From: Candidatus Gastranaerophilales bacterium
Lineage (GTDB): Bacteria; Cyanobacteriota; Vampirovibrionia; Gastranaerophilales; Gastranaerophilaceae
Reading direction: 5' to 3'
Assembly: GCA_944322755.1 (NCBI GenBank)
Contig: CALUPY010000003.1
Location: forward strand, 1 to 64,000
Length of the DNA stretch: 64,000 bases
Shown: in pieces, positions 1 through 64,000 of the stretch
Layout: every line of letters starts with the position of its first letter
Position numbering within the stretch: position 1 is the first letter of the stretch
Position numbers and translations under genes: made by a program
Notes under the pieces: generated by a model
What the model saw: only the letters and a program-made list of their open reading frames with translations
Told to the model about the DNA's origin: nothing
Database searches by the model: none

Positions 1-56
1 TTTTGCAGAGCAAAAAAGAACGAGTGAAAAAATTCCGAGCTGCCAATAATCCAAGA

Positions 57-325
57 CTCTGTGTTCAGCATCTTACCGGCGGCGCAGGTTGCGCTATACG
101 TCAAGTGGGTAAGATCCTGAACATACACGATTGTTGCGGCGTTCCGGGTTTTGTGCTTCAGGATGACATTTTGTTGTTTCTATGGATTGCCGCGCCATGT
201 CATGCTGAAGCGATAATCTTGGGGTGAAACTATCAGCGTCTGTGTTCAGCATCTTACCGGCTCGGGGTGTCGTGTGGTTTGCGGGGTGGGTAAGATCCTG
301 AACAGACACGATTGTTGTGGCGTTT
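57..325. repeat. Cluster of three REP-like hairpin elements
   Basis: Two near-identical units share arms TGTTCAGCATCTTACC (62-77, 243-258) and GGTAAGATCCTGAACA (108-123, 289-304). A third, related hairpin sits between them (155-169 with 197-211, GCTTCAGGATGACAT against ATGTCATGCTGAAGC). Every stem has a single mismatch at the same place, inside CAG-x-AT. The two outer units also share flanks (ctgtgttcag before, cacgattgttg after). This looks like a dispersed palindromic repeat family and not a gene; ORFs through it are chance. A related element lies at 22431-22545. Confidence 0.7.
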
Positions 326-460
326 TCTTCCCTCAGCCACGCCCGAATCCGCGTCTTGGATTTTCTTCTCGCTCGAACCTGCCGTTCACTTAGCTTACGC
401 AAGTGTTCACTTCGGTTCTCGCTCCCCGAGTTTCGCTTCGCTCACTCGTCCGAAAATCCG
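326..460. other. GC-richer intergenic tail, no gene seen
   Basis: This stretch lies just beyond the stop of the response regulator. It is visibly richer in G and C than its surroundings and holds words such as gcgaagcga that recur in the intergenic region near 26515. I find no start with a ribosome binding site, no tRNA fold and no clear terminator with a T tract. Confidence 0.4.
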
Positions 461-1141
461 CTACACGAGACCTTCTTTTATGGCTTTTACCGCCGCTTGG
501 GTACGGTCGTCAACTACAAGTTTCTGTATAATATTACACACATGCGCTTTTGCTGTATGTTCGCTTATTGTTAGTATTCCGGCTATTTCTGAATTTGACT
601 TTCCGTCCACAACAAGTTTCAAAACTTCATATTCGCGCTCTGTAAGATTAGCGTGCTGTGCTCTGAAAGACGCTCTGGAATTCTGTTTTTGAGGAATAAA
701 ACAGGACGACTGAGTCCTGATTAGCGGTACAATCTGTGGGTCAAGCCATATTGCGCCGTCTTTTACGGATTTTATAATCATAATCAGCAGCTCAGTGTTT
801 ATATCCTTTAATACATACGCATAAGCGCCCGCGCTAAGCGAGTCCATAACCTCTTTTTCAGTGCAGTGCGAAGTGAGCATTATAATTTTCTGGTCAACGT
901 CATTGTTCAAAATACGCTTGCAAGCCTCGATTCCGCTTATGTCAGGCAGTCCCAAATCCATAAGAATAATGTCTGGCTTAATTAGTCTGGCCTTTTCTAC
1001 TGCTTCTTTTCCTGTCTCTGCCTCTGCAATAACCTTTATCTCCTCAAAGTCTTCAAACAACGATTTTAGCCCCACTCTGAGAAGTTTATGATCTTCCACC
1101 ATAAGGACGGAAATTGATTTTTTACTAATATTGTTTTCCAT
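461..1141 (-). CDS. NarL/FixJ-family two-component response regulator
   Basis: A 226-aa protein with an N-terminal receiver domain (about residues 9-125) and a C-terminal LuxR-type helix-turn-helix (about 163-226). The acidic pocket is in LMVEDH, the phosphoacceptor is Asp62 in ILMDLGLPD and the conserved lysine is in VLKD near 112. The HTH begins LTEREYEVLKL and continues SNSEIAGILTISEHTAKAH, typical of DNA-binding NarL proteins. No histidine kinase is in the window, so the stimulus is unknown. The ATG follows AAGGG at a normal distance. Family assignment is secure; regulon unknown. Confidence 0.95.
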   Translation of the reverse strand: MENNISKKSISVLMVEDHKLLRVGLKSLFEDFEEIKVIAEAETGKEAVEKARLIKPDIILMDLGLPDISGIEACKRILNNDVDQKIIMLTSHCTEKEVMDSLSAGAYAYVLKDINTELLIMIIKSVKDGAIWLDPQIVPLIRTQSSCFIPQKQNSRASFRAQHANLTEREYEVLKLVVDGKSNSEIAGILTISEHTAKAHVCNIIQKLVVDDRTQAAVKAIKEGLV

Positions 1142-1167
1142 ATTGCCATCCCTTTTCTACTTTTATC

Positions 1168-1196
1168 GTATTAGCAATATAAAATAAGCGTCGCAA
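1168..1196 (-). promoter_or_regulatory. Predicted sigma-70 promoter of the response regulator
   Basis: On the minus strand TTGCGA (1191-1196) and TAATAC (1168-1173) are 17 nt apart, about 27 nt before the start codon. Good match to a vegetative promoter. Confidence 0.55.
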
Positions 1197-1270
1197 ATAC
1201 ACATTACCAATTGATGCTCATAAAGCGCCATAAATTTTTTGTTTAAAAAAATAAGTTACATTTTATTACT

Positions 1271-1294
1271 TATCGATATATAGTGATAGTATTT
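1271..1294 (-). promoter_or_regulatory. TATCACTATATATC element, copy 1
   Basis: The minus strand reads AATACTATCACTATATATCG. The same word, TATCACTATATATC, occurs upstream of the 248-aa gene at 4551-4579 and in near-identical form in the opposite direction at 4594-4620. It may be a second promoter or a regulator site for the response regulator; which one cannot be told from sequence. Confidence 0.35.
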
Positions 1295-1312
1295 AATTAA
1301 CCAATAAAAAAT

Positions 1313-1338
1313 AAAGGAGCCGTTTAACGACTCCTTTT
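1313..1338 (-). terminator. Intrinsic terminator of the 715-aa gene
   Basis: A 12-bp stem with one wobble pair (AAAGGAGTCGTT with AACGGCTCCTTT on the minus strand) is followed by a T-rich run, just past the stop of the gene ending at 1343. Confidence 0.8.
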
Positions 1339-1342
1339 AGTG

Positions 1343-3484
1343 TTATATATATCTTGAATTCTTAAAGTATTGACGCTCTATGTTTCTTGAGCCGCCGCCG
1401 CCTCCGCTTGTGCGCGGTGCTGTAGATGAACCGCCGCTCGTGCTTGGAACACTTTCACTGCTTCTTCCGCCAGTTGAGGAACCTGTTCGTCCGTCGCCTC
1501 TGTCGCTGTCAGTTGTACTTGTTGTACCGCTGCCGCGTCCGCTCGGTGTTTCAGGTTTATCAGTTGAAGAGTCATAGTGCCCTGCGTATCTGTCACTGCT
1601 TGTGGAGCCTGTGGCTGATGTAGTAACTGTTGTTGTCACAGTTGATGTAGTTGTTACGGTTTTGGTTGGTGCCGGAGTGGAAGGCGTTGACGATGCAGAC
1701 GGAGTTGTTTCAACTGTCGGGCTTGTATTTGCATATCCGCCGCCTGAAGAGCCTGACGACCATGAGCCGCTGCTGCTTTCGTTTTTAGTTGTTGTGCTTG
1801 TTGTTGAAGTAGTTTGAGACGTGGACGGTTTTGTGCCTGTGGTCTGGTCATCTGTTTTGTAAGAGTTGAGAACATTCGTTGTATCTTTAACCATCTGTTC
1901 TGCAACAGAGAGCGTTTCTTTTAACGAGTTGACGAGTGTTTCAGCTGCATTATAGGCAGATGCTGCAGACTGGGCAATTTGTTTTTCAACAGGAGTTGCT
2001 TCCTCATCAGATGCAATTTCTTCTGCTCTTTCTTTAATCTTTTTGAGCTTTTCGAGCCTTGCTTCTGCTTCTGTAATGCGCTGTTGTATCTGGGCATAAA
2101 GTTCTTCTGCCTCATCAAATGCCGCCTGGGCTTCTGACTCTGAATCGGCGCTTACAAGTTTATTGTAGATATAGCCCATTTCAGTAACAAAGTCGCTCAT
2201 AGACGCAGGAAGTTTTTTCAAATCTTCCATGTTTTCCATGATATTGTCCATTGTAGCTTCAGAGTCGGTTTCTTCAGTTTTATCAGATTCTTCTGTCTGC
2301 TCTGTTTTGTCGGCAGTTCCGTTGTTAATAACGCCTGTTATTGCATCAAACAGCGTCTTCAATATGCTTTCAAGCTGCTCTATTTTATTCGTAAGCTGTT
2401 CTATTGTCTGTTCATATTGATTTTTTTCGCTCTGGGTTGTATTACTGTTTGCAGGAGGAGTTGTTGCAGATGGTTTGTTGTAAGAAGGAGGTACAACACT
2501 TTCCGTGTCTTCCTCAACACCAATTTCTGTATCTTCTTCAGCATTGCTGTCACCGGCGTAATTTACTGCTGCTGCAAGGTCTGTAATAGGAACTTTCGCA
2601 ACCATTTTAGCTATTGCGTCGTAAGCTTTTCCGTATGATTTTTCAGCGTTTATATAGTCGCCTATATTTTCATATCTTTCGGCTTCTTTAGCGTATTTTT
2701 GGGCATTAGTATAGTTTACGTTTATTGTATACTTGGGGTCTACTGCCTTCAATACCGGTATATCGTCGGCACCATTGAGCATTGCGGCAATAATATAATC
2801 TGTTGTTGCTTCACGGGCAGTTTTTGTTTCGTGCTGGGTTGCATATCCGTTTTCAGTAATTGTGTTAAAAATTTCTTTCAGGTCGTCTAAGTTGTTAGAA
2901 TCAAGGTCTTTCAATCCCTGAATATTCTGCTCGCTTATTTGCATCTGCTCTGCGTACTCATTAATTTTCTTTTCGGCAAATTTTATGTACTCTTTTGTAA
3001 CATCTGCCATAATGAAAGCTGATTTGTCTTTGTTGTTATCATAGTATTCTTTTGTAAAGTCGTTAACAGAGCCGGTCAAAAGGTTCAGTACTCTTGAAAT
3101 TTTATTTGCGTCGAGCGCAATACCGTCTTCTTCATAGTCAAGATTGCAGATATACTCCATGTACTGGTCAACTACAGTGGTCATCTGCTTGTTGAGCTCG
3201 CTGCGGTTGCTGCCGACGACTTCTTCCATTCCCGCTGCTATCGCGCCTTGATAGACACGGTTTTCTTCGTCAGTGATTTCAACATAGACGTATTCTTCAT
3301 ACTCTGTGTCATTTACTTTGTTTGCATAATTCACTGCTGCGCTGTCAGCATTCGGGCGGACTGATTTATATGATGAGCTTGAGGGCTGTATTACCGTAAT
3401 AGCACTCTCATCAACAACTTTTTTGCTGGTTGTTGACGGGTTCAAAAGTCCATCCATCTTTCTGTAAAATTCAACCATGTTCAT
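1343..3484 (-). CDS. Unrecognised 713-aa acidic protein with coiled coil and Ser/Thr/Gly-rich tail
   Basis: I do not recognise this family. The protein has no signal peptide or membrane segment. Residues about 1-340 are acidic and mostly helical, with a YAKEAERYENIGDYINAEK segment resembling a single TPR-like helix pair. About 360-580 are long charged coiled-coil helices. The last 150 residues are low complexity: runs of Thr and Ser (VTTTSTVTTTV), then Gly/Ser repeats, ending in a basic YFKNSRYI. The start shown is the second ATG of ATGCGTATG, because AGGAG lies 9 nt before it and only 3 nt before the first (3490). It stands alone with its own terminator. The tail looks like an extended linker or a surface or secreted segment; function unknown. 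Confidence 0.8.
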   Translation of the reverse strand: MNMVEFYRKMDGLLNPSTTSKKVVDESAITVIQPSSSSYKSVRPNADSAAVNYANKVNDTEYEEYVYVEITDEENRVYQGAIAAGMEEVVGSNRSELNKQMTTVVDQYMEYICNLDYEEDGIALDANKISRVLNLLTGSVNDFTKEYYDNNKDKSAFIMADVTKEYIKFAEKKINEYAEQMQISEQNIQGLKDLDSNNLDDLKEIFNTITENGYATQHETKTAREATTDYIIAAMLNGADDIPVLKAVDPKYTINVNYTNAQKYAKEAERYENIGDYINAEKSYGKAYDAIAKMVAKVPITDLAAAVNYAGDSNAEEDTEIGVEEDTESVVPPSYNKPSATTPPANSNTTQSEKNQYEQTIEQLTNKIEQLESILKTLFDAITGVINNGTADKTEQTEESDKTEETDSEATMDNIMENMEDLKKLPASMSDFVTEMGYIYNKLVSADSESEAQAAFDEAEELYAQIQQRITEAEARLEKLKKIKERAEEIASDEEATPVEKQIAQSAASAYNAAETLVNSLKETLSVAEQMVKDTTNVLNSYKTDDQTTGTKPSTSQTTSTTSTTTKNESSSGSWSSGSSGGGYANTSPTVETTPSASSTPSTPAPTKTVTTTSTVTTTVTTSATGSTSSDRYAGHYDSSTDKPETPSGRGSGTTSTTDSDRGDGRTGSSTGGRSSESVPSTSGGSSTAPRTSGGGGGSRNIERQYFKNSRYI

Positions 3485-3634
3485 ACGCATTATCTCCTTA
3501 TACTTATGCTTATGTTTTATGTATCGGCTGTTTCGTGGCTAATCTTTAGAGTTTTCGATTAAATATTTACAATTGTTTACAATAACAGGCTCTATTCGGC
3601 GGATAGGCACTCTGGCTGCCCGTAGTATAGTAAA

Positions 3635-3655
3635 GACGCAGGCAGTGCCTGCGTC
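3635..3655 (-). terminator. Perfect hairpin after the 248-aa gene
   Basis: GACGCAGGCA and TGCCTGCGTC form a perfect 10-bp inverted repeat around one base, 20 bp past the stop of the gene ending at 3675. The following T tract on the minus strand is short (TTTAC), so it may act as an mRNA-end stabiliser or a weak terminator. Confidence 0.55.
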
Positions 3656-3674
3656 CTGTCTTGATATAATACTG

Positions 3675-4421
3675 TTATTCTTCGGTATCGGTTTTTTTAT
3701 CACCAAAAATAGCGCCAAAAATGGCTTCCCTTTTCGCAACTTCGCGAGAAACGATTTCTTTAAGATTACTTTCAAGAGTCGGTGTATCACTCTCGCTTTC
3801 TGTGTTTTCAGCCTCCCCGTTTTTTTCTGTCTTTTCATTCTTTGCTCTTTCAGTAAGAGCCTTTGCAATATTTATTAAAGTTGGGGGTTCTTCTGTTTTG
3901 TCGGCGTTTTCTGATTCTTTTGCGGGCTCTTCCTTACCTGCTTCAGCATCCCGGATAGCCTCCATAGCCTCCATTTCAAGAGACTGATAGAATCTGTCTG
4001 TTATGCTTATCTCTGATTTGTCATTCTGCAGGTCTTGCATTGTACTCATAAACCTGATTAAAGCTGACTTGAAGCCGAATTCATCTACATTTCCGTCTTT
4101 AGCAGTATCAATAAGCTCTTCATACGCCTCTTTTAGGGTATCATTAGGGCCTGTAATTGTCTTAAAATCTTCGATTTGCTGCTTCAAATCTTCCTGAAAT
4201 GCCCTATTTGTCAGCTTTTCGTGCTTAATTTCCTGTTCAACTTTTTCAATAAACTTCTGCAGAGCCTCTTCATAGCCGGCACCGTCGACTTCTGCACCTT
4301 CGTCTTTAAGCATAGATATACCGAGTGATTCAGCCTCGGATTTTACTGCATCTTTATCCACAGAACCTTTATTGTCTGTGTAAGCGTTCAAAAGTGCTGC
4401 TGTGATTTTTGTAATGTCCAT
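3675..4421 (-). CDS. Unrecognised 248-aa acidic helical protein
   Basis: No known domain is recognised. The protein begins MDITKITAALLNAYTDN, lacks a signal peptide or membrane segment and is strongly acidic. It is predicted to be nearly all helix, with a Glu-rich disordered stretch at about 160-215 (EEPAKESENADKTEE) and a short C-terminal helix ending GAIFGDKKTDTEE. The N-terminal part resembles acidic EF-hand-free regulatory proteins only in composition. The ATG has a strong AAGGAG site. It neighbours the 713-aa protein in the same direction, but a hairpin between them suggests separate units. It resembles in style the acidic 196-aa protein at 31166. Function unknown. Confidence 0.8.
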   Translation of the reverse strand: MDITKITAALLNAYTDNKGSVDKDAVKSEAESLGISMLKDEGAEVDGAGYEEALQKFIEKVEQEIKHEKLTNRAFQEDLKQQIEDFKTITGPNDTLKEAYEELIDTAKDGNVDEFGFKSALIRFMSTMQDLQNDKSEISITDRFYQSLEMEAMEAIRDAEAGKEEPAKESENADKTEEPPTLINIAKALTERAKNEKTEKNGEAENTESESDTPTLESNLKEIVSREVAKREAIFGAIFGDKKTDTEE

Positions 4422-4550
4422 AGTTTCTCCTTTTTATTTTTACCAAAGAATTTTAGTTTTATAAAAATTATTTTTATAAAATTTTTATCGGCATTTTTTA
4501 AAATTAACTTTAGAAAAAAAATTCTTTTTTTAACTAAATGTTACAAATAA

Positions 4551-4620
4551 TATCGACTAGATATATAGTGATAATATTTCTTAAGCGTGTTAGATTTTAT
4601 CATTATATATCTATTCGATA
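4551..4620. promoter_or_regulatory. Divergent inverted-repeat promoter-like element
   Basis: Two facing copies of TTATCAyTATATATCTAkTCGATA (minus strand 4551-4579, plus strand about 4594-4620; 22 of 24 bases equal) lie between the divergent 248-aa gene and the methyltransferase operon, each about 130 bp from its start codon. The symmetry fits paired promoters or binding sites serving both directions. A third copy of the core is at 1271-1294. Around it, 4422-4550 and 4621-4749 show only AT-rich sequence. Confidence 0.5.
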
Positions 4621-4749
4621 TTGTTGCATTAAATAAACGGACTAACTTGCAACCTGCTGCAAAATTGCAATGCATGTTTCATATTTAACTAATAATTTCT
4701 TATCTGTAACAAATTTCCCCCATTGAATATACAGGTCTATAATATAGTT

Positions 4750-5826
4750 ATGATTGATGAGAATATAGATTTTTGCATGACGCTCGACGGTTCGACTGGA
4801 CTGTTCAATAAAGCGGTAAACGACATATACCATTCGAGTTACGGTGCGAAAACCGAGGCTGTGGAAAAGTTTGTAAGGCCGTTGAACCTGAGACAAAATT
4901 TTGCGCAGAATAAAAACATAAAAGTTCTGGACATCTGTTACGGAATCGGATATAACACAAAAGCTTTTCTCGACGAAATAATAAATCTCAAAATCAATTC
5001 AAAAATTCAAATCGATATTCTGGAACATGACAGGAGACTCGTTTTGCTCTCACCTTTTATCAGAGACAATATAAAAAACGATATCATCTCATATATACTT
5101 TTAAGTGCTATTTCTGGTTACATGGACGGCGAAGAGGCTATTTTCCGGATTATGACCTCTCCTGAGAACAAAAAGTTTTTCAAGCCGTCTACAAGGCTTT
5201 TTAACAAACGTTTTATATCTTACCCATACACTTATTCCCCCCTTTATAACAAACCCGCCTTCTTACATAATATATATTATCATTACGTATCGAAACGCTC
5301 TAAAAATAGCCTAAAATACCTTAAAAATGGCGCTTTTAAAATAAAACCCTATTTTCAGGATGCAAGAAAAAGTATTCTTGAGCTTTCAGGCGGGTATGAT
5401 ATTGTATTTTTGGACGCATTTACACCGGTAAAATTACCCACATTGTGGTCGTTGGATTTTTTTGTGAGACTCTATGAGCTTATGAAAGAAAAGTCCATGC
5501 TGGTTACTTACTCAAATTCTGCTGCCGTAAGACATGCTATGATGACTGCGGGTTTCTGTACAGGAAAGCTCTTTGACAGGCGCAATCGCCCCTGCGGCAC
5601 TATTGCGTGCAAGTCAGGTGAATTGATTGAACACAAACTCGATGAGTATGACCTCGGGCTTATGCAAACGAACGCGGGAGTTTATTTCAGAGACAAAAAT
5701 TTAAATTCAACTGCGGAGGAGATTTTGAGCGAATGGGAAGAAAGAAAATGCTCTCTCAATCTCCCTTCCTCAAGCAGCTTTATAAAAAAATATAAAAAAC
5801 AAAAGGAGGAGAGTTGTTCGATTTAG
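4750..5826 (+). CDS. MnmC2-like (DUF752-type) SAM-dependent methyltransferase
   Basis: A 358-aa protein of the family that holds the methyltransferase half of MnmC, which completes mnm5s2U in the tRNA wobble position. Visible family marks are the N-terminal TLDGSTGLFNKAVNDIYHS followed by GAKTEA, the SAM-binding motif VLDICYGIGYNTKAFL (about residues 59-74) and the active-site-like DIVFLDAFTPVKLPTLW. The middle carries a lineage-specific insert of about 100 residues. I chose the ATG at 4750; a TTG at 4723 would add nine residues without support. Its 3' end overlaps the next gene by 13 bp. Whether it really acts on tRNA is inferred from family. Confidence 0.8.
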   Translation: MIDENIDFCMTLDGSTGLFNKAVNDIYHSSYGAKTEAVEKFVRPLNLRQNFAQNKNIKVLDICYGIGYNTKAFLDEIINLKINSKIQIDILEHDRRLVLLSPFIRDNIKNDIISYILLSAISGYMDGEEAIFRIMTSPENKKFFKPSTRLFNKRFISYPYTYSPLYNKPAFLHNIYYHYVSKRSKNSLKYLKNGAFKIKPYFQDARKSILELSGGYDIVFLDAFTPVKLPTLWSLDFFVRLYELMKEKSMLVTYSNSAAVRHAMMTAGFCTGKLFDRRNRPCGTIACKSGELIEHKLDEYDLGLMQTNAGVYFRDKNLNSTAEEILSEWEERKCSLNLPSSSSFIKKYKKQKEESCSI

Positions 5827-7076
5827 TAGTATGCGGAGGGGGCACGGCAGGTGCTGCGTGCGGATATACGGCCGCAAAACTCGGGCTGAAAACGCTTGTT
5901 ATAGAAAAAAATATACACCTTGGCGGGGCAATCACGTCTGCGCTGATCATTCCGGCGATGAAGTCGGATAAAAAGGGCATAAACTGTGATTTTTATAATG
6001 ATTTTGTGCAAAAAATGTCCGCATACGGCGGGCAAATAACCTATTGCGACGGAAATGACGGCTGGTTCAACCCTGAAATTGCAAAAATAGTACTCGATGA
6101 AATGCTGACAGACGCAGGGTGTCATATTATGTTTGGTACAGATGTAACAGAAGTGAATTGTGAAGAAAAGTTAATAAAATCTATTAAAGTTAATTCAAAA
6201 ATATTATCACTACATATCGAGTCGAAATATTTTGTGGACTCGACAGGCGACGGAAATTTTTCTTTGCTTGCAAAAAATAAAATTTTAGAAAATTATAAAA
6301 ATTTTCAGCCGATGACATTGCGTTTTCATGTTTCGGGAATAGATTTGGAAAAATTTTCAAACTGGATAACAGAACTCGATAAAAACCGGGATGTCACAAC
6401 ATCTTGTGTTGTAAACGGAGAAATTCATCTTTCTACTGCCTGCACATGGGACAAAAGCAGAAACTGGGCGCTCTGGCCGGTATTCGGCGAGGCGGTTAAT
6501 AACGGAGACCTTGAAGAAGCTGATACTGCCTATTTTCAGCTCTTTACTGTGCCGGGAATGCAAGGAACCGTGTCCTTAAACTGCCCCAGAATAATCGCAG
6601 ACAGAGAGCTCGACCCGCTTGACCCCGTAGATACCTCAAAAGCCTTGATAACAGGGCGTAAGCAGGTATGGAGACTGTACAACTTTATGAAAAAGTACTT
6701 TCCGGGATTTGAAAAATCATACATCTCAAATATCGCGGACATGCTCGGTATCCGTGAATCACGGCGTATTCAGGGCAAGACTGTCTACACAAAAGAAGAC
6801 ATTATAAGCGGCAGAACATTCGAAAATCCTGTATTAAGCGCGGATTACCCCATTGATATACATTCCTACAAAAAAGAGGACTCTGTACTGGACAAAGTAA
6901 AACAGCCCTATCAGCTGCCTATAGAAGCATTGTGCGCTTCAGATTATGAGAATCTGTTTCTCGCAGGCAGAAATCTTTCTGCCGACTTTGAAGCACAGGC
7001 AGCGCTGAGAATACAAACCTCATGTTTTTCTATGGGCGAGGCTGTTGCTAAACATGTCGCAAGCTTATTTTTGTGA
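5814..7076 (+). CDS. FAD-dependent oxidoreductase (FAD_oxidored family)
   Basis: A 420-aa flavoprotein. The N-terminal dinucleotide fold is plain (DLVVCGGGTAGAACGYTAA, then LVIEKN), the second FAD motif FVDSTGDGNFSLLA lies near 145, and the C-terminal ENLFLAGRNLSADFEAQAALR is the FAD-proximal closing motif of PF12831-type enzymes. Substrate unknown. Start is TTG with an ideal AAGGAGGAG site inside the preceding gene, so translation is probably coupled. It sits between a methyltransferase and ribE/ribBA, whose products lead to its cofactor. Classical MnmC joins a methyltransferase to an FAD domain, but that domain is of the DAO type, so equivalence is not shown. Confidence 0.85.
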   Translation: MFDLVVCGGGTAGAACGYTAAKLGLKTLVIEKNIHLGGAITSALIIPAMKSDKKGINCDFYNDFVQKMSAYGGQITYCDGNDGWFNPEIAKIVLDEMLTDAGCHIMFGTDVTEVNCEEKLIKSIKVNSKILSLHIESKYFVDSTGDGNFSLLAKNKILENYKNFQPMTLRFHVSGIDLEKFSNWITELDKNRDVTTSCVVNGEIHLSTACTWDKSRNWALWPVFGEAVNNGDLEEADTAYFQLFTVPGMQGTVSLNCPRIIADRELDPLDPVDTSKALITGRKQVWRLYNFMKKYFPGFEKSYISNIADMLGIRESRRIQGKTVYTKEDIISGRTFENPVLSADYPIDIHSYKKEDSVLDKVKQPYQLPIEALCASDYENLFLAGRNLSADFEAQAALRIQTSCFSMGEAVAKHVASLFL

Positions 7077-7088
7077 TAAATTATTGTT

Positions 7089-7730
7089 ATGTTCACAGGA
7101 ATAATAGAAGAAACAGGTACAATCACAGCCGTAAAAAGAGAAAGCGATTCTGCTTATTTCAGAATTGCGTGCAATGTTGTGACAGACGGAACAAAAATCG
7201 GCGACAGCATTGCGATAAACGGTGCATGCCAGACTGTAATAAAAATTGGCAGCGGCTGGTTTGAAGTTTTTTCTTCATATGAAACACTGAAACTGACTAC
7301 TTTAAGCAGCCTTAAAACAGGTTCAATTGTGAATCTCGAACGCGCCCTGAGACTCTCTGACCGTCTGGGCGGGCATATCGTAAGCGGACACGTTGATGCA
7401 CAGGCGGCTCTTATTGCGAAAAGGCATGACGGAGAGGCTGTAGAATTGACTTTTAGTGCTCCGGCTTCACAGATGCGCCAGACTGTGAAAAAAGGCTCGG
7501 TCGCATTAGACGGCGTAAGCCTCACTGTTGCTGAGGTCTTTCCTGACGGGTTCAGTGTTGCAGTGATTCCGCATACCATTGAAAATACAACACTAAAATA
7601 CCTCAAAACAGGAGATAAAGTTAATCTGGAAACGGATTTGCTCAGCAAGTATGTTGAAAAATATTTATCACCAGACCATAATAAGAGCACACTGGATATT
7701 GATTTTTTAAAAGAAAACGGGTTTTTATAA
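7089..7730 (+). CDS. ribE: Riboflavin synthase alpha chain
   Basis: A 213-aa protein with the two tandem lumazine-binding barrels of riboflavin synthase, which dismutates two 6,7-dimethyl-8-ribityllumazine molecules into riboflavin. The first barrel starts MFTGIIEETGTI and the second is marked by GGHIVSGHVDAQA and GSVALDGVSLTV. Length is normal. It follows the oxidoreductase by 12 bp and is followed one base later by ribBA, so the genes are one operon. No FMN riboswitch is visible upstream. ribH lies 15 kb away and ribD is not in the window. Confidence 0.97.
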   Translation: MFTGIIEETGTITAVKRESDSAYFRIACNVVTDGTKIGDSIAINGACQTVIKIGSGWFEVFSSYETLKLTTLSSLKTGSIVNLERALRLSDRLGGHIVSGHVDAQAALIAKRHDGEAVELTFSAPASQMRQTVKKGSVALDGVSLTVAEVFPDGFSVAVIPHTIENTTLKYLKTGDKVNLETDLLSKYVEKYLSPDHNKSTLDIDFLKENGFL

Positions 7731-7731
7731 A

Positions 7732-8979
7732 ATGTTAAACACAGAAACCAACAAGAAATACAGATTTGATACTATTGAAAGCGCAATTGAGACCATAAAA
7801 AACGGCGGCATGGTTATCGTTGCGGATGATGAATCGAGGGAAAATGAAGGCGATTTAATCTGTGCTGCGCAAAAAGCCACTCCTGAGACGGTTAACTTTA
7901 TGATTTCGGAAGCAAAAGGAATTTTGTGTGTTCCGCTTACGCCTGATAAGGCAAAAAAGCTGGGGCTTGACCAGATGGTCAAAAACAATACTGATGTGAA
8001 AGGAACAGCTTTTACACAGAGCGTTGATGCCGACCCGAAATACGGTGTAACTACAGGTGTGTCAGCATTTGACAGGGCAAAGACAATTCAAATTATGGCA
8101 GATGACAATGCAAAACCCTCTGACCTGCGCCAGCCCGGGCATATATTCCCGCTGATTGCAAAACAGGGCGGAGTACTTGAAAGAGTAGGTCATACGGAAG
8201 CGACTGTAGATTTGTGCAGACTTGCAGGTTTAAAAGAGATAGGTATCTGCTGTGAGATAGTCAATCCAGACGGCACTATGGCCAGAAGAGACGATTTAAG
8301 AGCCTTTGCGGACAAACATAATATAAAATTCATCACAGTAGCGGACTTAATTGCTTACAGGCTCAGAAACGAAAGACTCATGAAACGCGAAGCAGAGGTC
8401 GATTTGCCAACAGCATTCGGTGATTTTAAACTAATCGGATACAGGCATAAACTGAACGGGCAAGAACACGTTGCGCTTCTGAAAGACGACGGTTCCGACA
8501 AAATCCCTCTTGTCAGAATGCACAGTATCTGCCTGACGGGCGATACTTTCCACAGTCTTAGATGCGACTGCAACAGCCAGCTTCAAAACTCTATGAAAAT
8601 GATTAACGAGTACGGAAAAGGCGCGGTCGTATATCTTATGAACCACGAGGGCCGAGGTATAGGAATCGTGAACAAAATAAAAGCCTATGCCCTGCAGGAT
8701 AAAGGACAGGACACTGTAGAAGCGAATCTTTCACTGGGATTTGCCTCTGACCTCAGAGACTACGGCGACGGCGCACAGATACTTCTCGACCTCGGTTTTA
8801 CAAAATTTAAGTTAATTACAAATAACCCAAAAAAAATAATCGGGCTCGAAGGATACGGGCTCGAGATTGTTGAAAGAATACAGGTGGAATCAGAGTTCAC
8901 TAAATACAATAAGAGATATCTCTGCACAAAAGTGAACAAAATGCACCATCTTTTAAACACAGCCGGCATGGAGCAATAA
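7732..8979 (+). CDS. ribBA: Bifunctional DHBP synthase / GTP cyclohydrolase II
   Basis: A 415-aa fusion giving both branch precursors of riboflavin. The N-terminal 3,4-dihydroxy-2-butanone-4-phosphate synthase part has IVADDESRENEGDLI (about 27-41), TGVSAFDRA and LRQPGHIFPL. The C-terminal GTP cyclohydrolase II part has the zinc-binding CLTGDTFHSLRCDC near 263-276 and HEGRGIGIVNK. Both sets of key residues are intact, so both activities are expected. Starts one base after ribE ends. Confidence 0.97.
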   Translation: MLNTETNKKYRFDTIESAIETIKNGGMVIVADDESRENEGDLICAAQKATPETVNFMISEAKGILCVPLTPDKAKKLGLDQMVKNNTDVKGTAFTQSVDADPKYGVTTGVSAFDRAKTIQIMADDNAKPSDLRQPGHIFPLIAKQGGVLERVGHTEATVDLCRLAGLKEIGICCEIVNPDGTMARRDDLRAFADKHNIKFITVADLIAYRLRNERLMKREAEVDLPTAFGDFKLIGYRHKLNGQEHVALLKDDGSDKIPLVRMHSICLTGDTFHSLRCDCNSQLQNSMKMINEYGKGAVVYLMNHEGRGIGIVNKIKAYALQDKGQDTVEANLSLGFASDLRDYGDGAQILLDLGFTKFKLITNNPKKIIGLEGYGLEIVERIQVESEFTKYNKRYLCTKVNKMHHLLNTAGMEQ

Positions 8980-8980
8980 T

Positions 8981-9964
8981 ATGGCGAATATTTTATTATA
9001 CAAAGTTTGTGAATATAAAGAAGAATACAAAAAAGTTTTCAGAGGCGTATATGAGGATTTCAGGAGCAAATCCTTTTCTGATTACAAATTTGAGCTTGAG
9101 CCTCTTGAATATGAGGATTTTATTAATGCGGTGAACGAAGGGCTGATAAAATGTCTCATACTGCTCGAAGACGAGGTTCCGACCGCTTTTATGGTTTATA
9201 CAACAGAAATAAGCGAAGCTCTAGAGCTGAACTTAATACACTGTCTGGGCAGCGAAGAAGTCAATCTCAAAAGAAGGCTTCTGATGGAACGGTATCTTGA
9301 ACTGAATAAAGATATGCTCAAAGAAAAAGTAACGACCTATCCTATGCTCGGTAGCCAGTCAACATTCGTAGAAGAGATTACAAACTACGGATTTAAGCTC
9401 GTCGGGCTGGCAGTTGTGCGTTTTATGTTTGCAAACCAATCATCAGTTGAAATTTTCAAAGCACACACCCCAAAGCCCCTCCCGTCAAGCTATTCAATTT
9501 CCCCGTGGAAAGATATTTATTTTAATAAGAGCATAAATATAATACATGACGCATTCAAGCACTCTTCAGACGCGCTTTTTGACACAAGATTTTTAACAAA
9601 AGAAGGCTGCAAAGATATTATAGAAAAGCTTGTATCAGGTATTTACGGCACTTTTTTACCGGACTGCACAAACGTTCTGCTCTATAAAAATGAGCCTGTA
9701 GGCATATGTTTTGCAAACATAACAGGCGGAAAAATAGGCAATATTCCGCTGGTCGGCTTATTACACAAGCACAGATACAAGGGATTCGGCGAAACTCTGC
9801 TGCACAACACTCTTAAAACAGCTCTGGACAAATATTCAGACACCCTGAGCGAACTTAATGCAAGCACGGAAACTGACAACTATCCTGCAGTGCGTATGTA
9901 CAGAAGACTCGGATTTAAAGAGGACTACTGCTATCCGCAGGCATACAGGCCTATAGAAAAATAA
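8981..9964 (+). CDS. GNAT-family N-acetyltransferase (two-domain)
   Basis: A 327-aa protein whose C-terminal half is a GNAT fold: the acetyl-CoA loop is seen in VGLLHKHRYKGFGETLL and the closing strand in NYPAVRMYRRLGFKED. The N-terminal half is a second, degenerate GNAT-like domain. Substrate unknown. It begins one base after ribBA stops, so it is the last gene of the riboflavin operon, and faces the next gene tail to tail. Confidence 0.85.
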   Translation: MANILLYKVCEYKEEYKKVFRGVYEDFRSKSFSDYKFELEPLEYEDFINAVNEGLIKCLILLEDEVPTAFMVYTTEISEALELNLIHCLGSEEVNLKRRLLMERYLELNKDMLKEKVTTYPMLGSQSTFVEEITNYGFKLVGLAVVRFMFANQSSVEIFKAHTPKPLPSSYSISPWKDIYFNKSINIIHDAFKHSSDALFDTRFLTKEGCKDIIEKLVSGIYGTFLPDCTNVLLYKNEPVGICFANITGGKIGNIPLVGLLHKHRYKGFGETLLHNTLKTALDKYSDTLSELNASTETDNYPAVRMYRRLGFKEDYCYPQAYRPIEK

Positions 9965-9981
9965 ATATGTCTGCAAAAAAT

Positions 9982-11655
9982 TTATTGCTGCTGATTTTTG
10001 TGAAATATATCATCAAAAACAGTTCTTAGGTATTTAGCACTTTTTCTAACAAGGTTGTCAGCCTCTTTCTCATAGTATATCTGTCTTGCGAGAGCCTGCG
10101 GAACTGCAAAAGAGCTTCCTGATATGGATTTTAGAATTTTTGTTGTTCTTTTTCGGGGGATTATGTAGTTCTTTTTGCTGTTCATGTCAAAAAACTGATT
10201 TAGCTGTAAGTCACAGTGCGTGCCGGCAGGAAAGGTGTTTTCAAGAACATCGCTGTCCAGTTTATTTTCGAAAATTTTACGCAGCTTTTCTATCTCGTAA
10301 ATCTTTCTCCTCAAGTTTTTATTAACAGAGAATGCGACCTTATACTGCAGATAATTTATATCAAATTTTTGCCTGCAGGACTTTTCATAAATATCATTAA
10401 CCGCGTTTTCCAGCTCAATATAATCTTTTTTAGTTGCTATTCTTTTTATTAATTCTCTTTTGGAGAGTTTTGAAAAGTCTTTTTCAAACGGGTAGTTTAT
10501 CGTCAGATTTCCGGGTTTTGAGTTTTCTGCCGTACCTATATATACCGGAAGGCTTTCATAATCCTCTATCATCGAATTTTTCGAAAATTTTTTCAGGGGA
10601 TTAGTGTCCTCGCCGCCTATTATATGTGCTCCGCGCGTAAGCGAGAGTATGTTATACTTTGTATCTTTATTTCCGCCCGCAATATAGACTTGGGTTCCTG
10701 ATTCTATTATATCTTCAAGTTCCTCTATTATATGAAGATAGACCTTAGGTATTTCCTCCAGAAGGGTTTCACGGTACTTGTACAGCTCATCAGGGCTGAA
10801 AGCTTTGCCGCCGGCCGTATAGTCAGCAGGATAGTAGACCGAAAGATTTATGTAATCATAATTTTTGTCTTTTATTTTTTTTAGTGTTTTAAGAAGCGAT
10901 TTCGGATTAAAGCTGCAGGGTCTGTTTTTCTGGGCAATAACATTATAAGTGTCTATTTCAACACCCGAATTTTTTGTAAGTTGTTTTAACACTGAAAAGA
11001 CCAAATTTCCGTGAGCTTCATCGTATTTTTGACTGTCTGAGACAGAAAGCCCGTTTGTTTTAAACACGTCAATAACAGCAGCCCTCTTACAGGGTCTCTC
11101 CGCACCATGAGATGCTATTTCTTCTATCAATGCCTTGTAAAACGGTGAATTGTGTAAATAGTAAAGCACCGCAGATGATTCGATATCAGGTGTTTCGATG
11201 CTTGCATTTTTTTGCCAGTTTTCATTCAATGAATTGTAAATTTCTGGATTGTCGTTTATATCCTGTCTCAGTGCCTGCAGCTTTGTTGCGTCAGAGACAG
11301 CATTGATTATACTTTGTATTACCTGAGCGGGATTATACTGACCGAATTTTTCCCAGAAACACTGCTGCGTCTTAGAAACACTGGCGTCAAAAGACTCTGC
11401 GCCTTTTAAAGTCGTCTCGAATTTTAACTTGTAGCCGGTTAAAAATTTTTTGGGGCTTTTGTCTCTGTTTATCTCTACCGAGTCTATGATTTCAGAATTT
11501 AAGTCTATTGAAATTAAATCATCAGGCTGACCTGTGATTTTAGCTGCTTCTTTGATATTTTCTATATCAACGCTGTTTAATAAACCGTTTTTGTCTGAAA
11601 TCGCGACTTCTGCCTTAAATGCTTGTTTGCCGGGATTATAGCTGTATATTTTCAT
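9982..11655 (-). CDS. Divergent subtilisin-like (S8) serine protease without signal peptide
   Basis: A 557-aa protein that keeps the order of the subtilase active site: Asp196 in AAVIDVF, His215 in EAHGNLVFSVL, the oxyanion Asn329 in VYIAGGN and Ser515 in GSSFAVP (family consensus GTSxAxP). DYINLSVYY matches the usual DVINLS strand. A helical domain of about 110 residues (390-505) is inserted between Asn and Ser. There is no signal peptide or membrane anchor; the protein starts MKIYSYNPGKQAFKAEVAIS. A cytoplasmic or unconventionally exported protease is inferred. The gene stands between convergent and co-directional neighbours without clear operon partners. Confidence 0.7.
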   Translation of the reverse strand: MKIYSYNPGKQAFKAEVAISDKNGLLNSVDIENIKEAAKITGQPDDLISIDLNSEIIDSVEINRDKSPKKFLTGYKLKFETTLKGAESFDASVSKTQQCFWEKFGQYNPAQVIQSIINAVSDATKLQALRQDINDNPEIYNSLNENWQKNASIETPDIESSAVLYYLHNSPFYKALIEEIASHGAERPCKRAAVIDVFKTNGLSVSDSQKYDEAHGNLVFSVLKQLTKNSGVEIDTYNVIAQKNRPCSFNPKSLLKTLKKIKDKNYDYINLSVYYPADYTAGGKAFSPDELYKYRETLLEEIPKVYLHIIEELEDIIESGTQVYIAGGNKDTKYNILSLTRGAHIIGGEDTNPLKKFSKNSMIEDYESLPVYIGTAENSKPGNLTINYPFEKDFSKLSKRELIKRIATKKDYIELENAVNDIYEKSCRQKFDINYLQYKVAFSVNKNLRRKIYEIEKLRKIFENKLDSDVLENTFPAGTHCDLQLNQFFDMNSKKNYIIPRKRTTKILKSISGSSFAVPQALARQIYYEKEADNLVRKSAKYLRTVFDDIFHKNQQQ

Positions 11656-11733
11656 AGTTTTATTTTACACAAAACAGCTGAAAAATTTTTTTTTGCCATG
11701 ATAGGAAAATACAACCGAAAGCAACAATACTAT

Positions 11734-13200
11734 TTAGCCGATTCTGTTCTGTCCGAAATTCATTCTCGCGATTTTTTCCTGAATGCCCTTCTGAATATGC
11801 GAACCTTCACCGTAGTATTTGTCTTTGTAAGCTTTCATCATTTTCGGCACAATAAAACCGAGGAACAGGCAGGAAATTCCTATATTGCCGACAACAGATC
11901 CGACTTTAAACTGTTTTGCAGTCTTTAAGAACTCTTCGACTGATTTGCCGGATGCTTTCTGCTTTTTAACAAAATCAGCAATGTGGTCTGCAAGACTCGT
12001 AATATCTTTTGTATCAATATACTGATGCGGATTTACTTTTCCGATTTCCGGTTTTTCCGAGATTTTGAAGATATTAATGAATTTTTGCAAAGCGTTAAGT
12101 TTTTTTGGATTTTCATCAATAACACTTATTATACCTGATTTTTTTGCAGCTTTTACGACAAGATTGTCCGCATTTTTTTCATCATATATGAATTCGTAAA
12201 TACCTTGTTTGTATTTAGCAATATCAGCCTCGGACTTCATCGGATTGCCGTTTTTCAATGCATTGAACTCATCAAGATGAGCTTTGACCGTGTCATTTTT
12301 CATTGCATTTTTCAGCGTGTCAGAGTTCATGAAGTCAGCATGAAGCTTAATAGGTTTTTTGAAGAGTTTGTCGCTTACATATTCAATGCCCTGCTGAATA
12401 TATTTTCCGGCAACATACATAAAGAAAAGCAGGCTGCCTTCTTTTATTGCGTATTCCATAAACTCGTGTTTGTTTCTTGCCATACCAAGTCTCTCGGAAG
12501 TAATACCTGCATCGACGATAAACATGTTGTGAACGGGATTGAACATAAATGTATTCAACAATCCGCCGAAGCCTTTAAAGGACGGATTTTTACCGGCAAA
12601 AGACTGGTTCTGCTTTCCGATAGCAAAAGCCTTGAACGCCGGATTATTTTTTATATTTTTGTTGTACTGCTCCTGTTTTTCAAGTTTTTCGAGCTCTCTT
12701 TTCAGAACCTGTTTGTCAGTATATTTCTGTTTTAAAACAGTGAGTGTAAAGTAAGAAGCGAGCGTCAATGCCGTAGCTGCAATGAATTTGCCAAAGAAAA
12801 GACCTTTGAATACTTTTGAGCCTTTTTCAGCTTTGAGCAAGTCCTGTGCAAGTTCAGGCATGCTCAACTTTTCAGAGAATTGTGCAGCATATTTTTTTGC
12901 TATGGAAAGCTGATTTTTGTCATTAACAAGTCTTACATCCACATCAGGGTTGTAACCTTTTGCTTTGTAAATAGTTTTGTCGGCAAGCCATTTAAAAAAC
13001 GGAAGGCCTCCCAGCCATATGGCTTCTGTACCGAATTCATCTATAAATCTGTCTTTTGCTTCAATTAATTTTGCGTTTTTATCAGAGCCGGCCGCATCAT
13101 AGGAGTATGCAGTCATACCGATGCTGTTAATAATATCTTTGGTGGCTAGCGGATATAATGAAGAGTGATCTCCGAATGTTGAAATTATTTTTAGTGACAT
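11734..13200 (-). CDS. Unrecognised 488-aa membrane protein with FKG motif
   Basis: No known family recognised. Three hydrophobic segments can be seen: about 133-155 (FGKFIAATALTLASYFTL), about 255-275 (GSLLFFMYVAGKYIQ) and about 445-465 (VGNIGISCLFLGFIVP). The rest is Lys-rich and helical. NPSFKGFGG near 205 resembles short FKG words in the subtilisin-like (QAFKAE) and M16 (ISFKGAI) proteins of this window. SD AAAGGAAAGG precedes the ATG. The N-terminal GDHSSLYPLATKD contains no signal peptide. Likely an inner-membrane protein of this lineage. Confidence 0.8.
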   Translation of the reverse strand: MSLKIISTFGDHSSLYPLATKDIINSIGMTAYSYDAAGSDKNAKLIEAKDRFIDEFGTEAIWLGGLPFFKWLADKTIYKAKGYNPDVDVRLVNDKNQLSIAKKYAAQFSEKLSMPELAQDLLKAEKGSKVFKGLFFGKFIAATALTLASYFTLTVLKQKYTDKQVLKRELEKLEKQEQYNKNIKNNPAFKAFAIGKQNQSFAGKNPSFKGFGGLLNTFMFNPVHNMFIVDAGITSERLGMARNKHEFMEYAIKEGSLLFFMYVAGKYIQQGIEYVSDKLFKKPIKLHADFMNSDTLKNAMKNDTVKAHLDEFNALKNGNPMKSEADIAKYKQGIYEFIYDEKNADNLVVKAAKKSGIISVIDENPKKLNALQKFINIFKISEKPEIGKVNPHQYIDTKDITSLADHIADFVKKQKASGKSVEEFLKTAKQFKVGSVVGNIGISCLFLGFIVPKMMKAYKDKYYGEGSHIQKGIQEKIARMNFGQNRIG

Positions 13201-13227
13201 TGACCTTTCCTTTACACAATTAAGGGA

Positions 13228-13308
13228 TTATAGACCCCATTCCAAGTTCATAACCAAAACCATGCGAGCATTTGCCCTTCTTTGTGTATTTCGTCGTATA
13301 TTTGTCAT
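13228..13308 (-). CDS. Candidate 26-aa small ORF ahead of the 488-aa gene
   Basis: MTNIRRNTQRRANARMVLVMNLEWGL starts with ATG preceded by a strong AGGAG site at 8 nt, ends 27 bp before the next gene, and is Arg-rich at its N terminus. It could be a leader peptide or small protein, or chance. I recognise no homologue. Confidence 0.35.
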   Translation of the reverse strand: MTNIRRNTQRRANARMVLVMNLEWGL

Positions 13309-13394
13309 TTCGATTTCTCCTGTGATTTATCTATTTAATGTTTGTGAATAATGTTTTGTGCTATTTTTTTAGAAATTTATTGATATTTTGTAAC

Positions 13395-13420
13395 AAAAAA
13401 GCCTTCTAATTTCTTAGAAG
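13395..13420 (-). terminator. Intrinsic terminator of the small unit 13435-13560
   Basis: CTTCTAA and TTAGAAG form a perfect 7-bp stem with loop GAAA on the minus strand, followed by TTTTTT. It closes the 29-aa ORF unit and may also catch transcripts from udg. Confidence 0.8.
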
Positions 13421-13434
13421 ACCTTAACCAAATT

Positions 13435-13524
13435 CTATTGTGCAACAGAAAATGTTACATTCATTTGATGTAAAGCCTTCGAGTTAGTATAAAAGCAGCG
13501 TCGCTGATACTTTCTAATTCTCAT
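13435..13524 (-). CDS. Candidate 29-aa small protein or sRNA unit
   Basis: A 29-codon ORF (starts MRIRKYQRRCFYTNSKAL, ends FSVAQ) with AGGACAG 8 nt before its ATG. It has its own predicted promoter 40 bp upstream and a terminator 15 bp after its stop, so a transcript of about 160 nt is expected. The peptide is basic (five Arg, two Lys in the first 18 residues). It may be a real small protein or the RNA may be the functional product. No homologue recognised. Confidence 0.4.
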   Translation of the reverse strand: MRIRKYQRRCFYTNSKALHQMNVTFSVAQ

Positions 13525-13561
13525 TTTCTGTCTGTCCTTTTTTATACATTTACATTAGTAG

Positions 13562-13590
13562 TGTATATTGTACATTATATTAATGCACAA
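13562..13590 (-). promoter_or_regulatory. Predicted promoter of the 29-aa unit
   Basis: Minus strand TTGTGC (13585-13590), 17-nt spacer, TATACA (13562-13567). It lies immediately after the udg stop, in a place that makes sense only for the small unit downstream. Confidence 0.5.
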
Positions 13591-13616
13591 AAGTGAAATT
13601 TTGTCCAGCCTTGGTA

Positions 13617-14249
13617 TTACAAATTTCGTAACAAATCGAGTTTTTTCTTAACACTGTCCAAATCCCGTTTTGTAAACCATCTCGGGCTGCCCTGTTCCTG
13701 TGAATGATTGCGCAAAAGATATGACGGGTGAAAAATTACCATTGACTCAATGCCGTCAAAAATATTCAGCCACTTGCCTCGAATCTGAGTGATTTTAAAT
13801 TCCTCATCAATAAAAGAAGAAGCTGCAGTAGAGCCGCAAAGCAGTATGATTTTCGGTTTTACAAGAGAAATCTGCGCTTTTAAGTAAATTTCGCAAGCTG
13901 ATTTTTCTTCTGCAGACGGCTGTCTGTTTTGCGGCGGGCGGCATTTTAGTGTATTGCATATATAAAAATCATTTTCTCTGGACAACCCTGATTCTGCAAG
14001 CATTTCATTCAAAAGTTTTCCTGCTCTGCCGACAAAAGGCATGCCTGTAGCATCTTCATCAGCGCCGGGCGCTTCGCCTATCAGCATTATATCAGCAGTC
14101 GGATTTCCGTCTGCGAACACAACATGATTTCGTGTCTTATGCAGGTCGCATGCCTTGCACTGTTCACAGACATTCTGGATTTCTTTAAGAGACTGTTTTG
14201 TTGTTTCAGCGTCAATATCGCCGATTTTTTCAAATTTATGCTGTATCAT
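13617..14249 (-). CDS. udg: Family 4 (4Fe-4S) uracil-DNA glycosylase
   Basis: A 210-aa enzyme that removes uracil from DNA as the first step of base excision repair. Family marks: the N-terminal iron-sulfur pair CEQCKACDLHKTRN, motif IGEAPGADEDATGMPFVGRAG, a further cluster Cys in ICNTLKCRPPQNRQP and the C-terminal HPSYLLR. The SD is CAGGGG 11 nt before ATG. It is the last gene of a run beginning at 18004 and follows the SEC-C gene by 29 bp. Confidence 0.93.
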   Translation of the reverse strand: MIQHKFEKIGDIDAETTKQSLKEIQNVCEQCKACDLHKTRNHVVFADGNPTADIMLIGEAPGADEDATGMPFVGRAGKLLNEMLAESGLSRENDFYICNTLKCRPPQNRQPSAEEKSACEIYLKAQISLVKPKIILLCGSTAASSFIDEEFKITQIRGKWLNIFDGIESMVIFHPSYLLRNHSQEQGSPRWFTKRDLDSVKKKLDLLRNL

Positions 14250-14278
14250 AGTTCCAACCCCTGCACACTATGAATATA

Positions 14279-15577
14279 TTATACCATACCGCAGCATTTT
14301 TTATATTTTTTTCCGCTTCCGCAGGGACATAAGTCATTTCGGCCGGGTTTTGCGCCTTCGGGAAGTGCGGGTTTTGATTCTTCTTCTGCAGGAATAAATC
14401 CCATAAGTTCAGAGAAGGTTTTTGAGGCATACAGTACACTGGTGGGCGACATGATTTTATTAGCCAGAAAATGCGCCTTAAACTCGTCTAACAAAGATTC
14501 AAGCGTATAATCTTTCTGGTAAATTTCATTTACGATTTTCAAGAAATTCGGATATGCATTATACAGGCGAACAACGAGATTTGAGGGAAGTTTGTCATTT
14601 TCTAAAAAGTTTTTAACACAAGTTTCCCATCCTTCAATGGACTTGTAATCTTCTGATTCGAAAATTTTGCATAAAGTACCGTAAAATGGCACTATATAAA
14701 GCCCGAGCTCGCTGTCATAAATTACGCCCACATCGTATTTTTCTTTATGACTGGAGAATCCGCCGAGCGAATTTTCAAGAAAATTGTCATATGCGCTGTC
14801 AAATTCTCCGACTTTGAAGAATCTGTATACTTCCGGTTCTTTTATAAAGTTTTTTATTTCTTCTTTGTCTGCGTTTTCCTCAAAGCAGAAGTCGTTGAAT
14901 GCGGCGATAAGATTGTCGGCATTGTCGTTTGTTGTGATAACAACGTCAGTGTCAAAGCATTCTTTAAATTTTTCACAGAATTTTGCAATTTCTGATTCAA
15001 TATCCTTGAGTTTTTCAGGATTGTTTTTGTAGAGTGCTTCGGGCTCTTCAATGATTTTTGCAACAGCACGTTTGTACATCATATCTTTGTTCAAAGACGA
15101 GGCTGTATCACTGATTTCTACAATGTAATATTCATTTTCGTATTCAAAAATTCTAGCTGCAATATAAGAACCTTTGTAAATTCCTCTAAGATGCGACATT
15201 TTTACAAGCGGAAGCACTGTATAAGTTTTTTCATCCACCATATTGTACAGTTCAAAGCCGTTTTTGAAGACATTTTTTACTTCAAAAATCGAGTTAATGG
15301 AATTTTGGAAAGATTTTATAAGTTTTTCTTCATGCGAGTCAAGATTTTTGTTTTCATCAAGGTATTTTGAAAAAACTGTCTCATGCTGCCTGTTTAAAAT
15401 CCTCTCAAACACATAGGTCGTCAAGATACCCTGAATCTTTGACTGAGGCGCGTTATACGCTCCGATGGTCTTTAAATACTCATCAAAATCAGCACGGATT
15501 TCTTCGTTATCCAGTGCAAAATTAAAAACTTTTGAAATAGTGTTGCTGATATCTGTTATTTTTTCTATTACTGACAT
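14279..15577 (-). CDS. SEC-C zinc-motif protein of unknown function
   Basis: A 432-aa protein whose only recognisable part is the C-terminal SEC-C motif, GRNDLCPCGSGKKYKKCC, the zinc-binding module known from the SecA tail. The rest is acidic and helical and I do not recognise it. The start used is the ATG at 15577, which overlaps the end of pgeF and has GGAG 6 nt ahead; the frame extends further upstream only as pgeF shadow. Translation with pgeF is likely coupled. Role unknown; the SEC-C motif suggests binding to ribosomes or to SecB-like partners. Confidence 0.8.
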   Translation of the reverse strand: MSVIEKITDISNTISKVFNFALDNEEIRADFDEYLKTIGAYNAPQSKIQGILTTYVFERILNRQHETVFSKYLDENKNLDSHEEKLIKSFQNSINSIFEVKNVFKNGFELYNMVDEKTYTVLPLVKMSHLRGIYKGSYIAARIFEYENEYYIVEISDTASSLNKDMMYKRAVAKIIEEPEALYKNNPEKLKDIESEIAKFCEKFKECFDTDVVITTNDNADNLIAAFNDFCFEENADKEEIKNFIKEPEVYRFFKVGEFDSAYDNFLENSLGGFSSHKEKYDVGVIYDSELGLYIVPFYGTLCKIFESEDYKSIEGWETCVKNFLENDKLPSNLVVRLYNAYPNFLKIVNEIYQKDYTLESLLDEFKAHFLANKIMSPTSVLYASKTFSELMGFIPAEEESKPALPEGAKPGRNDLCPCGSGKKYKKCCGMV

Positions 15578-16317
15578 TTTTGCTCCTTCAATTTTAAAAC
15601 AGCACTGTGACGCGCAGTATTTCCGCATTCTTTCCTGTATGAAAAGAATATATCATTACAATCATAAGTACAATAGCCGCATAAGTCAATCCGACTTACT
15701 CCTGTTTCTTCGAGCTGAATTTTATTTAAAAGTTTTAAATCAACAAGATACTTGTCGTCATGACCCGCTTCTTTCCAGAATCCGTCTCTGTCCACACATC
15801 CCATGAGCCTTAAAAACACAGGTTCATCCACTTCAAAGTGTTTCATTGAAATTGCAGGCCCGATTGCAGCTATTATATCATCAGTCCTTGAGCCGAAAAG
15901 TTCTTTCATAAACTCTACTGTTTTGGGAACAATATGTGCCTCTGTGCCTCTCCATCCGGCATGGGCAATTGCGCCTTTGTTGAGTTTTTCATCCCACAGA
16001 ATCACAGGCACGCAGTCTGCAAAATTCAAATATATTGCAATATCAGAATCATCCAACACCAGTGCATCTACGCTGTCAAAGTCCATGCCGGTCTGAGCTT
16101 TTTCGATGTTGGCGGTATGTTTTTGCACCGGCTTTATCAGGTGGTTTGTTCCGAGATATTTTTTTACAATCTCCCTGTTTTTTTCGCATTCTGCCTCAAG
16201 CTCCGGTATATCACCGTGAAAGAGCGGAAGCTCTCTTGTGGTGAAAAAATGCTCAACGCCATCGAGCATTGTGGATTTTAGAACTTTTTTTCCGTTTATT
16301 TCATCAAATACAAACAT
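15568..16317 (-). CDS. pgeF: Purine nucleoside phosphorylase / laccase-domain protein (YfiH, PgeF)
   Basis: A 249-aa YfiH-family protein. The family hydrolyses or phosphorylyses purine nucleosides and was earlier called polyphenol oxidase; in E. coli it edits peptidoglycan precursors. Visible are the zinc ligands and motifs QKHTANI, NFADCVPVIL, AIAHAGWRG and AAIGPAIS. Length is normal. Its ATG overlaps the upp stop (TAATG) and its 3' end overlaps the SEC-C gene. Confidence 0.9.
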   Translation of the reverse strand: MFVFDEINGKKVLKSTMLDGVEHFFTTRELPLFHGDIPELEAECEKNREIVKKYLGTNHLIKPVQKHTANIEKAQTGMDFDSVDALVLDDSDIAIYLNFADCVPVILWDEKLNKGAIAHAGWRGTEAHIVPKTVEFMKELFGSRTDDIIAAIGPAISMKHFEVDEPVFLRLMGCVDRDGFWKEAGHDDKYLVDLKLLNKIQLEETGVSRIDLCGYCTYDCNDIFFSYRKECGNTARHSAVLKLKEQKCQ

Positions 16318-16982
16318 TACTTCTCAAACGTATTAAACAGCCTGTCTCCTGCATCTCCAAGCCCGGGAACAATATATGCTTTTGAATTCAACGATTTGTC
16401 AATGTGGGCTGTATATATTTTCAGCCCCGGAAAGTCTTTTGTCAAGACCTCCAGCCCCTCAGGCGCTGCAAGTACTGAAATAAAAACAATATTTTCTATT
16501 GAAATACCCTTTTTCAAAAACAGTGACACTGCAGCTTTTGAAGAATTCCCGGTTGCAAGCATAGGGTCTAGCACAAACACTTTTATTTTCTCTGGATTTG
16601 AGTATGATACAGGTGTTTTGTCGTAATACCAGACTGGCTCTAAAGTCGCTTCATCTCTATACATCCCGACATGCTGGATACTTGCTTCGGGGTAAATTTC
16701 TTTTGCAACCTCTGACAATGCGAGTCCTGCTCTTAAAATAGGGGCGAAAACGATTTTGTATGAATCATCTATTTTTAAAGCGTCGCATTCTGCAATAGGC
16801 GTTTCTACATGGCAGCATGAGAGCGGAAGATTTTTTGTGGCAGTGTACATGAGAATCTGTGCCACGCGTTTCAGGGAATTAATAAAAGAGTCCGCTGATG
16901 CATTTTTGTCCCTGATGTGCGACATATTATGCTCACAGAGCGGATGATTAACGACTATAACATTTTCAAAATCTGTTTTCAT
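16317..16982 (-). CDS. upp: Uracil phosphoribosyltransferase
   Basis: A 221-aa enzyme making UMP from uracil and PRPP (pyrimidine salvage). Key parts: APILRAGLALSEVA, HVGMYRDEATLEPVWYY and the PRPP-binding VFVLDPMLATGNSS; the C-terminal YIVPGLGDAGDR binds uracil. Length is normal. The start overlaps the end of the MlaD-family gene by 17 bp and the stop overlaps pgeF, so the genes are cotranscribed. Confidence 0.95.
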   Translation of the reverse strand: MKTDFENVIVVNHPLCEHNMSHIRDKNASADSFINSLKRVAQILMYTATKNLPLSCCHVETPIAECDALKIDDSYKIVFAPILRAGLALSEVAKEIYPEASIQHVGMYRDEATLEPVWYYDKTPVSYSNPEKIKVFVLDPMLATGNSSKAAVSLFLKKGISIENIVFISVLAAPEGLEVLTKDFPGLKIYTAHIDKSLNSKAYIVPGLGDAGDRLFNTFEK

Positions 16983-17571
16983 GACTTTTTACCTTCTTTA
17001 ATAAAGTACTTTGCTGTTCGTTTACATCGTCCATAAATGTGTTTATCTCACTGAGTTCTTTAGGATTTTTTATAAATGTTTTTAATGCGGCAACTGTTCT
17101 GTCATTAGCCATTTTCATAAATCCTGTTGACATAAGAACAAGATTCTGGGCTATGACGGTCTGGTTTACATAAATATCCTGAACACGTCTGGGCTGTGTA
17201 ACTGTTATTATATTCTTTTTGTCCTTGGAACTTGCAGGCGTGAGCTCAAGAGATTTTGAACCGCCCATGCCCGTAAATTCGACTGTCGCAACCATGCTCT
17301 CAGGCATGTTGATATCTTTGTCAGTAATAATAAAACTTACAAAAACATCGTCGTCGTTAATTAGCGAAATTCCGGATACGTAACCTATCTGATAGCCGAG
17401 CATTTTTACGGGCGAGCCTTTTATCAGTCCGTCTACGTCGTTGAAGAACGCATAGTATGTGTAATTTTTTTTCACATAAACACTATAGCTGTAGACTCCG
17501 ATAAACAGGGCAGTAAACAGCACAAGTACCCATACTAAAAATTCTGTCAGCCATAGAGTATGTTTTTTCAT
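16966..17571 (-). CDS. MlaD/MCE-family lipid transport protein
   Basis: A 201-aa protein with one N-terminal membrane anchor (FLVWVLVLFTALFIGVYSYSVY) and one MCE domain (about 38-120), recognised by FFNDVDGLIKGSPVKMLGYQIGYVSGI. Proteins of this type form periplasmic rings that pass phospholipids between the membranes. No MlaE or MlaF partner is in the window. The gene sits between a receiver-domain protein and upp in a tightly packed run. Confidence 0.85.
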   Translation of the reverse strand: MKKHTLWLTEFLVWVLVLFTALFIGVYSYSVYVKKNYTYYAFFNDVDGLIKGSPVKMLGYQIGYVSGISLINDDDVFVSFIITDKDINMPESMVATVEFTGMGGSKSLELTPASSKDKKNIITVTQPRRVQDIYVNQTVIAQNLVLMSTGFMKMANDRTVAALKTFIKNPKELSEINTFMDDVNEQQSTLLKKVKSHENRF

Positions 17572-17602
17572 TCTTTAATTATACCAGTTTAAAAGAAAAG
17601 AG

Positions 17603-18004
17603 TCATTTTTTGTTAAGACCGAGCAAATCATTCATTGCGCACCTGTATATGTCCGGAGCTGCAACTAATGTCCTTTTTGAAAGGTATTTTACACCGAGTT
17701 TTTCAGCAATAAAGCCAATATTGTATGTAGCAGAAACGAGTAATACTGGAGTGTCTTTGTAATCATCCAGCTCTCTCATCTGCTTTACAAGCCATTCTCC
17801 AGCAAACTCGGGTATAAAATCCGATTCCATCTGCAAGTCGGTTATAACAGCGTCGTACTTTTCCTGTTTTAAACAGTTTAGTGCAGTTCTGGCATTTTTA
17901 ACAAAACAAATCCCGTATTCGTCTTTTCCAAAGTATTCCTCTAGGAGTGTTTTTTGTAAACACAGCCAATCTTGATTATCTTCTGCAAGTAAAATTTTAA
18001 TCAT
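17603..18004 (-). CDS. Stand-alone receiver-domain (CheY-like) response regulator
   Basis: A 133-aa protein consisting of a receiver domain only: acidic pair in LLAEDN, phosphoacceptor Asp56 in VITDLQM, the switch residue in VLLVSAT and Lys110 in KYLSKR. I start at the ATG at 18004 (MIKILLAED), as the 12 upstream in-frame codons lack support. No output domain or cognate kinase is present. It is the first gene of the run that leads into mlaD and upp. Confidence 0.88.
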   Translation of the reverse strand: MIKILLAEDNQDWLCLQKTLLEEYFGKDEYGICFVKNARTALNCLKQEKYDAVITDLQMESDFIPEFAGEWLVKQMRELDDYKDTPVLLVSATYNIGFIAEKLGVKYLSKRTLVAAPDIYRCAMNDLLGLNKK

Positions 18005-18107
18005 AATTTGATTATACAAAAATAGTTGAATCATGTACACCTTATTTTATACTTTTGTGTAATTTTTTATACAAAAAAATCGGTCAATATGTTTTTGAGG
18101 CGACAAT

Positions 18108-18275
18108 ATGAAGATATTCACCGCTATTCAAAACTTAATAAACAGAATTAACGACATTGATAAGAAAACAAAAAATATGGCAAAAGAAAACAGATATTCT
18201 TCGAATCCGTTTGATTTCAGATTTGCCCGCACGTATGCGTGGGTAGAGAAGAAAAAAGATTCTAATAATCAGTGA
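18108..18275 (+). CDS. Small 55-aa basic protein, unrecognised
   Basis: MKIFTAIQNLINRINDIDKK begins a 55-codon frame with GAGG 7 nt before the ATG and a normal TGA stop. The protein is basic and helical in its first half. It is divergent from the receiver gene and its last 14 bp overlap the end of aroA on the other strand. The good ribosome site and coding-like composition make it likely real; function unknown. Confidence 0.55.
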   Translation: MKIFTAIQNLINRINDIDKKTKNMAKENRYSSNPFDFRFARTYAWVEKKKDSNNQ

Positions 18276-19548
18276 GTTCCGTCATCAGACCGAGAAACTC
18301 GGGGAATGAAATATCAACCCACTGAAATTCATTAATTTTCAGGGAGGATTCGCTGGCAAGTCCCAACACATATAGACTCATCGCCAGCCTGTGATCGTGG
18401 TAGCATTCCACATCACAGCCTCCGTTTATATTAATTTTGCCCTCTATTATCATTCCGTCCGGCGTTTCTTCAATTATAGCACCTGTCTTTTTCATTTCAT
18501 GTACAAGACACTTTATGCGGTCAGATTCTTTGTTTCTCAAATCCTGTGCGTCTTTGATGGTTGTAGTGCCCTCAGCCTGCGTGGCAAGAACAGCAATAAC
18601 AGGTATTTCGTCAATCAGCCGGGGAATAATTTCGCCCTCTATAGTAATACCTTTGAGGTTAGAATATTTTACTCTTATATCTCCGACTTCTTCATTGCAG
18701 ACGGTTTCCTGATGAAGTATTTCGATATCCGCGCCCATTTTTTGCAGAACCTCAATTATCCCCGTTCTTGTCGGATTGAGCCCGACATTTTTTATAACAA
18801 TATCAGAATCCGGAACAATTGCAGCAGCTGCCATAAAAAATGCAGCTGATGAGACATCTCCGCACACTGATATATTTTTAGGGGTAAGTTTTGATTTTCT
18901 GACAGAAACAGAAGAGCCGTTTATCTCTAAATCAGCATCAAGATACTTAAGCATTCTCTCTGTGTGGTTACGCGAAACATATTCTTCGGTTACAGTAGTT
19001 TTGCCGTCCGTATTCAAACCTGCAAGCAGAATACAGGATTTTACCTGCGCAGATGCAACAGGCGTTTTGTAATCAATAGGAAACAGCTCGACCCCTTTTA
19101 TGTACAGGGGCGCTTTAAAAGCGTTGTGCTGAATTTTTGCACCCATAAGCTCCAATGGAAGAATAATCCTCTTCATAGGTCTCTGGCTGAGGCTCAAATC
19201 ACCTGTGAGAGTGGCTGAAATCCCCTCCTGAGCAGCAAGAATTCCTGAAAAAAGCCTCATCGTCGTGCCGGAATTTCCGCAATCAAGGAGATAGTTATCG
19301 AGTTTATCTTTGAATGCGTTTTGGGCATGAATAACGACATGCTGCTCTGACGGAATCTCAATTTCACAGCCCATTTCTCTTATTATGTTCAGGGTACTGT
19401 GACAGTCGGCTCCGTTTGAAAAATTTGTAACTTCAACCGTTCCTCCCGTCAACGAGGCAAACATTGCGGCACGATGGCTTATTGATTTGTCAGAAGGTAT
19501 TGTTATAATCCCTCTGAGAGGTTTTGTGAATTTAGAAATGATGTCCAT
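18262..19548 (-). CDS. aroA: 3-phosphoshikimate 1-carboxyvinyltransferase (EPSP synthase)
   Basis: A 428-aa enzyme of the shikimate pathway that joins phosphoenolpyruvate to shikimate-3-phosphate. Motifs seen: IPSDKSISHRAAMFASL at the N terminus, LDCGNSGTTMRLFSGI, LTGDLSLSQRPMKR and near the C terminus RNKESDRI with YHDHRLAMSL. Sites are intact and the length is normal. It follows the symporter gene by 11 bp in the same direction, so the two are probably cotranscribed. Confidence 0.97.
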   Translation of the reverse strand: MDIISKFTKPLRGIITIPSDKSISHRAAMFASLTGGTVEVTNFSNGADCHSTLNIIREMGCEIEIPSEQHVVIHAQNAFKDKLDNYLLDCGNSGTTMRLFSGILAAQEGISATLTGDLSLSQRPMKRIILPLELMGAKIQHNAFKAPLYIKGVELFPIDYKTPVASAQVKSCILLAGLNTDGKTTVTEEYVSRNHTERMLKYLDADLEINGSSVSVRKSKLTPKNISVCGDVSSAAFFMAAAAIVPDSDIVIKNVGLNPTRTGIIEVLQKMGADIEILHQETVCNEEVGDIRVKYSNLKGITIEGEIIPRLIDEIPVIAVLATQAEGTTTIKDAQDLRNKESDRIKCLVHEMKKTGAIIEETPDGMIIEGKININGGCDVECYHDHRLAMSLYVLGLASESSLKINEFQWVDISFPEFLGLMTELTDY

Positions 19549-19559
19549 TAATTGTATCT

Positions 19560-20909
19560 TTATATTATATCTTTATAGGATTCTTCGCTTGTGAGCATAT
19601 CGTAGTTGAGCTCGTTTTCATTGTCAGCAATTATTGTTGCGACAACAGCGTCGCTTGTGACATTCAGCATGGTTCTGAACATATCAACGATTCTGTCCAC
19701 AGCAAACAGGAATGCAAAACCTTCTACCATCTGTGAAGTAGTCAGCCCCATTCCGTTCAGAACAAGTGCAATTGTAATAATTCCGCCTCCCGGAATACCT
19801 GCACAAGTGCTGGCTGCTACTATTGCAAGGCCTGCAATCACAAGATACATCAAAGGTTCGAGATGTATTCCATATGCCTGTGTTAAAAACAATACCGCAA
19901 CAACCTGAAAAAGTGATGTTGCATCAAAGTTCAGGGTTGCGCCGAGCGGAAGCACAAAACTGCAAACCTTGTGAGACACACCTCGTTTTTCACAGCAGGC
20001 AATAATAAGCGGCAAAGTTGCTGAACTGCTTGCCGTTCCGAAGCCGACCATCATTGCTTCCGCAATAGAGGCAAAGAACAGACGGATAGGAACTTTGCTG
20101 AATATTTTCATTATAACCGGATAAACAACGAATAATTGGATTGCAAATCCGACAAGTATTGCGAAAAAGTATTTTGTAATACTCGAGAATATAGAAAGTC
20201 CGAACGAAGATATCGCAGTGGCAGTCAGGGCAAATATACCAGGTGCAGCAAGATACATGATTCCGTCTGTGACTTTCATCGTTGCCGCAAATATCGATTC
20301 GAAAAACGAAACCACGGGTCTGTTGATTTCTCCGACTTTTGAAAGCGCTATTGCAAATATCATTACAAAAACGACTATCGGTATCATATCACCAGTAGAA
20401 AAAGCTTCCATCGGGTTTGCCGGTATTATATTTAAGAAAATATTTGAAAGATGGTCTTTTTGATCCTGAATAGCTGCTTCAACAGTAGCTTGTGAAGAAA
20501 GTGCAGCCTGTTCGCTGATAAAAGACTGAACCCCCACGCCCGGTTTTACAGCCAGAGCCAGCACACCGCCGATTGTTACTGCTGTAAGGGATATAAGAGT
20601 GTAATAGAAAATCATTTTTTTACCGAACGAGGCAAGCTGTTTGTTGTCTCCTATACTCGATATCCCGATCACTATTGCCGAGAATATCAAAGGTATAATT
20701 ATCATCTGAATAAGTCTGATGAAGGCCTGCCCTATAAAATTCAGCACGCTGTACAATATGTTATATGCAACACTTCCCTCTGGAGTTCCGGCATGCTGGG
20801 TGTGCATTAATATACCTATCAGCACACCGGCAATTAAGCCGAAGAAGATATGTCCGTTTCTTTTAATACCCAGTCCCAGGGCAATCAGTATCTGCATATG
20901 TAGCTTCAT
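19560..20909 (-). CDS. Dicarboxylate/amino acid:cation symporter (DAACS, GltP/DctA type)
   Basis: A 449-aa inner-membrane carrier with the family pattern: hydrophobic helices throughout, the serine-rich re-entrant loop GFGTASSSATLPL, the substrate-site motif LPLGATLNFDATSLFQ and the second hairpin GIPGGGIITIALVLNGMGL followed by VDRIVDMFRTMLNVTSDA. Likely substrates are glutamate, aspartate or C4-dicarboxylates, with Na+ or H+. A TATA-rich element precedes it. Confidence 0.93.
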   Translation of the reverse strand: MKLHMQILIALGLGIKRNGHIFFGLIAGVLIGILMHTQHAGTPEGSVAYNILYSVLNFIGQAFIRLIQMIIIPLIFSAIVIGISSIGDNKQLASFGKKMIFYYTLISLTAVTIGGVLALAVKPGVGVQSFISEQAALSSQATVEAAIQDQKDHLSNIFLNIIPANPMEAFSTGDMIPIVVFVMIFAIALSKVGEINRPVVSFFESIFAATMKVTDGIMYLAAPGIFALTATAISSFGLSIFSSITKYFFAILVGFAIQLFVVYPVIMKIFSKVPIRLFFASIAEAMMVGFGTASSSATLPLIIACCEKRGVSHKVCSFVLPLGATLNFDATSLFQVVAVLFLTQAYGIHLEPLMYLVIAGLAIVAASTCAGIPGGGIITIALVLNGMGLTTSQMVEGFAFLFAVDRIVDMFRTMLNVTSDAVVATIIADNENELNYDMLTSEESYKDII

Positions 20910-20919
20910 GTTTCTATCC

Positions 20920-20950
20920 TTTTCTAACTCTTATATATAACTGTATCTTT
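20920..20950 (-). promoter_or_regulatory. TATA-rich shared element before the symporter
   Basis: Minus strand GATACAGTTATATATAAGAG lies just before the symporter start and resembles the elements at 40179-40215, 41761-41790, 51317-51346 and 31824-31855. Probably promoter sequence. Confidence 0.4.
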
Positions 20951-21022
20951 TCAGACAAGTACAATAATTCTACTATTTTTTGTGCAATAACACAACAATC
21001 TTGTATATGATAAGATATTTTT

Positions 21023-22354
21023 ATGGAAAATTTAATCAAAACTGCACTAAAAAAACTTTGCAAAAATGCAAATATAATATATGACAAAAACCTCTATGAC
21101 AGACTTATCCGCCTGAAGGCTTCAACAAAAAGCCAGAGTTTAAAAAATAAAATCTCTTATATTTTAAAAAATATTAACCTTGCTTTTGAAATAGAGCGTC
21201 CGATGTGTCAGGATACGGGCTCTGTCATTGTTTTTTTCAAAATAGGCACAAATTCAAACTATGCCGGAATAAATTTCAATGCCCTTGCAAATTCTGCAGT
21301 AAAAGAGGCATACGAGGAAAATTATTTCAGAAAATCAATTGTTAAAAATGCCCTCTCTAAGCGCACAAATACGAACACTAACACACCCTGCGAAGTTTAT
21401 ATTGAATTTGAAGATTCAGATGAAATAAAAATAGATGTTCTTGTAAAAGGTGCAGGCTCGGAAAACATGAGTGCCGTGAAAATGTTCCCGCCATCTGCCG
21501 CACAGTCAGAGATTTTTGATTTTATTAACGGAGTAATAAATACCGCAGGTGAAAAGGCATGCCCGCCTGTTGTTGCTGGGGTAGGAATAGGCGGAACGCT
21601 CGACGGAGCTGTTCTTCTTTCAAAAAAGGCGTTTTTTGATTGCAACGAACCGGAATTTTGCAAGGAATTTCTTGATTACGCAAAAAATGAAAATATTCTG
21701 GATGTCAGAACCTGTTCATCATTCTCGCATATTGCATCGCTTCCAGTTGCTGTCAGCTTAAACTGCCACTGTACAAGACATGCTTCCTGCGTCATTAAAA
21801 AAGATGAAGTTGTTTATGACAGCGAACCTCCTGCATTTAAGAACATTGAACTAAAAAATCATGCAAAAGAAGTTTTTGCCGCAGATATTGAAACTGTAAG
21901 AAATTTGAAACCCGGAGAAGAAATACTTTTAACCGGCGAGATTCTCACAGCGCGGGATGCTGCTCACAAACGGCTGTTTCAAATGATGAAAAATGCACAG
22001 CAGCTGCCGTTTGAATTAAAGGACAAAATTATTTTTTATGCGGGCCCGTGTCCTGCAAAAGAAAATGAAATATCAGGCCCGACAGGCCCTACAACAGCCT
22101 ACCGGATGGATAAATACTGTGAAGATTTCTATAGCTCGGGAGTCCTTGCCACAATCGGAAAAGGAGAACGCTCAAAAGAAGCGGAGTATGCAATAAAAAA
22201 ATATAAAGGAAAGTACTTCACAGCCATAGGCGGGATTTCCTGCGTGCTTGCGCAGTGCGTAAAATCATCGCGCACAGTTGCATTTGAAGATTTGGGAACA
22301 GAGGCTGTCAGATGTCTTTATGTTGAAAAGCTGCCGGTCACGGTTGGTATTTAA
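21023..22354 (+). CDS. Class I fumarate hydratase, alpha and beta parts fused
   Basis: A 443-aa iron-sulfur hydro-lyase interconverting fumarate and malate. The alpha part (to about 275) has PMCQDTGSVIVFFKIG, ACPPVVAGVGIGGT and the cysteine-rich NCHCTRHASC. The beta part has LLTGEILTARDAAHKR, SGPTGPTTAYRMD and a C-terminal VAFEDLGTEAVRCLYVEKLPV. Cys residues for a 4Fe-4S cluster are present. It is oxygen-sensitive in other anaerobes. Tartrate dehydratase is a close alternative. Transcribed alone. Confidence 0.92.
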   Translation: MENLIKTALKKLCKNANIIYDKNLYDRLIRLKASTKSQSLKNKISYILKNINLAFEIERPMCQDTGSVIVFFKIGTNSNYAGINFNALANSAVKEAYEENYFRKSIVKNALSKRTNTNTNTPCEVYIEFEDSDEIKIDVLVKGAGSENMSAVKMFPPSAAQSEIFDFINGVINTAGEKACPPVVAGVGIGGTLDGAVLLSKKAFFDCNEPEFCKEFLDYAKNENILDVRTCSSFSHIASLPVAVSLNCHCTRHASCVIKKDEVVYDSEPPAFKNIELKNHAKEVFAADIETVRNLKPGEEILLTGEILTARDAAHKRLFQMMKNAQQLPFELKDKIIFYAGPCPAKENEISGPTGPTTAYRMDKYCEDFYSSGVLATIGKGERSKEAEYAIKKYKGKYFTAIGGISCVLAQCVKSSRTVAFEDLGTEAVRCLYVEKLPVTVGI

Positions 22355-22430
22355 TTTACAAAACGTCTAATAACACTCTTTGAGACTTATATACAACTTT
22401 ACTCTAAATATGTGCAAAATAGTGCTATAA

Positions 22431-22545
22431 TGTCATTCCGAACTTGTTTCGGAATCTTACCGTTGATAAGCTCCTGTGCAAAACCGGACATATTGCACGT
22501 AATCAAAGATTTCGGCAAAAGCAGTCAAACTGCTTCAGGGTGACA
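22431..22545. repeat. Dispersed palindromic intergenic element
   Basis: TGTCATTCCGAA opens and TGACA closes a 115-bp element with two hairpins (CCGAA/TTCGG at 22438-22452; AAGCAGT/ACTGCTT at 22519-22535). It carries the words gaatcttacc and cttcagggtgaca, which recur in the cluster at 57-325. This is the main content of the 317-bp gap between fumarase and ribH. Confidence 0.6.
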
Positions 22546-22671
22546 ATTTTGGCTTTTTTTAGTGTAAACTGCTATATAAATCCCTTTATTTTGTACTTTT
22601 ATTTTTAATCTTTGTATTATAAAATTTAAAATAATAAATAAGTAAATAACAAGAGAAAGTTGAGGGAAATT

Positions 22672-23136
22672 ATGGCAAATATAATACAAGGACAGCTTGT
22701 CACTCAGGGAGAAAAATTTTGTATTGTTATTTCAAGGTTCAACGAGTTTATCGGTTCAAAACTTCTCTCAGGTGCTATCGACGAGCTTGTACGCCACGGG
22801 GTCAGTGAGAGCGATATTGACGTAATCTGGACACCAGGCGCTTTTGAAATACCGCTTATTGCAAAAAAAGCAGCGGAAACAAAAAAATATGATGCAATCA
22901 TAACTCTGGGCGCAATCATACGCGGTGCAACAAGCCACTACGATTTTGTCGCAGCTGAGCTGTCAAAGGGCATTGCGAATGTATCTTTGTCCACCGGTGT
23001 ACCTGTTTTGTTCGGTGTTTTAACAACAGAAAATATAGAACAGGCAATAGAACGTGCAGGCACAAAAGCGGGCAACAAAGGCGCTGATGCTGCAAAAGCT
23101 GCCATTGAAATGGCAAATCTCGCAAAACAGTTTTAA
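22672..23136 (+). CDS. ribH: 6,7-dimethyl-8-ribityllumazine synthase
   Basis: A 154-aa enzyme for the penultimate step of riboflavin synthesis, condensing the ribBA product DHBP with the pyrimidine intermediate. Motifs: [43 protein letters not shown] with catalytic His, and [16 protein letters not shown] start at the ATG at 22672 (MANIIQ), as GAGGG lies 5 nt before it; an upstream TTG would overlap that site. Followed after 27 bp by an MFS gene. Confidence 0.97.
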
Positions 23137-23163
23137 TAAAAAAACAAAAACGGGAAAAGGGCA

Positions 23164-24339
23164 ATGGAAAAAAGAACACTTTTTAAAAATTTCAGGTTTT
23201 ACGGCTTATTTTTTGCGCAGCTGCTATCTCATTTTGCAGACGCAATAAGCATGTTCCTTCTCGGAACATTTCTTGTGACCATATCCGAAAGTGTCGGAAA
23301 ATCTATTGCCGCCGCGTTTCTTGCTTTTTTAATTCCCCAGCTGATATTTGCACCTCTGGGCGGAGCATTATGCGAAAAATTTTCCAAAAAGCTTATACTT
23401 GCGCTTAGCTGCTTGTTCAGATTTTTTGCGCTGCTTGTAGTTGCCGTATGTTTGGAAAAACTCGACCATGCTGGAGTATTCGCATGCGCCGCAGTTATAG
23501 GCACTTTTGCTTCCTTTTTCTATCCTGCAAAAATGTCTGCTGTTCCTGACATTGTAAAAAGCAGCCAGCTTAAATATTCAAACGCTTTTCTTTCCACAAC
23601 CGCAATGACAGCGCTTTTGCTCGGTACTCTCGGGGCAAACTGTCTGTGGATGTGCGGAAAACAGGCTGCATTCGGCATTGTTTGCGCAATGTATTTTATT
23701 GCAGGACTTTTAGTTCTGGTTGTAAATGTTTCAAAAAAGAATAATATACAGCAGGGAATTATTGATTATTTAAAAACTCATAAAAAAGCTTTGTTTATTG
23801 TTCTGTCTGTATTATTTTTGCAGTTCAATACAGCAATTGTGCTGAATATATTTAATGCAATGATGACAGATTTTTACGGGCTGGGTGTACTGGATTTAAC
23901 TGTGCTTCGCACGTTTCTGGGTCTGGGATTGATTTTCGGAGCGCTATTAGTGCTTTTGCTGTCAAAATTTGTTAAAGCCAAAAAAATGTTAACCGGTTCA
24001 GCTATTTTTTTCGCAATACTCTGCATTGGTACGCTGCTTTGTACAAATGCAATAATTTCTTGTATCTGGGTGTTCCTGACCGGACTGGTTTCTGCTATAG
24101 TGATAACACTGCTTGATACATGTGCCCAGAAAATACTTCCCTCAGGCTTAAGAGGCGGACTGTTCGGTATAACAGCAGCCTTAAATGCATTGGTTTTTAT
24201 AGCGGGAACACTAATTGTTGCAAACTTGGTCGGGTTTGTTAACCCGCTTGAAACATTTAAATCAGCAGGCGTTTTTGCTTTTATCTTAATGATTGTCTTC
24301 TTTATTGTTTTACACAGCATTAGAGCAAAAAAGCACTAA
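23164..24339 (+). CDS. MFS transporter
   Basis: A 391-aa protein with 12 predicted membrane helices of the major facilitator superfamily, MFS_3/LplT-like. The short loop LGGALCEKFSKKLIL after helix 2 matches the family's conserved G-x-x-x-D-x-x-x-R-R/K loop in position. The second half starts near KTHKKALFIVLSVLFL. Substrate unknown; lysophospholipid or drug export are possibilities. It probably shares a transcript with ribH and meets the exonuclease gene tail to tail. Confidence 0.88.
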   Translation: MEKRTLFKNFRFYGLFFAQLLSHFADAISMFLLGTFLVTISESVGKSIAAAFLAFLIPQLIFAPLGGALCEKFSKKLILALSCLFRFFALLVVAVCLEKLDHAGVFACAAVIGTFASFFYPAKMSAVPDIVKSSQLKYSNAFLSTTAMTALLLGTLGANCLWMCGKQAAFGIVCAMYFIAGLLVLVVNVSKKNNIQQGIIDYLKTHKKALFIVLSVLFLQFNTAIVLNIFNAMMTDFYGLGVLDLTVLRTFLGLGLIFGALLVLLLSKFVKAKKMLTGSAIFFAILCIGTLLCTNAIISCIWVFLTGLVSAIVITLLDTCAQKILPSGLRGGLFGITAALNALVFIAGTLIVANLVGFVNPLETFKSAGVFAFILMIVFFIVLHSIRAKKH

Positions 24340-24375
24340 ACAGCAGCCTTGCATTTTCGTTTAAAATAGCGCATA

Positions 24376-25296
24376 TTAATGTCTGTCTGGTTTTTGGATT
24401 TGGATATTTCTTGTTTCAGAAAATTCACAACGTGCTTCTTTGAGCTTTTCTCTGGTTTCTTCATCAAGGCTCTGGCTGGAAGCAAGCCTGTCCACAAAAC
24501 CGTTGTTGAGTTTTACGGCTTTGGGCAGAGCGCCTATTTCATCAAGAATATCTTTAATTTTTACAAAATCGTATCCGAAACTCTGTTTTGACTGGTAAAT
24601 AAGAGTTTCGCCCGTGACTGCCGTGACAGGTTCTCCGCCTTCTTCAAAATATATTTTAAAAATGGAACGTAAATCCTGAAGCTCTGACTGCATAGTTTGA
24701 ACAGCCTGCTGAATGCGAATATAGCGCTCAAACAAATATTCTATATTTTCAACCTGTTTTAACTGCCAGTCATATTTTTTGTCATAAAGTTTTTTGAGTT
24801 TCGGATATGCCTGCGCAAGCCCGATTGTGTCAGCCATTGCACGATGGCGTGTATCGAATTTTACATCGAATTTGTTCATTAAATTCTCGAGCCCGTGAGA
24901 TTCCAAATCCGGATAAACCTCTTTGAAAAGCATCTGGGAGTCGATTCTGGTGTTTGTAATAGGTTTATTGTAAAGACGTTTCGATGCTTCGTTAATGAAG
25001 TTGTAGTCAAAAATCGCATTGTGCGCAACAATCGGATAGTCGCCGATAAATTCAAGAATTTTGGGCATGACTTCGTCTTCCGTCGGAGCATCTGCGACCA
25101 TCTCCTGCGTAATTCCATGAACAGCCATGCTCGATTTTCTGATATGCTGCTTCGGATTTATCAGGGTTTCATACTTATCTTTAATCTTTCCGTTCTCAAG
25201 CCTCACGGCAGCGAACTCAATCATTCTCTCTTTGGTATAGTCCAGACCTGTGGTTTCTACGTCCAGAACTATTTCTATAACTTTTTTTCTTGGCAT
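24376..25296 (-). CDS. DnaQ-family 3'-5' exonuclease
   Basis: A 306-aa protein with a DEDDh exonuclease domain in its N-terminal 175 residues: ExoI IVLDVETTGLD, ExoII PIVAHNAIFDYNFI and ExoIII HRAMADTIGLA with the catalytic His. The C-terminal 130 residues are helical and not recognised. It may be a DNA polymerase III epsilon-type proofreading subunit or a stand-alone nuclease. The start used is the ATG at 25296, preceded by GAGGAA; the upstream TTG would place the SD inside the gene. Confidence 0.88.
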   Translation of the reverse strand: MPRKKVIEIVLDVETTGLDYTKERMIEFAAVRLENGKIKDKYETLINPKQHIRKSSMAVHGITQEMVADAPTEDEVMPKILEFIGDYPIVAHNAIFDYNFINEASKRLYNKPITNTRIDSQMLFKEVYPDLESHGLENLMNKFDVKFDTRHRAMADTIGLAQAYPKLKKLYDKKYDWQLKQVENIEYLFERYIRIQQAVQTMQSELQDLRSIFKIYFEEGGEPVTAVTGETLIYQSKQSFGYDFVKIKDILDEIGALPKAVKLNNGFVDRLASSQSLDEETREKLKEARCEFSETRNIQIQKPDRH

Positions 25297-25317
25297 TCTT
25301 CTATTCCTCAAAATTAT

Positions 25318-25346
25318 ATTATCATAAACAATACTCGATTAGCCAA
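25318..25346 (-). promoter_or_regulatory. Predicted promoter of the exonuclease gene
   Basis: Minus strand TTGGCT (25341-25346), 17-nt spacer, GATAAT (25318-25323), about 22 nt before the ATG. Confidence 0.5.
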
Positions 25347-25392
25347 TTTAAAAAAATTGTTTAACATAAAAAATAAAAATGTGAGATGTAAA

Positions 25393-25591
25393 GTTAGAAT
25401 TAACACTCTAAAAATTCAATAATACCGGCAAAAAATCCGAAAATGGTCTCAGGACTTGATTTTTGTTTTTTTTGTAATATTATGTTTAAGAGCATTGAGT
25501 TTATCTCAGCTTCCGGACTAAATCGAACGTCAAAACGATTGAAAACGGAAAATGTTCGCGGGGGGTTACCCCGGGTGTTAATTCTAACCCC
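25393..25591 (+). ncRNA. Structured 5' leader of the lytic transglycosylase (candidate switch)
   Basis: GTTAGAATTAACAC (25393-25406) is perfectly complementary to GTGTTAATTCTAAC (25575-25588), so the ends of a 196-nt segment can pair. Inside lies a nested stem TTCCG/CGGAA with AATCG/CGATT. The 3' arm can instead pair locally, GGGGTTA (25562-25568) with TAACCCC (25585-25591), or GGGG with CCCC. The alternative helices exclude each other, as in riboswitches and attenuators. The SD of the gene lies 20 nt further on. It is not a known class to my eye. Confidence 0.45.
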
Positions 25592-25621
25592 GTATAAGTT
25601 ACAACAACAGAGGATTTTCAT

Positions 25622-26227
25622 TTGATTAGAAAGTTACTGACACTAACCTTACTATTCATGTTATGCATTATTGCAAGTCCACAAAAAGCAAACTCAGCAC
25701 CGGCATCGAAAGTAACAGTGAAAGAATACATTGTTAAACATTCGATTGAAATGGGCATTGATCCCGCTTTGGGCTTGAGCATAGCGAAAATGGAGTCAGG
25801 TTTTGTCCACGAAAAAAGAAGTCCCTACGGTGCTGTAGGCGTGTTTCAGCTTTTGCCTTCCACAGCAAAAAGAATAGGCTACAATCCCTATTCGCTCTCA
25901 GGCAATATTCAGGGCGGACTCGCTTACTACAAAATGATGTATGAAATGTTCGGCTCAATGGAGCTTGCTCTTGCAGCATACAATGCAGGGCCGGGCAACG
26001 TAAGCAAGTACAAAGGTGTTCCGCCGTTTGCGGAAACAAAAAGATTCGTCAGAGGTATCATGAATGAATACCAGATGCAAAAAGCAAATCCCGATCCGGC
26101 AATCGCAAAATACCAGACAAACAAACCGTCTTTGATGATTGACCGCTCGGCTAACGTATTGAAACAGGTTAACAATGAATATTTCATTACTGATTTGCCT
26201 TTTGTCAGCCTGACTGAATCTATTTAA
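25622..26227 (+). CDS. Lytic transglycosylase, SLT domain, exported
   Basis: A 201-aa peptidoglycan lyase. A signal peptide (MIRKLLTLTLLFMLCIIASP, cleavage likely after NSA) is followed by a compact Slt70-type domain: catalytic Glu in IAKMESGF, then GAVGVFQLLPSTAKRIG and LALAAYNAGPGNVSKY. It would cleave glycan strands in the periplasm. Start is TTG with GAGG 8 nt upstream. A 230-nt structured leader precedes it and an intrinsic terminator follows 45 bp after the stop. Confidence 0.93.
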   Translation: MIRKLLTLTLLFMLCIIASPQKANSAPASKVTVKEYIVKHSIEMGIDPALGLSIAKMESGFVHEKRSPYGAVGVFQLLPSTAKRIGYNPYSLSGNIQGGLAYYKMMYEMFGSMELALAAYNAGPGNVSKYKGVPPFAETKRFVRGIMNEYQMQKANPDPAIAKYQTNKPSLMIDRSANVLKQVNNEYFITDLPFVSLTESI

Positions 26228-26270
26228 AAAAACTAAAAATTACGTAAAATTATGTACTTTACGAGTGAAA

Positions 26271-26297
26271 AGACCGCATGCAGTGCGGCCTTTTTGC
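26271..26297 (+). terminator. Intrinsic terminator of the lytic transglycosylase
   Basis: CCGCA and TGCGG form the stem core of gaccgcatgcagtgcggcc, followed by TTTTT. Confidence 0.8.
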
Positions 26298-26339
26298 TTT
26301 TTGCACCCTTTTTGCGTTTGTAATTTTAGTTTTCTTAAA

Positions 26340-26616
26340 CTTTATTTGCTGCATGTTATTTTAATATTGCTGACTGCAGTCATAAAATGAATCATTGTAC
26401 AAATGCTGCCAGAGAAAATTTTTCCCAAGAAATTTATGCCGGGAAAATTTCTGATAATGAGCAATGTGACTTGAACGGATTTTTTGACAAAGCGAACAGG
26501 CACACTGCGAAGCGAGCAGCAGTGAAACTGTCTTTGAAGTGCATATTGCAGGTGACTGCCATTTGAAAAGGTAAGCACATGCCGGGCAGCATATGCGTAA
26601 CGGATTAGATATAAAA
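26340..26616. other. 277-bp intergenic region rich in inverted repeats
   Basis: Between two facing terminators. Several palindromes: GACTGCAGTC near 26371, AATTTTTCCC with GGGAAAATT near 26415-26455, nested ACAG-CACTGC with GCAGTG-CTGT near 26490-26540, and GCACATGC with GCATATGC near 26575-26595. A minus-strand frame of 92 codons runs through it but starts with a TTG inside the terminator and has no SD. I read it as a repeat element or unknown RNA and not as a gene. Confidence 0.35.
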
Positions 26617-26650
26617 ACAAAAAGAAAAGCGGTTAGTTTTACCCAACCGC
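26617..26650 (-). terminator. Intrinsic terminator of the ABC transporter gene
   Basis: GCGGTT (gggtaaaact) AACCGC on the minus strand, followed by TTTTCTTTTTGTTTTT. Confidence 0.85.
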
Positions 26651-26687
26651 GAAATTATAAAAGCACGTATAAAGCGTATTAAAATTT

Positions 26688-28484
26688 TTATAAAGTCTGC
26701 ATCTGCATTTCAGAGGCTTCTTTGCCGAACTGCATTTCATACAAAAGTCTGTACTTTCCGTTCGGCAGGTTCATAAGCTCATCATGCGTACCCATTTCAA
26801 TGAGTTCACCTTCGTTTATCACCGCAATACGATGAGCATTTTTAATAGTAGAAAGTCTGTGCGCAATAACAAAAACCGTCTTGTCCTGAATAAGATTGTC
26901 GAGCGCTTTTTGTACAATTGCCTCGGATTTGTTGTCCAGTGCTGATGTTGCCTCATCAAGTATAACAATCGGCGCATTTCTAAGCATTGCACGCGCAATA
27001 GCAACACGCTGGCGCTGTCCGCCCGAGAGGGTTGTGCCGCGTTCTCCTATTTCTGTATCAAGACCGTCCGGCATTTCATGTAAAAATTCATCCAGATGCG
27101 CCATACGGACAACGTTATCTATCTCATCTTCAGTTGCATTAAAATTGCCCATAAGCAGATTCTCTCTTATTGTTCCTGAAAACAGGAAGTTGTCCTGAAA
27201 AACAACCGAAATATGGTTTCTCAGAGATTCGAGCGTTATATCTCTTATATCAATTCCGTCAATTCTGATTGCACCCGACGTTACATCATAAAAACGCGGG
27301 ATGAGGTTAGCTATCGTAGTTTTACCGCCTCCGGAATTTCCGACAATAGCAAGGGTCTCGCCGACTCCGACTTTGAAATCTATATTTTTCAAAACCGGTG
27401 TTCCCTCAACATATTCAAAACTTACATGGTCAAACTGAACACCATGCTCAATTTGTTTAAGCTCTATTGCATTTTCTCTGTCCTTGAGTTCCGGATAAAT
27501 ATCAAACAGCTCAAACGTTCTTCCCATTGCGACAAAAATTGTCTGCAGGTTGGTCATGGTGTTGCCGAGCGTTTTAACCGGCTTGTAAAGAAGCAGCAGT
27601 GAAGTCACAAAAGAAAGAAGGCTGCCGCTTGTCATTGCACCCGAGGTCACAAGATGGGTACCGTAAGCCATAACCAGCGCAATACCGACAGACGCTATTA
27701 AATACATAATAGGAGACATCCATCCTGCACGTTTTACGAGCGACATATTTACATTGAATGATTCATTGATTTTGTCAACAAATTTTTTCTTCTGATATTG
27801 TGCGAGATTGTATGCAGTCATTATTTTATTGCCCGCATATGTTTCATTAAAATTGGTGGTAATATTTCCGGATATCTTCATATTTTTATTCGATGCGGAT
27901 TTAATTCTTTTTCTAATAAGAGCAACGGGCAAAAATGCAACCAGAAGCACAACAACACCGACGACAGCAAGTTTCCAGGAGTTGTAGAGCATGACGCCAA
28001 TCAGTGCAACTGCGCCAAAACCTGCACTCATAAATGCTTTCAGGTTATCAAGTATTCCTTTTGATGCAGTATCAGGGTCTGTGAGATATCTGGTCAGGAT
28101 TATTCCGGATGAATTTTCGTCAAAAAATTTCGGATCCATGTGTACGAGTTTGTCAAAAAGTGCAATTTTTACGGAGTTTGTGACTTTCTGGCCAGTCCAG
28201 TTTGTAAGATATTCGTTAAGGTACCTTAAAACACCCTGTAATCCCGCAAAAAGAACTATGCCGAACGGTATCAGCGCCGCCATCAGCATATTCTTCTTAA
28301 TGAGAACTTCATCCATATAGGGCTTTAGAGCATACGCAACAACACCGTCCAGAAGCCCGACAGGTATTGCAACAATGAAACCTAAAATAACTCTGCCAAG
28401 TACAGGTTTTATAAATTTAAAAATACGTTTGGTCAAATATACATAACTAAACGAAGTCTCGGCTGTCGTGTCTTTGAGTTTCAT
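26688..28484 (-). CDS. MsbA-type ABC exporter (lipid/multidrug)
   Basis: A 598-aa half-transporter: six membrane helices in residues about 30-330, then a nucleotide-binding domain with Walker A GNSGGGKTT, Q-loop VFQDNFLFS, signature LSGGQRQRVAIARA, Walker B IVILDEATSALD and H-loop VIAHRLST. Closest in type to MsbA, which flips lipid A core, but other lipid or drug substrates are possible. All ATPase residues are intact. Monocistronic with its own terminator. Confidence 0.92.
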   Translation of the reverse strand: MKLKDTTAETSFSYVYLTKRIFKFIKPVLGRVILGFIVAIPVGLLDGVVAYALKPYMDEVLIKKNMLMAALIPFGIVLFAGLQGVLRYLNEYLTNWTGQKVTNSVKIALFDKLVHMDPKFFDENSSGIILTRYLTDPDTASKGILDNLKAFMSAGFGAVALIGVMLYNSWKLAVVGVVVLLVAFLPVALIRKRIKSASNKNMKISGNITTNFNETYAGNKIMTAYNLAQYQKKKFVDKINESFNVNMSLVKRAGWMSPIMYLIASVGIALVMAYGTHLVTSGAMTSGSLLSFVTSLLLLYKPVKTLGNTMTNLQTIFVAMGRTFELFDIYPELKDRENAIELKQIEHGVQFDHVSFEYVEGTPVLKNIDFKVGVGETLAIVGNSGGGKTTIANLIPRFYDVTSGAIRIDGIDIRDITLESLRNHISVVFQDNFLFSGTIRENLLMGNFNATEDEIDNVVRMAHLDEFLHEMPDGLDTEIGERGTTLSGGQRQRVAIARAMLRNAPIVILDEATSALDNKSEAIVQKALDNLIQDKTVFVIAHRLSTIKNAHRIAVINEGELIEMGTHDELMNLPNGKYRLLYEMQFGKEASEMQMQTL

Positions 28485-28599
28485 CTGTCCTCACTCCCTT
28501 GTTCGCTTTTAATTTATATTAACCGAAACATTTTTTTAAATCAATTTGTTAATAATAATTATTTAAAATCTTAAAAAAAGCTTGCGAGATATTTTCCGT

Positions 28600-28700
28600 T
28601 ATGATAGTATGATAACTAACGTGATAACATTTCATACAACCAAATCACTTCCAATATCACTTAATTATACAAACGGCTGCTTTTTTTGCAGTCTTTTTTT
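28600..28700 (+). ncRNA. Candidate sRNA with G-free segment (I)
   Basis: A plus-strand unit opposite to both flanking genes. TATGAT-like -10 sequences lie at 28600-28613. From 28624 to 28674 (51 nt) the plus strand has no G at all and is A/C/U-rich, with tracts such as caaccaaatcacttcc. A terminator follows at once (GGCTGC/GCAGTC stem, T8). The same arrangement, with 52 nt without G, is found at 51375-51426. Single-stranded C/U-rich tracts could pair with Shine-Dalgarno sequences. No ORF with an SD is inside. The rest of the 300-bp gap is AT-rich and holds nothing else I can name. Confidence 0.5.
28675..28700 (+). terminator. Intrinsic terminator of candidate sRNA I
   Basis: GGCTGC, loop of seven T, GCAGTC (one wobble), then TTTTTTTT. 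Confidence 0.75.
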
Positions 28701-28784
28701 TATCACCAAATTTCTGATTCTTAATTAAAAAGCGCACGACTAACAAAGGCAAAACAGACACAAAACTACTTATAAAAAATTTAT

Positions 28785-29816
28785 TCAATTTAAAGATGTT
28801 TCATGTCCTTTATTCTGTAAGTCGCCGTTTTGCATATTTTTTCTGGATGTTCTCAAATCATGTGCACTGTCAATGTCCAGAACAAGTTTGACCAACATAT
28901 GCGTCAAAAGCAGCATCTGAGGTGAGATTCTTGATGTACCTGAAAAGTTTATTTTAGTTTCTTTGGATTCTTCGTTTTGTTCTGTTTTTCTGGAAACATA
29001 AGCAATTTTAGCATTTTTTACAGACGACTCCATTCCAATAGCCGCTTTCAAATCCTCTTTAGGAAACGTTTCTGAACACGTTATTTCAATATTCAAATCA
29101 CTGCCATCTTTAAATAGAAATATTTTTACAACCCCGAAATATTTTGTTGTAATTATTATAGTAATTGTGTCATCTGAGTCTTTATTCCTCTTTTCAGAGC
29201 CTTCTTCGAATCCAATGTTAAATCCTGCATTTTCCGTCAATGGAAGCCACGGAAGATACATAAGCATGATATTTTTCAAAACCTGTGCAGGGTTTGTATC
29301 ACTGACAGCAATACAGGCATTAATTACAGAAGATAGCTCCTTTAACTGCTGTGTATTATAAATACCTGACTGGTTAAGAATAGCAATCATTTTCGCAAGT
29401 TTTTCAACAGCCTCTTTTCCGTTTTCTTTGAGCAACACCACAAGCTTTGAGATATCAAGCGTTTGTGTCATAAGCATTGCGAGTTCTTTTTGGGCAATTT
29501 GTGTTTTTCCGTCTGTAATAACCAATTTTAAAAATTCCTGTATATCGTCCGGAAAGCTAAAAAGCTCTTTCAAAAGTGCGGAACGTTCCATGGCGCTAAG
29601 CTGTTTTAATTGCATCTGGGTCAGCAGGATATTGCTCTGCTGTACAAAATTACGCTGGATATTTTGGACAGTCTCATTGATGATTTTTGCGGTAGTTTTT
29701 TGCGCCTCAACAAATTTTTCTGCGTTAACATTTGCAGCCTGAGTATTGCGCGACTGCTGTCCCGCTACGTAATCAAAGGAACTTTTAATAAACTGACCGA
29801 GATTTATTTCACTCAT
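28785..29816 (-). CDS. Soluble 343-aa protein with FliK C-terminal-like region
   Basis: No signal peptide or membrane segment. Residues 1-190 are helical and Gln/Lys-rich (starts MSEINLGQFIKSSFDYVAG). A motif LMYLPWLPL (185-193) leads into a beta-rich region (about 215-262) reading TITIIITTKYFGVVKIFLF, then LNIEITCSE and EDLKAAIG. This pattern is like the Flg_hook domain of the flagellar hook-length protein FliK, where strands with an LGxVxVxL word precede a helix. The match is by eye and distant. A palindromic operator-like site lies just upstream. A flagellar or type III secretion link is inference, helped by the FlhA-like gene at 33059. Confidence 0.6.
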   Translation of the reverse strand: MSEINLGQFIKSSFDYVAGQQSRNTQAANVNAEKFVEAQKTTAKIINETVQNIQRNFVQQSNILLTQMQLKQLSAMERSALLKELFSFPDDIQEFLKLVITDGKTQIAQKELAMLMTQTLDISKLVVLLKENGKEAVEKLAKMIAILNQSGIYNTQQLKELSSVINACIAVSDTNPAQVLKNIMLMYLPWLPLTENAGFNIGFEEGSEKRNKDSDDTITIIITTKYFGVVKIFLFKDGSDLNIEITCSETFPKEDLKAAIGMESSVKNAKIAYVSRKTEQNEESKETKINFSGTSRISPQMLLLTHMLVKLVLDIDSAHDLRTSRKNMQNGDLQNKGHETSLN

Positions 29817-29833
29817 AAAACTGCCTGTAAAAA

Positions 29834-29863
29834 GATAAGTATACTTATTATAGTATACTTATC
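29834..29863. promoter_or_regulatory. Perfect 11-bp inverted repeat, operator-like
   Basis: GATAAGTATAC, 8-bp spacer TTATTATA, GTATACTTATC. Each arm itself contains the palindrome AAGTATACTT or AGTATACT. On the minus strand the spacer reads TATAATAA, a -10 hexamer, 18 bp before the 343-aa gene. A repressor site over a promoter is likely. Confidence 0.6.
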
Positions 29864-29912
29864 AGATTAATAAAATACATTAAATAGTCAATAAACCGTA
29901 GACAAACCTTTT

Positions 29913-30953
29913 CTATTCCCCGCTATACCGGTAAAGGTTCAGGTCTTGAACCCGCATAGCATAGTAAGGAAGCGGTTTTGACTTTTCTTTCATAAAGAGA
30001 TAGAAGGTTTTGTTAAAGAAGAAGTTGCGTCCCCAGTTGTCATTTGGTATCGGCATTGACATCGTCTTTATATCCATAAGTGCTTCGCTTTTCAGTCTAA
30101 CACCGGCGTTGTTCATATTAAAATCAACATTCTGAAGCGCCTGCGCAATATAGAGTCTATCCGTATTAAGTATCTCTTTTCCGCACAACTGAGGGTATGA
30201 CACCTCTTGTTTTACAGACATATAAGGAACTTTCAGCCTGTCTCCCGCAACAAAATCCTTTGAGCCCTTATATTTTTTTGAACGTTCGATCATAGAAGCA
30301 TAGATATTTTTAAAAGAAGTGTTTTTTTCGGTTCTGTAAAGAATAACTTCATCGTTCTGCCCCTGGAGTGCAACCGCATAGTCAAAAGGCGAGTTGTAGA
30401 ACAGAACCTTTACAGCATTGTACATATATGAGGGACTTTCTTTATCTATACCGAAATATTTGTATTTTTCTTTTGAATAATTAAATTTTTCTTTGTCTTT
30501 TAACGCATCGAATTTTGCACCAAATTTAAAATCCTTTTTCAGCATTGCATAGACAAGGTAAGCATTTGACTTGTCAGACCAGTTCACACGGTTTAAAAGT
30601 TCGCTCGTCTCTCCGAATTTTTCCATCAAAGCCTTTTCAATCTGCTCTTTCAGGTTTAAAGAAGTAACTCCATAAGCTGTATAATAAGAATTTTCAGAGA
30701 GCATGGATTTTTTAAATTCCTGTTTATTAAGCTCATCAGCAAGGTCGGATTCAAACATTTTAAATTTTACAGGGCCTTTGACAATATTGTCAGAAAACTC
30801 GTTCCAAACCAGCTGGAACGTACCGACCCAGATTTTGTTCTGCTGACCGGAACTCTGGGAAAATACAGGCAGCATTTCCGGACGCTTCTGCTGTGCAACA
30901 ACGCATCCGGCCACTACTGCAAAGAGCGCAAATATTGTTAAAAGTTTTTTCAT
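29913..30953 (-). CDS. Divergent serpin-like lipoprotein
   Basis: A 346-aa protein with a lipoprotein signal peptide (FALFAVVAGC, lipobox VAGC, Cys17). The body follows serpin order: LKEQIEKALMEKFGETSELL then AYLVYAMLKKDFKFGAKFD (serpin INxWV...NAIYFKGxWxxPFD), AVKVLFYNSPFDYAVAL (LELPY...LSMxIILP), DRLKVPYMSVKQEVSY (PKFKIEYSYDL), NVDFNMNNAGVRLKSEA (reactive-loop hinge) and FFFNKTFYLFM (311-321), which fits the PROSITE serpin signature as I recall it. The hinge lacks the short side chains of inhibitory serpins, so inhibition is doubtful. The ATG at 30953 has AAGGAGGAG upstream; the frame extends further but without support. Confidence 0.65.
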   Translation of the reverse strand: MKKLLTIFALFAVVAGCVVAQQKRPEMLPVFSQSSGQQNKIWVGTFQLVWNEFSDNIVKGPVKFKMFESDLADELNKQEFKKSMLSENSYYTAYGVTSLNLKEQIEKALMEKFGETSELLNRVNWSDKSNAYLVYAMLKKDFKFGAKFDALKDKEKFNYSKEKYKYFGIDKESPSYMYNAVKVLFYNSPFDYAVALQGQNDEVILYRTEKNTSFKNIYASMIERSKKYKGSKDFVAGDRLKVPYMSVKQEVSYPQLCGKEILNTDRLYIAQALQNVDFNMNNAGVRLKSEALMDIKTMSMPIPNDNWGRNFFFNKTFYLFMKEKSKPLPYYAMRVQDLNLYRYSGE

Positions 30954-31084
30954 CTGTGCTTCTCCTCCTTTGTTTAAAACTGCGTCATAAGGACTCTGCC
31001 GACTATAACCAAAAATTTTACGCTGATCGCTGATTTCGTCAGGTCTGTTTAATAATATATTATCACATACTAAAAAGTTAACTA

Positions 31085-31112
31085 TTGTAAAAATTCTCAT
31101 GCCATCTATAAA
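31085..31112 (+). promoter_or_regulatory. Predicted promoter of the 196-aa gene
   Basis: TTGTAA, 16-nt spacer, TATAAA, about 54 bp before the ATG. The opposite strand carries TTAACT with TATATT, 16 bp apart, toward the lipoprotein. Confidence 0.4.
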
Positions 31113-31165
31113 GTTTTTCATAAAAACTGCCGATAAAAATAACAGGTACAACAAAGGAGTTAAGT

Positions 31166-31756
31166 ATGGAAATCGATAAAATTAAAGCAGGTCAGTACAC
31201 TTCATATAAAGTAAAAGACTCTGATGAAACAAAAAAATCAGAAGAAACAGAAGAACAAAATGCTGCCCAGCAGCAAATGACAAATATAGCAAACCAGTTT
31301 TATGCAGATGTGACAGCTGTAAGTACGGATGAAGATGCTACGGTTATACTGGATGAAAGCAATGCAGCCGACAAAGACGGCTATCAGGCTGCAAAGAATT
31401 ATGTAAATTCGTACAACGGCACATCAGAGTCAGCTGAGACAGAAGAAACTGCGATAGCCGCACCAGTCGAAGACGAAACAGCAACAGAAACAGAAGAAAC
31501 AGCTTCCCAAAACACAAATAACGCTGCATTTGCAGACAAAGACGAAGTTTCTCAAGAGGTAGAAAGTCTTATAAAAGACATAAAAACTCAGCTCAAAGCT
31601 AAAGGAGCAACAGACGCAGAGCTGAGCAGGCTTGATTATCTGAGCACACACTTTGATGCGGAGACTTTTTTGAACGACAATCCTGACGCGACCCTAAACG
31701 ACCTTGAAACAGAAATTACAAAAGAAGCGGAAAAACTCACAGACAAGTCACTTTAA
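31166..31756 (+). CDS. Unrecognised 196-aa very acidic protein
   Basis: No known domain, signal peptide or membrane helix. The sequence is dominated by Glu, Asp, Thr and Ala, with EETEEQNAAQQQ near 26-40 and repeats such as ETATETEETA. The C-terminal 75 residues form acidic helices (EVSQEVESLIKDIKTQLK). It begins MEIDKIKAGQYTSYKVKD with AAAGGAG 8 nt upstream. In composition it is like the 248-aa protein at 3675. Divergent from the serpin-like gene. Function unknown. Confidence 0.75.
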   Translation: MEIDKIKAGQYTSYKVKDSDETKKSEETEEQNAAQQQMTNIANQFYADVTAVSTDEDATVILDESNAADKDGYQAAKNYVNSYNGTSESAETEETAIAAPVEDETATETEETASQNTNNAAFADKDEVSQEVESLIKDIKTQLKAKGATDAELSRLDYLSTHFDAETFLNDNPDATLNDLETEITKEAEKLTDKSL

Positions 31757-31813
31757 ATAAGAATGCAAAAATTGTATTTAACATTTCTTAATATTATCAA
31801 TAAGATTTAGCAA

Positions 31814-31933
31814 TTATTCCTCGTGTATATTGTTTATATATATACGAGGAATAAATATTAGAGACGAGAAACCTACCACAAACCACGAGGAAAAAACCGA
31901 TTTTGAGGCCCTGTAAATAGGGTCTTTTTTTTT
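31814..31933 (+). ncRNA. Candidate small transcript under a long palindrome (III)
   Basis: TTATTCCTCGTGTATAT (31814-31830) and ATATATACGAGGAATAA (31838-31854) form a 16/17 inverted repeat around a TATA-rich centre of the shared promoter type. About 50 bp later a strong terminator (GGCCCT/AGGGTC, T9; 31905-31933) ends the unit. The middle reads gagacgagaaacctaccacaaaccacgagg and contains no ORF. Either a small RNA of about 80 nt or the long 3' end of the 196-aa gene. It fills most of the 310-bp gap before yaaT. Confidence 0.45.
31905..31933 (+). terminator. Intrinsic terminator before yaaT
   Basis: GGCCCT (gtaaat) AGGGTC with a following run of nine T. Confidence 0.85.
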
Positions 31934-32066
31934 GATTATTACGCCTAAAACGTCTGGAAATTTTAACATCTTAGCAACAGCTTTCAGATATTTTGACTCT
32001 GAGATTTCGGTTTTTAGTTCACCCTGCGGTATTTTTTATGATATTATATTTTTTGAGGAAATATAC

Positions 32067-32987
32067 ATGTTTAAATATGCAGTAAATTTAATAAAAAATT
32101 CATTTCACCCGCTGGACATACCGGAGGGAACAGAGCTTCAATGCGGACAATACATTCTTATCAGGACAGACAAGGGCGAAGAAGCCGCAAAAGTAGTCGT
32201 GGTAAACCATAAAATCGCAAAAATCTGGGAAAAGAAAAAACCACAGCCAATACCGTTTATAAGAGTGATGAATGAACGTGATATTGAAATACTTAATGAA
32301 CTCTCAATTGCTGAAGAAGAGGCGTTTAAAGTCTGCAAAGAACTTGTCTCCCGACACAATCTTAATATGAACCTTACGCAGGCTAAATACACTTTTGATA
32401 AAAGAAAAATCACATTTTACTATACAGCACCGGAACGCGTGGATTTCAGAGGCCTTTTAAAAGATTTAACCCAAGCCTTCAAACGAGTGCGCATTGACCT
32501 GAGACATATAGGAGTAAGGGACGAAACCTCCCTTATGCAGGGCAACGGGCTTTGCGGACGGCCATTCTGCTGCTGCTCGTTTTTAAGAAGTTTTGATTCG
32601 ATAAATATTAAGCTCGCAAAAGATCAGGGAATGCCAATTACTCCGGGGAAAATTTCCGGAACCTGCGGCAGACTTCTGTGCTGCCTTAACTACGAGTATC
32701 CAAACTATCTCGAAGCAGCTAAAGGCATGCCGCCCATCGGCTCTGCGGTCATGACACCAGACGGATTGGGTCGTGTTTGTTCGCTTCACTTTTTGAGTTC
32801 AACCATTGCTGTCAAACTTGAAGACGGAAAAGTCAAAGATTTTACAAAAAATGAAATAGAAATGGTTGATGAAGATGTAAACATTGATATAGATATACAG
32901 GCCAACTCATATCAGGAAGTTTCTGACTACAATGTCGATATAAGACAGCTTGAGGACGACAGAAACAGCTCTACTGGCAATCTATAA
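32067..32987 (+). CDS. ricT: PSP1-domain protein RicT/YaaT
   Basis: A 306-aa PSP1-family protein. Typical parts are AAKVVVVNHKIA, the conserved LKDLTQAFKRVRIDLRHIGVRDE, and the Cys cluster CGRPFCCCSFLRSF followed by GTCGRLLCCLNYEY, which in Bacillus holds an iron-sulfur cluster of the RicAFT complex that guides RNase Y. No RicA or RicF is in the window. The ATG at 32067 has TTGAGGAA upstream; longer frames upstream cross the terminator and are ignored. Followed by the FlhA-like gene. Confidence 0.92.
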   Translation: MFKYAVNLIKNSFHPLDIPEGTELQCGQYILIRTDKGEEAAKVVVVNHKIAKIWEKKKPQPIPFIRVMNERDIEILNELSIAEEEAFKVCKELVSRHNLNMNLTQAKYTFDKRKITFYYTAPERVDFRGLLKDLTQAFKRVRIDLRHIGVRDETSLMQGNGLCGRPFCCCSFLRSFDSINIKLAKDQGMPITPGKISGTCGRLLCCLNYEYPNYLEAAKGMPPIGSAVMTPDGLGRVCSLHFLSSTIAVKLEDGKVKDFTKNEIEMVDEDVNIDIDIQANSYQEVSDYNVDIRQLEDDRNSSTGNL

Positions 32988-33058
32988 TTTCTTATCCCCT
33001 GCTATATTTTATCGCAGCACCAACAAAGTCTTATACAAAGAAACCGGAGGAAATAATA

Positions 33059-34525
33059 ATGCCAAAACAAAAAACACAATACATAATAAAATCTTGTCCC
33101 TCGGATGACACTGTTCAACTTGAAAGCCTTTTGAATTCAATGTCAGCAGAAGGCTGGGATTTGTACACTATGCACGAAGCAGAAGCAGATGACGGATTCT
33201 GTTTCAACTGTATCTTCATAAGAGATGCAGAAAATACAGAACCTGAAAAAGAAGAGGATTTTGACGAAACCTTCGGTTATAAAACAACAATGCAAAAAAT
33301 AATATATACTCAAAATGAGCCTTATGAACGATGTGTGGATATTCAAAGAAAAATTAAAGACAAAAGAAACCGTATCCAGAAAATAAAATCCCTTATTGAC
33401 GAAACATCAGAAGACCAGCGTCACGGACTTAACGAAGAAATGTACAATATAATGGAAGAGCTGAAAACCTTGAGAAAGCAGCTTAATGAAGTAATTTCGC
33501 CGGACATTATGAATGATAAAATCGGACAGGAAAAACTTACGCTAAGACTGAGCGAAGAAATTATAGAACTGGTTAATCCGGACAGCGATGAAGTAAACCT
33601 TATCGCAAAAACCGTAAAACTCCGTCAGAAACTGGCGGATGAGCTTGGATATATTATTCCTAAAATAAAATTCGAAAACTCTGAAACACTTCAAGCAAAC
33701 GAATTTTCTATTGATGTAAGAGGTGTAAGTGCAATTTGCGGCAGAGTATACCCGGGGTATTTGATGTATTTTAAAGACCAGCTAAGTCTCGATAAACTGC
33801 CAAAAAGCGCTATAAAAGACACGGATATCGTTTCAGGAAAACCGGTAATGTGGCTTCCTGAGGAACAAACAAAAAGCTTTTGGGAATCAGGTCAGGACGC
33901 AGCAACTGTAATCATCCGCGCACTCGAATTTATTTGCATCAGATATGTAGACAATCTCTTTGATTATACGGATTTAAACAGATATATAGAAATTGTCGCA
34001 TCACAAAATCTTTTTCTTGTTGAAAATATCATCCCTGATATGGTTTCTGTATCAGAGTTGAAGTTTTTGCTTACCAGCCTGATAAAAGAATATGTTTCCA
34101 TAAAAGATATCACTTTTATATTTGAAAAAATAAACGACAGCACTGAAAGTACAACGAAAGAAGAACTCCTGGCTGACGTGAGATTTGGACTATCGCGCAC
34201 AATATCAAAAAGCGTTGCAAATGAAAACAATATTATTCAGGCATTTGAACTAACAAACGAACACATAAAATATTTTTATGGAAAAATTACTGAAGAGGGT
34301 GAAATTTTCAGATTTGACAATGCAAAAATAAAATCAATCGTTGCTAATATAAATAAAGCAATAGACAAACATGGAATAACCGCACCGAACGTTGTCCTGA
34401 TTGTACCTGAAAACATTCGCTATATAACAAATATGCTTTTTGAACGTGTTATGCACAACGCAAGAGTCATAACAAGAGCAGAAGTTGCTGACGAATTCTT
34501 TGCCCAAATCATAGACAAAGTGTAG
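33059..34525 (+). CDS. Soluble FlhA/SctV C-terminal-domain protein with DUF4177-like N terminus
   Basis: A 488-aa cytoplasmic protein. Residues about 5-57 look like DUF4177 (YIIKSC...LESLLNSMSAEGWDL...FNCIFIRD); 92-148 is a coiled coil; 160-488 matches the cytoplasmic domain of the type III export gate FlhA/SctV: KLRQKLADELGYIIPKIKF (187-205), ANEFSIDVRGVSA, a GKPVMWLPEEQ strand, LKFLLTSLIKEYVSIKDI (334-351), a VRFGLSRTI helix and the closing VVLIVPENIRYITNMLFERV. The eight membrane helices of FlhA are absent. SD CGGAGG is strong. No other export genes lie beside it. Domain assignment is firm by motif order; function unknown. Confidence 0.8.
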   Translation: MPKQKTQYIIKSCPSDDTVQLESLLNSMSAEGWDLYTMHEAEADDGFCFNCIFIRDAENTEPEKEEDFDETFGYKTTMQKIIYTQNEPYERCVDIQRKIKDKRNRIQKIKSLIDETSEDQRHGLNEEMYNIMEELKTLRKQLNEVISPDIMNDKIGQEKLTLRLSEEIIELVNPDSDEVNLIAKTVKLRQKLADELGYIIPKIKFENSETLQANEFSIDVRGVSAICGRVYPGYLMYFKDQLSLDKLPKSAIKDTDIVSGKPVMWLPEEQTKSFWESGQDAATVIIRALEFICIRYVDNLFDYTDLNRYIEIVASQNLFLVENIIPDMVSVSELKFLLTSLIKEYVSIKDITFIFEKINDSTESTTKEELLADVRFGLSRTISKSVANENNIIQAFELTNEHIKYFYGKITEEGEIFRFDNAKIKSIVANINKAIDKHGITAPNVVLIVPENIRYITNMLFERVMHNARVITRAEVADEFFAQIIDKV

Positions 34526-34541
34526 AAGTAAGAGTGAATTT

Positions 34542-35780
34542 ATGAACGAAATCATTAATAACGCAGAAGAAAAAGTCCAAAAATACTTTAAAAAAGTGGA
34601 CAAAATAAAAGAACTCAATCAGGAAAAGGTGCTTAGCGCTTTTCAAAAATACAAAATAGGGCTTGAGCATTTTTCAACAGTAAGCGGATACGGACACGAC
34701 GACATGGGGCGTGAAGCTCTTGACAATGTCTATGCGGATGTTTTTAAAACAGATGAAGCAATTGTTAGAAACCACTTTGTTTCGGGAACTCACGCAATCG
34801 CCTGCGCGCTTTTCGGAAACCTCAGACACGGAGAAAAACTTGTTTCTGTCGTAGGAACGCCCTATGACACAATGGAAGAAGTTATCGGCACTAGAGGAAA
34901 TCTGAGGGCTTCTCTTATAGGACACGGGGTAAAATACGAAGAAGTCGGGCTTGCTAAAAACGAAGAAGGAGAGGAGTTTGCAGACCTCGACGGCATTGAA
35001 AAAGCCGTGGATAAATCCGTAAATATGGTGACAATCCAGCGTTCCCGCGGGTATTCACTACGAAAATCTGTTGATATAGAAACAACAAAAAAAATTATAG
35101 AAATTGTAAAATCAAAAAATCCTGACTGCATATGCTTTGTGGATAATTGCTATTGCGAATTTGTCGAAGAAAAAGAGCCCACAGAGATTGGCGCTGACTT
35201 AGTGGCCGGCTCGCTTATAAAAAACCCCGGCGGAGGGATAGTAGAAGCTGGAGGATACATTGCCGGCAAAGCCGAATATGTAGAGCAGGCAGCCTGCAGA
35301 CTCACCGCACCGGGAATAGGAAGAGAAGGCGGCGCAATGCTAAACCAGCTCAGGTTAATATTTCAGGGTCTTTTTATGGCACCGTCTGTTGTTTCAGAAG
35401 CCATAAAAGGCGCAATACTTGCGTCTCAGGTGTTTGAGGATATCGGTTTTATTTCTACCCCAAAACCGTCTGAACCACGCACTGACCTGATTCAGACCAT
35501 AAAATTCGGTGCACCGGAGCCATTGATGGCATTTTGTAAAGCACTGCAGTACTATTCACCGGTCGAGTCATATCTTACTCCGATTCCGGATGAAGTACCG
35601 GGCTATGACGACAAACTCATCATGGCTGGTGGAAGTTTTATCGAAGGCTCGACAATAGAGCTCTCGGCCGATGGCCCGATGAGACCGCCATTTGCTGCAT
35701 ACATGCAGGGCGGATTAAACTACGCGCACGTAAAAATAGCCTTAAACGGCGTTCTGAAAGAACTCGGCATACAAGGTTAA
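34542..35780 (+). CDS. Methionine gamma-lyase family / aluminium-resistance protein (PLP)
   Basis: A 412-aa PLP enzyme of the family annotated as aluminium resistance or methionine gamma-lyase family. Visible: FVSGTHAIACALFGNLRHG, VVGTPYDTMEEVIG, the aspartate for PLP in CFVDNCYCEFVE and the Schiff-base Lys in AGSLIKNPGGGIVEAGGYI. True substrate in this family is not established. It starts 16 bp after the FlhA-like gene and is probably cotranscribed with it. Confidence 0.92.
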   Translation: MNEIINNAEEKVQKYFKKVDKIKELNQEKVLSAFQKYKIGLEHFSTVSGYGHDDMGREALDNVYADVFKTDEAIVRNHFVSGTHAIACALFGNLRHGEKLVSVVGTPYDTMEEVIGTRGNLRASLIGHGVKYEEVGLAKNEEGEEFADLDGIEKAVDKSVNMVTIQRSRGYSLRKSVDIETTKKIIEIVKSKNPDCICFVDNCYCEFVEEKEPTEIGADLVAGSLIKNPGGGIVEAGGYIAGKAEYVEQAACRLTAPGIGREGGAMLNQLRLIFQGLFMAPSVVSEAIKGAILASQVFEDIGFISTPKPSEPRTDLIQTIKFGAPEPLMAFCKALQYYSPVESYLTPIPDEVPGYDDKLIMAGGSFIEGSTIELSADGPMRPPFAAYMQGGLNYAHVKIALNGVLKELGIQG

Positions 35781-35794
35781 AAATGTTATACCGG

Positions 35795-36475
35795 CTATGA
35801 GAAGAAGTGACCGCGTTTTGAGTTCAGTGTAATTTCATTAAACGAATACAAACGCGCAGGACGTTTTGAGCCTGATTTTGTGTATTCATCCAGTTCCTTT
35901 AATATGGACAAAGCAAGGAATTTTTTTCTGAAATTTCTTTTGTCCAGTTTTTTGTCGAGAATAAGCTCATAAGACTTTTGCAGCTCTGTAAGAGTAAACT
36001 TTTCAGGCAAAAGCTGAAACGCAATCGGACAAAACTCCAGCCGTTCTCTGACCCTTTTCAGGGAATATTCAATAATCTCTTTGTGGTCAAATGCCAATGG
36101 CGGAAGATTATAAACAGGATGCCACTCAACCTCGGTAATCTCTGAATTGTCCTCAAACGACAGTACAATATCATCAGAGCGGATAAGTGCAAAATATGCG
36201 CAGGTAATAACCCTTGCTGTCGGGTGCCTCAACGGGTCACCAAAGGTGTAAAGCTGTTCTAGATAAATGTTTTGAACGTTTGTTTTCTCCTTCAAAATTC
36301 TCAATGCAGCTGCATCAATTGTTTCAGATATTCTGATAAAACCGCCAGGAATAGCCCATTTGCCCTTAAATGGTTCATGCGCACGTCTGACAAGGAGCAC
36401 TTTAAGTTTTCCGTCTTTAATCGTAAAAATAACTACGTCGGTTGTGACCTCATGTGTTTTTGTCTCTTTGAACAT
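35795..36475 (-). CDS. Nudix-fold transcriptional regulator, NrtR-like
   Basis: A 226-aa protein with an N-terminal Nudix fold (about 1-140) and a C-terminal winged helix (about 155-215: FTLTELQKSYELILDKKLDKRNFRKKFLALS). The Nudix box reads GGFIRISETIDAAALRILKEKTN: the glycine and first glutamate are present but RE-EE is changed to RI-EK, so hydrolysis is unlikely. This is the pattern of NrtR-type regulators, which bind ADP-ribose and control NAD-related genes. No NAD genes are in the window, so its targets are unknown. Confidence 0.85.
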   Translation of the reverse strand: MFKETKTHEVTTDVVIFTIKDGKLKVLLVRRAHEPFKGKWAIPGGFIRISETIDAAALRILKEKTNVQNIYLEQLYTFGDPLRHPTARVITCAYFALIRSDDIVLSFEDNSEITEVEWHPVYNLPPLAFDHKEIIEYSLKRVRERLEFCPIAFQLLPEKFTLTELQKSYELILDKKLDKRNFRKKFLALSILKELDEYTKSGSKRPARLYSFNEITLNSKRGHFFS

Positions 36476-36479
36476 CCTT

Positions 36480-36770
36480 ACCCGTCCCGTAATAATTAGT
36501 TTTTATAACCTTGGGTATATTTTAAATTAAATAGTGTATTTTGTACAAGTATATTCAAAAAAATTTACAAATACCGGTACAGGACAGATAAAGACAGGAT
36601 AATCATACAAATAATATTTGTTTTATTCAGAAATTATATTTTTATTAAATTTTATTTACCTTGACGAAAAGTTTGTTTTTTTGAGGTATAATAATAAAGT
36701 GGAAGTAAAATCTTTATAGGGGATTAGAGAAATTTCGGCTAAAACTGGAATAATACGGCATATAGTAGTA
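36480..36770. other. Divergent intergenic region before bamA
   Basis: AT-rich, about 290 bp. TTGACG (36661-36666) and TATAAT (36687-36692) lie 20 nt apart on the plus strand and are the best promoter candidate for bamA. Otherwise nothing recognised. Confidence 0.4.
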
Positions 36771-38639
36771 ATGTGCGCAATGTTTTTACTGGCATGCCCG
36801 TCTTTTTGTGCGGAAGGCGACCAGCAGTTTGTCAGCCCTTTGCTGCGCCCCGAAGACGTTCAGCCTGCTGAGGAAAAACCGGCTGAACCGGAAGTAAAAA
36901 TCCACTCTATTGAATTTTCCGGAAACAGACTAATCGATTCAAATGATATATTAATGAACATGACTCTGCAGGAGGGTGACGCCTACAGCGTAGAAACCAT
37001 TCAGGAAAACCTGAAAAGAATTTACAGCATGGGGTATTTTAACGAAAAGATAAAAGCTGTTCCCCTGAAAGTTGATGACAAAAATATAAAACTCAGAATT
37101 TTAGTCGAAGAAAATATTCCGATTACCGGTTTTACCGTAACCGGAAACGATTCGCTCGCCACAAGCGATATTATGAAAATTCTCGATCCTCTTATTGACA
37201 AACCCCAGAATATCATCAAAATCAATGAAGCAATCGAGCAAATCCAGGATTTATACGCGAGTGAAGGCTATATTCTTGCGCGCGTCGTATCAGTAACAGA
37301 TGACCCGGACGGAGTTGTAAACATAGACATTGATGAAGGAACAATCGGTTCTATCACAATCGAAGGCAACAAAAAGACAAAAGATTTTGTCGTAAAAAGA
37401 AACGTACTTACTCAGCCCGGAACGGTTTACAACGAAAACATTATTAAACAAGACCTTATGCGTCTGTACGGAACACAAGCATTCAAAGATGTACGCCGTA
37501 CAATCGAGCAGGATGATGAAGACCCGGGAATCTATAACGTAACGATTCACCTTGAGGAACAGCGAACAGGAACGCTCTCTCTAGGTGCAGGTCTGGATAC
37601 AGCCACCGGTTTCTTTGGTTCAGGCGGTTTTACGGACAACAACTTCCGCGGAAACGGCCAGCGTGTATCGCTTAACCTTCTTGCCGGTACAGGTATTATC
37701 ATGGCGGACAACTCCATGCTTAACCGCGCAAACCTGCAGGCAGAAGTCAGCTTCTTCGAACCCAAGCTGAAAGGTACGGACAATGCACTTCTTGTTAAAG
37801 CATTCGGACGAGACTTTGCCAGCTATCAGGTACCGCTTTCAATCGAACAGAGATTCGGTATAGAAGCTACCATCTCAAGACTTCTGAACGAAGAAAAAAC
37901 GCTTACGGGTTCGTTCTCAGTCGGGCTTGAAAACGTTCATGTTAAAGAAGGGGACGCAAACCAGATTCGCAACCTTTATGCATATCATAATATTCCGATT
38001 TCAGAACGTGCAAAACAGCTGCAGGGCGGTTTATTCCTGACTTTATCACCGAGTCTTATATACGACACAAGAGACAATACATCTCATCCGAGAAACGGTG
38101 TACTTGCTAATGTAAGGTTTGATGAATCACTCGGTGTTGACGACTTTAGTGCAACTTTCGGTAAAATCACCGGTAGTATCAAGAAATACTATCCTGTTGC
38201 AAAGAAATCATCATTCTCGCTTGCGTTCAGAGCCGGAGGCCAAATCCACGGAGACATCCCGGAAGTTCTTGCATATCGTTTAGGCGGCCCTTACACCATC
38301 AGAGGTTTCAGAATGAGCGGAGTAGGTACAGGTCGCGGTTTTATGATGGGTTCAGCCGAGTTCCAAACTCCGATTCCGTTTGTTGACCGTCTGAGCAAAG
38401 CTAAATTCCTCGACAACGTAAGGCTTGCAGCCTTTGTTGACGCAGGTCAGATATTTAACCCGACTGTCACAAATGACATATACTACAGGCCGCTGCACGC
38501 TATTACAGCAGGTGTAGGACTGAGAGTTTATATACCCGGTGTCGGTCCGCTCAGCATTGACTGGGGATACCCGCTCACCGGCGTAGGCAACAACCAGAGC
38601 AAAGGCGCATTCACATTCGGTGTAGGAGAATTCTACTAA
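36771..38639 (+). CDS. bamA: Omp85-family outer membrane assembly protein (BamA)
   Basis: A 622-aa protein: signal peptide (VMCAMFLLACPSFCA), about three POTRA domains (from KIHSIEFSGNRLIDS at 44, ITGFTVTGNDSLATS, IGSITIEGNKKTKDF), then a 16-strand barrel with the family loop GGPYTIRGFRMSGVGTGRG and a C-terminal strand ending FTFGVGEFY with the terminal aromatic. It inserts outer-membrane proteins. Three POTRAs resemble cyanobacterial Omp85. The ATG used has no clear SD and no positive charge ahead of the hydrophobic core; codons upstream (36723-36770) would supply Arg and Lys but offer only an ATT start. Confidence 0.93.
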   Translation: MCAMFLLACPSFCAEGDQQFVSPLLRPEDVQPAEEKPAEPEVKIHSIEFSGNRLIDSNDILMNMTLQEGDAYSVETIQENLKRIYSMGYFNEKIKAVPLKVDDKNIKLRILVEENIPITGFTVTGNDSLATSDIMKILDPLIDKPQNIIKINEAIEQIQDLYASEGYILARVVSVTDDPDGVVNIDIDEGTIGSITIEGNKKTKDFVVKRNVLTQPGTVYNENIIKQDLMRLYGTQAFKDVRRTIEQDDEDPGIYNVTIHLEEQRTGTLSLGAGLDTATGFFGSGGFTDNNFRGNGQRVSLNLLAGTGIIMADNSMLNRANLQAEVSFFEPKLKGTDNALLVKAFGRDFASYQVPLSIEQRFGIEATISRLLNEEKTLTGSFSVGLENVHVKEGDANQIRNLYAYHNIPISERAKQLQGGLFLTLSPSLIYDTRDNTSHPRNGVLANVRFDESLGVDDFSATFGKITGSIKKYYPVAKKSSFSLAFRAGGQIHGDIPEVLAYRLGGPYTIRGFRMSGVGTGRGFMMGSAEFQTPIPFVDRLSKAKFLDNVRLAAFVDAGQIFNPTVTNDIYYRPLHAITAGVGLRVYIPGVGPLSIDWGYPLTGVGNNQSKGAFTFGVGEFY

Positions 38640-38660
38640 CCAATAATCTGTGAGGGAAAT

Positions 38661-39587
38661 ATGTACAACAAAGATAAAATCATAAAAGCATCTATTATTG
38701 TGGGATTTGTGCTGCTGTTTTTATTGAGCATGCCATTTTTTATCATAGAAAACCCCGAGAAATACAGAAACAATGATGTGTTAAAAAGCGAAGAGCAGCG
38801 GGATTCACAGATTGCACAGCAGCAAATGCCAATGCCCCAGCAGACTTTTTCACCAATGCCGCAGACGCAGACAACAAATTCGGCTTATGCAAAAATGCAC
38901 AACAGCGGAATCCAATACTACTCTCAGCATGACTATATGAATGCAATGGCGATGTTCAAGGAGGCATTGCGCCTAAGCCCGGGAAATAAGCTCGATACAT
39001 ATTATCTTGGGCTATGCGAAAGCAAAATGCATGACTACCCAAATGCAGAGTCAAAATTTGCTTCAGTTGAAACAGCATATGCACATAAAAAAGAGTACTG
39101 GCTTGCAAGGGCATTGAATGCAAAAAATCTGCAGCAGGATGAATTTTTAGAAAAAGCGCAGACATATATACAAGAAGCACATGAGCTTGATTCAAGTGAC
39201 TTGCAGGTTCTGTTCCACAGAGCCCAAATAATGAAAGCAGCTTACAATTCATACAAACGGGCATACAATGTTCAAGACGGAAATCCGACTCTTGACAATC
39301 CAAAAAATATTCTTCTCAATGCATATCAGGATTTGTACAGCGCAGCAAAAATGCAAGGTAATGAACAATACGCAGAACTTTCGTCAGAAGCTATTGCAAG
39401 AATCCAAAGTTACTCCCGTGTGCAAAATATGATGCAGCAAACAACTACTCCCTCAGCAGAAATTCAAGTTCAAAATCAAAACATAAATCAGAATCACAAT
39501 CTGCAGCAAAATACCCAATCACAGCAAAATACCGGCGTCCATCCCGCCGATATCCAGCTGATTGAAAACCTGCCTGTTATGGAATAG
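38661..39587 (+). CDS. Membrane-anchored TPR-like protein
   Basis: A 308-aa protein with one N-terminal membrane helix (IIVGFVLLFLLSMPFFII, residues about 12-30), a Gln/Met/Pro-rich linker, then tetratricopeptide-like helices (YAKMHNSGIQYYSQHDYMNAMAMFKEAL, LSPGNKLDTYYLGLC, a pattern near 75-220). The tail is Gln/Asn-rich. It lies 21 bp after bamA with SD GAGGG and may belong to the same transcript, suggesting a periplasmic or envelope role. Confidence 0.8.
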   Translation: MYNKDKIIKASIIVGFVLLFLLSMPFFIIENPEKYRNNDVLKSEEQRDSQIAQQQMPMPQQTFSPMPQTQTTNSAYAKMHNSGIQYYSQHDYMNAMAMFKEALRLSPGNKLDTYYLGLCESKMHDYPNAESKFASVETAYAHKKEYWLARALNAKNLQQDEFLEKAQTYIQEAHELDSSDLQVLFHRAQIMKAAYNSYKRAYNVQDGNPTLDNPKNILLNAYQDLYSAAKMQGNEQYAELSSEAIARIQSYSRVQNMMQQTTTPSAEIQVQNQNINQNHNLQQNTQSQQNTGVHPADIQLIENLPVME

Positions 39588-39591
39588 CGCT

Positions 39592-40164
39592 CTAGCCGTC
39601 ACCGCCGCCAAAGAGACCGCTAAAGAAGCTGCCCAGTTTTTTAACTCCGTTTGTGACGCCTTCTGCTGCACCGCCAACAACATTAAACGGTGTTTCTGTC
39701 GTAACGGAAGTGAATCCTCCAAGGTTCGAGAACAGATTTGCAACTGACCCCATCGAATTTGTTATACCGTCGGCAATACCGCCGATACCGTTGACCCAGG
39801 TCAAAGCTGTTCCGACTTTATTTTGGGCGGTGGTTAAATTGTATCCGCTTGACATTGCGTTATTGTAGCTGTTCCATGCTTTGTCATTCATTCCGTACAT
39901 ATTGTAGCCGCAATTTCCATAATTTATACCAAAAATATTATTGCTGTAGCCGCCAAGCGCTGCATAGTTTACATTACAGTAAAGAGGCGACTGGTCAAAA
40001 CGGTTCATATTCCAGATATTGCCATACATTGAATTTAGCGGCGTAGTCTGAACAAATGACGAGCCGGGCACTGTAACGTGGCTGCCCCAGCCGGGATTTC
40101 TCAGATTAGCGAGACTATATTTCTCTTGCATTTGTTGAAATTGTTGTAATCCTGTTTTTGTCAT
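39592..40164 (-). CDS. Unrecognised 190-aa Gly/Asn/Tyr-rich protein
   Basis: Starts MTKTGLQQFQQMQEKY. No signal peptide. The middle is rich in Asn, Tyr and Gly (YSNNIFGINYGNCGYNMYGMN) and the end is glycine-rich and weakly hydrophobic (VNGIGGIADGITNSMGSVANL, FSGLFGGGDG). I know no family. Its leader carries the shared TATA element 26 bp before the ATG. It meets the TPR gene tail to tail. The composition suits a secreted or surface protein, but that is inference. Confidence 0.7.
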   Translation of the reverse strand: MTKTGLQQFQQMQEKYSLANLRNPGWGSHVTVPGSSFVQTTPLNSMYGNIWNMNRFDQSPLYCNVNYAALGGYSNNIFGINYGNCGYNMYGMNDKAWNSYNNAMSSGYNLTTAQNKVGTALTWVNGIGGIADGITNSMGSVANLFSNLGGFTSVTTETPFNVVGGAAEGVTNGVKKLGSFFSGLFGGGDG

Positions 40165-40178
40165 AATCTCATCTCTTT

Positions 40179-40215
40179 TTTATCCTCTTATATATATAAA
40201 GTATATAGAGATAAA
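40179..40215 (-). promoter_or_regulatory. TATA-rich shared element before the 190-aa gene
   Basis: Minus strand TATATACTTTATATATATAAG followed by AGGATAAA. Near-identical to the elements at 41761-41790 (minus) and 51317-51346 (plus). Confidence 0.5.
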
Positions 40216-40281
40216 ATAATTGACATTTTTAAAACATGCATGTTACAAAACTTCACATTGCCGGTAAAACACCCACAAAAG

Positions 40282-40869
40282 CTATTTCGAACCAGTCTGA
40301 CCTACAACATCATTTATATATTTTATGATATTTTCATTATAATAACTGTTTTGTGCAGAAAAAGGAAAAACTGTTTTTTTTAACTCTCCTGAAATTTCAT
40401 TGACCTTTGCCTGAATACGGGATTTTGAAGTCAAATCTATTTTTGTCGCAACAACAACGCAGGGCAGATTGTGATAGTCTATCCACTCCTGCATTTGGCG
40501 GTCATTTTTTTGTATATCATGTCTTGAGTCAATAAACTGTATCAAAAGACACAAGGACTCACGGTTCAACAAATACTCCTCAAGATTTTTCTGCCAGTTG
40601 TCCTGCATCGCTTTCGAAACCTGTGCATACCCGTATCCGGGCAAATCCGCCACAATATACTTTTCATCAAAATCAAAAAGATTAATCAGTCGAGTTTTGC
40701 CAGGTTTGTTACTGGTTTTTGCGAGTTTATTGTTGTTTGTCAGTGCATTTATAAATGAGGACTTACCGACATTCGAACGTCCTATCAGCGCAATTTCAGG
40801 TTTTGCAAAATCCGGACACTGACTGAGTTTTTCCGCACTAACTATGAACTTTGCTTTTTTTACTATCAT
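40282..40869 (-). CDS. engB: Ribosome biogenesis GTPase EngB/YsxC
   Basis: A 195-aa TrmE-Era-EngA-EngB-type GTPase acting in 50S subunit assembly. G1 GRSNVGKSS, G2 region KPGKTRLINLF, G3 DLPGYG, G4 ATKID and G5 PFSAQN are all present. Length is usual. Its first 32 bp overlap the end of the 82-88-aa ORF upstream. Confidence 0.95.
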   Translation of the reverse strand: MIVKKAKFIVSAEKLSQCPDFAKPEIALIGRSNVGKSSFINALTNNNKLAKTSNKPGKTRLINLFDFDEKYIVADLPGYGYAQVSKAMQDNWQKNLEEYLLNRESLCLLIQFIDSRHDIQKNDRQMQEWIDYHNLPCVVVATKIDLTSKSRIQAKVNEISGELKKTVFPFSAQNSYYNENIIKYINDVVGQTGSK

Positions 40870-41104
40870 CTAACTTCTTCTTTTTATACAAAACCGTGTA
40901 AAGGAGATTGTACATTTTTGGATTGTTATAGACATTTATCTGGGTCGCTTCATCGGAGATATTGAACTGTATTTTATTTTTTACACCGGTAAGCGAAGTC
41001 TCAACATGACAAATCTGTATTATTCTATCTCGAATAATACTCATCGGTTGTGACAAAAAGATTTCAAATGTCTTGAAAATATTCATCACAGGGTATGATA
41101 TCAA
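40838..41104 (-). CDS. Small protein upstream of engB, unrecognised
   Basis: An 88-codon frame from a TTG (or 82 codons from the ATG at 41086). No clear SD for either start. The sequence (PMSIIRDRIIQICHVETSLTG, ISDEATQINVYNNPKMYNLL) looks coding and the overlap of 32 bp with engB suggests coupling. Beyond it, 41105-41361 is AT-rich with no gene seen. Confidence 0.5.
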   Translation of the reverse strand: MISYPVMNIFKTFEIFLSQPMSIIRDRIIQICHVETSLTGVKNKIQFNISDEATQINVYNNPKMYNLLYTVLYKKKKLDDSKKSKVHS

Positions 41105-41361
41105 ACATATTCTTTTAGTTCAATAAATTGTAAATAAAATGAAATTTAATTTAATGGAATCTTTATAAATTAAACTGAACACAAATTTATTGAACAGTAT
41201 AAAAAGTCAGATTTTTACAACACAATAACTGCACCCCGTGAACTAAACAGGGCAGCCTGCACAAAATGATATATTTTTCTTTCCGTTTACCGTTTAACAC
41301 CCTTACATACGGTGCGTAAAGTTTAGAATTACATTGAACGGTATTTATTAAAACAAATTTA

Positions 41362-41670
41362 TTAAGCACTAAGGTTGATAGTGAAGTCTTTCTTGATGTT
41401 GTTTTCAAGAAGTTTCTGCAAGCTTTCAAGCTGTGCAGTTGCAGCTTTCTGCTGAGTTTCAAGGTTTTTCTGCTGGAGTTCAAGATAAGAATCCATATAT
41501 TGAAGCTGTTGAATCTTCGGGTCATTTTCCCAGTCAGAGCCGGTGCAAGCTGTTGATAATGTATAAGCTATGTTCTGTCTTTTGTTGCTTATACCCATGA
41601 TGCTGAACTCAAGATTGCTTTTGTAAAGAGTCAAGCTCAAAATGTTTGTGTTTACTGCTGCGACAGTCAT
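41362..41670 (-). CDS. 102-aa helical-hairpin protein of unknown family
   Basis: Begins MTVAAVNTNILSLTLYKSNLEF and ends LETQQKAATAQLESLQKLLENN...FTINLSA. There is no signal peptide; the protein is probably two antiparallel helices. The overall plan (short, exported-like N terminus, long amphipathic helices, hydrophobic C-terminal strand) recalls small type III secretion rod, needle or chaperone proteins, but I see no sequence proof. SD AAGGAGAG precedes the ATG; the leader is about 100 nt and begins at a shared TATA element. Confidence 0.7.
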   Translation of the reverse strand: MTVAAVNTNILSLTLYKSNLEFSIMGISNKRQNIAYTLSTACTGSDWENDPKIQQLQYMDSYLELQQKNLETQQKAATAQLESLQKLLENNIKKDFTINLSA

Positions 41671-41760
41671 GTCAATCTCTCCTTAATCATTTAGTCTAGT
41701 GGTACGGTGGTAAAAAAGGTTTTAAATTAGGTATTTTTTTAATCTAGTTTTTAAATTTTC

Positions 41761-41790
41761 TCTCGTACATATATAAAGTATAAACAAGAA
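41761..41790 (-). promoter_or_regulatory. TATA-rich shared element before the 102-aa gene
   Basis: Minus strand TTTATACTTTATATATGTAC followed by GAGAG. Member of the same set as 40179-40215. Confidence 0.5.
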
Positions 41791-41913
41791 ATAAAATTGC
41801 TATATTTATTATATATTACGTAACAAAAGTTAACAATTACCGTACACCAATAGACAAAAGGGGTTTAGATTATTTATACAGCAGAGGTAAATATATTTAA
41901 TATATACTTTTTA

Positions 41914-42273
41914 CTACTCTTTATTTAACGCAGCTTCGAGAGCTGTTTCAAGAGTCTCGATTTTTGCCTCAAGAGCCTTTATCTTCGCAGCATCCTCTTC
42001 ACTTTTAACAGACAAAGATTCTGTTTTTCTTTCATATGCAGAAACAGCTTTCTGGTTTCTGTACGAAGTGATTTTTGAACTCAAAAAGCCCATAATCATA
42101 CCCGTGAACACAAAAAGAATTGCCATAAGAGAAAGCGGCAGAGTATATACATTATGATTCAATATGCATACATATGTCACCTGATATGAGTGATTTACAT
42201 ATATAAAATAAAGCAATGCAATACTTATCAGAATATTCAGACAAAATGCGGCTATAGATGCGTTTCTTTTCAT
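41914..42273 (-). CDS. LapA-type (DUF1049) membrane protein
   Basis: A 119-aa protein with two membrane helices (about 8-27 and 46-68, the second starting LPLSLMAILFVFTGMIMGFL) followed by a coiled coil (EEDAAKIKALEAKIETLETALEAAL). This matches the LapA/YciS plan, which in E. coli helps regulate lipopolysaccharide assembly. Its ATG overlaps the rluD stop (ATGA). Confidence 0.75.
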   Translation of the reverse strand: MKRNASIAAFCLNILISIALLYFIYVNHSYQVTYVCILNHNVYTLPLSLMAILFVFTGMIMGFLSSKITSYRNQKAVSAYERKTESLSVKSEEDAAKIKALEAKIETLETALEAALNKE

Positions 42274-43190
42274 TTTTTACTCCTCATATAGTTGACTGTT
42301 TTTATAATATCACAAGATTCACCGATTGTGACAGTTTTTTCTTTTTTATCAAACAGTGAAATAAAAGTGAGTGAATAGGACTGAAGAACCTGTTCATGTG
42401 TATTTACAGGTATCTTAGCACCGCCATACAAGCTGTCATTAACCACCGGATGCCCGATATATGCCATATGTACTCTTATCTGATGAGTTCTGCCGGTTTC
42501 CAGTTTTATATCTAGCAAAGTAAAGCCCTTAAAACGCTCAAGGACTCGAAAATGAGTAACAGACGGTTTTCCATCGGGAGTAACTGCCATTTTTTCGGGT
42601 TTTGTCGGGTGTCTACCAATATTTTGAGTAATCGTGCCTTCGTCCGTCTCAAAGTTTCCTCCGACAACAGCGTAATATTTTTTTTGGATTGTCCGGTTTT
42701 GCATCTGCTGTTTTAAAAAATCATAGGCATCATTAGTTTTTGCAATCATCAAAAGACCGCTCGTGTTTCTATCCAGCCTGTGCACAATACCGGGGCGGTA
42801 TTCACCGTTGCAGTCACACAGCGGATATTTTCCTATCAAAGCATTCACAAGTGTTTTCGATGTCTCTTCTGAGGTTGGATGTGTAAGCATATTTTTTGGC
42901 TTATTCACAACAAGCATAGTTTCATCTTCATACACAACCTCTATATTTATATCCTCAGGTTCAATAACAAGCCTATTTTCATTTTCGATATTTATTTCGA
43001 GAAAGTCATCTGTTTTCAGAATATAAGAATTTTTTGCAAGAGAAGAATTGACTTTCACATTACCGTTTTTTATCTGTTTTTGCAAAGCGCTTCTTGATAG
43101 TTCGGGGAACAAACCGGACACAAACAAATCCAGCCTCACACCCGCATCATCAGGGTCAATATAAAATTTTTCATGCATTTCGTTTTTCAT
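42270..43190 (-). CDS. rluD: 23S rRNA pseudouridine synthase RluD family
   Basis: A 306-aa enzyme with an N-terminal S4 domain (VRLDLFVSGLFPELSRSALQ) and a RluA-type catalytic domain: PGIVHRLDRNTSGLLMIAK with catalytic Asp, then LETGRTHQIRVHM. RluD, RluC and RluA homologues are hard to tell apart; RluD is the usual name for those with an S4 domain next to lspA. The start at 43190 overlaps lspA by 20 bp. Confidence 0.92.
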   Translation of the reverse strand: MKNEMHEKFYIDPDDAGVRLDLFVSGLFPELSRSALQKQIKNGNVKVNSSLAKNSYILKTDDFLEINIENENRLVIEPEDINIEVVYEDETMLVVNKPKNMLTHPTSEETSKTLVNALIGKYPLCDCNGEYRPGIVHRLDRNTSGLLMIAKTNDAYDFLKQQMQNRTIQKKYYAVVGGNFETDEGTITQNIGRHPTKPEKMAVTPDGKPSVTHFRVLERFKGFTLLDIKLETGRTHQIRVHMAYIGHPVVNDSLYGGAKIPVNTHEQVLQSYSLTFISLFDKKEKTVTIGESCDIIKTVNYMRSKK

Positions 43191-43677
43191 TGCCAAAAAG
43201 TATTTTACAGATTATAAGAAAAGCCGCTATATTTATAAAGATATCAGAAAGATTAAAAATAGGAAAATCAACAAACGTAATTCTTATATAATCAGTAACA
43301 AATCCGTCCGCCATCCGCTCTGCAAGGTTGCCCAAAATACCTGCGGAAAACAATGACAGAAGGATAATTGAAGGCATTGCAAGAGATTTTATGTGCTTTA
43401 AAACATACAAAACAACGGCGGCAAGTATCAAAACGGAAACAACAATAAGAACATCCGTATGCGTCTGGAAAAGGCTGAAAGCAGCTCCGGTATTTTTTAC
43501 AAAATCAATACTGAAAAGGAAAAAATTCTGCTGGTCGTAATTCGCATGTAAAAAATCCCGAATCAGAAACGACACCCCGGAAAGTATAAGGGTTACAGAG
43601 GCATATACTAAAAATTTCAGACCGGGTTTAAATGTTTTCATCCTTTTTTTCACTGCTTTCGCTAAATTGTTTTGCAA
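43171..43677 (-). CDS. lspA: Lipoprotein signal peptidase II
   Basis: A four-helix inner-membrane aspartic peptidase, up to 168 aa. Motifs VKNTGAAFSLF, GNLAERMADGFVTDYI and FPIFNLSDIFI contain the two catalytic Asp residues. The frame opens with TTG at 43677; the ATG at 43641 (MKTFKPGLKF) is an alternative, but neither has a good SD. It processes lipoproteins such as the one at 29913. It overlaps both neighbours and is part of a run with rluD and lapA. Confidence 0.93.
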   Translation of the reverse strand: MQNNLAKAVKKRMKTFKPGLKFLVYASVTLILSGVSFLIRDFLHANYDQQNFFLFSIDFVKNTGAAFSLFQTHTDVLIVVSVLILAAVVLYVLKHIKSLAMPSIILLSLFSAGILGNLAERMADGFVTDYIRITFVDFPIFNLSDIFINIAAFLIICKILFGNEKRNA

Positions 43678-44524
43678 TATTAACTCTGGTGGTTAAAAGT
43701 GCAATTCCTTTGATTTTTATATTCACATCGTTTTCATTAATTTTTGCTTCGGCAATCCCGACAGAGGCAATTGCATTTTCATTTTTATTTTCATCGTTTG
43801 CTCTGAGAATACGTTCCTGAACAGTGTCGGCTTTTATGCTTCTGAAAGCATCCTCGGGTTTGTCCATCGGATATTTTATAGTTTCGTTGTTTATTGAAAT
43901 CATTGCGAGATATTCTTTAGGAACATCGACTCTGAGACTTGCTGTATATTCTTTGCCGGCATAGGCTTTTGCAGGTGCATCTATTGCCATTTTTATATCT
44001 TTCGCAACGCCGTACTTTAGTGAAGTCGTTTCGTGAATTATTGAATCCGCGTAAATTTTCCATTCACCAGCGACTTTTTTTAGGTAATACACAATCACAG
44101 CATCCGAATCTACATAGGCATTTCCCGGAATATAATCAACAGACATAGTGGTGTCGCCTTTTATTGACTCGCGGGTGATTACTGTGGCATTATCGTGCTC
44201 TGCACTGATAAACTGGATTTTTTGGGTGTATTTTACATCAGGATATGCCATCCATGCTTCTTTAGCTATTTCAGAGAGTTTCTTTTTGGTAATTCCGTCA
44301 GAATTTACATATCCGTCTGCATACATATTCATTAATTTATCAAGCTTATGCTGAACCGAGTATTTATTAAAGTTACGGAAAAACACGCGCAAATCATTGT
44401 TTTTTGATTCAAGTGACATGTCTGTAAATCCGATATTCTTCAAATTAACGTCCTGCGCAAAAACAGAACCCGAAAATCCTAATAAAGCGGTAAAAACTAA
44501 AATAACTGATAATAAATTCCTCAT
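43628..44524 (-). CDS. Exported NTF2/SnoaL-like domain protein
   Basis: A 298-aa protein with a signal peptide (MRNLLSVILVFTALLGFSGS, cleavage after VFA). Residues about 42-160 have the pattern of NTF2-like folds: FFRNFNKYSVQHKLDKLMNMYADGY, then KIQFISAEHDNATVITRES and VYYLKKVAGEWKIYADSII. The C-terminal half is beta-rich. A periplasmic role is inferred; no ligand is known. Its end overlaps lspA. Confidence 0.8.
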   Translation of the reverse strand: MRNLLSVILVFTALLGFSGSVFAQDVNLKNIGFTDMSLESKNNDLRVFFRNFNKYSVQHKLDKLMNMYADGYVNSDGITKKKLSEIAKEAWMAYPDVKYTQKIQFISAEHDNATVITRESIKGDTTMSVDYIPGNAYVDSDAVIVYYLKKVAGEWKIYADSIIHETTSLKYGVAKDIKMAIDAPAKAYAGKEYTASLRVDVPKEYLAMISINNETIKYPMDKPEDAFRSIKADTVQERILRANDENKNENAIASVGIAEAKINENDVNIKIKGIALLTTRVNIAKQFSESSEKKDENI

Positions 44525-44563
44525 CCGTTGTTCCTTGTCATATGGTTATTTCTTATTGGTAAT

Positions 44564-44591
44564 ATTATAGCAAAAATTTAAATGAATTCAA
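44564..44591 (-). promoter_or_regulatory. Predicted promoter of the NTF2-like gene run
   Basis: Minus strand TTGAAT (44586-44591), 16-nt spacer, TATAAT (44564-44569). Confidence 0.6.
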
Positions 44592-44783
44592 AAATCAAAA
44601 AGAATTTGGATTTTATGAAGCATATTTTCTGCAAAAACGAAAAATCCATAAAGTTGAACAACTAATAAAGCAGGATTTTTTTTACAGCATTGGCGGATTC
44701 TATTGTTTTTTACAATTGCGCAAAACACACTAAAAATGCAAATATTTATTTTTTTGCTAAAATATTTATTTGTGGAGGAAACT

Positions 44784-45560
44784 ATGCTACTAACAATTGA
44801 TATCGGAAACACATCTACAACAATAGGTATTTTTGACGGAAAAGAACTGAAAGACACATGGTCAATCGCCTCTGAACATCACCGTTCTGATGACGAAATA
44901 GGAATTTTGCTAATGAACCTGATGCAGCTGCACTCTTATCTTGATAAAGTAGATGCAGCAGTAATCTGCAGCGTCGTTGTACCGCTCACAGAACGATACA
45001 GAAACGCGTTGAAAAGATATTTAAAAATCACGCCCTTTGTTGTTTCCAACAAAAACATAACCCTTCTTGAATTTAATGTTGATTTTCCGGAAGAAGTCGG
45101 TGCAGACAGAATAGTAAACGCATTTGCAGCATATTCAATATACAAAACAAACTGCATTGTCGTCGATTTCGGTACAGCGACATCGTTTGATATAGTGACG
45201 GAAGACGGAAAATTTCAGGGAGGCGTAATTGCTGCGGGTATGAAACTGCAGGCAGAAAGCCTTAAAACCCATACCTCAAAACTTCCGTTGATAAAAATTG
45301 AAGCGCCCAAAAATGCTATCGGAAAAAACAGTATTGATGCAATGCTTTCGGGTACGGTTAGGGGTCATGCCTGCATGGTAGACGGAATGCTCGAGGCTTG
45401 CGAACAGGAGCTCGGCGTTCCTGTAAAGGTGATTGCGACAGGCGGATACTCTGAAATAGTAGCAAAGTACATGAAACGTAAATTCGACTGCATAAATCCC
45501 TGGATTACTCTCGAAGGATTGCGCCTAATTAATGAATTCCATTCAAAAAATATACACTAA
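44784..45560 (+). CDS. coaX: Type III pantothenate kinase
   Basis: A 258-aa ASKHA-fold kinase for the first step of coenzyme A synthesis. Motifs: LLTIDIGNTSTTIGIF (phosphate 1), EEVGADRIVNAFAAY, VVDFGTATSFDIV with the catalytic and metal residues, and VIATGGYSEIVAKY. The ATG at 44784 has a strong GGAGGAA; the frame upstream of it is not coding. Length is normal for PanK-III. Confidence 0.96.
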   Translation: MLLTIDIGNTSTTIGIFDGKELKDTWSIASEHHRSDDEIGILLMNLMQLHSYLDKVDAAVICSVVVPLTERYRNALKRYLKITPFVVSNKNITLLEFNVDFPEEVGADRIVNAFAAYSIYKTNCIVVDFGTATSFDIVTEDGKFQGGVIAAGMKLQAESLKTHTSKLPLIKIEAPKNAIGKNSIDAMLSGTVRGHACMVDGMLEACEQELGVPVKVIATGGYSEIVAKYMKRKFDCINPWITLEGLRLINEFHSKNIH

Positions 45561-45622
45561 ATAACGGAGTAAATTTATCAAAAACTTCTATATACTACAA
45601 ACATAGGGGTAGGAGTTTTAAG

Positions 45623-45886
45623 ATGAATTGTGCAAGATTATACAGACACAGTGCCATATCAGACCTTTATGTACCGCAAAATGACGGCGAGCTTTCTGAT
45701 TCGATTCTGCAAACCTGGACTCCTCAGGCAATAGAATGCTACGAACTGGGTCAGAATTGCAGTAAATGTTCCATTACTAAGGGCAGCTACTCTTTCATCT
45801 GCCAGATGCCCAAAGTAATCAAAGTCCTCCTGAAAGAACAGGGGAAGCCTGATACCAAAGGAAAAGATATTTATATAGTAAACTAG
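45623..45886 (+). CDS. Small Cys-containing protein (87 aa), unrecognised
   Basis: Starts MNCARLYRHSAISDLYVP. Residues 37-60 hold CYELGQNCSKCSITKG and a further Cys (FICQMPKVIKVLL); the C..C pair could bind metal or be structural. SD TAGGAG is good. It stands alone downstream of coaX. The gap 45887-46024 shows nothing further. Confidence 0.65.
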   Translation: MNCARLYRHSAISDLYVPQNDGELSDSILQTWTPQAIECYELGQNCSKCSITKGSYSFICQMPKVIKVLLKEQGKPDTKGKDIYIVN

Positions 45887-46024
45887 TGCATCGCATGCAC
45901 ATTAATCACGGACTTTTGTTACTGAAAACTCTGACTTTAAGAGGGAATGCAAGCCGCACAATGTCATACTAAATCACAGTTTGCAGGAACATGCGTCCCG
46001 TTAACACAAAGCAGCAATCTGCGT

Positions 46025-46429
46025 CTAAAATTTTTCTATAAAAAGTCTCACAGCTTCATCTACAGTCGACGGAGAGGTCAAATCCTGCTCTTTTGTCATA
46101 GGACGCTGCACTGACATATTCATGCCGCCTGTTCTTTTTTTGTATATCAAAAGAATGACGAACAGAACAGCGCAAGAGCCGACCACCCAGAGCATAGTTG
46201 TAAAAAACTTGCCCAGAACTATTTTACCTTCACTATCCCGCGGCAGCCGCACATCGGAATTTGTTGAACTCTGCTGTTTTACGGGCTGTGACACCTGAGT
46301 CTGCTCTGTTTGTGACGGAGGATTCACCGACGGAAACTGCAATGCCAGGCTCTGACCTGCAGGTATAAGCGTAAATCCGCCTATAACCGCCGTTGTTAAC
46401 AGAGTGATTATGAACTTTTTACTATTCAT
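46025..46429 (-). CDS. Single-pass membrane protein with FliO-like layout
   Basis: A 134-aa protein: N-terminal signal-like helix (KKFIITLLTTAVIGGFTLIP), Gln/Ser/Pro-rich periplasmic stretch, one membrane helix (TTMLWVVGSCAVLFVILLIY), then KKRTGGMNMSVQ and a short cytoplasmic tail. Length and order resemble FliO of the flagellar export apparatus, but the sequence alone does not prove it. The ATG at 46429 overlaps the RNase E/G stop by 8 bp, so translation is coupled. Confidence 0.6.
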   Translation of the reverse strand: MNSKKFIITLLTTAVIGGFTLIPAGQSLALQFPSVNPPSQTEQTQVSQPVKQQSSTNSDVRLPRDSEGKIVLGKFFTTMLWVVGSCAVLFVILLIYKKRTGGMNMSVQRPMTKEQDLTSPSTVDEAVRLFIEKF

Positions 46430-48293
46430 TTGATGGAGTTTCATCTGCTTTTTCTTTCTTTGCCGAAGATCTTTTTCTCGGTCTAGTCGGTTTTCTTGTC
46501 CTTGTATTTTTTCTTTTGGGTTTTTCCTGCGGTGCATCAGAAGCCTCAACAGGTTCCGAAGTTATAACATTTTCTTCGGAAGGAGCAGGTGTTTCGATGG
46601 TATCTGCCTGCACCGGCGCATCCTCAGGTTTTACAGAATCCGGTTCCTTATGAACATGCGGTTCTTGAGATTCCGGCATCAGTTCAACCTGAGGAAGAGT
46701 ATTTTCCTCTAACCTGACTTCGGAAGTCTTCTCCTCTATTTCATCAAGAATGTTAAATACATTTTTTCTTCCGCCTCTGTTGTTTTTAAAGTGTTTTTCT
46801 TTTGCGTCTTTAGAAACATTCTGAACGTTAACAGTAGACGAAAGTTCCGGAGACAGTGATGATTCTTTAATTTTCTGAACTGCGTCATCCGGTGTAAACT
46901 CAATATTCTCAGCATTCTTTTGTTTCTTATCATTCTGTCTTTTTGCGGTCAAAGACGGATTGGAACTCTGGTTGTGCTGATGATTGAATACATTGTTGTC
47001 TTTTTTGCTATTTTTCTTGATTTGTCCGACAGGAATTTTCAGCTTAGCAGCTTTTGAACGGTATTCACCTTCAGCAACAGATGAGGAGAACGTAAACTCC
47101 TCTATAATATGCCCCGTTCCCTGACATGCCTGGCATTTTTTCGTAAAGATTTCATCAAGGCTCTGCCCCTGTCTGTGTCTGGTCATTTCCACAAGTCCGA
47201 GATCAGAAAGCTGTCCGACCTGCGGTTTAGCCTTATCAGATTCAATAGCGAGTTCAAGTTCCTGGAGAATAGAGAGTTTGTCCGCACGGCTGAGCATGTC
47301 AATAAAGTCAATAATAATCATACCGCCGATGTTACGGAGTTTTAGCTGTCTTGCAATCTCAACAACCGCTTCTTTGTTTGTTTTTAAAATAGTTTCATCC
47401 TGCGTAGCAGAGCTGATAAATTTGCCGCTGTTAACGTCGATAACGGTCATAGCCTCTGTCGTCTGTATGAAGAGATATCCGCCCGAGGGAAGATTGACTT
47501 TTATTTGAAGCGCATTTCTGATTTCTTTTTGAATACCGGAAGCCGCAATAAGAGGCTCTGTGCCCTTATAAACAGAGATATCAATTTCTTTATTGAGATT
47601 CCAGTTCTGTATAAGCTGCTGTGTTCTGTGCATTGCAAAAGAAGTGTCTACAATAATTTCTTTCACATCTTCGTCGCACGCTTCTCTTATTACACGGTAT
47701 AATAAATCCTGGTCTCTGTACAAAAGGTTCGGCGCAGAAACCATTTCTGCCTGAGTAACAATAGTATTCCACTTTTCAAGAAGAATTTCCAAATCCTCCT
47801 GGATTTCTGCCTCAGTCTGCCCTTCTGCCTCTGTTCTTATAATAACGCCCAGACCTACAGGTTTGAGCAGGTTGACAATAGATTTCAGTCTGGCGCGTTC
47901 TTTCGGAGTAGAAATCTTTTTACTTACACTTACGCCCGATTCATAAGGCATAAGGACAAGAAACCTTCCGGGAAGGCTGATAGAAGTAGTTACACGCGGA
48001 CCTTTGTGACCGGTCGGTTCTTTTACAACCTGAACCATAAGCTTCTGTTTTGGGGAGAGTTTATCCTGCAGTCCTCCTTTTCCGATAACGTCCGCTGCAT
48101 GGAGAAATCCCATTTTGTCCGAGCCTACATTTACAAATGCCGCTTCTATACTGGGCAGAATGTTCTCAACTTTACTCAGATAAACGTCACCGAGGAGAAT
48201 ATCACCGCGGTGGATGAAAAATTCAGTAATTTTTCCATCCTCAAATACTGCTGCGATGTTGTCACGTTCAGCAATTACAATTGATTTTTTCAT
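46422..48293 (-). CDS. Ribonuclease E/G family endoribonuclease
   Basis: A 623-aa protein. N-terminal part: S1 domain (about 33-115, FFIHRGDILLGDVYLSKVEN), 5' sensor and DNase-I-like catalytic domain with VIDVNSGKF and GGMIIIDFIDM holding the catalytic Asp pair, then zinc-link KKCQACQGTGHI. The last 210 residues are disordered and charged, ending in a basic KPKRKNTRTRKPTRPRKR, as in RNA-binding tails of RNase E. It follows the radical SAM gene, an arrangement common in related phyla. Confidence 0.93.
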   Translation of the reverse strand: MKKSIVIAERDNIAAVFEDGKITEFFIHRGDILLGDVYLSKVENILPSIEAAFVNVGSDKMGFLHAADVIGKGGLQDKLSPKQKLMVQVVKEPTGHKGPRVTTSISLPGRFLVLMPYESGVSVSKKISTPKERARLKSIVNLLKPVGLGVIIRTEAEGQTEAEIQEDLEILLEKWNTIVTQAEMVSAPNLLYRDQDLLYRVIREACDEDVKEIIVDTSFAMHRTQQLIQNWNLNKEIDISVYKGTEPLIAASGIQKEIRNALQIKVNLPSGGYLFIQTTEAMTVIDVNSGKFISSATQDETILKTNKEAVVEIARQLKLRNIGGMIIIDFIDMLSRADKLSILQELELAIESDKAKPQVGQLSDLGLVEMTRHRQGQSLDEIFTKKCQACQGTGHIIEEFTFSSSVAEGEYRSKAAKLKIPVGQIKKNSKKDNNVFNHQHNQSSNPSLTAKRQNDKKQKNAENIEFTPDDAVQKIKESSLSPELSSTVNVQNVSKDAKEKHFKNNRGGRKNVFNILDEIEEKTSEVRLEENTLPQVELMPESQEPHVHKEPDSVKPEDAPVQADTIETPAPSEENVITSEPVEASDAPQEKPKRKNTRTRKPTRPRKRSSAKKEKADETPSNE

Positions 48294-48324
48294 AAATAAT
48301 TCCTTTTTAAACTTTTAAAAACTT

Positions 48325-50826
48325 TTATATCTCTATCAGGTTCTCATCAAAAAATTTGAGACGTCTGATATTAAATTTTTCGTCAGGATAGAAAAATTTG
48401 ATTAATTCGTCAGGACGCACAGACGGAATATCAGAATTCTGCCCTGCTTTAATCGTGATATAGAGTTTACATCCATCAATCTCTATATCTCTGACTGAAT
48501 TGTTTATACATATTAATTTGTCTATACCTTTTTTTGTCTTCTTCGTGAGATAAATTTCTTTCTCTGAAGCAAGCTCATTTTTAATATACCCTAAATTTGG
48601 AGAATTGGGAATACCCTGATTTTTAGGAACAAACTCATATTTTGCCCATTGAACAAGCACATCAAGGCTTTTCGACTTTTTGTCAATTTCACAAATTTTA
48701 ATAATTCGTGCATTTTTATCCAATACAGAGTTTAAAATATCTTTTATTTCCTCTGCCGTACGCTCTTCCCGGAGTTCAAACTCAAAAAACTCACCCTCGC
48801 TCTCCACAAACAACGGCAGTGCAACCCCTAGAGAAATTTTGGGTATAGGATTAAACCCCTCAGTGAATACAACGTTCAGTCCGGAGCGGAAAAGTGCTTT
48901 CATCAAAGTATTCTGCCAGTCAAGGTGGGACAGGTATTTTAAATATCCTCTCTTTGTAATAACTGCACGATATTTTTTTACCTCAGCCGTAGTCTCCGGA
49001 GCTTTTTCAAGTTTAGGACTATAAGGCGCATCGAGCTGTTTTTTAACATGGAAAGAACTGCAGATTCCGCAGTCAGAACATTTTGTCTCACAGGGAACAG
49101 CCGTTAAGTTTCGCATAGCAGTTTTGTACTGTTCAATAAACCACGACTTTTTAATACCCGTATCAATAAAATCCCACGGCAGCACATCGTCTAAATCAAA
49201 CTCTTTTTGCGCAAGAGCTCTTATCGGAATATGCACGCTGTCGGCAACTTCCTTCCATTTTTCATGCGAAAAATTCTCATCCCAAGTGTCAAGATAACAC
49301 CCCGCCTGGTACAGCGCCTCAATATACCTGCATAATGAATCATCACCGCGCGTCAGTACTGCTTCAATCTGGGAGACATATTTATCATGAATTTTTATTC
49401 TCACACCTTTGAGTGAGCGCGATTTTTCCTTAATGTAATGAATTTTGTCAGTCAAATCCTCAATAGAGTTTTGTGCGCACCACTGAAAAGGTGTAAAAGG
49501 CTTGGGCACAAAGATAGAAAGAGTGCAATTCAGTTTCAGGTCGTCTTTAAGATTGTTTTCTTTTCTGAGCAGTTTTGCTCTGTATTTTATTTTTGACAGA
49601 AGCTCTATCATTTCATCTATATCAGTATAAGTCTCTGTCGGCAGTCCCATAATAAAATAGAATTTTATTGTATCATAGCCGTTTAAATAGCAGTCCAGCG
49701 TGGTATTAACGATTTGTTCTTCTGTCAGATTTTTGTTAATGACATCCCTGAGCCTCTGCGAACCCGCCTCCGGTGCAAGTGTAATCGTCGTTTTCCTCAC
49801 ATCTTTAACAAGATTCGACAGTCTTATATTAAAACGGTCAATCCTCTGGCTTGGCAAAGACGCTGAAACCTTTTTTGAACTAAAATGACAGGTCAGCTCC
49901 TCCAGCACCGATTCTATATTTGTGTAATCGTTCGATGAAAGCGAAAGAAGCGAAAATTCATCATAACCGGTATTTTTTACAAGCTCTTTTGTAACTTTTA
50001 TAATATCTTCCGCTTTGCGCTCTCTGATAGGCAGGTTTACGTGCCCGGGCTGGCAGAATCTGCACATCCTGCCGCAGCCTCTTCTGATTTCAACAACAGC
50101 ACGGTCATGAATGGATGTTGAAAACGGAACAGGGTGTTTTGTAGGAGCAGAGGTCATTCGAAAATCATAAATCCGCTTTTTAACCTCGCGGTCAAGTTTT
50201 ACCGATGGAACATAAACACCTTCAATATCCGCAAGTTTTCTTAAAATTTCCGCTCTTGGCGAACTTTTTGCCTTTAATTGTTTATAAACATCAAATATCT
50301 CATCAAAGATTTCTTCCCCGTCACCAATCAAAAATGCGTCAACAAAATCCTTCAGCGGTTCGGGATTGTATGCACAGGGGCCGCCAGAGAGAATTATCGG
50401 ATGGGTTTCATCTCTGTCTGATGATTTAACAGGAATATGTGCCATATCCATCAAAGCAAGCACTGTCGGATAGCACAGTTCATACTGTATGGAAAAACCA
50501 ACAAAATCAAATTCTTTTAAAAACACCTTTGACTCAAGCGCGTAGAGCGGAAGATTTTTAGCTTTCAGCTCTTCCCGAAAGTCTTTATCAGGTGCATAAA
50601 ACCTGTCGCAATAAACGCCCTCAAGCGAATTTATGTGTTCATAAAGAACTCTGTGCCCGAGGTTGCTTGCCCCGACTTCATATCTGTCAGGAAATCCCAT
50701 TGCAAAAGTTACATCTTGTTTTTCAAAATCTTTATTATATGAGAACACTTCATGCCCCATATACTGATATGGTTTATTCACGTTGGAAAGCAAGTCATCC
50801 AGCGTATTTTCATCAATCTTTTTCAT
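48325..50826 (-). CDS. TIGR03960-type radical SAM protein fused to DUF2344 (TIGR03936) domain
   Basis: An 833-aa protein. Residues about 30-200 are a B12-binding-like region (FAMGFPDRYEVGASNLGH). The radical SAM cluster motif is CGRMCRFCQPGHVNLPIRER near 255. Around 590 lies CETKCSDCGICSSF, a second Cys group. From about 625 the DUF2344 domain begins (YRAVITKRGYLKYLSHLDWQN), and EGFNPIPKISLGVALPLFVES is its usual motif. Reaction unknown. In many bacteria it is next to RNase E/G and ribosomal protein genes. Confidence 0.93.
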   Translation of the reverse strand: MKKIDENTLDDLLSNVNKPYQYMGHEVFSYNKDFEKQDVTFAMGFPDRYEVGASNLGHRVLYEHINSLEGVYCDRFYAPDKDFREELKAKNLPLYALESKVFLKEFDFVGFSIQYELCYPTVLALMDMAHIPVKSSDRDETHPIILSGGPCAYNPEPLKDFVDAFLIGDGEEIFDEIFDVYKQLKAKSSPRAEILRKLADIEGVYVPSVKLDREVKKRIYDFRMTSAPTKHPVPFSTSIHDRAVVEIRRGCGRMCRFCQPGHVNLPIRERKAEDIIKVTKELVKNTGYDEFSLLSLSSNDYTNIESVLEELTCHFSSKKVSASLPSQRIDRFNIRLSNLVKDVRKTTITLAPEAGSQRLRDVINKNLTEEQIVNTTLDCYLNGYDTIKFYFIMGLPTETYTDIDEMIELLSKIKYRAKLLRKENNLKDDLKLNCTLSIFVPKPFTPFQWCAQNSIEDLTDKIHYIKEKSRSLKGVRIKIHDKYVSQIEAVLTRGDDSLCRYIEALYQAGCYLDTWDENFSHEKWKEVADSVHIPIRALAQKEFDLDDVLPWDFIDTGIKKSWFIEQYKTAMRNLTAVPCETKCSDCGICSSFHVKKQLDAPYSPKLEKAPETTAEVKKYRAVITKRGYLKYLSHLDWQNTLMKALFRSGLNVVFTEGFNPIPKISLGVALPLFVESEGEFFEFELREERTAEEIKDILNSVLDKNARIIKICEIDKKSKSLDVLVQWAKYEFVPKNQGIPNSPNLGYIKNELASEKEIYLTKKTKKGIDKLICINNSVRDIEIDGCKLYITIKAGQNSDIPSVRPDELIKFFYPDEKFNIRRLKFFDENLIEI

Positions 50827-50871
50827 TTCTGTTATTTGCCGCTTCCAAAATGGTATTTTATTTTATCGGAA

Positions 50872-51255
50872 CTATGCCAAATCTCTTGGCAAAAACTTGT
50901 CTATTTCTATTATAGTTCCGCTTAGTTCATTATTCCTGAACATAAGAAGAAAATCAAGGAGTTTGTCATTCGGAACATTGTAACTGTACAACGAAACACC
51001 CCCGTTTTTCTCACGCATAACTTTCACTATATACCTGCAGTCTTTTGCATAGTCCAGCAGATTTTCTTCCTTAAAAGGATAGCCGTTTACGTCCTTATCC
51101 AGCCTTACATAGCTGAATCCGGCAAAAGATTTTACTCTTTCTTTTAAATCGGCGTGTTTGTTACTGTTATGCTTTTTAAAAATGTTTATTACTTTATTGC
51201 TGATTTCATCTGTCATAACACCATTAAACCCTGTATTCACAAGATTGTCTAACAT
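50872..51255 (-). CDS. Small 127-aa protein, unrecognised
   Basis: Begins MLDNLVNTGFNGVMTDEI at 51255; an inner ATG at 51216 is an alternative, and neither has a clear SD. Alpha/beta composition with FAGFSYVRLDKDVNGYPF and a C-terminal NELSGTIIEIDKFLPRDL. No homologue recognised. It precedes the radical SAM gene by 45 bp in the same direction. Confidence 0.65.
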   Translation of the reverse strand: MLDNLVNTGFNGVMTDEISNKVINIFKKHNSNKHADLKERVKSFAGFSYVRLDKDVNGYPFKEENLLDYAKDCRYIVKVMREKNGGVSLYSYNVPNDKLLDFLLMFRNNELSGTIIEIDKFLPRDLA

Positions 51256-51316
51256 TTTACAAAACTGTAATATTACGAATTGTAACGAATAAAAAAAAAT
51301 GCGCAATTTTAAACCC

Positions 51317-51346
51317 AATATATACTTTATATATATGTAAGACATA
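51317..51346 (+). promoter_or_regulatory. TATA-rich shared element before candidate sRNA II
   Basis: AATATATACTTTATATATAT followed by GTAAGACATAAA. Same consensus as 40179-40215 and 41761-41790, on the plus strand. Confidence 0.5.
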
Positions 51347-51459
51347 AATAATTAAATCCTTTAAATAAGATGAGACTTTCACACTAACTAACCTACCTAA
51401 CTTCCTAACCTTCCCTTCCTATTAAAGTATTGCTCCGAAATGAATCGGGGCTTTTTTTT
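51342..51459 (+). ncRNA. Candidate sRNA with G-free segment (II)
   Basis: Downstream of the TATA element, the plus strand has no G from 51375 to 51426 (52 nt: cacactaactaacctacctaa and similar), then a terminator. The expected RNA is about 115 nt. It lies about 100 bp before bioA but is cut off from it by the terminator, so it is either a stand-alone RNA or an attenuated leader. Its CU-rich tracts (aaccttcccttcct) could pair with purine-rich ribosome binding sites. Same plan as 28600-28700. Confidence 0.5.
51432..51459 (+). terminator. Intrinsic terminator of candidate sRNA II
   Basis: GCTCCGA and TCGGGGC form a 7-bp stem with one wobble, followed by eight T. Confidence 0.8.
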
Positions 51460-51560
51460 GCTCTGTTTATCCCTTGATACCAGCGGTTTTGAAACACTTA
51501 TGATAGTAAGAAATTTATTTTTGGTGTAACATTGTAGGGCAGAATTTTGGGGAGTGCAAA

Positions 51561-52919
51561 ATGAACAGCAAAGATGAGTGGATTGAAAAAGATTTAAAAT
51601 ACGTATGGCACCCTGATACGCAGATGAAACAGTATGAAGGGGCAGATTTTAAGCCTGTTTTAATCGAACGGGGAAAGGGAATATACCTGTATGATTCTGA
51701 TGGAAACCGTTATATAGACGGAGTTTCCTCGTGGTGGGTAAACACACTCGGCCACTCAAATCCTAGGCTTAACAAAGTTCTTACGCAACAGGCTGAAAAA
51801 ATAGAACATGTGCTGCTTGCCGATTTTACGCACAAACCTGCAGTTGAACTGGCGCAGCGACTTATAGAACTTGCAGGAGAGCCTTTCTCTAAAGTATTCT
51901 ACTCTGATGACGGCTCGACAGCAGTGGAAGTTGCAATAAAAATGGCATACCAGTACTGGTATCAAAAGGGCAAACCCGAAAAAAAGCACTTTGTTTCAAT
52001 GACAGAGTCATATCACGGGGACACGCTCGGGTCTGTGTCTGTCGGAGGTATTGATATTTATAAGAAAATATTCAGCCCGCTTGTGTTCGAAACGCTCAAA
52101 GTTTCAGCCCCATACTGCTACAGATGCCCGAAATGCTGCACTCAAGGCGATTGCGCTCTTGAGTGTTTTTCAGAAGTCGAAGAGCTTTTTGAAAAAAGGC
52201 ACAATGAAATTGCGGCAATGATTGTGGAGCCGCTTGTTCAGGGTGCGGCAGGCATGAGAGTTTACCCATGTGAATACTTAACAAGACTGCGCAAACTGTG
52301 TGACAAATACGATATTTTACTTATAGATGACGAAGTTGCAATGGCTTTTGGCAGAACCGGAAAATATTTCGCCTTTGAGCATGCCGGAATAAAACCTGAT
52401 ATATTCTGCGTTGCAAAAGGTATAACAGCCGGATACATACCACTTGCGGCAACAATCACTACTGACAAAATATACAATGCTTTTTATGACGAATTTTCTT
52501 CTCTGAAAACGTTCTATCACGGGCACAGCTTTACGGGGAACCCCGTGGCGTGCGCAATTGCCGTCGAAAACCTAAAAATTATGCAGGAAGAAAGAATAGT
52601 AGAAAATCTGACTCCGAAAATAAATAAACTCAAAAGCTGTCTTGAAAAATTTAAAGCGCTTGAACATGCCGGAGATATCCGTCATATCGGGATGATAGGC
52701 GCTATAGAGCTCGTAAAGAATAAGAAAACCAGAGAGCCTTATCCGTTTACAGACAGAACCGGCCACAGAGTTTTTAAATCCGCATTGAAAAAAGGAGCAG
52801 TTCTCCGTCCGATAGGGAATGTAATATACTTTATGCCGCCGCTTATTATAACGGAGGAAGAGATTGAAGAACTGACTGATATTGCTTTTTCCGCAATTAA
52901 AGAAGTCACGGAGGGCTGA
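51561..52919 (+). CDS. bioA: Adenosylmethionine-8-amino-7-oxononanoate aminotransferase
   Basis: A 452-aa class III PLP aminotransferase of biotin synthesis, making 7,8-diaminopelargonate with SAM as amino donor. BioA marks: YVWHPDTQMKQYE (family HPYTQM), DGVSSWWVNTLGH, ESYHGDTLGSVSVGG, the PLP aspartate in LIDDEVAMAFGRTG and Lys in CVAKGITAGYIPLAA. No other bio genes in the window. The start has SD GGGGAGTG upstream. Confidence 0.93.
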   Translation: MNSKDEWIEKDLKYVWHPDTQMKQYEGADFKPVLIERGKGIYLYDSDGNRYIDGVSSWWVNTLGHSNPRLNKVLTQQAEKIEHVLLADFTHKPAVELAQRLIELAGEPFSKVFYSDDGSTAVEVAIKMAYQYWYQKGKPEKKHFVSMTESYHGDTLGSVSVGGIDIYKKIFSPLVFETLKVSAPYCYRCPKCCTQGDCALECFSEVEELFEKRHNEIAAMIVEPLVQGAAGMRVYPCEYLTRLRKLCDKYDILLIDDEVAMAFGRTGKYFAFEHAGIKPDIFCVAKGITAGYIPLAATITTDKIYNAFYDEFSSLKTFYHGHSFTGNPVACAIAVENLKIMQEERIVENLTPKINKLKSCLEKFKALEHAGDIRHIGMIGAIELVKNKKTREPYPFTDRTGHRVFKSALKKGAVLRPIGNVIYFMPPLIITEEEIEELTDIAFSAIKEVTEG

Positions 52920-53102
52920 ATGTCCCGGCCTTCATAAAATACAGAGCGTACGCTTTTAGGGAAACTGCAGGTGCTTCCGGCGGCAGAGTATTCAGATAAT
53001 AATTGTAAATTTTTATAAAAAATTCACGAAAAAGACAAAAAATTTGTAAAAATAATAAATTCACGAGCCTTGTATCAAAAAAATATTCGGACAGGTGTGC
53101 AG

Positions 53103-55910
53103 ATGATTGAACCAATTAACGGCGTAAATAGCGGATATCTAAACAACATAAAACCTCAAACCGGCAGACAGACACTGCCTGTTGAGAAAAAGCCGCCTGT
53201 TTTTTATGCAGACCCGACAGCCGCCATAAAATCCGGGCTTTCCGTAAAAGCGCCAATGCCCTACAGTTTTGTCCGAGATATAAATGTACCTTACTCAAAT
53301 CCGGCAAAATATTACAGACTTGCTAACGGACAGAAGGTTATTATTCTGCAAAAACCCGGCCAGACTGTTGTAAAATCATATTTTAATGTCGGTTCACTCA
53401 ACGAAAAAGAAGAAGAAAAAGGAATTTTTCACTTTATTGAACATATGAAATTTAACGGCTCGGAGAATCTTGCAGCAGGCGAATTTTTCGATACGGTCAA
53501 CAAAATGGGCGCCTCAACAAACGCCTCTACAGGCATGTCGACTACTGATTACTATGTTGCGACACAGATTTTGAACGAAAATGACCTTGATACCACTATA
53601 AAAATCCATGCCGATATGCTTCAGACGCCTTCACACACGCCGGAAATGGTAGAAAAAGAAAAAGGCCCAGTTCTGTCTGAAATAAGTATGTGCTCGGATG
53701 AGCCGGTGAATCTGGCACTCAACACCTGCATAAAAAATCTTTTCGGCATAAAAACAAATGTTCCTGATTTAGTAGCCGGCACAATCTCCACTGTCGGCAG
53801 TCTCACAAGTGAACAGGTTAAAGCAAACGACGATGCATGGTACTCGCCGGACAACTGCGTTACCGTAATCACAGGAAACACTGACCCGCAAAAAACAATT
53901 GAGCTTGTCTCAAAATATTTTACGTCACAAAGACAAAGCAAAACCGAAAACAGGGTCTACACGGAACTCACACCAATAGACTCGCCTGTAAGAGCCGATG
54001 CACTCTTGCGCAAAGCAAAAAACTCTACCATCATACTCGGATTCAAGGGGCCGAATAACAATTCAGCAAAAGAAATGATTGTTCAGGATCTTCTTGCCGG
54101 CATACTTTTTGGAAGCAGAGACGGAAGAATAAGCGGTATGCTCGACAAAATTCATTCCTCGGGATTCTTTGCGTCAGAAAAAGTTAGCAACAAACCTGAC
54201 GCACCCTCCGCCATAATGTTAATTTCCCAAACTTCGCCCCAAAAAGCGGAAGAGGTTTTGAAAATGTATTACAGGGCAATACAGGAGGTTAAAGCGAATC
54301 CGATTACCCAAAAAGAACTGGACAAAGAAAAACTCGGCTATAAAATGGCTCTGTCTGAAATTTCAGAAAACTCCGGCTCCCTAAACTCCTTTATCGGCTC
54401 GGCAATGCTCAACGGAAATACCGATTTCATTGAAAACAATCTGCAAATACTCGACAATATTACGACAAAAGACCTTGATGATTTTGCAAAAAAATATCTT
54501 GACCTGAACAAGGTCTCTCTGAGCCTTGTTCATCCCGCAGATATAAACGAACAAACGCTTCTTGATAATTATAAAAAATCCTCAACAATTTCGTTCAAAG
54601 GTGCAATTCCAGAAGTTTTCGATGAAACAAAAATAAAACAGTACAATCTTAAAAACAATATGACAGCTGTTTTTAACCCAAACTCATCTGAAATAGTAAA
54701 CTACAAACTCAATTTGAACGCAAAAATACCTGCCATGGTAAAACCCGGAACACCGCAGATTCTCTCCAGAATGCTAATGGAAGGCTCTATGTTCAAAAAC
54801 CGCAGTCAATTTTTCAATCAGGCAGAGCAGGAAGGCATATATCTTTCTCTTGCGTCTGATTCAAAAGAGATAGATGTCTCCTGCACAGCGCCGTCAAATT
54901 CTGCGCAAAAGTCTCTGAAATATATGAAAGAAGCTTTGCTCAATCCGCGTTTTACGCAGGAAAGACTAGATTACACAAAAGCTAAACTGACAGAAGCCCT
55001 GAAAAATACAGAGGTCACGGCCTCTGATATGCTTTACAGAGAACTTTTCCCGGACATAAGCGAATATGCAACCGCAGATGAAATTGAAAAGTCGATAAGC
55101 AGTATTACGCTAGCAGATATCATTGGACTGTATCAATATATTATGCAAAATGCACAGGCTGACTTTGTAATGACAGCGCCTGTTGAAAATAATCCAATGC
55201 TTATACCGGGGGCAATAAACGAGCTCTCTTTCGGATTTCCGAACTTTAAGCCAAAGACCTTTGATACATTCAAACGATATACCCCAATTAAAGAAAACAA
55301 ACTTATTACAAAAGAGGACAAAAGGATTCAGGCAGAGATTAAGCAGGCATACACATTTAAGATTAACAACAATCCGAAAGACAGGCTGACATTTATCCTT
55401 CTTGACACAATTCTCGGCGGCAATCCTTCTTCAAGACTCTTCTCCGACCTCAGAGAAAAACAGATGCTCGCATACAGAGTGAATTCAGACTTTGATGCAA
55501 TCGGAGACACGGGTATTATCTCTCTTTACATTAAAACAACCACTGACGATAAGGAAAATAACATACAAAAATACGACAATGTACAAAAATCTCTGGACGG
55601 TTTTAAAAAGCATATAGAAAAATTAAAGACAGAAATGGTTCCAGAAGAAGAACTGAATGCAGCAAAACTCAGACTTAAAACAACATTCTTAAATGAAACA
55701 GAAAGTTCTGCAGACCGGACGGACACGCTTATGTCCAATTTGTATTCGCCATACTCAGTCAAAAGTACGGACAAATACCTGAAGCTAATAGATGAAATCA
55801 CTCCGGAAGATATTTACAATGCCGCTAACTACGCTTTTAGCGGAAATTCTGTCACCTCTGTCGTTGCAAGTGAAAATACACTAAAGAATATGCCTACAAC
55901 ATCAGAATAG
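53103..55910 (+). CDS. M16-family zinc peptidase (two-repeat), no signal peptide
   Basis: A 935-aa insulinase-type protein. The first half has the inverted zinc motif in FHFIEHMKFNG (HxxEH, residues 110-114) and the distal Glu in the following VEKEKGPVLSEIS; the second half is the inactive partner repeat with FILLDTILGGNPSSRLFSDLRE. An ISFKGAIPE linker joins the halves near 510. It starts MIEPINGVNSGYLNN and has no export signal, unlike PqqL or other periplasmic M16 members. The ATG at 53103 has ACAGGTG upstream. It probably degrades peptides; substrate unknown. Confidence 0.9.
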   Translation: MIEPINGVNSGYLNNIKPQTGRQTLPVEKKPPVFYADPTAAIKSGLSVKAPMPYSFVRDINVPYSNPAKYYRLANGQKVIILQKPGQTVVKSYFNVGSLNEKEEEKGIFHFIEHMKFNGSENLAAGEFFDTVNKMGASTNASTGMSTTDYYVATQILNENDLDTTIKIHADMLQTPSHTPEMVEKEKGPVLSEISMCSDEPVNLALNTCIKNLFGIKTNVPDLVAGTISTVGSLTSEQVKANDDAWYSPDNCVTVITGNTDPQKTIELVSKYFTSQRQSKTENRVYTELTPIDSPVRADALLRKAKNSTIILGFKGPNNNSAKEMIVQDLLAGILFGSRDGRISGMLDKIHSSGFFASEKVSNKPDAPSAIMLISQTSPQKAEEVLKMYYRAIQEVKANPITQKELDKEKLGYKMALSEISENSGSLNSFIGSAMLNGNTDFIENNLQILDNITTKDLDDFAKKYLDLNKVSLSLVHPADINEQTLLDNYKKSSTISFKGAIPEVFDETKIKQYNLKNNMTAVFNPNSSEIVNYKLNLNAKIPAMVKPGTPQILSRMLMEGSMFKNRSQFFNQAEQEGIYLSLASDSKEIDVSCTAPSNSAQKSLKYMKEALLNPRFTQERLDYTKAKLTEALKNTEVTASDMLYRELFPDISEYATADEIEKSISSITLADIIGLYQYIMQNAQADFVMTAPVENNPMLIPGAINELSFGFPNFKPKTFDTFKRYTPIKENKLITKEDKRIQAEIKQAYTFKINNNPKDRLTFILLDTILGGNPSSRLFSDLREKQMLAYRVNSDFDAIGDTGIISLYIKTTTDDKENNIQKYDNVQKSLDGFKKHIEKLKTEMVPEEELNAAKLRLKTTFLNETESSADRTDTLMSNLYSPYSVKSTDKYLKLIDEITPEDIYNAANYAFSGNSVTSVVASENTLKNMPTTSE

Positions 55911-55967
55911 ATTATTGTGCCTGCACTTGCCTTATATGAATTTTTCTTCGCAAAGTACCGGAGCGGA

Positions 55968-56366
55968 TTAGTAAATTGAATAGCCCTCGGAGTCTTTTTC
56001 CCAGTCTTCACGGCTGACCTTAAATGCATGCGCCCAGAATTTTTCAATAGCATACGTTTCACGTTCCTCTTTGTGAAGAACATGAACAATTACATCGCCA
56101 TAATCCAGAAGATTCCATCTGTTTTTCATGTCCTTTTCTTCACCAGCCGGTATGCGTTCAAAAAGATGTTTTACCCTGTCTCTGACATGTTCGGTCAGCG
56201 CTCTTACCTGTGTCGTGCTGTCAGCAGAGCAGATTACGAAAAAATCCGCAAGTACAGAGACATTGCTTATATTCAAAATTGTTATATCCTGCCCGAGTTT
56301 GTCATCCAGTATACGGGCAATTACGCTTGCAAATTTAGATGATGTGATTTGGTTATGTTCGCTCAA
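55968..56366 (-). CDS. rsfS: Ribosomal silencing factor RsfS
   Basis: A 132-aa RsfS/Iojap protein that binds L14 and keeps 50S subunits apart under starvation. Motifs: ARILDDKLGQDITILNISNVS, ADFFVICSADSTTQVRAL, NRWNLLDYGDVIVHVLHKEER and YAIEKFWAHAF. Start is TTG with AGGGAA 8 nt upstream. It faces the M16 gene tail to tail. Confidence 0.95.
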   Translation of the reverse strand: MSEHNQITSSKFASVIARILDDKLGQDITILNISNVSVLADFFVICSADSTTQVRALTEHVRDRVKHLFERIPAGEEKDMKNRWNLLDYGDVIVHVLHKEERETYAIEKFWAHAFKVSREDWEKDSEGYSIY

Positions 56367-56519
56367 TTTTTTATTCCCTATTTTTATCCAATCCGGTGCT
56401 CATTGCGCTAAGCCCGCCTATATCAAACCAGACACGGAAAGCTCTTATTATCAAAATTCTGGAGCTTTCTTCTATTTGTAAAATTGTATAACAAGTCTAT
56501 CATAAAAATAAAAAAATAC

Positions 56520-56550
56520 AAAAAGCACTAATAGGAGTCAGCGCTTTTTG
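56520..56550 (-). terminator. Intrinsic terminator of rpsU
   Basis: AAAAAGCGCT and AGTGCTTTTT pair on the minus strand (10 bp, one wobble), followed by a T-rich run. Confidence 0.85.
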
Positions 56551-56575
56551 TAATAAAACAACTCTGTATAACAAA

Positions 56576-56749
56576 TTAAACTCTGCGTTTTCTCGCAGCT
56601 TCAGATTTACGTTTTCTTTTTATACTTGGTTTTTCATAAACTTCGCGTCTTTTAATTTCTGAAAGAATACCAGCTTTTTGGATTTTCTTTTTGAATCTTT
56701 TAAGAGCACTTTCTATACTTTCGTTTTCTCCGACTCTTACTTCCGGCAT
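56576..56749 (-). CDS. rpsU: 30S ribosomal protein S21
   Basis: A 57-aa basic protein: [20 protein letters not shown], then [20 protein letters not shown] and a Lys/Arg-rich end. This is S21, which helps the 30S subunit base-pair with mRNA leaders. The length is normal. SD AAGGTGG is 10 nt before the ATG. It has its own promoter and terminator. Confidence 0.95.
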
Positions 56750-56793
56750 TTATTTTCACCACCTTCTGCTTGGTTTATGTAATTTGTGTTGTT

Positions 56794-56822
56794 ATAATAT
56801 CACGCACATATTTCAAATACAA
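56794..56822 (-). promoter_or_regulatory. Predicted promoter of rpsU
   Basis: Minus strand TTGTAT (56817-56822), 17-nt spacer, TATTAT (56794-56799). Just upstream a perfect 20-bp palindrome, CACTTTTTTATAAAAAAGTG (56833-56852), separates rpsU from tyrS. Confidence 0.55.
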
Positions 56823-56913
56823 CCCCGCTAAACACTTTTTTATAAAAAAGTGAGTCATTTACAATTTTTTTGTTACAATTAATACATCATTATCTAACAG
56901 AGGATTAATAATA

Positions 56914-58134
56914 ATGGAAGAAAAATTTCAACTTAAAGAAGAATTCATAAAACAGGCGGAAGAAATTTCAAGAGGCGCAGAACTTCTTCCGGGCGGAGTA
57001 AAAGAACTGGCTATAAAACTCCAAAAATCAAAAGAATCAGGAAAACCCATCCGCGTAAAACTCGGTATGGATCCGACCAGACCTGACCTGCACCTCGGTC
57101 ACACCGTAGTTATGAAAAAACTCAAAAAATTTCAGGAACTCGGACATACAATAGTGCTGCTTGTAGGCGGTGCAACAGCAATGGTCGGAGACCCTTCGGG
57201 CAAGTCAGAAACACGTCCGGCTCTTACAAAAGAACAGGTCGAAGAAAATGCAAAAACATATTTCGAGCAGATATCCAAAGTCCTCGACACCTCTAAAGCC
57301 GAAGTCGTAAACAATGCTGACTGGCTGCACAAAATGCAGCTGACTGACCTGCTAAAACTTGCCTCAAACGTCACTGTCGCGCAGATGATGACACGTGATG
57401 ACTTTGCAAAACGTTATGCGGAAGGAAAACCTATTTCGATTCACGAGTTTTTCTACCCGCTTATGCAGGCTTATGACTCTGTGGCTATAGATGCAGACAT
57501 TGAACTCGGAGGAACAGACCAGAGATTCAACGTCCTTCTCGGACGAGAAATTCAAACCGCTTACGGAAAACCGAATCCGCAGATGGTTATGCTCCTGCCT
57601 TTGATTGAGGGAACGGACGGACTCGTTAAAATGTCAAAAACTTATCCGGAACACTGTATTTCTCTCACGGACAGCGCAAAAGACATGTACGGCAAGCTGA
57701 TGTCTATTCCGGACACATTAATTGTCAAATATTTCAGCCTGCTTACAGATATTTCAGACAAGGAGCTTAAAGACATTGAAGAACGCCTGAAAACAGAAAA
57801 CCCCCGTGATATCAAAATGCAGCTTGCATACACAATTACGAATGAATACCACAGTGATGAAGAAACTAAAAAAGCACAGGATGAATTCGTGAATGTAGTA
57901 CAAAACAAAGGTATACCAGAGGATATTCCGTCATATAAAATGGAAAAAGAAATGAATATTCTCGATTTGCTTCTTGAATTAGGTTTCGTTGCCAGCAAGG
58001 GCGAGGCAAAAAGACTGATTGCAGGCGGCGGTGTAAAAATAGACAATGAAAAAATCACGGACATAACTCTGTCAGTTCCTGCAAAACCGGCAATACTTCA
58101 GGCAGGAAAAAGAAAATACATGAGGCTTGTATAA
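56914..58134 (+). CDS. tyrS: Tyrosyl-tRNA synthetase
   Basis: A 406-aa class I synthetase. HIGH-like motif HLGHTVVMKK, tyrosine-binding QAYDSVAIDADIELGGTDQRFN, KMSKT (KMSKS-like) and a C-terminal S4 RNA-binding domain (LLLELGFVASKGEAKRLI). The preceding PTRPDLHLGH and lack of the TyrRS-S long insertion put it in the TyrZ-type branch. Its stop touches the cysK ATG directly. Confidence 0.95.
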   Translation: MEEKFQLKEEFIKQAEEISRGAELLPGGVKELAIKLQKSKESGKPIRVKLGMDPTRPDLHLGHTVVMKKLKKFQELGHTIVLLVGGATAMVGDPSGKSETRPALTKEQVEENAKTYFEQISKVLDTSKAEVVNNADWLHKMQLTDLLKLASNVTVAQMMTRDDFAKRYAEGKPISIHEFFYPLMQAYDSVAIDADIELGGTDQRFNVLLGREIQTAYGKPNPQMVMLLPLIEGTDGLVKMSKTYPEHCISLTDSAKDMYGKLMSIPDTLIVKYFSLLTDISDKELKDIEERLKTENPRDIKMQLAYTITNEYHSDEETKKAQDEFVNVVQNKGIPEDIPSYKMEKEMNILDLLLELGFVASKGEAKRLIAGGGVKIDNEKITDITLSVPAKPAILQAGKRKYMRLV

Positions 58135-59052
58135 ATGATTCACAAGAACATTCTTGAACTCATCGGCAGAACGCCGATGGTTATGCTGAATAAAATTAAC
58201 GATTCGGACACCAAAGTCGCGGTTAAGCTGGAATATTTTAATCCGGCAAACTCCGTAAAAGACAGGCCTGCTCTTTTTATGCTCGAAGAAGCAGAAAAGA
58301 AGGGACTTGTTAATAAAGACACTGTCATAATAGAGCCTACGAGCGGAAACACCGGTATCGGGCTGGCTCTTTGCTCTGCTGTAAAAGGTTACAGAATCAT
58401 TATGACAATGCCGGAGAGTATGAGTCTCGAGCGCAGAAAAATGCTTTCAGGATACGGCGCGGAACTTGTTCTTACCCCTAAAGAACTCGGAATGCAAGGC
58501 GCTGTTGACAAAGCTGTTCAACTTTCAAAGCAATATGAAAACAGTTTCATACCCTCCCAGTTTGACAATCCGGACAATCCGAAATCCCACGAACTCACGA
58601 CTGCGCCTGAAATATGGGAGGATACACGGGGTAAAGTTGACATTTTCGTTGCAAGTTTCGGGACGGGCGGAACAGTCTCGGGAGTCGGAAGAAAACTCAA
58701 AGAATACAATAAAAATATAAAAATTGTTGCAGCAGAGCCTTTTGACAGCCCGCTTGTGACAAAAGGGCACGCAGGAGCGCACGGAATTCAGGGCATAGGT
58801 GCAAATTTTATTCCAAAAAACCTTGATATGCAGGTCATTGACGAAGTCATGACAGTAAAAGAAGATGACGCAATAAAAACTGCCCGAAGACTCGCAAAAG
58901 AAGAAGGCATTCTGGGCGGTATTTCTTCGGGTGCAAACGTTTTTTGTGCTCTTGAATTAGCCAAAAGACCGGAGAATAAAGGCAAATTAATTGTTACAAT
59001 AATTTGTGATTACGGAGAACGATATATTTCAACAAAACTTTTTCAGGACTAA
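58135..59052 (+). CDS. cysK: Cysteine synthase (O-acetylserine sulfhydrylase)
   Basis: A 305-aa PLP enzyme making cysteine from O-acetylserine and sulfide. Schiff-base Lys in NPANSVKDRPA, substrate loop EPTSGNTGIGLA, GTGGTVSGVGRKL phosphate-binding loop and GGISSGANVFCA. It begins right at the tyrS stop and precedes cysE by 12 bp, which gives the donor substrate. Confidence 0.96.
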   Translation: MIHKNILELIGRTPMVMLNKINDSDTKVAVKLEYFNPANSVKDRPALFMLEEAEKKGLVNKDTVIIEPTSGNTGIGLALCSAVKGYRIIMTMPESMSLERRKMLSGYGAELVLTPKELGMQGAVDKAVQLSKQYENSFIPSQFDNPDNPKSHELTTAPEIWEDTRGKVDIFVASFGTGGTVSGVGRKLKEYNKNIKIVAAEPFDSPLVTKGHAGAHGIQGIGANFIPKNLDMQVIDEVMTVKEDDAIKTARRLAKEEGILGGISSGANVFCALELAKRPENKGKLIVTIICDYGERYISTKLFQD

Positions 59053-59064
59053 AAGGATAGAAAA

Positions 59065-59727
59065 ATGCTCATAAAACGCGCACTAAGCCAGATTAAAGAA
59101 GATATAAAGACAATTTACGAAAAAGACCCTGCTGCAGGTAATATAATAGAGGTTCTGTTATGTTATCCGGGGCTGCATGCACTTATTGCGCACAGAATTG
59201 CGCATAAACTCCGTTACTGGAAAATTCCTGTCATCCCACGTCTTATTTCGTACTGGAGCAGAATTTTTACCGGCATAGAAATCCATCCGGGCGCAACAAT
59301 AGGACGCAGGTTTTTCATAGACCATGGCATGGGAGTAGTTATAGGCGAAACTACCATAATCGGCGATGATGTTCTGATTTATCAGGGCGTAACACTTGGC
59401 GGCACAGGCAAAGAGCACGGAAAACGCCATCCTACTCTTGGCAACAATGTTATTGTGGGTGCCGGCGCAAAAGTTCTAGGGAATCTGACAATAGGTTCAA
59501 ATACCCGGATCGGAGCAGGTTCGGTTGTTGTTGATGATGTTCCCGAGAACAGTACTGTTGTCGGCGTTCCGGGCAGAGTTGTCCACCAAAAACTTATGGT
59601 CGGAGGTATTCTTATGCACAACAGAATCCCGGATCCGGTTAAATGCCAGTTGAACAGACTTACGTACGAAGTTCAGGAAATCAAAGAACAGCTCAACATA
59701 ACTACGTCAGGAAAAACAGACTGCTAA
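59065..59727 (+). CDS. cysE: Serine O-acetyltransferase
   Basis: A 220-aa left-handed beta-helix acetyltransferase making O-acetylserine. Helical N terminus, hexapeptide repeats ([20 protein letters not shown]), catalytic His in that stretch, [16 protein letters not shown] and a C-terminal tail beyond the helix. The window has no cysteine repressor; feedback by cysteine is usual for the family. Confidence 0.96.
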
Positions 59728-59752
59728 CAAGCAGATTTGATTATAAAAATTG

Positions 59753-59803
59753 TTTGTACTAAAATTAAAAACACAGTTAGCTTTAGACAAACATTAGTAC
59801 AAA
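59753..59803 (+). promoter_or_regulatory. Inverted repeat before aspS
   Basis: TTTGTACTAA (59753-59762) and TTAGTACAAA (59794-59803) are exact complements 31 nt apart, just upstream of the aspS SD. Could be a terminator-like loop or a leader structure; no T tract follows. Confidence 0.35.
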
Positions 59804-59819
59804 AATATCAGGGGAAAGA

Positions 59820-61607
59820 GTGGATATGAAAACATCTATGAAGACACATTATAACGAAGAATTGACTATTAAAGATATTGACAAAACAGTTACTCTTGCA
59901 GGCTGGGTTTCTGCAGTAAGAGATTTGGGTGGAATTATATTTGTAGAATTACGCGACCGCTCCGGACTGTTTCAGGTGGTAGCAGATCCGCAGATAAATC
60001 CTGATGTTCACGCTGTTTTTTCAAAACTTAAAGATGAGTATGTAATTCAGATTACCGGGAAAATAACAAAAAGACCTCCCGAAACCTATAATCCTGCGCT
60101 TGCAACAGGCGAAATCGAAATCTATCCGACCGAAGTTCATGTAATCTCAGAGGCGAAACTTTTGCCCTTTGAACTCGCAAGCGACGATACAAAAGAAGAA
60201 TTGAGACTGAAATACAGATATCTTGATATCAGACGCCCTCAGATGTTAAACAATCTGAAACTGCGCCACAACATAGTAACAGCAATCAGAAACTATCTGA
60301 ACAGCCTTGATTTTACTGAAGTTGAAACACCTATTCTGATTAATACAACACCGGAGGGTGCAAGAGATTTTCTCGTGCCGAGCCGTGTTCAGGAAGGAAA
60401 ATTCTTTGCGCTTCCGCAGTCGCCGCAGATTTTTAAACAGCTTTTGATGGTCGGCGGGCTGGAAAAATATTATCAGATTGCAAAATGCTTCCGTGATGAA
60501 GACCTGCGTGCAGACAGACAGCCTGAATTTACGCAGGTGGACATTGAGATGTCTTTCGTAAATCAGGAAGACATTATAAATCTCACAGAAGGACTGATTG
60601 TCGAAGCATTTAAACAGGCTGGAGTTGAAGTAAAGCCGCCATTTAAGAGAATCAGCTGGCAGGAGGCAATGGACAGATTCGGCTCAGACAAACCTGATGC
60701 GCGTTTCGGACTTGAACTGTTTGATATCGGCGATATTATGATGGAATCCACGTTTGAGCCTATCAAAGAAACTCTTAAAAACGGCGGTATTGCCAAGGCA
60801 ATTAAAATCCCGGGTATTGCCGGATATTCAAGAAAAGAAATGGACGACATCAGAAGTCTGGCTATTTCTTATGGTGCAAAGGGTATTGCCTGGCTGACGT
60901 TTATGGAAGACGGCACTGTTAAGTCACCTGTGCTCAAGTTCTTAACAGAAGAGCAGATAAAACAACTGCAGGAAAGAGCAGAAGCAAAACCCGGAGATGT
61001 CGTATTTTTTGTTGCAGACAACCCGAAAACCACATACGATGTTATGGGAAGATTCAGACTGTTCTTCGGTAACAAACTCGGACTCATCGATGAGAACAGT
61101 CATGCACTTTTATGGGTCGTTGATTTTCCGATGTTTGAATACAGTCAGGAATTTGATAGAATTATGGCAATGCACCATCCGTTCACCTCTCCGAACCTTG
61201 AAGATGTTGACAAGATGAAAACAGACCCTCTGAAAGTACGCTCTGTTGCATACGACATCGTGTACAACGGAACAGAACTCGGCGGAGGCAGCGTCAGAAT
61301 CCATTCTACGGAAGTTCAGAAAAAAGTATTTGAGGCATTGGGACTCAGCGAAGAAGAAACACAGACAAAGTTCGGTTTCATGCTTCAGGCCTTCCAGTAC
61401 GGAACCCCTCCGCATGCAGGTCTTGCTATCGGGCTGGACAGACTGGTCGCTCTTCTTGCAAAACAGACCTCTATCAGAGAAGTCATTGCATTCCCGAAAA
61501 ACTCTGCAGCTAAATGCTTAATGACGAATGCTCCGACTTTTGCATCAGAAGAGCAGCTTATGGAACTGCACTTAAAATCAACAGTAAAACACGAAATAAA
61601 ACACTAA
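59820..61607 (+). CDS. aspS: Aspartyl-tRNA synthetase (bacterial type)
   Basis: A 595-aa class II synthetase: anticodon-binding OB fold (about 18-110), motif 1 region, motif 2 FRDEDLRADRQPEFTQ, GAD insertion (about 300-415) and motif 3 GLAIGLDRLVALL. It may be non-discriminating if the cell also has GatCAB; sequence alone does not tell. GTG at 59820 has GGGG 5 nt ahead; an ATG two codons on is equally possible. Confidence 0.95.
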   Translation: MDMKTSMKTHYNEELTIKDIDKTVTLAGWVSAVRDLGGIIFVELRDRSGLFQVVADPQINPDVHAVFSKLKDEYVIQITGKITKRPPETYNPALATGEIEIYPTEVHVISEAKLLPFELASDDTKEELRLKYRYLDIRRPQMLNNLKLRHNIVTAIRNYLNSLDFTEVETPILINTTPEGARDFLVPSRVQEGKFFALPQSPQIFKQLLMVGGLEKYYQIAKCFRDEDLRADRQPEFTQVDIEMSFVNQEDIINLTEGLIVEAFKQAGVEVKPPFKRISWQEAMDRFGSDKPDARFGLELFDIGDIMMESTFEPIKETLKNGGIAKAIKIPGIAGYSRKEMDDIRSLAISYGAKGIAWLTFMEDGTVKSPVLKFLTEEQIKQLQERAEAKPGDVVFFVADNPKTTYDVMGRFRLFFGNKLGLIDENSHALLWVVDFPMFEYSQEFDRIMAMHHPFTSPNLEDVDKMKTDPLKVRSVAYDIVYNGTELGGGSVRIHSTEVQKKVFEALGLSEEETQTKFGFMLQAFQYGTPPHAGLAIGLDRLVALLAKQTSIREVIAFPKNSAAKCLMTNAPTFASEEQLMELHLKSTVKHEIKH

Positions 61608-61608
61608 C

Positions 61609-62133
61609 ATGGATAAATACACGGAAAAAACACTATCATCCCAGCAGGTATATCACGGCAGAATATTTGACGTGCTGAAAGATGAAGTTATGCTCTCGGA
61701 CGGTCTGAAACGTCCGCGGGATGTGATTGTACATCCGGGCGGAGTTGTTATTGCAGCAATAGACGGTGATGAAGTTCTTCTTGTGAAGCAATACAGGTAT
61801 CCTGTAAAACAGGCAGAGCTTGAGCTTCCGGCAGGAAGACTTGAACTTGGCGAAGACCCTTTTGCTGCAGCAAAAAGAGAACTTCTTGAAGAGACAGGTT
61901 ATGTTGCGGAAGAGTGGAAGTCTTTGGGCTTTATTTTCACAACTCCGGGTATTTGTACGGAAAAACTGTATTTGTTTAAAGCGCAAAAACTCTCTTTTGA
62001 CAGACAACAGCCGGATGAAGGCGAAATCATTGACTATATGAAATACAAAATTTCTGATGTAATAAGGATGATTAAAGAGGGTGAAATCAACGACGCAAAA
62101 ACAATTTGCGCCTTGATGAGAGTGCTGCATTAG
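61609..62133 (+). CDS. Nudix hydrolase, ADP-sugar pyrophosphatase type
   Basis: A 174-aa protein with a canonical Nudix box, GRLELGEDPFAAAKRELLEETGY, and all catalytic glutamates, in contrast to the Nudix-like regulator at 35795. PGGVVIAAIDGDEVLLVKQYRYP and TTPGICTEKLYLFKA are typical of ADP-ribose pyrophosphatases (NudF). It starts one base after aspS stops. Confidence 0.92.
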   Translation: MDKYTEKTLSSQQVYHGRIFDVLKDEVMLSDGLKRPRDVIVHPGGVVIAAIDGDEVLLVKQYRYPVKQAELELPAGRLELGEDPFAAAKRELLEETGYVAEEWKSLGFIFTTPGICTEKLYLFKAQKLSFDRQQPDEGEIIDYMKYKISDVIRMIKEGEINDAKTICALMRVLH

Positions 62134-62199
62134 GGTATTTATGTTTTTTTAAACAGGTTTGTTTGTTTCAATGATTTTGTGAAAAATCGCGGATTTCTA

Positions 62200-62228
62200 T
62201 TGGCAAAGTTATATTTTAATAATATAAT
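62200..62228 (+). promoter_or_regulatory. Strong predicted promoter of the his genes
   Basis: TTGGCA, 17-nt spacer, TATAAT, about 50 bp before the hisC-HAD start. Near-consensus. Confidence 0.7.
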
Positions 62229-62279
62229 CATTCAAAAACCCCTGAATTTTAGAACAGAAACCCAAAGAGTATTTAGAAC

Positions 62280-63965
62280 ATGATTGAACCCAAGAAATCC
62301 CTGAAATACCTGAAAATTTATGAAACCGACCTGTTTCCCCAAAAATGGGAAATGAAACTTGATGCAAACGAAAACTATATCGGCCCCTCGAAAAAAGTTC
62401 TGGAAGCATTGAAAAAGCTGTCAGCAGCGGATATTTCACATTATCCATGCTACGGAGAACTTCTTTCTGCACTGGCAAAAAAATTCAGTGTCAAAAAAGA
62501 ATCCATTGTTCTGACAAACGGAGCAGACGAGGCTATATCAGCAGTAATAAACACATACGCGGAACAGTCAGACTCAATTATCACGGTCACGCCGACTTTT
62601 TCAATGCCAAAGATATACGCTGCACAGCTCGGGTGCAAATATATAGAAGTTCCGTATGAAAAACGCTGGGATTTTCCGTTTGAAAGTTTTATTAAATCAA
62701 TTAAAAAGAGTACAAAAATCATCTATCTCACGACTCCGAACAATCCAACCGGAACCATCATTCCACTGGAACAGATAAAATATATTCTCGAGCATTTTAA
62801 AGACAGACTTGTGGTTGTGGATGAGACATACGGCTCTTTCTCGTCATATTCCTGTATTCCGCTCACAAAAACTTATGAAAATCTTGTTGTTATAAAGTCT
62901 ATGTCAAAAGACTACGGGCTTGCGGGGCTGCGGCTCGGTTTTGTTATTTCAAACCCTGCGAATATAAACAACATTAAGAAATCCCTCAGCCCGTACAATG
63001 TAAACACTGCTGCAGCAAAAGCTGCAACAGCAGCGCTTAATGACACAGAGCACTTTGAATTCATAAAAACAGAGCTGAAAAAATCAAAGGAGTATCTCAC
63101 AGCAGAACTGAAAAAGCTCAATGCAACAGTCTATGAGTCGCACGCAAACTTTATACTTGCAGAATTCGGCGCAAAAACAGACTACGTTTATAATGTACTT
63201 TTGAACAACGGCATTGTTGTAAAAAAACTCGACAACCTGAAATCACTCAGAATAACTCTTCCGACCGTGGCAGCCGCGCAAAAAATCATCGCGCTCATTC
63301 ATCCCAAAGACGTCATCGTTTTTGATATGGACGGAGTGCTTGTAGATGTAGGAAAGTCTTACAGAATGGCTATTGCAGAGACTTATAAGTATTTCTCAAA
63401 ACGCAGTATTTCGCAAGACGACATCCAAAACGCAAAAAATCTCGGAGGTCTGAACAATGACTGGGATTTGACATATCATCTTCTTAAAGCTGCTGGTACC
63501 TGGGTGCCGTATGATGATATAGTCGAAAAATTTCAGGAGCTGTACTGGAACAACGGAAAGGGCTGCATAAATGATGAAATTCTCATTGCTGACCCGAAAC
63601 TTCTAAAAGCGCTCTCTGAAAGATATATTCTCGCTGTTTTCACGGGAAGACCGAAGATAGAGGCGGAATTTACCCTGAAAAAGTTTGATATACTTAAATA
63701 CTTTTCAAAAATAGTCACAATGAACGACCTGCCCAAAGAACGCCAAAAACCTGATACACTCGGGCTTGAGATGATTAAAAATGCAGTATATGCCGGAAAA
63801 ATGCTGTACGTCGGAGACACAATTGATGATGTAAAATGCGCAAAAGAGTTCAGAATAACAGGTTTCGGCGTAGCACACACAAGAGAACAGGCAGACATGC
63901 TCTTAAACAACGGCGCAAAATATGTTATAAATAATGTAAATCAGCTTGGAGAATTTATTCGATGA
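62280..63965 (+). CDS. Histidinol-phosphate aminotransferase fused to a HAD-family phosphatase
   Basis: A 561-aa fusion. Residues 1-340 are HisC: LDANENYIGPSKKVLEAL, LTNGADEAISAVI, TTPNNPTGTIIPLEQIKY, VVDETYGSFSS and the Schiff-base Lys in VVIKSMSKDYGLAGLRLGF. Residues about 348-561 are a HAD hydrolase: DVIVFDMDGVLVDVGKSYR, AVFTGRPKIEAEFTL, KYFSKIVTMNDLPKERQKPD and MLYVGDTIDDVKCAKE. The HAD part resembles TIGR01548. It could dephosphorylate histidinol phosphate, the next step but one. The last codon overlaps hisB (ATGA). Confidence 0.88.
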   Translation: MIEPKKSLKYLKIYETDLFPQKWEMKLDANENYIGPSKKVLEALKKLSAADISHYPCYGELLSALAKKFSVKKESIVLTNGADEAISAVINTYAEQSDSIITVTPTFSMPKIYAAQLGCKYIEVPYEKRWDFPFESFIKSIKKSTKIIYLTTPNNPTGTIIPLEQIKYILEHFKDRLVVVDETYGSFSSYSCIPLTKTYENLVVIKSMSKDYGLAGLRLGFVISNPANINNIKKSLSPYNVNTAAAKAATAALNDTEHFEFIKTELKKSKEYLTAELKKLNATVYESHANFILAEFGAKTDYVYNVLLNNGIVVKKLDNLKSLRITLPTVAAAQKIIALIHPKDVIVFDMDGVLVDVGKSYRMAIAETYKYFSKRSISQDDIQNAKNLGGLNNDWDLTYHLLKAAGTWVPYDDIVEKFQELYWNNGKGCINDEILIADPKLLKALSERYILAVFTGRPKIEAEFTLKKFDILKYFSKIVTMNDLPKERQKPDTLGLEMIKNAVYAGKMLYVGDTIDDVKCAKEFRITGFGVAHTREQADMLLNNGAKYVINNVNQLGEFIR

Positions 63966-64000
63966 GAAAAGGCGGAATAGAAAGAATCACAAAAGAAACA
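63962..64000 (+). CDS. hisB: Imidazoleglycerol-phosphate dehydratase, first 13 codons (cut by window end)
   Basis: MRKGGIERITKET matches the N terminus of HisB (basic start, then IxRxTKET). The ATG overlaps the stop of hisC-HAD. The remainder lies outside the window. Confidence 0.7.
   Translation, partial: MRKGGIERITKET

Follow-up and report, generated by a model that had tools for sequence, protein, structure and literature searches.

A conserved, soluble paralogue of the FlhA cytoplasmic domain in the Gastranaerophilales and a putative second flagellum-like export system

The orphan gene and its domains

We analysed a 64,000-nucleotide stretch of DNA from a Candidatus Gastranaerophilales bacterium (the window), in which an intact open reading frame at 33059-34525 on the forward strand, stop codon included, encodes a protein of 488 amino acids. 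A Shine-Dalgarno site, GGAGG, is read from the sequence at 33046-33050 on the same strand, eight bases ahead of the ATG at 33059, and the source genome is 2.19 Mb in size and 99.97% complete. An initial annotation of the window had described the gene as whole, with a strong Shine-Dalgarno site, and as flanked by ricT and a gene for a PLP enzyme, all of which agrees with our results: the upstream neighbour (31932-32987, forward strand) is a PSP1/RicT gene (Pfam PSP1, E = 1.1e-27) and the downstream neighbour (34542-35780, forward strand) encodes a methionine gamma-lyase-type PLP enzyme (Pfam Met_gamma_lyase, 4.1e-180). We place both outside the system discussed below. They adjoin the 33059-34525 gene, hereafter the orphan, in the nearest genera only, and a functional link through either of them was dropped because the adjacency is not conserved. 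Further upstream, 31166-31756 (forward strand) encodes an acidic 196-amino-acid protein with no NCBIfam match and no credible Pfam match.

The export gates FlhA and SctV begin with a membrane domain, roughly eight helices long, that includes the FHIPEP loop. The Pfam FHIPEP profile aligns with residues 139-479 of the orphan over profile positions 321-655 of 657 (E = 7.8e-48), with the membrane half missing, and no membrane helix is predicted in the protein because its highest hydropathy over 19 residues is only 1.38. Residues 148-488 (33500-34522, forward strand) make up a complete cytoplasmic domain, D1 to D4, covering 94-100% of the corresponding E. coli positions. The FlhA-like stretch had been placed at residues 160-488; it is indeed present, but begins near residue 148, where residues 148-165 (33500-33553, forward strand) correspond to the FlhA linker and the first strand of D1, with P148 at E. 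coli position 351 and M151 at W354. A profile of 28 orphan orthologues retrieved solved FlhA cytoplasmic domains as its top matches (3mix, E = 1.9e-42), and an AlphaFold2 (AF2) model of the orphan (pLDDT 79) matched crystal structures of FlhA-C and SctV-C in Foldseek over the whole domain (E about 1e-21; target TM 0.75-0.83 for FlhA-C structures and 0.70-0.83 across the 50 best matches, including 6ch2, 3a5i and 7amy). These results confirm that the gene at 33059-34525 encodes an entire FlhA cytoplasmic domain lacking the export-gate helices, as the order of its motifs had suggested. Against the curated NCBIfam models it scores 150 bits for FlhA (cut-off 772) and 83 bits for SctV (cut-off 692).

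Three segments, all on the forward strand, precede this domain. Residues 5-57 (33071-33229) form a small beta-alpha-beta-beta domain with pLDDT above 90 in the core of the AF2 model; residues 58-86 (33230-33316) form an acidic linker that is largely disordered (pLDDT below 50 over residues 59-84) and has no invariant column among 29; and residues 87-147 (33317-33499) form a two-helix coiled coil (AF2 helices 88-115 and 118-146) in which 11 of 61 columns are invariant. The pattern and fold of DUF4177 (PF13783) are compatible with residues 5-57, and 8 of 28 members of the orphan family are matched by the DUF4177 model, at best with E = 0.014. When 21 genomes were scanned in six frames with this model, six matches emerged, five of which were orphan N-termini (best E = 2.1e-4), yet the best score, 23.0 bits in G039, falls just below the curated 25-bit cut-off, which none reach. 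The DUF4177-like assignment is therefore recurrent across genomes, with a weak signal per sequence. A fold search of the PDB with the N-terminal domain returned nothing significant. The proposed architecture, with a DUF4177-like domain and a coiled coil ahead of FlhA-C, thus stands as regards the coiled coil and the domain order, while the DUF4177 match itself stays below the cut-off.

Conservation of the orphan and a second export gene set

A survey of related genomes for the same fusion found orphan orthologues of this architecture, nearly all full-length, in 54 of the 58 Gastranaerophilales genomes sampled; the exceptions are G005, G006, G034 (63% complete) and G055. Between close pairs dN/dS ranges from 0.005 to 0.084, mostly 0.03-0.06, and the orphan is under purifying selection. 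Apart from the missing membrane domain, nothing suggests that the gene is an assembly error, a pseudogene or a decaying fragment of a full FlhA, and this explanation is refuted by the conservation of the orphan across the order: the same architecture recurs in separately assembled genomes, the low dN/dS values and the clean start with its Shine-Dalgarno site speak against decay, and no examined relative has a membrane half directly upstream. We consider its probability negligible.

In a search of the phylum with the orphan profile, orphans inside the order were recovered at E = 1e-145 or better, and the best match outside the order had E = 5e-70. The outside matches listed are mostly full-length FlhA, in open frames near 700 amino acids; a number of genomes, chiefly from family f11, contain shorter or partial frames as well. 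Because none of the matches outside the order covers the N-terminal domain, the orphan in this form is order-specific on present sampling. Two f11 genomes, G061 and G089, contain extra partial FlhA-like frames of 211, 308, 321, 388 and 563 amino acids, which are possibly contig-edge fragments or further paralogues.

The initial annotation had also raised the idea of a split gate, with the membrane half encoded elsewhere. A PF00771 search of the source genome found two complete FlhA proteins (FlhA-A and FlhA-B) in addition to the orphan and no separate FlhA membrane half, which rules out a split gate. Of the other gate genes that had been proposed as targets, flhB and fliP/Q/R, this genome has two FlhB and two FliP, and it also has two FliF. 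FlhA-A, on contig C1, scores 858 bits against the 772-bit cut-off for flagellar FlhA. FlhA-B (C14:32785-34899 in G000) scores below the curated cut-offs for FlhA and SctV alike; it is a 704-amino-acid membrane protein encoded in an operon for FliF, a FliG-position protein, FliH, FlhA and FliI.

Across the relatives, one set of export genes, with a long FliP and a FliF scoring near 190 bits, tracks flagellin, which 39 of 59 genomes encode. A second set, with a short FliP and a FliF scoring near 110-125 bits, is also found in flagellin-less genomes of the order. We refer to this second flagellum-like export set as system B; its hook proteins were judged through a rod-domain search, and FliI was followed in some genomes. 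Every one of the 19 genomes without flagellin in the order has retained system B, with G034 (63% complete) giving no FlhA-B and no FliF match. Pooled, the flagellin-less genomes G004, G009 and G012 contain FlgF, FlgG, FlgB, FlgC, FliE, FliF, FliH, FlhA, FlhB, a FliN-type protein, FliP, FliQ and FliR, and the rod-domain search found no strong FlgE in flagellin-less genomes. The corresponding loci are L065:5105-12248, L076:8029-11975 and L195:4229-5323 in G000, and L187, L188, L199, L200 and L201 in flagellin-less genomes. System B FlhA, FliI and FlhB all score below the curated cut-offs for flagellar and injectisome families. Judged from gene content, system B is likely to be a second type III export system of flagellum-like kind, order-wide and filament-less, and this system, together with the order-wide conservation of the orphan, provides the most useful lead on orphan function. 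A separate observation concerns G001, which has 23 flagellin-N matches, several of them within open frames of great length (1439, 1167 and 674 amino acids).

The orphan is carried by 16 of the 19 flagellin-less genomes of the order. FlhA-B occurs without the orphan in G005 (98% complete) and G006 (93%), and older relatives outside the order have FlhA-B and lack the orphan, from which it follows that system B does not need it. Since both are nearly universal within the order, phylogenetic profiling is weak here. Di Rienzi et al. (PMC3787301), who built flagellar trees from 13 genes, list two flhA genes for ACD20, and Soo et al. (PMC4040986) report that six of nine genomes carry only a subset of flagellar genes; both papers took such incomplete sets to mean that a functional flagellum had been lost. 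We infer that the reported subset largely corresponds to system B, and the second listed flhA of ACD20 may be the orphan. Narrow full-text searches of the open-access literature found no paper on a truncated or orphan FlhA, none on a second flagellum in Melainabacteria, and no description of a soluble FlhA paralogue or a second flagellum-like system in this order.

In most genomes the orphan is unlinked to export genes. It lies 4-9 kb from the system B genes for SpoA-FliO-FliP-FliQ-FliR within one set of related loci, as well as in G012, and in G041 and G046, which belong to one genus, it is directly upstream of FliJ-FliK-FlgD-FlgE on the same strand. The latter arrangement was considered as support for system B and rejected because these genes look flagellum A type: there is no strong FlgE in flagellin-less genomes, and G000 has the same cluster away from the orphan. 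Given that the neighbourhood varies between lineages, linkage is suggestive at most and carries little weight. Within the window, a gene about 3 kb from the orphan (28785-29816, reverse strand) is a homologue of the 307-amino-acid gene that heads the flg rod/system B cluster of G046 (blastp E = 4.2e-18 to L082:473-1396). Its product has no credible Pfam match and no NCBIfam match; it and its 307-amino-acid homologue are possibly FliK-like, and a link to the orphan is uncertain. About 7 kb from the orphan, a lytic transglycosylase gene (25622-26227, forward strand; Pfam SLT, 7.9e-18) resembles one in the same G046 cluster (E = 5e-27).

Ancestry and retained surfaces

In a tree of 78 FlhA C-terminal domains the orphans form one clade (support 100). 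This clade groups with FlhA-B and related proteins, the joining branch also having support 100, and its position just outside FlhA-B has support 85. Constraining the orphans to group with the FlhA-B proteins of the order gave a tree 6.0 lnL units better than the free quick search, and in this better tree the orphan is sister to FlhA-B. Constraining them to group with FlhA-A was 31.6 lnL units worse, with a p-AU of 0.085, which is not below 0.05; the case for FlhA-B rather than FlhA-A ancestry is therefore strong but not absolute. Long-branch effects are possible because the orphan stem is long. At the linker positions equivalent to E. coli 351 and 354, orphans have P (52 of 53) and M (46 of 53) and all 21 FlhA-B proteins have both, whereas FlhA-A has R or K and V; this signature is an independent mark agreeing with the FlhA-B side of the tree. 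Over the shared region the orphan is about 30% identical to FlhA-B as against 22% to FlhA-A. Taken as a whole, the sequence comparisons indicate that the orphan is a soluble, conserved FlhA-C paralogue of probable B-type ancestry. A role in the motility flagellum (system A), as an accessory component there and not in system B, would suit its position upstream of the flagellum-type genes in G041 and G046, but the orphan persists in most flagellin-less genomes, its identity, tree position and linker are all nearer to FlhA-B than to FlhA-A, and no system A FlhA, FlhB, FliP, FliQ or FliR lies within the examined stretches. We disfavour this role and regard it as improbable.

We compared residues in 53 orphans, 21 FlhA-B and 22 FlhA-A proteins using E. 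coli FlhA numbering. With subdomain limits that we take to be those of E. coli FlhA, the orphan and FlhA-B share 35% identity in D1a and 38% in D3, as against 17% in D2 and 20% in D4; FlhA-B and FlhA-A are 36% identical in D4. These limits are consistent with those of YscV (PMC9163089). FlhA-C is known to form a nonameric ring; the linker, D1 and D3 are retained in the orphan, and G368 is replaced by S in 51 of 53. The fast-evolving D4 and the lost G368 could mean that the orphan no longer forms an FlhA-type ring.

In FlhA, D456, F459 and T490 contribute to the dimple where flagellar chaperones dock and which the linker occupies in one state (PMC8166844). The equivalents of D456 to F459 in the orphan are residues 256-259 (D-I-V-S; 33824-33835, forward strand), where the D is kept and the aromatic residue lost, and the equivalents of T490-H491 are residues 287-288 (R-A; 33917-33922, forward strand). 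Across the 53 orphans the first position is D in 52, F459 is replaced by T (28), S (20), N (3), L (1) or K (1), T490 is mostly R (28), E (11) or K (6), and H491 is kept in 3, compared with all 21 FlhA-B and all 22 FlhA-A proteins. The hydrophobic D456/F459/T490 dimple expected of a chaperone dock is not found, and the suggestion that the domain docks chaperones keeps its conserved D456 but is weakened for the known flagellar mode, with S, T or N at F459 in 51 of 53 and T490-H491 gone. The flagellar dimple site is not conserved in injectisome SctV proteins either (PMC9163089), so another binding mode is possible.

Other, shorter proteins derived from FlhA-C occur in the order, at L068:6042-7823 (G016), L069:6972-7979 (G048), L067:6567-7424 (G027) and L066:7424-8062 (G021). 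In these four inspected cases D1 and D3 are kept, only 12-29% of D2 remains, and D4 is missing in three. The G016 protein (593 amino acids) has an N-terminal domain resembling the FliG-position protein of system B (E = 8e-12 by blastp to the G046 protein), and because G016 has no flagellin this fusion resides in a genome with system B only. Two of the four proteins have a hydrophobic segment of membrane type.

An FlhA-C freed from the membrane could alternatively have been exapted as a cytosolic scaffold or ring unrelated to secretion, with the N-terminal parts providing new partners. Its neighbours, mostly unrelated housekeeping genes that differ between genera, would fit such a fate, as would the lost chaperone pocket, the divergence of D4 (the FliJ/SctO cleft) and of G368, and the fact that system B outside the order does not require the orphan. 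The B-type linker signature and the preferential retention of D1 and D3 are harder to reconcile with it, as are the other FlhA-C-derived proteins of the order, one of them fused to a system B-like domain, and, a few single-match genomes aside, no genome has been established that carries the orphan but lacks an FlhA-type system. Exaptation away from secretion therefore seems unlikely to us.

Possible roles and comparison with known export gates

We propose that the orphan serves system B as an accessory subunit, either a soluble part of the ring or an adaptor, a reading to which we give about an even chance. The orphan would enter, cap or stack on the cytoplasmic ring of FlhA-B through D1, D3 and the linker, the altered D1-D2 pocket would no longer accept flagellar-type chaperones, and the coiled coil and DUF4177-like domain would recruit other partners or substrates. 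Ring contact, an altered pocket and new N-terminal domains would together make it an adaptor that alters the gate's choice of substrates or its timing; both its entry into the system B ring and its function we infer. Sequence and structural model point this way through the fold and its completeness, conservation across the order, the B-side position in the tree, the linker signature, retention of D1 and D3, co-occurrence with system B in flagellin-less genomes, and the shorter FlhA-C-derived proteins of the order, one with a domain resembling a system B part. Against it stand the unconserved neighbourhood, the genomes with FlhA-B and no orphan, the p-AU of 0.085 for the FlhA-A alternative, and the divergence of D4 and G368.

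The same features would also suit a negative regulator or decoy, in which soluble orphan copies would contend for the ring of FlhA-B or for its partners FliH-FliI and FlhB, and keep system B shut until a signal arrives through the N-terminal domain. Keeping D1, D3 and the neighbour-docking linker while losing the flagellar chaperone pocket is what a dominant-negative ring subunit might look like, and the orphan has been lost in single genomes where FlhA-B stays. Such a decoy is not separable by sequence from an accessory subunit; no regulatory link was seen, however, and conservation this strict across the order exceeds what most regulators need, making a decoy quite unlikely in our estimation.

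A broader and more speculative picture may be drawn, in which the Gastranaerophilales universally possess a filament-less, apparently hook-less machine derived from the flagellum, with a gate built of mixed or stacked rings of FlhA-B and freed FlhA-C subunits, namely the orphan and the shorter D1-D3 paralogues. We hold this picture to be rather unlikely; were it true, substrates would be selected by soluble gate subunits that can be exchanged. More generally, the orphan points to bacteria of the animal gut having a second export system of flagellum-like kind.

Among known systems, FlhX of the Campylobacterota is a soluble paralogue of the FlhB cytoplasmic domain that may likewise alter the gate's choice of substrates or its timing. 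By analogy, the orphan may be comparable, being also a separate soluble protein related to the cytoplasmic domain of a gate subunit, although the gate subunit concerned is a different one, FlhB, and we know of no extra N-terminal domains in FlhX. FlhA-B shares the P-M linker with the orphan but is a 704-amino-acid membrane protein of the FliF-FliH-FlhA-FliI operon. FlhA and SctV have so far been studied as a single membrane-anchored ring, and with its altered chaperone pocket the orphan would represent a natural separation of the ring-forming parts (D1, D3) from the substrate-docking parts (D2, D4). Compared with the cytoplasmic domain of FlhA and SctV (the C-terminal half of PF00771; 3a5i, 6ch2, 7amy), the orphan has the same D1-D4 fold, the linker and D456, whereas it lacks the membrane half, has gained an N-terminal domain and a coiled coil, has F459 and T490-H491 replaced and G368 changed to S, and has a diverged D4. 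By its cytoplasmic domain, as judged from sequence, the orphan belongs to the FlhA/SctV superfamily, yet it is not an export gate, because the membrane half is absent and its curated scores lie far below threshold.

Follow-up and report, generated by a model that had tools for sequence, protein, structure and literature searches.

The Gastranaerophilales are non-photosynthetic gut relatives of cyanobacteria. In one member of this order, to which the relatives of its bioA assign it (genome G000; 2.19 Mb, 43 contigs, 99.97% complete), we analysed a stretch of 64 kb, here called the window, in which a run of nucleotides without G lies between a TATA-rich element and an intrinsic terminator, a short distance upstream of a bioA-like gene. 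Does this arrangement represent one of a family of small RNAs (sRNAs), as the preliminary description had proposed, or a leader that attenuates bioA, and what could such an RNA be controlled by and act on? On balance, we favour a stand-alone, trans-acting sRNA of ~120 nt that would belong to an RpaB-type regulon and mask G-rich ribosome-binding sites, a combined reading that we hold to be reasonably likely.

A terminated tract with a promoter of its own

The tract on the forward strand (51375-51426, +) was confirmed by sequence count as exactly 52 nt with zero G and 19 C, and it is free of G in 21 of 21 close homologues. The intrinsic terminator (51432-51459, +) consists of the stem GCTCCGAAATGAATCGGGGC at 51432-51451 and a run of eight T at 51452-51459; it is as had been described, except that it does not adjoin the tract immediately, as 5 nt (GTATT) lie between the tract and the stem. 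In an alignment of 55 distinct sequences that was fitted to the stem, compensatory changes occur at seven of the seven pairs, with 98% of cells paired and a covariation score of 0.58 vs 0.21 in shuffles, while an unfitted alignment of 15 sequences has 94.7% paired and compensatory changes at two pairs. No stable fold was found in the 5′ part outside the terminator (z = −0.6). The TATA-rich, promoter-like element noted earlier is also real as far as conservation can tell, with a mean identity of 98% over 20 homologous promoters: it corresponds to TATATACTTTATATATATGTAAG (51319-51341, +), which from its sequence is the −10 region of a sigma70-like promoter, with TTTATA at 51326-51331. A −35-like element, GCAATT (51303-51308, +), recognized by sequence and conservation, stands 17 nt before TTTATA, and the transcription start is predicted at ~51338-51341. 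The gene, at ~51338-51459 (+), would produce an RNA of ~120 nt in which a mostly unstructured 5′ part with the G-free, C/U-rich tract is followed by the terminator.

This is almost certainly a genuine sRNA gene, as judged from its sequence and conservation. Its own promoter and terminator, the lack of a conserved open reading frame, and a conservation apart from the neighbouring genes are those of an independent sRNA gene with intrinsic termination. We regard it as stand-alone because it is conserved through the order, has a fixed promoter and a co-varying terminator, exists in a second copy, and does not depend on a downstream gene.

Runs without G are more frequent in the window than expected from a first-order Markov model, both for runs of at least 44 nt (6 vs 1.6 expected, both strands) and for those of at least 49 nt (3 vs 0.5, both strands). 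A terminator-like hairpin follows only two of the six runs on both strands of the window, those at 28624-28674 and 51375-51426. These two had been taken for kin, for which we found neither homology, nor a common promoter, nor shared conservation. The run at 28624-28674 has no homologue in its three congeners, each of which lacks it at the syntenic position; it is without the sRNA promoter and reaches E = 0.59 with the family model vs 5e-13 for 51375-51459. The larger unit around it (28540-28725), a species-specific G-free run with a terminator behind TATGATAGTATGAT and likewise syntenically absent from the three congeners, is perhaps a young RNA gene, perhaps a product of chance.

Distribution and copies of the sRNA family

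A DNA search with 51240-51480 recovered a second copy on another contig of the same genome, 86% identical (C4:91114-91285, minus), in which the sRNA itself (copy b) is at C4:91116-91200 (minus), as well as homologues, often two per genome, in further species of both the genus and the family. Covariance model R1 had matches in 78 of 286 sampled Gastranaerophilales genomes and model R2 in 117 of 386 genomes of the phylum (both at E <= 0.01). With homologues through the order and copy b, the proposed family of sRNAs stands, minus the unit at 28624 as a member. All R2 matches among those listed fall inside the Gastranaerophilales, and because the lineages of the matchless genomes were listed in part only, a confinement of the family to this order is likely rather than proven. 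Weak covariance matches can be considered real because the same promoter and a similarly placed HLR1-like repeat (described below) precede them: among the 20 weak-match loci fetched, ACTTTATATA or a one-base variant is found upstream in 19, and the best HLR1-like match is at the standard distance in 16.

Matching genomes usually have one to three copies, up to four matches at E <= 0.01 in a single genome, and two copies are usual in genera g1, g6, g17, and g20. Genome G041, from another family, has a tandem duplicate of the sRNA gene with ~460 bp between the copies (L130:235-816), and in G046 two copies are also close to each other. Zero Rfam families matched at the gathering score or at E up to 5, the best being GcvB with 19.2 bits vs the 42 needed, and a search of the literature on the Gastranaerophilales did not yield an sRNA description. 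The sRNA is thus a previously uncatalogued family, although of a known kind.

The C/U core and its possible mode of action

The A-rich 5′ part of the RNA (51342-51374, +) varies in length, with 31-61 nt in the close homologues reaching that far, and the C/U core CTTCCTAACCTTCCCTTCCTA (51401-51421, +) is almost invariant (alignment A3). Mean identities in the 21-copy alignment are 98% for TATATACTTTATATATATGTAAG and 97% for the core columns; poorly kept are the linker (71%, and of variable length), the promoter spacer (52%), and the downstream DNA (49%). TTCC occurs on average 2.75 times per tract vs 0.50 times in shuffled tracts. Since several genera (g7, g11, g14, and others) have GAGAGA in the 5′ part, yet keep ATTCCTATTCCTACCTTCCTA or a similar core, the absence of G is not itself the property under conservation; judging by these sequences, what the genera share is the core with its repeated UUCC(U)A. 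The core is presumed to be the part that binds targets or a protein.

The RNA has the unpaired C/U-rich motif typical of C-rich sRNAs that pair with Shine-Dalgarno sequences. By analogy, the single-stranded CUUCC/UUCCUA core would pair with the G-rich ribosome-binding sites of several mRNAs, the translation of which would then be blocked, and the two-component system would thereby gain a post-transcriptional repressing arm. We give antisense action at ribosome-binding sites about an even chance. Start regions pair better than coding DNA (−7.5 vs −5.5 kcal/mol). When the native core was compared against the 54 start regions of the window, 157 of 200 shuffled cores were as good by mean duplex energy, and strong sites complementary to the core were not enriched in the genome (17 vs 27 for a reversed control pattern). 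Within this scope, a single strong-site pattern in a single genome and the 54 starts of the window, complementary targets were neither conserved nor enriched. The best match at a ribosome-binding site, AGGAAGGGAAGAT-ATG at C4:65931, precedes the gene of a lineage-specific protein and is not preserved in the compared homologues, congener G003 among them; it was rejected as a strong single target because the site is not conserved. Hfq was not found in the genome with Pfam model PF17209, which also misses Synechococcus elongatus.

A less probable but serious rival to antisense action is a protein-binding decoy, in which the UUCC(U)A repeats would titrate an RNA-binding protein in the manner of the GGA repeats of CsrB/RsmZ-type RNAs and no antisense target would exist. 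Such a decoy would fit the presence of UUCC two to four times in each RNA, several-fold above the number in shuffled tracts, the retention of the motif while its flanks vary, and the failure to find a conserved mRNA target. It fits less well with the near-invariant order of the 21-nt core, beyond the motif, across numerous genera of the main family, and a candidate protein was not identified.

We also observed, at L206:1-1500 (minus), a gene for a large lineage-specific protein of ~1000 aa (MRIEQFQTVNNDTKYK...); relatives are encoded by 22 of 60 family genomes, frequently several in one genome.

An HLR1-type repeat and RpaB as the candidate regulator

The site of the response regulator RpaB, HLR1, has been defined as KTTACAWW-N2-KTTACAWW (PMC13421787; PMC11633204). 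Upstream of the sRNA promoter lies a direct repeat, AATATTAC-GA-ATTGTAAC (51269-51286, +), of the type of its reverse complement, and the consensus of the upstream repeats, (A/T)(A/T)TGTAA(A/C)-N2-(A/T)(A/T)TGTAA(A/C), is the exact reverse complement of HLR1. The window copy agrees at 14 of 16 positions, with a degenerate first and a perfect second half, and copy b at 16 of 16. In 49 of 52 promoter rows, one locus being counted in two of them, the best HLR1-type match starts 56-57 nt before CTTTATA, and 30 rows are perfect (16/16); shuffled upstream DNA reached a score of 15 in 2 and a score of 16 in 0 of 400 trials. The repeat is placed at ~ −69 to −52, close to where cyanobacterial RpaB acts as an activator (−66 to −45). 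Genome-wide, with up to one mismatch allowed, HLR1-type sites number 73 vs 32 for the reversed pattern.

RpaB itself is encoded at L170:1486-2244 (minus), with 368.9 bits for NF045944 vs the NCBIfam equivalog cut-off of 330, and the genome therefore combines the two sequence marks of an HLR1 regulon, a site at activating distance and the regulator. RpaB probably controls the sRNA: from the DNA, we infer that an RpaB-type response regulator would bind the repeat just upstream of −50 and activate transcription. It is rather unlikely that the element is instead the site of another regulator of the OmpR family. The genome does encode three full-length OmpR-type regulators, of which the two besides L170 match the RpaB models below the cut-off (score 210), and WalR-like boxes are similar to HLR1; however, the repeat equals HLR1 in its period of 10 and in its consensus, and only L170 exceeds the equivalog cut-off for RpaB.

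Homologues of RpaB and NblS were noted in 2013 in non-photosynthetic Melainabacteria, with the comment that their role there must differ (PMC3787301). Under RpaB control, an sRNA with fixed HLR1-type sites would be a concrete output of the RpaB/NblS system in non-photosynthetic bacteria. The sites suggest that the specificity of RpaB is common to photosynthetic and non-photosynthetic lineages, and the sRNA promoter offers a testable handle on the role of a “light” regulator in gut bacteria that live in the dark.

Repeats of this type also occur elsewhere in the genome. At loci L174, L176, L180, L182, L184, L186, and L187 of G000 (positions 1501-1650), FliA/sigma28-like promoters (CTAAAG-N14/15-GCCGAT/GCCGAC or similar) follow perfect HLR1-type repeats at a constant distance of 15-16 nt, mostly ahead of small lineage-specific proteins; they form a second class of promoter that shares the site. 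The sRNA-type promoter element precedes lineage-specific protein genes at L093, L094, L095, L096, and L177, with 54-aa and 96-aa proteins, an EF-hand-like protein, and others as products; its presence at both the sRNA and these protein genes suggests one regulon. Near-identical HLR1 and promoter sequences at the ends of contigs C24 and C38 (L183 and L188) probably belong to a repeated gene split by the assembly.

Comparison with known regulatory RNAs

PsrR1 of Synechocystis, an sRNA from the same phylum, is likewise linked in its transcription to an RpaB/HLR1 site, and it forms a feed-forward loop with RpaB (PMC13421787). The Gastranaerophilales sRNA differs from it in the placement of HLR1 near the activating range (~ −69 to −52) and in its host, which appears to lack the photosystem mRNAs that would be PsrR1-like targets (PMC3787301); homology to PsrR1 is not indicated by any Rfam match at the gathering score or at E up to 5, so far as Rfam includes PsrR1. 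LhrC1-5 of Listeria monocytogenes is also an sRNA present in several copies, contains repeats of a single-stranded CU-rich motif, and is switched on by a two-component system via an element upstream of −53 (PMC4132741), but LhrC carries its UCCC motifs in the loops of stem-loops, whereas the repeats of the Gastranaerophilales are in one open tract and their host is not a Firmicute. FsrA, RoxS, CsfG, and RsaE similarly have an unpaired C-rich tract able to pair with Shine-Dalgarno sequences, followed by a terminator (PMC8216469; PMC4132741); there, the C-rich box is located in a hairpin loop, while the motif here is CUUCC/UUCCUA, and homology was not found. In its anatomy, with an open C/U-rich tract, a terminator, and a promoter of two-component type, the RNA agrees with C-rich sRNAs such as LhrC and FsrA/RoxS, and in its candidate regulator with PsrR1; it most likely works in this way, which does not prove membership.

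Tentatively, the order-wide sRNA family may serve as the post-transcriptional arm of an RpaB regulon, one that is either older than photosynthesis or exists without it. If so, the link of RpaB with an sRNA, as known from PsrR1, would be a circuit that is ancient or has evolved repeatedly, and here it would control genes for the envelope, motility, or secreted proteins rather than photosystems.

Genomic neighbours and coding potential

The bioA-like aminotransferase gene (51561-52919, +) is the downstream neighbour and lies outside the sRNA. That the element is a biotin-responsive attenuating leader of this gene, as had been considered, is very improbable. In the window, bioA does start ~100 nt past the terminator on the same strand, and the same order recurs in L036, but in the fetched flanks of 31 other Gastranaerophilales bioA loci the element is present at only four, once upstream on the same strand (1/31), once upstream on the opposite strand, and twice downstream. 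Moreover, copy b is located elsewhere without bioA, and the syntenic copy in G002 and G003 adjoins a radical-SAM/hypothetical gene pair, in G003 at ~7 kb from bioA. We conclude that bioA is an incidental neighbour of the sRNA; a separate bioA promoter is possible inside the 100-nt gap. A weak match at the bioA locus L028 (E = 0.078) was rejected, as both a matching promoter and the core are missing. A small mRNA that encodes a short peptide is hardly credible either: although an ATG is present at 51370 (ATG AGA CTT TCA CAC TAA) and the frame continues for 17 codons in G003, the frame, its length, and the start codon vary among homologues (L041 and L043 have ACGAG, g52 has none), in contrast to the constant nucleotide core, and the coding reading was rejected on these grounds.

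As for the stand-alone sRNA, its copies have neighbours of their own. In G000, G002, and G003, copy a (the one in the window) is divergent from the radical-SAM/hypothetical gene pair. Within the genus, copy b is divergent from the gene of a conserved protein (MNITRL...), and g6 has a 25-29% identical relative on the same side.
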